Of a stretch of 12,933 bases of DNA, positions 1-12,933 are shown in pieces (positions within the stretch are counted from its first letter, which is position 1; every line of letters starts with the position of its first letter). The position numbers and the translations under genes are program-made. The notes under the pieces are model-generated. The model was not told the DNA's origin and made no database searches. It saw only the letters and a program-made list of their open reading frames with translations. The stretch is from Acidimicrobiales bacterium (lineage in GTDB: Bacteria; Actinomycetota; Acidimicrobiia; Acidimicrobiales; Iamiaceae): NCBI GenBank assembly GCA_020439605.1, contig JAGQSI010000022.1, positions 1 through 12,933 on the forward strand, read 5' to 3'.

Positions 1-2
1 TG

Positions 3-182
3 GACGGCGGAGAGGTGACGGTCGAGGTCCATCGCGAAAGCGACGTAGCCAAGATCACCGTCACTACCGAACACCAGCTAGATGAACGAGTAGCAGGGAT
101 TGTGGCTACACGAGTTCACGCGGTGGACTCCGGCGGTGCCTGGCCCACGAGCAAGGTGGCTGTAGGCGTTCATACGCGCTGA
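3..182 (+). CDS. C-terminal end of an unidentified protein (partial, cut by window edge)
   Basis: An open frame enters from the left edge and ends at TGA 180-182, giving 59 residues; the start lies outside the window. The visible part alternates Val/Thr/Glu-rich stretches (GGEVTVEV, KITVTTEH), which suggests a beta-strand-rich tail. It has no Cys, no membrane segment and no motif I recognise. Codons favour G or C at the third position moderately, in keeping with the neighbours, and this is the only + frame without a stop over the first 180 bases. It ends 27 nt before the YbhB-like gene on the same strand. A TadE-like pilus-assembly protein would have a similar beta-rich tail, but that is only a guess and no function is assigned. 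Confidence 0.5.
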   Translation, partial: DGGEVTVEVHRESDVAKITVTTEHQLDERVAGIVATRVHAVDSGGAWPTSKVAVGVHTR

Positions 183-209
183 GTTGAGAACTGCGATACA
201 AACAGGGTC

Positions 210-722
210 ATGAATCTCGCGGACAGACCCATTGCACCCAACCCCTATGACCTGGTTCCCCCGGTTCCAAGTTTCTCCGTCACCTCTGAGGATTTTTCAG
301 AGGGTCAACGGATGCCAGACGAGCACGTCTACTCCGGCTCCAACCAGAGCCCGCAACTTTCTTGGTCGGGAGCACCAGAAGGCACCAAGTCCTTTGCCAT
401 AACGTGCTTCGACCCGGACGCCCCAACCGGTTGCGGCTTTTGGCACTGGTTCACGATCGGGGTTGGTGCAGATGTGAGCTCCATCGCGCGAGGGGAGATT
501 TTGCCGGGAACCCACTGTGCCCGAAACGACTTTGGCAACAACGGCTATGACGGCTGCGCTCCTCCGCAGGGGGACCGTGAACATCGCTACATCTTCGCTA
601 TTCACGCGCTCGACGTGGAAGATACCGGTGTGGCCGAAGGTGCGAGCCCGACCTACGCCAGTTTTGTGCATGTCGGCCACACGATTGCACGTGCCACCAT
701 CACCGGCACCTGGTCACACTGA
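210..722 (+). CDS. YbhB/YbcL family (phosphatidylethanolamine-binding, Raf kinase inhibitor-like) protein
   Basis: The 170-aa product has the hallmarks of the bacterial PEBP fold: SPQLSWSGAPEGTKSFAI (about 47-64), the anion-pocket motif DPDAP (68-72), GFWHW (76-80), and the second conserved block NNGYDGCAPPQGDREHRY (about 110-127). The length is normal for the family. No signal peptide is visible, so it is probably cytoplasmic. Bacterial members bind small anionic or phospho-ligands, and their physiological role is mostly unknown. The start is ATG 210, preceded by AGGG only 2 nt away, so the ribosome binding site is poor. The gene converges on the diguanylate cyclase with 8 nt between stop codons and no hairpin in that gap. 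Confidence 0.93.
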   Translation: MNLADRPIAPNPYDLVPPVPSFSVTSEDFSEGQRMPDEHVYSGSNQSPQLSWSGAPEGTKSFAITCFDPDAPTGCGFWHWFTIGVGADVSSIARGEILPGTHCARNDFGNNGYDGCAPPQGDREHRYIFAIHALDVEDTGVAEGASPTYASFVHVGHTIARATITGTWSH

Positions 723-730
723 GTGGGTGC

Positions 731-2143
731 CTACAGAACTGAGCCGGCCGATCGCCCCGGGAAACCCTGAGCAATCGGCGGTTGCTGAGTTTCTTCTATG
801 GCGAGAGACGCGCTGAGGTGGGCTTGGGGCATCGGCCCAGGGGCCCATCGCACGGTGCCGCGATCTCGGGCCTTGGCGTTGGTAAGGGCTTGGTCGGCGC
901 CGCTTAGGGCCGCTTCGCTCAAAATGTCTTCGGCATAGGCAACACCAACAGTGACTCCAACCTGGACGCTGGCCCCGCCGATATCAATGGGCTGAGCTAT
1001 TTCGGTCCGTATGCGTTGGGCAAGCGCTGCTGCAGTTTCAAGGTCTATGTCTGGCGCCACAACCACGAACTCATCGCCGCCAGTACGAGCCACCAGATCT
1101 GTTGAGCGGACGGAGGCCTCTATACGTCTTCCGACTTCTTTGAGGACAGCGTCTCCAGCCTGATGTCCGTGGGTGTCATTGACTGGCTTGAAATGGTCCA
1201 AGTCGCAAAACAGCAGTGCGCCACGACTGGTTGCTGTCTCAAGTTGCTCAAACAGTCTCCGTCGATTGGCCAGCCCGGTGAGAGGATCGCGGCTGGCCGC
1301 GTAAGCGAGCAGGTCTGCTTGATTGGTCCACCTCAAGATCAGCTCGACGTATCTTGCGGCTATCTCTGTCCCATAGGCATGCCCGTCGGGGCGTGGCCCA
1401 CCGGCTCGAGTCCAAACAGTGATCAGTGCCGGCTCCGGGTAACTCGGACTGTGCGCGGGAACAACCCAGACCCCGCCTCGACGAAAGTCCGCTGCTGTAG
1501 CGCGCTGTTGTTGATCCAGGTCCCCCTGATCCGCGGACAAAACCGTCTCAGCGAAACGTCTGGCCTTGTCCCATGGGTCCCCATGGTTGGTCACCTCTCC
1601 GGTGAGCTCTGGCGGGAGCCCGGTTGATACCGCCACGCGATTGCCATCTAGCTCGGTCCAACAGATCGCGACACTGGCATCATTTTCCTGCCAGGAGATG
1701 ACGTCCAGAACCGGTTCGAGCGCCTCGACGCGATTTGCGCCACTGAGCAGCCGTGCAAGTACTTCGTTGGTGGCCTGCTGGTAGTCGACCGGCGTGCAGT
1801 AGACGGCAAAAAGCTCCTCGTCCTCGGTGTTCACCCTGGCTGCGGTCACGTCGAAACCTAGCCATGATCCATCTCGATGGCGGAGCCTGAAGGTCCCTGT
1901 GCCTCCGGGGGCGCCGAAGCGCTCGTAGCCGCTGAGATGCAGAAGAGCGCGCTCTAGATCCTCGGGATGAACGAACTCGGTCACGCTTCGACCGGTTATC
2001 TCAGCGGGATCAAGCCCCAAGCGTGCCTCGATTCCCTTGCTGACAAAGGCCATCGAGAAATCAGGGCGTAGAACCACCGTAAACAAGTACGCGTCGTTGA
2101 CGATCGAGGCCATGAGAGTGGGCGAGAGCGATAGATCCGTCAT
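731..2143 (-). CDS. PAS-GGDEF diguanylate cyclase
   Basis: From ATG 2143 the product is 470 aa. An N-terminal PAS-like domain (about 8-115; [40 protein letters not shown]) is followed by an uncharacterised 150-residue middle section that could be a degenerate sensor domain, then a GGDEF domain from about residue 275. The GGDEF domain has [10 protein letters not shown] at 286-295, the metal site [15 protein letters not shown], an intact GGDEF at 355-359 and an intact RxxD inhibitory site (RSTD, 346-349) five residues upstream. It should therefore make cyclic di-GMP with product inhibition. There is no EAL domain, signal peptide or membrane segment, so it is a cytosolic sensor. The frame extends upstream to TTG 2206, but ATG 2143 gives the more typical N-terminus. 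It is divergent from the crotonase gene. Confidence 0.92.
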
Positions 2144-2238
2144 TGCGATACGAACCCCGATTGTCAGTGAAGACGGTGAAACAACGAAATTACCTGATCT
2201 GGCCAATAAATGTCATGAGGCACATGGCCCTAACTTCT

Positions 2239-3078
2239 ATGCGCGACGATCTAGGGGTGACAATTGCCCCCATCTCAGAGCGCTACAGCGCTTTCGACGC
2301 CTTCAAGTTCGATCAACCAGCACCCCACGTACTTCGCATAACCCTCGACGGACCGGGTCTCAACTCGGTGGATCACCGTGCTCACGCCCAGTTGGCAGAC
2401 ATCTGGCTCACGATCGATCGCGACTCAGACACCAGGGTGGCGGTACTGCAAGGTGCTGGCAAGGGGTTCTCCGCGGGTGGAAACTTCGAGCTTCTCAACG
2501 ACATGTTGAACGACGAAGCGGTGAGGCTGAGAGTCATGCGAGAAGCTCGGGACCTGGTGTTCAACATCATTAACTGTTCCAAGCCGGTTGTCTCGGCAAT
2601 TCATGGACCAGCCGTTGGCGCTGGGCTGGTAGCTGGATTGATGGCCGACATCTCGGTTGTCGGCAAAAACGCGAAAATCGTCGATGGCCACACCCGTCTG
2701 GGAGTAACAGCGGGTGATCATGCTTCGCTGGCTTGGCCATTGCTGTGTGGGATGGCAAAGGCCAAGTACTACCTGTTGACCTGCGAATCCTTGAGCGGCG
2801 AGGAGGCCGAGAGAATCGGCCTCGCATCGGTTTGTGTTGATGACGACAAGGTCCAAGAGCGCGCACTTGAGATTGCAGTCCAACTTGCCAACGGTGCTCA
2901 GTCAGCCATCCGCTGGACCAAGCTCTCACTCAACCACTGGTATCGATCCCAATCTGCAATCCTAGATGCCTCGGTCGCCTATGAGATTCTTGGTTTTGCT
3001 GGTCCAGACGCCCGTGAGGGTCTCGCCTCGCACATGGAGAAGCGTGAACCCCGCTTTAATGGGCCTACCTCCGAGTAA
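2239..3078 (+). CDS. Enoyl-CoA hydratase/isomerase (crotonase superfamily) protein
   Basis: From ATG 2239 the product is 279 aa. The crotonase fold is clear: [19 protein letters not shown] (first oxyanion-hole loop), [20 protein letters not shown] (second), then [16 protein letters not shown] and a C-terminal acyl-CoA-binding helix region. Aligned to rat mitochondrial enoyl-CoA hydratase, the catalytic Glu144 position is Val131 and the Glu164 position is His151, followed by Asp160-His161 in AGDHAS. Hydration by the classical mechanism is therefore doubtful. From memory, actinobacterial relatives share the [13 protein letters not shown] block, so it is a conserved subfamily and not a decayed copy. 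The frame is open back to TTG 2143 with ATG at 2215 and 2224; 2239 was chosen because family members begin shortly before the [10 protein letters not shown] segment. No strong ribosome binding site decides it. The next gene starts 13 nt downstream. Confidence 0.88.
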
Positions 3079-3091
3079 TCTTTAGAACCTC

Positions 3092-4915
3092 GTGCAAGCG
3101 ACACGCCCTGGAACCAAACCGAGAATTGATGGCCTTGATGGTCTTCGCGCGCTCGCAGTCGTGGGTGTGCTGCTCTACCACGCCGGCATTGGCTGGGCCC
3201 ACGGCGGCTTTATCGGAGTGGACGTTTTCTTCGTTCTGAGTGGATATCTGGTCACAAGCATTGTTGTGGCCCGCTTCCGTCAAAGTGGAGAACTTGGTTT
3301 CAGGCGCTTCTGGTCTGCTCGGTTCCGGCGTCTGGTCCCTGCCCAATTGGCTCTCATCGTCTCAGTGACGATTGTGGCTGCGCTTTTCTATTCCGAGGAG
3401 CTTGCCGATCTTCGAGGTCAGGCAATCGCTGCAATGTTGGGTGTCACCAACTGGTACCTCATTGCCACCGAGGGCTCCTATTTCGAACAGTTGGGCCGAC
3501 CACCGCTACTTCGACATCTGTGGTCCCTAGGTGTTGAGTTGCAGTTCTATCTGGTGTTTCCACCGTTGTTGGTCCTGGGCCTGAAAGTGGTCCGTGACCG
3601 GCTCGATCGGTTGGTCATCGTGATAGCGGTGGCCATCTTGGCCTCGACCGTCTATCTGGCGCTTGTGTTCGACCCGGCCTCCGATCCAACCCGTGCCTAC
3701 TTCGATACTTTCGCCCGCCTTGGCGCTCCGTTGATGGGAGCGCTGCTTGGATTGATCTGGCAACCGCGGTCCTTGGCGCGTGGGGTTGCCAACCAAGCCG
3801 GGGCAAAAGTGTCTGCCATAGGGGCAGGTGCAGTGGTGATTCTGCTCGTTCTCATGTCGATAGCCGATGATCGTTCGGCGCTCATGTACCGCGGTGGCTT
3901 CCTGTTCACAGCCATCGTGTCCACGGTGGTTGTGGCCGCGATCGTGCACCCGACGGGATGGCTGGGAAGCCAGCGAGCGTTCGGGCACCCGATACTGGTT
4001 GCCATTGGTCTTCGTTCCTATGGCCTTTACCTGTGGCACTGGCCGATCTTTGCGCTGTTGAGGCCACGAATCGATGTCGGATGGTCCTGGGGTGCGGTGT
4101 TCATCGTCAGAATTCTGCTCACGGTTGTGGCCACAGAGCTCTGTTATCGCTATATAGAGAAGCCTTGGCACATGCGTTCGGCGGACGCATCGTTTGCAGG
4201 TATACGTCGCCGACTGTTGCAGCCTTCGGGTATTGCGACCGGGCAGCGTTTAGCCGCGCTTGGCGGAACCTTCTTGGTTCTGGTTGCTGGAATCGTGATA
4301 GCGCTTCCTCACCACAAGAATGACGTGATTGCCCAGTCCCTCGATGATGGCCAAGCAGCGCTTGAACGAGCCGCAGCATCCACCACTGTTGCCCCCGCCC
4401 CGGGAACGCCAACCACCACGCAACTTCCCGAGCACGTCCCGGCGTCTGAGCGCACCGTGACCGTGGTTGGAGATTCGGTGTTGCTAGGTGCTGCCCCCGA
4501 TGTATTCAAGGCCTTCGGCAACAGAGCCAACATCGACGCCAAGGTCTCTCGTCAGGCCAGCGATCTTGGACCACTGATCGCTCAGTTGGGCAAGGAAGGG
4601 CGACTGGGTCAGGTGGTGGTGGCGCAGGTGGGCATAAACGGGGTGGTCACAGACGCGGACCTGCGCGCCATCGAGGCCGCCGCTGGCGCTCGGCCGCTCT
4701 ATGTGATCAACGCCAGGGTTCCTCGCTCATGGGAAGGTCCCAACAACTCCTTGGTGGCCGAGATGGTGCCAACGCTCAAAGAGGGTCACGTGATCGACTG
4801 GTATAGCGAGTCCGATGGCCGTCGGGACTGGTTTCTCAATGACGGAATCCATCTCACAGAGTCAGGCCGCGCTGGTTACGCCAACCTGATCCGAAAAGCG
4901 GTGGACGCGGGCTAG
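3092..4915 (+). CDS. Acyltransferase-3 family membrane O-acyltransferase with C-terminal SGNH domain (OafA/OatA type)
   Basis: The 607-aa product has about ten membrane helices forming the acyltransferase-3 domain (residues 12 to about 350). Visible motifs are R19-x10-H30 (LDGLRAL to LLYH), FFVLSGYLVT, RRFWSARFRRLVPA, LGVELQFYLVFP and YGLYLWHWPIF. A further helix follows at about 388-408, then an Ala/Thr/Pro-rich linker (about 425-450), then an extracytoplasmic SGNH domain. That domain has GDS at 460-462, a GING block III and DGIH at 584-587, supplying Ser462, Asp584 and His587. Such proteins pass acyl groups, usually acetyl, across the membrane onto cell-surface glycans or peptidoglycan; the substrate cannot be read here. 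Start is GTG 3092: an in-frame TAG at 3083 excludes anything earlier. TAATCT at 3076-3081 is a weak -10 candidate giving an almost leaderless message; otherwise the gene may be co-transcribed with the crotonase gene. Confidence 0.9.
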   Translation: MQATRPGTKPRIDGLDGLRALAVVGVLLYHAGIGWAHGGFIGVDVFFVLSGYLVTSIVVARFRQSGELGFRRFWSARFRRLVPAQLALIVSVTIVAALFYSEELADLRGQAIAAMLGVTNWYLIATEGSYFEQLGRPPLLRHLWSLGVELQFYLVFPPLLVLGLKVVRDRLDRLVIVIAVAILASTVYLALVFDPASDPTRAYFDTFARLGAPLMGALLGLIWQPRSLARGVANQAGAKVSAIGAGAVVILLVLMSIADDRSALMYRGGFLFTAIVSTVVVAAIVHPTGWLGSQRAFGHPILVAIGLRSYGLYLWHWPIFALLRPRIDVGWSWGAVFIVRILLTVVATELCYRYIEKPWHMRSADASFAGIRRRLLQPSGIATGQRLAALGGTFLVLVAGIVIALPHHKNDVIAQSLDDGQAALERAAASTTVAPAPGTPTTTQLPEHVPASERTVTVVGDSVLLGAAPDVFKAFGNRANIDAKVSRQASDLGPLIAQLGKEGRLGQVVVAQVGINGVVTDADLRAIEAAAGARPLYVINARVPRSWEGPNNSLVAEMVPTLKEGHVIDWYSESDGRRDWFLNDGIHLTESGRAGYANLIRKAVDAG

Positions 4916-4939
4916 GCAACCAAACCCACCGGGTGGTGG

Positions 4940-5015
4940 TGGTGGGGCGCCCGGGACTCGAACCCGGAACCAGCGGATTAAAAGTCCGATGCTCTGCCAA
5001 TTGAGCTAGCGCCCC
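4940..5015 (-). tRNA. trnK: tRNA-Lys (anticodon UUU), CCA encoded
   Basis: Read on the minus strand, the 76-nt sequence folds as a full cloverleaf. It has a 7-bp acceptor stem GGGGCGC/GCGCCCC, D stem GCTC/GAGC, anticodon loop CTTTTAA with anticodon TTT (4980-4982 on the + strand), T stem CCGGG/CCCGG with loop TTCGAGT, discriminator A and an encoded CCA (4940-4942). The 27-43 pair at the top of the anticodon stem is a U-C mismatch; the other stems are fully paired. It lies antisense between two same-strand acyltransferase genes, 24 nt from the first and 82 nt from the start of the second. Confidence 0.97.
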
Positions 5016-5026
5016 AGCGGATTGAC

Positions 5027-5032
5027 ACTTTA
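5027..5032 (-). promoter_or_regulatory. Candidate -10 box for tRNA-Lys
   Basis: On the minus strand TAAAGT sits 11 nt upstream of the first tRNA base, which would place the transcription start about 4 nt before the mature 5' end. No recognisable -35 hexamer lies 16-18 nt further upstream, so this is a position-based guess. Confidence 0.3.
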
Positions 5033-5097
5033 CGCGTCGCGCGTCGTTGGCTCTTAGTCCAGCGCGCCACCTAACTTTCCCGAGTGCGAAAGATCCG

Positions 5098-7002
5098 ATG
5101 AGCACCCACCAAAGCTTGGGGTACAGGCCGGCTCTCGATGGGCTGAGAGCAGTGGCGGTAATTGCCGTTTTGTGTTTCCACGGCGGGTTCGGCTGGGCCA
5201 GCGGCGGCTACCTCGGCGTCTCCACCTTCTTCACTCTCTCCGGGTTCTTGATCACCTATCTGCTTGTTTCAGAAACACGCGCCACCGGTCGAGTCGCCAT
5301 AGGCCAGTTCTACGCTCGTCGGGTCCGGCGGTTGATGCCAGCGAGTGTTCTCACGCTGAGCGCAGTGGTTGTAATGTCCAGGCTGGGAGCGTTTGGAGAT
5401 GTGTCCAACCTGAGGCGAGACGTTGTTGGAGCGGCGCTGCAACTTGGCAACTGGGCTCAACTCACATCGGGGCGTTCGTACGCGGACTTGTTCAAGACAG
5501 GGGTGTCGCCGGTAGAGCACTACTGGTCCTTGGCCATAGAGGAACAGTTCTACCTCCTTTGGCCGTTGGTGATAGCGGGGCTTGCCCGAGTGGGTCGTTC
5601 TACAAGAACCCAAACAGTGGTCGCGTTGTTTGTGGCTTTTGGGTTGGCGGCACCATGGATTTCAGCGGTCTGGGGGACAAACGCTGCATACCTGTCCACC
5701 CCGGCACGCCTGAGCGAGATACTGGCCGGGGCAGTTCTGGCGCTGTTGGTTCGCAGCCGAGGGCTGGAGCAGTTGCCGAAATGGTTGTCCCACACAGGCC
5801 CGCTCGCGCTGGCGGCGGTTCTGACGCTGTTTGTGGTTACGCCATCGGGACGAGGATGGGCCTATAGCGGCGGGCTGGCTCTGTTCGCGGTGTTGTCCGC
5901 GGTGGTGGTGGGCGCCGCGCTCGTTGAAGGCCCATTGCGGTCAGCGCTTGAGTTCAAGGGTCTGGTGAAGCTCGGAACGCTTAGTTACGGCATCTATCTG
6001 CTGCATTGGCCAATCTTCTTGGTTTTCGACGAACAGTGGCCCACCGCTTCGCCCTATCCAATGTTCGTTGCCAAGTGCATGGTCACCCTGGCGCTAGCGG
6101 CCGTGATGAACCAGGTGGTGGAACGGCCGATTCGTTTTGGCCAGAACCTTGAGCGAAACGTCTGGCTGAGCCTCGGTGCTCTGGTGGTAGTGATAGCGCT
6201 GGCTGCGGTGGCGCTACCGGGGGCCAGTCCTGGATTTGGGGCGGTGCCAGATACCAAGCGCAAAGCTGCAGAGTTCACCCCGGCCAATAGCGCCCTGGGG
6301 CCGGTAGCCAACGCTGACGGACAGTTGTTGCGTCCGCTGCGAGTGATGGTTGTGGGTGACTCAACCGGCGAGGTCTTTGCCAGAGCACTCATCGAATGGG
6401 CTGCTGAGAACCCGTCAAGAATGAGGGTTCAGTCCTACGCGCTCGGTGGATGCGGAATCGTGAAAGGTGGACGATTCGATGGCCTGGCAGATCTCACCAG
6501 AACCGAGTGCGATCAGACCATGCATCATGAACTTCCTCGTCTCTACGGCGACGCGCTCCCGGACATCGTCCTGATCTCGATCACCGTGGCCGACACGTGG
6601 GCACGTCGATGGAACGAGGGGCCATTGTTGGAACCAACCGATCCAAGCTTTCGCAAGCGGATCACCAATGACTACCCGGTCTTCTTCAATACGGCCATAG
6701 ATGCCGATGTGCCAAAGATCGTGTGGCTGCGGCCCCCTGTGGCCAAATCGATCTCTGGCACCCCTGACCCCAGTTTTGTCAACGGCAGCCAGGCCTTTAT
6801 CGAGACGGAGGTGCGCTCCATCGCGAACAGACACCCTGAACGGGTGGAGGTCCTTGACTATCGACGCTGGTTCGAGGCCGAAGGCATTGGTGACAAACCT
6901 GCGTTGCGCCCCGACGGCATACACCTGATCCGCCCAGAGGCAGACCGTGTGAGCGCCGAGTTCCTTGTCCCAGAGTTGATGACGCTGGTAGGTGTTGGAT
7001 AG
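5098..7002 (+). CDS. Second acyltransferase-3 / SGNH membrane O-acyltransferase
   Basis: From ATG 5098 the product is 634 aa, with the same architecture as the gene ending at 4915. The acyltransferase-3 domain shows R17-x10-H28 (LDGLRAV to LCFH), FFTLSGFLITYLL, FYARRVRRLMPA, LAIEEQFYLLWP and YGIYLLHWPIF. One more helix lies at about 356-378, followed by an external SGNH domain with GDS at 420-422, a block-II-like LGGCGI and DGIH at 606-609. The block III position reads SITVADTW, without the Gly-x-Asn of the first copy, so the oxyanion asparagine may be absent or displaced. The frame extends to TTG 5047, but ATG 5098 starts just before the family's usual N-terminus and has GAAAG at 5088-5092 upstream. 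The two copies differ widely outside the motifs, so this is an old duplication or two related genes with different substrates. Confidence 0.9.
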   Translation: MSTHQSLGYRPALDGLRAVAVIAVLCFHGGFGWASGGYLGVSTFFTLSGFLITYLLVSETRATGRVAIGQFYARRVRRLMPASVLTLSAVVVMSRLGAFGDVSNLRRDVVGAALQLGNWAQLTSGRSYADLFKTGVSPVEHYWSLAIEEQFYLLWPLVIAGLARVGRSTRTQTVVALFVAFGLAAPWISAVWGTNAAYLSTPARLSEILAGAVLALLVRSRGLEQLPKWLSHTGPLALAAVLTLFVVTPSGRGWAYSGGLALFAVLSAVVVGAALVEGPLRSALEFKGLVKLGTLSYGIYLLHWPIFLVFDEQWPTASPYPMFVAKCMVTLALAAVMNQVVERPIRFGQNLERNVWLSLGALVVVIALAAVALPGASPGFGAVPDTKRKAAEFTPANSALGPVANADGQLLRPLRVMVVGDSTGEVFARALIEWAAENPSRMRVQSYALGGCGIVKGGRFDGLADLTRTECDQTMHHELPRLYGDALPDIVLISITVADTWARRWNEGPLLEPTDPSFRKRITNDYPVFFNTAIDADVPKIVWLRPPVAKSISGTPDPSFVNGSQAFIETEVRSIANRHPERVEVLDYRRWFEAEGIGDKPALRPDGIHLIRPEADRVSAEFLVPELMTLVGVG

Positions 7003-7034
7003 CCCGTTCTGTACCAGTGACCGGGCGAACGAAA

Positions 7035-7048
7035 AGAACGTTTGTTCG
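7035..7048. promoter_or_regulatory. LexA (SOS) box
   Basis: AGAACGTTTGTTCG contains the perfect inverted repeat GAAC-N4-GTTC (7036-7047), which matches the Gram-positive/actinobacterial LexA operator consensus CGAAC-N4-GTTCG in all but the first base. It lies 28 nt before the GTG start of the PcfJ-like gene, where LexA would block the promoter. An extra direct GAAC half-site sits at 7027-7030, so GCGAAC (7025-7030) and GTTCGC (7044-7049) can also pair as a hairpin. There is no T-run after that hairpin, which makes a terminator for the preceding gene unlikely. Confidence 0.65.
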
Positions 7049-7076
7049 CTCGGCTGGAATGTGGTTGAGTGGGTGA

Positions 7077-8426
7077 GTGCCTCGTGTCGGCGTGAGCGAA
7101 CGGCGGAACAGCTTCCGCAACGGCTCCATCGAGCTCATTCTCGGTGGACGCCGCCTGCTTTGCTTCGCGCCCGAGGACGGGTCCCTGAAAGTGGGTATGT
7201 ATATCGAGCCCATAGATCGACTGGTGGATGTCTCCGCACAACCATGTACGGCCAATGGGGTCCTCTCCGATGCGGGGAGAAGGCTTCGCATCAGCGATCA
7301 CATAATCGGTGCTGAGTTGCTACTGGTGCTCGACAAAGCCGCAAGCAGGTACTCAACTTGGACCCCAAGGGCTGGACTTGGCCGGCTCGCTCTACTCGGC
7401 GGTGCTGCGTTCGGGTTGCTCGCAGCGGCCTATGACGACGGATCCATCCCGGTACGCGAGGTGCCCCGCTGGGCGGTTCCAATCGTTAGACCCCGGACCC
7501 TGCGAGAGGGCGCAAGGAGCGCGTTCGGCACCAAAGCCACCAGCCCAGTGGTGCGCGCGCTGGCCACTGCCATCAGGTCCCCGGGAAATGTGCAGGCAGA
7601 CTTTTCCAATCTCGCGCTCGCACTGGTTGGAGCCGACAGCCTTCAACCAGATCAGATCGCACGTGTCCTCGCAGCGCAGAGGGCTCTACATCCCATCGAG
7701 GATCTCCCGGACCCTGCCACTTTGGCAGCCGCCCGCAAAACAGTGAGTAACTGGGACCCACGCCAACTGGAACGTGTCCTGATCGACGCCGCATCGCGGC
7801 CAGATGGATTGTCAACCTTGTTCGTCACCCTCGGCTATGCCAAACAGCTAGGTAGCCAAGGTCGAATCCGAATTGCTAGCTCGCTGAGTGAGCTTCACGA
7901 CAGCTACAGAAGCTTGGTGATCACCGCCCCAGCGCGCTCAGCAGGCTCACCGAGTGCATCCGCTGGTGAGCCACCCCGTCCGCTAGTGGAACCCCAAACA
8001 GAACAATTTCAACATCGGATATATGTCGCGCCTCGAGCCCAACCGGTAGGTGGGTCTACTCCTCTGGTGGTCACTCGACAAGCTCAAAGTATCGATGGTC
8101 TCCGGGTGGACAACCTGACATTTGTGGTTCCGCGTACCGCAGGGGACCTCGAACGATGGGGACGGATCATGTCCAATTGCCTCGACACCTATGGGGGAGC
8201 AGCGGCGCAAGGTCTCGCAACAATCATCGGTATCCATGCCGGCGATCAACTCGCATACGTGATTGAAGTATCTCCCAGAGGAGTCGTGATCCAGTTCACC
8301 ACCTTCGCCAATCGGGAACCCTCGTCAAAGGTCCGTGCGACCGTAGTGTCAACGTTGCTGAGAGCGGGCATCATCAACCCATCGCTTGAGGCCAATAGGC
8401 AATGGCTGCTCGGCGTCGACTTTTAG
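7077..8426 (+). CDS. Protein with C-terminal PcfJ-like domain, likely SOS-controlled
   Basis: The 449-aa product has a C-terminal region (about 340-435) resembling the PcfJ-like domain: NLTFVVPRTAGDLERWGRIM then SNCLDTYGG, a spaced GLATIIGI, LAYVIEVSPRGVVIQF and a following Asn (FANRE). In PcfJ proteins the comparable features are an EG-x-HC-Y core and a late Q-x-N segment. PcfJ was named from an enterococcal conjugative plasmid and its biochemical role is unknown. Residues 1-95 form a separate beta-rich segment (SIELILGGRRLLCFAPEDGS). Residues 100-120 are Ala/Gly/Leu-rich and mildly hydrophobic, possibly one membrane-like helix. The middle (150-280) looks helical and ends in LSELHDSYRSL. A proline-rich linker lies at 283-310. 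Start is GTG 7077; GTG 7092 is an alternative. The LexA box just upstream suggests induction by DNA damage. The PcfJ assignment rests on motif resemblance alone. Confidence 0.7.
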   Translation: MPRVGVSERRNSFRNGSIELILGGRRLLCFAPEDGSLKVGMYIEPIDRLVDVSAQPCTANGVLSDAGRRLRISDHIIGAELLLVLDKAASRYSTWTPRAGLGRLALLGGAAFGLLAAAYDDGSIPVREVPRWAVPIVRPRTLREGARSAFGTKATSPVVRALATAIRSPGNVQADFSNLALALVGADSLQPDQIARVLAAQRALHPIEDLPDPATLAAARKTVSNWDPRQLERVLIDAASRPDGLSTLFVTLGYAKQLGSQGRIRIASSLSELHDSYRSLVITAPARSAGSPSASAGEPPRPLVEPQTEQFQHRIYVAPRAQPVGGSTPLVVTRQAQSIDGLRVDNLTFVVPRTAGDLERWGRIMSNCLDTYGGAAAQGLATIIGIHAGDQLAYVIEVSPRGVVIQFTTFANREPSSKVRATVVSTLLRAGIINPSLEANRQWLLGVDF

Positions 8427-8451
8427 CGCTGTATGGGGGCAGACTGAACCC

Positions 8452-8763
8452 ATGGATACTCCAGACACAGTGGTAGGTGCCCTACGGCTGCTGCGCGAGC
8501 AGGGCTATGACATCGAGTTCCAACTGATAGATGGTCATCTCCGCTGTGATGAAGGCCCGGCCTGTCACGCTGAGGATGCTGTGGTGGAGAAGCTCTACCG
8601 CTTCGAGGGTCAAAGTGACCCCGGAGACGAAATGATCGTGTTTGGCCTGCGTGAGCCCTCCACCGGCAGGCGCGGCGTACTGGCCAGCGGGTTCGGACCT
8701 GCTGCAGACCCGGAGTTGCTGGACCACATCACAGGTCTGGCCAGCCGGTTCCCGGGGGCTTGA
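8452..8763 (+). CDS. Small conserved protein of unknown function (often mislabelled phosphoribosylpyrophosphate synthetase)
   Basis: From ATG 8452 the product is 103 aa, soluble and acidic. Its pattern is a helical N-terminus (DTVVGALRLLREQGYDIEF), a segment with Cys32 and Cys38 (LRCDEGPACH), then VVEKLYRFEGQSDPGDEMIV and a GVLASGFGP turn. This matches a widespread family of about 100-residue bacterial proteins with a YRFEG-SDP-D core. As I recall, many of them carry the database name phosphoribosylpyrophosphate synthetase, although they lack any PRPP synthetase motif. The biochemical function is unknown. It ends one base before pdxH, so the two genes are almost surely co-transcribed and probably translationally coupled. 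A GGGGG stretch 11 or more nt upstream of the ATG is a distant ribosome binding site at best. Confidence 0.82.
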   Translation: MDTPDTVVGALRLLREQGYDIEFQLIDGHLRCDEGPACHAEDAVVEKLYRFEGQSDPGDEMIVFGLREPSTGRRGVLASGFGPAADPELLDHITGLASRFPGA

Positions 8764-8764
8764 G

Positions 8765-9439
8765 ATGGCCAGAGACCTAACCGCCATCAGAGAGTCCTAC
8801 GAGCGAGAAGGCCTGCGACGTCGAGATCTTGGCGAGGATCCGATCACGCAATTCGAGAAGTGGTGGGACGAATGGGCCCAGACCGATCCCTACGACGCTG
8901 CAGCGTGTGTTCTCGCCACCGTCTCCTCTTCCGGTCAGCCCTCGGCCCGGTTCGTCCTGTGCAGAGAGTTCGACCTCAACGGATTTGTGGTCTACACAAA
9001 TCTCGAGAGCCACAAAGGTCTTGATCTAGCGGCCAACCCCAAAGCGGCCATCACTTTCGGATGGCTCGATCTGAGCCGGCAGGTCCGTATTGAAGGTCCG
9101 GTTACTCACGTAGAAGACGCTGCAGCAGACGAATACTGGAGTAGCCGTCCCCGTGGTAGCCAGATCGGTGCATGGGCTTCGGAACAGAGCCGTCCCGTGT
9201 CGGGGCGAGCAGAACTCGACCAGCGTCAGGCGGAGGTGGTCGAAAGATTTGGTGGGCCAGATGCCACCACACCTATAGAACGACCCCCTCATTGGGGTGG
9301 TTACCGGGTAGGTATCGAACGCATCGAGTTCTGGCAGGGCCAGCCGGACCGGCTACACGATCGCTTTGAGTACCGCCGTGATGTTTCTGAGGGCAGCGAG
9401 GGCCCAGGCGGCTGGAAGATCAGGCGTCTAGCTCCGTAG
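8765..9439 (+). CDS. pdxH: Pyridoxamine/pyridoxine 5'-phosphate oxidase
   Basis: The 224-aa product oxidises pyridoxine or pyridoxamine 5'-phosphate to pyridoxal 5'-phosphate, using FMN and oxygen, in the cytoplasm. Recognised blocks are SARFVLCREFD (60-70), VYTNLESHKGLDLAANPKA (76-94), LSRQVRIEG (103-111, FMN/substrate site), RPRGSQIGAWASEQS (128-142), the active-site RLHDRFEYRR (196-205) and the diagnostic C-terminus WKIRRLAP. The length is typical. Start is ATG 8765, with the upstream gene's TGA ending at 8763, implying coupling. The 3' end overlaps the convergent ccdA gene by 20 nt, and no terminator is visible between them. Confidence 0.97.
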   Translation: MARDLTAIRESYEREGLRRRDLGEDPITQFEKWWDEWAQTDPYDAAACVLATVSSSGQPSARFVLCREFDLNGFVVYTNLESHKGLDLAANPKAAITFGWLDLSRQVRIEGPVTHVEDAAADEYWSSRPRGSQIGAWASEQSRPVSGRAELDQRQAEVVERFGGPDATTPIERPPHWGGYRVGIERIEFWQGQPDRLHDRFEYRRDVSEGSEGPGGWKIRRLAP

Positions 9440-10355
9440 CTAGTTCTGTAGCTAGTTCCTGCTGATCTGAATTCGGCTCGACTTGCTCATCGGGTTCTGG
9501 ACGCGGTGGCTTTGATCGCAGAAGAACCCCCAGCAGTACACCGCAAACCACGAACCCCAGGATCAACGCCACCTGAAGCGGGTCCAGATTGGACATCCAG
9601 TTCGAGACATCGCTGGACCATCCCGTGACCCAATCGACAGGCCCTGCGGTGGCGTCCTGGTTGCCATGTTGAATCAGACGGATCTCATAGACGCCATACC
9701 AAGCGAGATAGGCACCTGTGACGATCATGATCACGCCAGACACTCGCTGCACATAGGGCAGTGCCCGGCGGAGCTTGGTCACAAAGCCTTGCTGGGCCAT
9801 GGCCAGCGCCACCGTGATGACCATGAGCAGCAGGGCCATGCCGAGGCTGTAGGCAATGAAGGTCCCCACGCCAGTGGCAAACGAGGACCTACGGAAACTG
9901 CTGGCGACAACAGATGTGAACGGTCCGATCGTGCACGACAAAGACGCGATCGCGTAGGACACGCCAAACAAGAACATGGATCCAAGGCCGCGGGTCTTGC
10001 CGCCCTTGTCCAGATGCGGAAGACGGATATTGGGTTCCCAGCCGAACAGGAAAGCCACACCAACAAATGCCAGTACTGCGCCGATGACAACTGTGAGCCA
10101 TGGCGAGAAGTCCCCAATGGCCAAGGCTGTCTTCAAGACGATCCCGCCGGCGATCGCAAACACCACCAAGAAGCCAAGGGAAACCACGCCACCCACAACG
10201 AGGGCGCGACCCAGGTTGCGGACGGTGGAACGCTCCACATCTTCCTCGCGGCCGAGGAAGTAGCCGAGGTAGGCGGGCAGCATGGCAAAGCCACACGGGT
10301 TGACCGTGGCCACCATGCCGGCGGTGAAAGCGGTAGCGAAAGGAATATCGATCAT
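9420..10355 (-). CDS. ccdA: CcdA-family thiol-disulfide transmembrane electron carrier
   Basis: The 311-aa membrane protein has six or seven helices. The two conserved cysteines lie in NPCGFAMLPAYL (Cys21) and ASLSCTIGPF (Cys141). CcdA/DsbD-type proteins carry reducing equivalents from cytoplasmic thioredoxin to extracytoplasmic thioredoxin-like proteins, for example in cytochrome c maturation. The partner here is the TlpA/ResA-like protein encoded immediately upstream, with a 4-nt ATGA overlap, so the pair forms one operon. Compared with a minimal CcdA of about 230-240 aa, this one has an extra C-terminal helix (about 258-280) and a charged tail ending in a duplicated ELAT. The tail may have grown by the 12-nt tandem repeat. 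Whether it serves cytochrome c or another target cannot be told, because no ccs/res genes are in view. Confidence 0.92.
   Translation of the reverse strand: MIDIPFATAFTAGMVATVNPCGFAMLPAYLGYFLGREEDVERSTVRNLGRALVVGGVVSLGFLVVFAIAGGIVLKTALAIGDFSPWLTVVIGAVLAFVGVAFLFGWEPNIRLPHLDKGGKTRGLGSMFLFGVSYAIASLSCTIGPFTSVVASSFRRSSFATGVGTFIAYSLGMALLLMVITVALAMAQQGFVTKLRRALPYVQRVSGVIMIVTGAYLAWYGVYEIRLIQHGNQDATAGPVDWVTGWSSDVSNWMSNLDPLQVALILGFVVCGVLLGVLLRSKPPRPEPDEQVEPNSDQQELATELATELDA
9436..9459. repeat. Two tandem copies of a 12-nt unit
   Basis: GTAGCTAGTTCT (9436-9447) is followed directly by GTAGCTAGTTCC (9448-9459), one mismatch apart. On the minus strand this encodes the repeated ELAT in the last residues of CcdA (ELATELATELDA). 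The first copy also contains the pdxH stop codon at 9437-9439. Confidence 0.85.
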
Positions 10356-11008
10356 GAGCCCGGGTTGTCGTCCAAGAACGACTGGAGTTCCTTGGCGCTA
10401 GTGAATGCGCCAGTTTCCAAGGCCAGTACCTGACCATCTGAGTCCAACAACAAGGTGGTTGGGAGGCCGGCCGCGTTGGCTTCGTAGAACAAGGTCCCAT
10501 CAGGGTCCTGTACCCACGGGTAGGTGATCTTGGTTTGGATGGCAAGCTTCTTCGCTGCCTCAAGACGATCCTGGGTGGCGACACCAACGAAAGCAACGTC
10601 CGGGTTGGCCGCCTGGGCTTGCTCGAGCAGTGGCATCTCCTTGATGCACGGAGTACAGGTGGACTGCCAGAAATTGACGAGGGTTCGCTGTTTGCCCATC
10701 TGCTGATAGAGGGTGGTGGCTTTACCATCGACCGTGAGAAGCCTCCTACCGACTAGGGCATCGGTGTCGATCTCGTCGATGGCTGTGAGAGTCATTTCAG
10801 CGTTGGCCTGTTTGGAATCGCGTGACAACAGGATCGATGCGATGAACCCGGCCAGGATCGCTGCCATCATCGCCACGAGCACACAGAGCGCGAGAGTCCT
10901 AACCCCGAGACTCCTGCGCCGAGGAGTGAAATCGGGATCGCCGTAGTCCGATGGCTGCTCGAAGGGGTTGTCGGCAGCCTCGGTGGGGGGCTCCGGGACA
11001 TCGACCAT
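10352..11008 (-). CDS. TlpA/ResA-like membrane-anchored thioredoxin
   Basis: The 218-aa product has a short acidic cytoplasmic N-terminus, one membrane anchor (about 38-62, LALCVLVAMMAAILAGFIAS) and an extracytoplasmic thioredoxin fold. The fold contains the active site STCTPC (Cys118 and Cys121) after TLVNFWQ, and the cis-proline loop AAGLPTTLLLDSDG. The central part (MPLLEQAQAANPDVAFVGVA) fits TlpA/ResA proteins, which reduce disulfides outside the membrane, classically apocytochrome c. Electrons should come from CcdA, whose start codon overlaps this gene's stop by 4 nt. Start is ATG 11008, with a TATAGA box 5 nt upstream suggesting a leaderless transcript. Confidence 0.92.
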   Translation of the reverse strand: MVDVPEPPTEAADNPFEQPSDYGDPDFTPRRRSLGVRTLALCVLVAMMAAILAGFIASILLSRDSKQANAEMTLTAIDEIDTDALVGRRLLTVDGKATTLYQQMGKQRTLVNFWQSTCTPCIKEMPLLEQAQAANPDVAFVGVATQDRLEAAKKLAIQTKITYPWVQDPDGTLFYEANAAGLPTTLLLDSDGQVLALETGAFTSAKELQSFLDDNPGS

Positions 11009-11013
11009 TGCGG

Positions 11014-11019
11014 TCTATA
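11014..11019 (-). promoter_or_regulatory. Candidate -10 box for the tlpA-ccdA operon (leaderless)
   Basis: On the minus strand TATAGA is separated by 5 nt from ATG 11008, so transcription would begin at or next to the A of the start codon. There is no ribosome binding site, which agrees with a leaderless message. No -35 hexamer is convincing. Confidence 0.5.
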
Positions 11020-11082
11020 CGGTACAGGTGCAACCCCACCGAGACCCCATCGGGCCTCCATGGAGAGTCCGTGAATTGAGTC

Positions 11083-11430
11083 TCAGGCTGAACGGAGGTG
11101 CTCAGGGATCGGCACCTCCGGTAGTTGCTCCTCAGGTCTTGGGACTTTCGAGGGCCGGCCTTTTCGTCTCTTGGATGTGAGTATCCGTCCACCAGAGAAC
11201 AGTTGTCCTCCCCACACGCCCCATGGTTCACGGCGATCCAGCGCAGCTTCGAGGCACTGGACCATCACTGGACACTGTGCACACAGCCGCTTGGCTGCGG
11301 CGATGTCTTGAAGCTCATCCGAGAAGAACATCTCGGTGAATCCGCCGCTGCCAGTAGCGCACAGCGCGTCAAGCTTCCATAAGAGGTCTTCGAGTTGAAC
11401 AGGGGTTTCGAGTACTGCGATTGCGGTCAT
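11083..11430 (-). CDS. whiB7: WhiB7-type iron-sulfur transcriptional regulator
   Basis: The 115-aa product has the four cluster-ligand cysteines of WhiB proteins (Cys24, Cys50, Cys53, Cys59; the last three as LCAQCPVMVQC). EPW (68-70) and GVWGG (71-75), the turn that contacts the primary sigma factor, follow, then FSGGRILTSKRRKGRPSK. The combination EPWGVWGG, an acidic or polar step, F--G-I, and a basic C-terminal AT-hook (KRRKGRPSK, 87-95) is diagnostic of WhiB7, which recognises AT-rich DNA just upstream of -35 boxes and turns on intrinsic antibiotic-resistance genes. The 20-residue tail after the AT-hook (EEQLPEVPIPEHLRSA) is longer than in Mycobacterium. AAGGA, 6 nt before ATG 11430, is a good ribosome binding site. 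A long leader upstream suggests attenuation control. Confidence 0.9.
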   Translation of the reverse strand: MTAIAVLETPVQLEDLLWKLDALCATGSGGFTEMFFSDELQDIAAAKRLCAQCPVMVQCLEAALDRREPWGVWGGQLFSGGRILTSKRRKGRPSKVPRPEEQLPEVPIPEHLRSA

Positions 11431-11474
11431 TGTTGTTCCTTGTGGGTTTTGTGAGGGTGAGCTGGAAAAGGCGA

Positions 11475-11502
11475 AAGGCCGCTGGGTTGTCCCAGCGGCC
11501 TT
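11475..11502 (-). terminator. Strong hairpin in the whiB7 leader, putative attenuator terminator
   Basis: The stem is a perfect 12-bp inverted repeat: read on the minus strand, AAGGCCGCTGGG, loop ACAA, CCCAGCGGCCTT. It is followed by TCGCCTTTTCC, a moderate U-rich tract. It lies 33 nt after the stop of the leader ORF and 44 nt before the whiB7 start codon, so termination here would prevent whiB7 expression. The repeat is symmetrical, but nothing on the + strand would use it. Confidence 0.75.
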
Positions 11503-11558
11503 CGGAGGAGATTGGATCTCGGTTGGGATTGTTCCCTACTGCGAGTCCTCCAAAGGCC
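11497..11558 (-). promoter_or_regulatory. Putative antiterminator helix in the whiB7 leader
   Basis: Read on the minus strand, GGCCTTTGGAGGA (11558-11546, inside the last codons of the leader ORF) can pair with TCCTCCGAAGGCC (11509-11497) in 13 contiguous base pairs, one of them G-U. The second partner contains six bases of the terminator's 5' arm, so this helix and the terminator cannot coexist. Two small hairpins lie in the intervening loop or nearby: GAGAT/ATCTC (11508-11520) and GGGA/TCCC (11525-11536). Confidence 0.65.
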
Positions 11559-11712
11559 TTGTGAAAATGGAGTGATGCTTATTGCCGTGAGTGGTTACCG
11601 GGGCTGAGGGCTTCACAGCGGTGAAGCGATAAGCAGCGCTGGACCAGCGAGAGCGCGCGCCAGCACCGTTGGTGGCCATTGGGCCCCAAGTGGTGGTGGT
11701 CAAGGTCTTCAC
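11536..11712 (-). CDS. 58-codon leader ORF upstream of whiB7 (putative attenuation uORF)
   Basis: The frame runs from GTG 11712 to TAG 11536-11538. A GGAGA ribosome binding site (11719-11723) sits 6 nt before the start, and about 70 percent of codons end in G or C, as in the neighbouring genes. The predicted peptide is basic and soluble; it starts VKTLTTTTWGPMATNGAGAR and ends HHSIFTRPLEDSQ, with a run of four threonines and His/Arg/Trp-rich stretches. No known family comes to mind. It fills most of the gap between orn and whiB7, on their strand. An internal hairpin CTTCAC/GTGAAG lies at 11611-11626, and the last codons overlap the putative antiterminator. Its likely role is to let a translating ribosome sense antibiotic or amino-acid stress and control whiB7 read-through. 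An independent small protein gene is the alternative. Confidence 0.65.
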   Translation of the reverse strand: MKTLTTTTWGPMATNGAGARSRWSSAAYRFTAVKPSAPVTTHGNKHHSIFTRPLEDSQ

Positions 11713-11741
11713 TGGTCTTCTCCGTGCGGCTTTAGAACTAG

Positions 11742-11759
11742 GACGCCAGAAAAGGCGTC
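11742..11759 (-). other. Small hairpin downstream of orn
   Basis: Read on the minus strand, GACGCC, loop TTTTCT, GGCGTC forms a 6-bp stem about 30 nt after the orn stop codon. There is no U-tract after it, so it is a poor intrinsic terminator; it may simply mark the end of the orn message or the 5' edge of the whiB7 leader. Confidence 0.35.
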
Positions 11760-11764
11760 AAACC

Positions 11765-11801
11765 AATCAACAACTTCTGGCGAGAGTTGTCAAATGATTT
11801 T
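11765..11801 (-). promoter_or_regulatory. whiB7: Candidate whiB7 leader promoter with AT-rich upstream patch
   Basis: On the minus strand the consensus -35 TTGACA (11788-11793) is followed after exactly 17 nt by the weak -10 TTGATT (11765-11770). The patch AAAATCAT (11794-11801) lies directly upstream of the -35. WhiB7 is known to activate promoters, including its own, that carry an AT-rich patch at this place, so autoregulation fits. The -35 overlaps the orn stop codon (TGA, 11790-11792). The start would be near 11758, about 46 nt before the leader ORF. The poor -10 is the weak point. Confidence 0.45.
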
Positions 11802-12341
11802 CTGTTCCGGTGGCAAGAAAAGCGTTGAGCGGTAGTGCTGTAGCTCGGCGACGCTCTCTCGAATGTCGTCGAGAGCTCGGTGAGCGGTTGCCTTACGAGG
11901 AAGAGAACTGAGTGCGGTTGGGTTCCAACGTCGAGCCAATTCCTTGAGCGTAGAAACATCCACACTGCGGTAGTGCAGGTACTCCTCGATGTCGTTCAGG
12001 TACTTGGCCAGAAAACGGCGATCGGTTCCGATCGAGTTGCCGCACAACGGAACGGTGTTGGGCTCGGCGATGTGCTCCTGGAGAAATGCGAGCGTTTCTG
12101 CGCCAGCTTGTTCCAGGGAAATGGTTGAAGCAGCTATGGCCTCTAGCAAGCCGCTCTTGGTGTGCATCTCTACAACCACCTCGTCCATTTCGGCGAGCGC
12201 AGCATCGTTCTGATGGACAACTAGGTCGGGGCCCTCGGCGATGATGTTGAGATCGTCATCTGTGATCAACGTGGCTATCTCCACGATCACATGGCGCTCC
12301 GGGTCCAAGCCGGTCATCTCAAGATCCATCCATGCGAGCAT
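11790..12341 (-). CDS. orn: Oligoribonuclease (DEDDh 3'-5' exoribonuclease)
   Basis: From ATG 12341 the product is 183 aa, the normal length. All DEDDh residues are visible: Asp6 and Glu8 in MDLEMTGLDP, Asp107 in GNSIGTDRRFL, and His154 with Asp158 in AHRALDDIRES. Other Orn blocks are RYLND-like KYLNDIEEYLHYRSVDVSTLKEL and the C-terminal YRSTLFLP. Orn degrades 2-5-nt RNAs and pGpG, the breakdown product of cyclic di-GMP; a diguanylate cyclase is also encoded in this window. The frame extends to ATG 12404, but this would overlap dut. ATG 12341 gives the canonical N-terminus and has a -10-like TATCCT 6 nt upstream, indicating a leaderless start. Confidence 0.95.
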   Translation of the reverse strand: MLAWMDLEMTGLDPERHVIVEIATLITDDDLNIIAEGPDLVVHQNDAALAEMDEVVVEMHTKSGLLEAIAASTISLEQAGAETLAFLQEHIAEPNTVPLCGNSIGTDRRFLAKYLNDIEEYLHYRSVDVSTLKELARRWNPTALSSLPRKATAHRALDDIRESVAELQHYRSTLFLPPEQKII

Positions 12342-12347
12342 CAATGG

Positions 12348-12353
12348 AGGATA
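12348..12353 (-). promoter_or_regulatory. Candidate -10 box for orn (leaderless)
   Basis: On the minus strand TATCCT ends 6 nt before ATG 12341, which is the spacing that puts the transcription start on the start codon. There is no purine-rich ribosome binding site in front of this ATG. A TTGACG lies upstream at a 21-nt spacing, too far to be a normal -35. Confidence 0.5.
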
Positions 12354-12371
12354 GGCCGCTGGGCGGTGCTC

Positions 12372-12377
12372 TAGCGT
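12372..12377 (+). promoter_or_regulatory. Candidate -10 box for dut (leaderless)
   Basis: TAGCGT (pattern TAnnnT) ends 7 nt before GTG 12385, consistent with transcription starting at the start codon. No ribosome binding site and no clear -35 are present. It is back to back with the orn box in a 43-nt divergent intergenic space. Confidence 0.42.
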
Positions 12378-12384
12378 CAACGGC

Positions 12385-12825
12385 GTGCTGAGAGTTCCGT
12401 TCATCCGTCTTGACCCAGACCTCCCGCCGCCGACCTACGCCCACGTAGGTGATGCCGGCGCTGATCTAAGAGCCCGTGAAAGTGTCACGTTGGCGCCGGG
12501 CGGGGGAAGGGCCCTGGTCCCAACTGGCCTAGCGATAGCACTGCCGGAGGGAACCGCTGGCTTCATTCAGCCTCGCAGTGGCCTAGCCCTCAAACACGGG
12601 GTCACCTGTCTCAATACGCCAGGGCTGATAGACGCTGGATACCGCGATGAACTCAAGGTGATCCTGGTGAACCTCGACCCCACCGAGGCCTTTGAGGTTG
12701 TGCGCGGCGAGCGCATCGCGCAGTTGGTGATTCAGAAAGTTGAGACCGCGCACTTCGAGGAGTCGCCAGACCTCGGGGATTCCACACGCGGCACGGGAGG
12801 GTTTGGTTCCACCGGCCGACACTGA
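12385..12825 (+). CDS. dut: dUTP diphosphatase (trimeric dUTPase)
   Basis: The 146-aa product hydrolyses dUTP to dUMP and pyrophosphate, keeping uracil out of DNA and feeding dTMP synthesis. All five trimeric-dUTPase motifs are present in order: GDAGADLR (22-29), PRSGLA (63-68), LIDAGYRDE (81-89, with catalytic Asp83), RGERIAQL (108-115) and the glycine-rich arm [10 protein letters not shown] (135-144). The N-terminus ([20 protein letters not shown]) matches actinobacterial dUTPases, supporting GTG 12385 as the start. The gene is divergent from orn, and the promoters must share 43 nt. Confidence 0.97.
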
Positions 12826-12933
12826 TCTGGCCTGTGGCTGTGTGCCGGGCCGCTGTGTTTCGGGCTGCTGAGTGTCGATTCGCTACTTGTTGGTCTGTGG
12901 ACTGTGTTTGCGGGGTCTTTCAAGATTTGTTTT
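12826..12933. other. Sequence downstream of dut, nothing identified
   Basis: This is a 108-nt stretch rich in T and G on the + strand (repeated TGTG and CTGTG), with no clear hairpin terminator and no tRNA-like fold. The reading frame of dut stays open after its stop to the window edge and would encode a hydrophobic peptide, but it has no start codon. Too little is visible to call a gene. Confidence 0.4.

Follow-up and report, generated by a model that had tools for sequence, protein, structure and literature searches.

What is encoded between orn and whiB7 in this genome of the Acidimicrobiia, and to which signal would it respond? The window, the whole stretch of 12,933 nt analysed here, is contig C144 of a metagenome-assembled genome with an estimated completeness of 70%. 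On its minus strand, direct reading gave the order orn, WhiB7-type promoter element, GGAGA, upstream open reading frame (uORF), hairpin with tail, second ribosome-binding site and whiB7. An earlier note on this DNA had read the region as a uORF with a conditional terminator. This reading was backed by an antiterminator pairing, the decisive part, which the note had missed, and by conservation in relatives. The leader is very probably a ribosome-mediated transcription attenuator homologous to the known whiB7/wblC leader, with a further layer that appears to lie in the amino-acid content of the uORF peptide. The attenuator is carried by the anatomy of the leader, the mutually exclusive pairing of its arms, and conservation and covariation.

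Anatomy of the whiB7 leader

The gene whiB7 (11083-11430, minus strand, 115 aa) encodes a WhiB7 orthologue. Its product matched Pfam Whib at 61.7 bits, and its top PDB match was WhiB7 with 71.2 bits, the next Wbl type following at 36.9 bits. NCBIfam gave no match for the product. Its KGRPSK tail is presumably AT-hook-like. It was one of four Whib-family matches in the genome. The gene and its ribosome-binding site AAGGA (11441-11437, minus strand) were found as the earlier note had described them. The upstream neighbour on the same strand is the oligoribonuclease gene orn (11790-12404; NCBIfam equivalog PRK05359.1, 258.5 bits). At gathering score, Rfam placed no curated family at the leader, and its sole match in the window was a tRNA at 4943-5015. 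This tRNA gene lies between two tandem plus-strand ORFs (3092-7002), on the opposite strand to them. We take these ORFs to resemble acyltransferase-3 of the OafA type.

The element that the earlier note had called promoter-like, at 11788-11803 on the minus strand, is of the WhiB7 type and consists of the A/T-rich AGAAAATCAT followed by the -35 hexamer TTGACA (11793-11788). The pattern recurred in 34 of 68 leaders, where base shuffles expect 1.8. An A/T-rich element adjoining the -35, serving WhiB7 autoactivation, is a defining mark of the whiB7/wblC attenuator, and by sequence pattern the window has it; WhiB7 would bind at this element. The TGA stop of orn falls within the -35 hexamer (11788-11793), so that the end of orn and the promoter cannot diverge freely. 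A weak candidate -10, TTGATT (11765-11770, minus strand, 17-nt spacer), was assigned from sequence and leader consensus, and transcription may tentatively start near 11758. A generic sigma-70 promoter scan found none in the window.

The uORF of 58 codons runs on the minus strand from GTG 11712 to TAG 11536 (11536-11712) behind the ribosome-binding site GGAGA (11719-11723), both read directly and in agreement with the earlier note. Its peptide contains 19 of the 20 amino acids, lacking Cys. Pfam and NCBIfam gave no match for it, and BLASTP gave no alignment with one mycobacterial uORF.

Between the uORF and whiB7, the minus strand carries an intrinsic terminator hairpin, AAGGCCGCTGGG-ACAA-CCCAGCGGCCTT (11474-11503), with 12 Watson-Crick pairs and one G-U pair, followed by the tail CGCCTTTT (11466-11473). 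Shuffles of the region 11530-11460 averaged -14.8 kcal/mol, and none of 200 was as good as the real sequence at -30.0 kcal/mol (z -6.0), which confirms the noted 12-bp terminator-like hairpin at 12-13 bp. A generic terminator scan omitted the hairpin, as its rule wants 5 T in 8 bases and only 4 are present here. The 5′ arm of the antiterminator, GGCCTTTGGAGGA (11546-11558), lies within the last uORF codons. Its 3′ arm, TCCTCCGAAGGCC (11497-11509), shares 7 nt with the terminator 5′ arm, so that the two structures are mutually exclusive, which is the textbook layout of ribosome-mediated attenuation. In an RNA ending at the terminator loop the antiterminator formed (-36.2 kcal/mol), and in the hairpin region alone the terminator formed (-30.0 kcal/mol). 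When all of 11570-11435 was folded, the minimum-energy structure held the terminator but the antiterminator only in part. When the sequence upstream was dinucleotide-shuffled 100 times, no shuffle equalled the pairing of the window antiterminator (z -3.5).

This layout suggests the following course of events, in which start site, termination, readthrough and autoactivation are predicted from the sequence of this organism. A WhiB7-responsive promoter would give a leader of about 330 nt. A ribosome reading the uORF to its stop would cover 11558-11546 and no antiterminator would form, whereupon the terminator at 11503-11474 would fold and transcription would end. A ribosome stalled upstream, or failing to initiate, would leave the arm free to capture 11509-11497, and the polymerase would enter whiB7, whose product would boost its own promoter. 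By our own geometry, the arm stays free when the P site is at about codon 47 or earlier. On the ilvB1 uORF, about 26 nt are reported to be masked by a ribosome that has reached the stop (PMC13236596), which would be enough to cover the antiterminator arm of the window.

Leader conservation in relatives and likeness to known attenuators

Of 397 genomes from the order, 250 had a match to this WhiB7 with an E-value of 1e-20 or better. From 209 loci with a WhiB7 match, 194 remained after removal of duplicates and 192 were long enough. Of these, 179 showed a hairpin, and 162 had a stem score of at least 24 and enough upstream sequence. Two of the 162 (L101 and L112) belong to other classes and were excluded from the peptide tests. 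Within the genus of the window, the rule found the hairpin in eight of ten other leaders; the remaining two, L011 and L012, failed its T-tail requirement and show the same hairpin by eye. The terminator 5′ arm carried GCCGYYGG in 146 of the 162 strong leaders. In 130 of the 162, no more than 5 of 100 dinucleotide shuffles equalled the pairing of the antiterminator, and in 60 none did. A uORF of 40-80 codons with a ribosome-binding site ended at the antiterminator arm in 94 of 162 leaders, and the same finder gave such a uORF at 74 of 1590 places chosen at random from the opposite strand. The hairpin and ORF noted earlier are thus conserved in relatives. In one relative (L014) the uORF has just 36 codons, and the GGCC core is missing from the antiterminator arm.

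Covariation, proposed as a check in the earlier note, was clear for the terminator and weaker for the antiterminator. A usable stop was present in 152 leaders, of which 67 were aligned; the alignment is poor in the uORF part. In the terminator, 99.7% of the cells were paired (slid controls 28-59%) and 7 of 12 pairs had changes on both sides. The antiterminator was far less uniform, with 60.2% of cells paired against 35.7-51.8% in slid controls. Its 79 cells with double changes were matched in a single one of 500 shuffles. Of five covariation measures, two showed no excess over shuffles: the number of antiterminator pairs with double changes was reached by 326 of 500 shuffles, and that of further pair types by 75 of 500. 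On average, an arm paired with its own partner at -29.7 kcal/mol and with partners from other leaders at -23.8 kcal/mol. In 66 of 162 leaders, no more than 5 of the 60 foreign arms equalled the own arm; on the terminator arm of the window, 14 of 60 foreign arms matched the own arm.

A covariance model of the 67 leaders was run on 41 loci from other actinobacteria and 5 held-out loci. The window scored 57.3 bits, by construction, as its leader is in the model. Four of the 41 loci (L242, L233, L222 and L243), from genomes outside the class, gave full-length matches with E-values of 2e-6 to 0.009, located 114-139 nt before the WhiB7 match on the same strand. A similarly placed match in L228 had an E-value of 0.77. 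The other 36 loci, including most mycobacterial and Streptomyces-like ones, gave no match in place. A second attenuator in the genome was sought with the model, and the next matches, of 26.9 and 21.4 bits, were unconvincing. The match of 26.9 bits lies at the 3′ end of an ORF, presumably MarR-like, between convergent genes.

Seven of 11 leaders of the genus (L006, L008, L009, L010, L011, L012 and L015) have a second short ORF of 7-14 codons between terminator and whiB7, which is absent from the window. It ends in RPPD, RPPG, HPPD, RPSD or RPPT before the stop, as in MTTRPPD and MDHHHPHHDHRPPG. PPD and PPG are motifs at which stalling depends on EF-P, and these relatives may therefore possess a second control step, at the level of translation.

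The uORF attenuator of whiB7/wblC is reportedly treated by Lee (2022), Burian and Thompson (2018) and Poulton (2024). The uORF and terminator of whiB7 were described by Dinan (2014; PMC4128351), the same attenuation logic has been published for whiB7/wblC (PMC11550727, PMC10727445, PMC13393426), and the attenuator was described for actinobacteria in general (PMC10727445). The leader studied here shares with the Mycobacterium/Streptomyces attenuator the long leader, a uORF with Shine-Dalgarno sequence, an intrinsic terminator after the uORF, an antiterminator formed from overlapping uORF and terminator sequences, an autoregulated promoter and whiB7 as target. It differs in its occurrence in Acidimicrobiia and in a uORF peptide without sequence similarity. 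The earlier note's 'apparently unrelated leader peptide' therefore holds at the peptide level, whereas the switch itself is the known whiB7/wblC attenuator (PMC10727445; 4 of the 41 other loci). Ribosome position selects antiterminator or terminator in the trp, his and ilv attenuators and in ilvB1 of M. tuberculosis (PMC13236596) as well. In contrast to these, the leader has no run of a single codon, about one codon per scarce amino acid and a global stress regulator as target. A cluster of codons for one amino acid that downstream enzymes produce, as in attenuators of amino-acid biosynthesis, was not found, and the target is a transcription factor. The toiL uORF of topAI in E. coli likewise senses several classes of ribosome-targeting drugs with one uORF (PMC12121999); organism and target are different, and amino-acid completeness was not seen discussed in the available text on toiL.

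Amino-acid content of the leader peptides

Leader peptides of the relatives were barely alike; all that they share is a tendency towards K...RRP.E.S at the C-terminus, where the antiterminator imposes a constraint. Lys was common at position -12 (47 of 153 peptides). Apart from L088, a one-codon assignment that was set aside, lengths ranged from 14 to 124 aa. Among 26 close pairs, used instead of 255 DNA pairs with gappy alignments, substitutions at codon positions 1, 2 and 3 numbered 158, 176 and 180, indicating almost no conservation of peptide sequence. Only 52 of 102 indels among close pairs were in frame. Codon-position conservation as evidence of coding was thus absent in the 26 pairs. 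Translation of the uORF is indicated by its excess over chance, its stop position and its frame-specific content. Stops were sought only between antiterminator arm and terminator, so that stop-position counts arise partly by construction. Start codons were set by rule and some are probably wrong.

The filter (40-80 aa, Shine-Dalgarno score of 4 or more, ATG or GTG start) retained 94 peptides, of which 69 were below 45% identity. Genomes of the order of the window supplied 47 of them, and named records, a few of which have doubtful titles, the other 22. These 69 held 18.94 distinct amino acids on average, compared with 17.70 when residues were permuted among the peptides (sd 0.12, maximum of 1000 runs 18.07). 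All 20 amino acids occurred in 30 of 69 peptides (permutation mean 5.0, maximum 12 in 1000 runs) and at least 19 in 47 (mean 20.2, maximum 32 in 1000 runs). Controls were lower, with 16.5 distinct amino acids in host-protein windows, 16.4 in shadow ORFs with ribosome-binding sites, 14.3 and 15.5 in frames +1 and +2 after removal of stops, and 17.6 in codon-position base shuffles. Both parts of the set showed the excess, the order peptides with 19.04 (permutation 17.80, sd 0.15) and the named records with 18.73 (17.46, sd 0.21), neither value being reached in 2000 permutations. The permutation takes no account of residual kinship. One peptide from each of 30 families gave 19.03 (17.65, sd 0.19; none of 5000 permutations as high), and 24 of these 30 had at least 19 amino acids (permutation mean 8.6, maximum 18). 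The picks were made by hand with the peptides in view, mostly by lowest locus number, and 30 of 32 were 35 aa or longer. Random picks per family gave a mean of 18.98 over 100 draws, with an excess of at least 1.16 in every draw. Kinship is therefore an unlikely cause of the completeness, given these per-family tests and the scatter of positions described below.

The excess was spread over several residues. Trp was present in 66 of 69 peptides (expected 48.5), usually once and at scattered positions. Tyr was present in 63 (47.2), Cys in 51 (40.3), Ile in 66 (55.9), Met beyond the start in 62 (54.2), Phe in 68 (60.8), Asn in 67 (61.5) and Lys in 68 (61.3). His (67, expected 63.2) and Asp (60, expected 55.1) were about 2 sd above expectation, the Asp excess not being clear, and Glu (55, expected 53.9) and Gln (57, expected 59.0) showed no excess. 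Counts were underdispersed, with variance-to-mean ratios of 0.21 for Trp, 0.31 for Tyr, 0.43 for Cys and 0.59 for Ile. The position of a lone Trp, counted from the stop, had an sd of 11.7 codons, and W preceded Y in 31 of 61 peptides. Scattered positions and random order argue against one conserved motif, and conserved arrest-peptide positions were ruled out on the same grounds. After removal of the last 10 residues the effect persisted (18.42 vs 16.99, sd 0.13). Selection for many codons or isoacceptors was rejected, as distinct codons (33.93) were slightly fewer than under synonymous permutation (34.49, sd 0.21), which places the content signal at the amino-acid level. The macrolide arrest motif [KR]x[KR] occurred in the body of 60 of 141 peptides, compared with 54.1 (sd 5.1) after shuffling, and was likewise discarded.

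The window peptide alone, with 19 of 20 amino acids, is not significantly complete (p 0.054 and 0.198). Its codons 1-48, the part in which a stalled ribosome would not block the antiterminator arm, encode 15 amino acids; Ile, Asp, Glu, Gln and Cys are absent there. A weaker excess was seen in 20 peptides from other actinobacteria (17.80 vs 17.00, sd 0.23; 1 of 2000 permutations as high). Nine Mycobacterium-like peptides (L107, L110, L113 and L214-L219; three from Mycobacterium, six from genus g247) had 16.22 (vs 15.17, sd 0.32; 2 of 2000) with 32% Ala, compared with an average of 18.9 in the set of 69. KHR or KRR recurs in these Mycobacterium-like peptides, unlike the even composition in Acidimicrobiales. 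Held-out replication of the completeness was weak. From 28 held-out loci, 4 had no strong terminator, 3 had known peptides and 4 failed the rules for start, Shine-Dalgarno sequence or length. The 17 new peptides tested gave 18.65 vs 17.87 (27 of 5000 as high), with Trp in 14 (expected 12.2). Just two held-out peptides shared less than 45% identity with the discovery set, and this pair showed no excess.

Taken from the relatives, the content layer would consist in selection on content, at about one codon per scarce amino acid in any position, and not on sequence. With such a peptide, shortage of almost any charged tRNA could trip the switch, in addition to ribosome-targeting drugs. In M. abscessus, whiB7 is reported as the most induced transcript upon cleavage of tRNA-Ser(CGA), and of some of the tRNA-fMet, by the toxin VapC5 (PMC10287673), and WblC is described as responding to amino-acid starvation (PMC12421871, PMC12121999). 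Both responses lend support from the literature to a broad whiB7 signal.

Alternative readings and significance

Two alternatives dispense with the attenuator as the primary function. The hairpin might simply terminate orn, which lies directly upstream in the window, with the uORF a chance ORF. Among 30 loci with about 1.5 kb of upstream sequence (L005-L034), however, 15 had no orn match, and 14 of these 15 kept a strong terminator before whiB7, which makes the leader independent of orn. Furthermore, the promoter element and the uORF intervene between orn and hairpin, uORFs are far commoner than chance, and frame-specific completeness is not expected of an untranslated frame. We hold this explanation to be extremely improbable. 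Scarcely better is the chance that the uORF encodes a functional small protein to which attenuation is secondary. A ribosome-binding site with at least 4 matching bases precedes 138 of 160 uORFs, a count raised by the finder, which favours such starts. Against a small protein stand the range of lengths, the even spread of substitutions over codon positions, the random order of residues and the missing Pfam or NCBIfam match of the window peptide.

The other two alternatives accept the attenuator and concern what it senses. Each peptide might hold a specific arrest motif or be a sensor of one amino acid such as Trp or Lys, as in trp, his and ilv leaders. The near-universal presence of Trp and Lys and the frequent Lys at -12 would fit this, yet Trp is mostly single and without runs, its position varies widely, and the excess presence is shared by W, Y, C, I, M, F, N and K; we consider a specific sensor quite unlikely. 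A plain antibiotic sensor, whose peptides became complete incidentally through rapid neutral drift or a variety of drug-stalling contexts, deserves more weight, and we still rate it as doubtful. Leaders of whiB7/wblC answer many ribosome-targeting drugs (PMC11550727, PMC12121999), and the weak held-out replication also speaks for it. However, drift at the same composition gives 17.6-17.7 distinct residues and not 18.9, and Trp, Tyr, Cys and Ile are underdispersed. To our knowledge, the stalling contexts for chloramphenicol, linezolid or macrolides have no need for Trp, Tyr or Cys, which also argues against this explanation.

Judging by the peptide content, the switch appears to respond to more than antibiotics. 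It is about an even call that in Acidimicrobiales, and less strongly in other Actinomycetota, the whiB7 leader peptide acts as a test strip for all amino acids, making whiB7 a general alarm for translation failure rather than an antibiotic sensor.

Usually, a leader peptide is taken to sense one particular amino acid or a single drug. At base, the finding is a known attenuator type in a class from which we found no report; literature naming both whiB7 and Acidimicrobiia (among it PMC10205998) treats, in the passages covered, the gene family and not its leader. The near-complete amino-acid inventory of the leader peptides looks new, as no leader peptide with all amino acids was described among the titles and abstract openings listed by literature searches, including those on whiB7 leaders; most subscription papers were outside their scope. 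The whiB7 attenuator is thereby extended to a largely uncultured actinobacterial class. Should the content result hold, the question of what the uORF senses would be answered, with a peptide selected for its amino-acid inventory over its sequence, and underdispersion of composition offers a way to find other general translation sensors. If the test-strip reading is true, one RNA switch would report the failure of any aminoacyl-tRNA supply.
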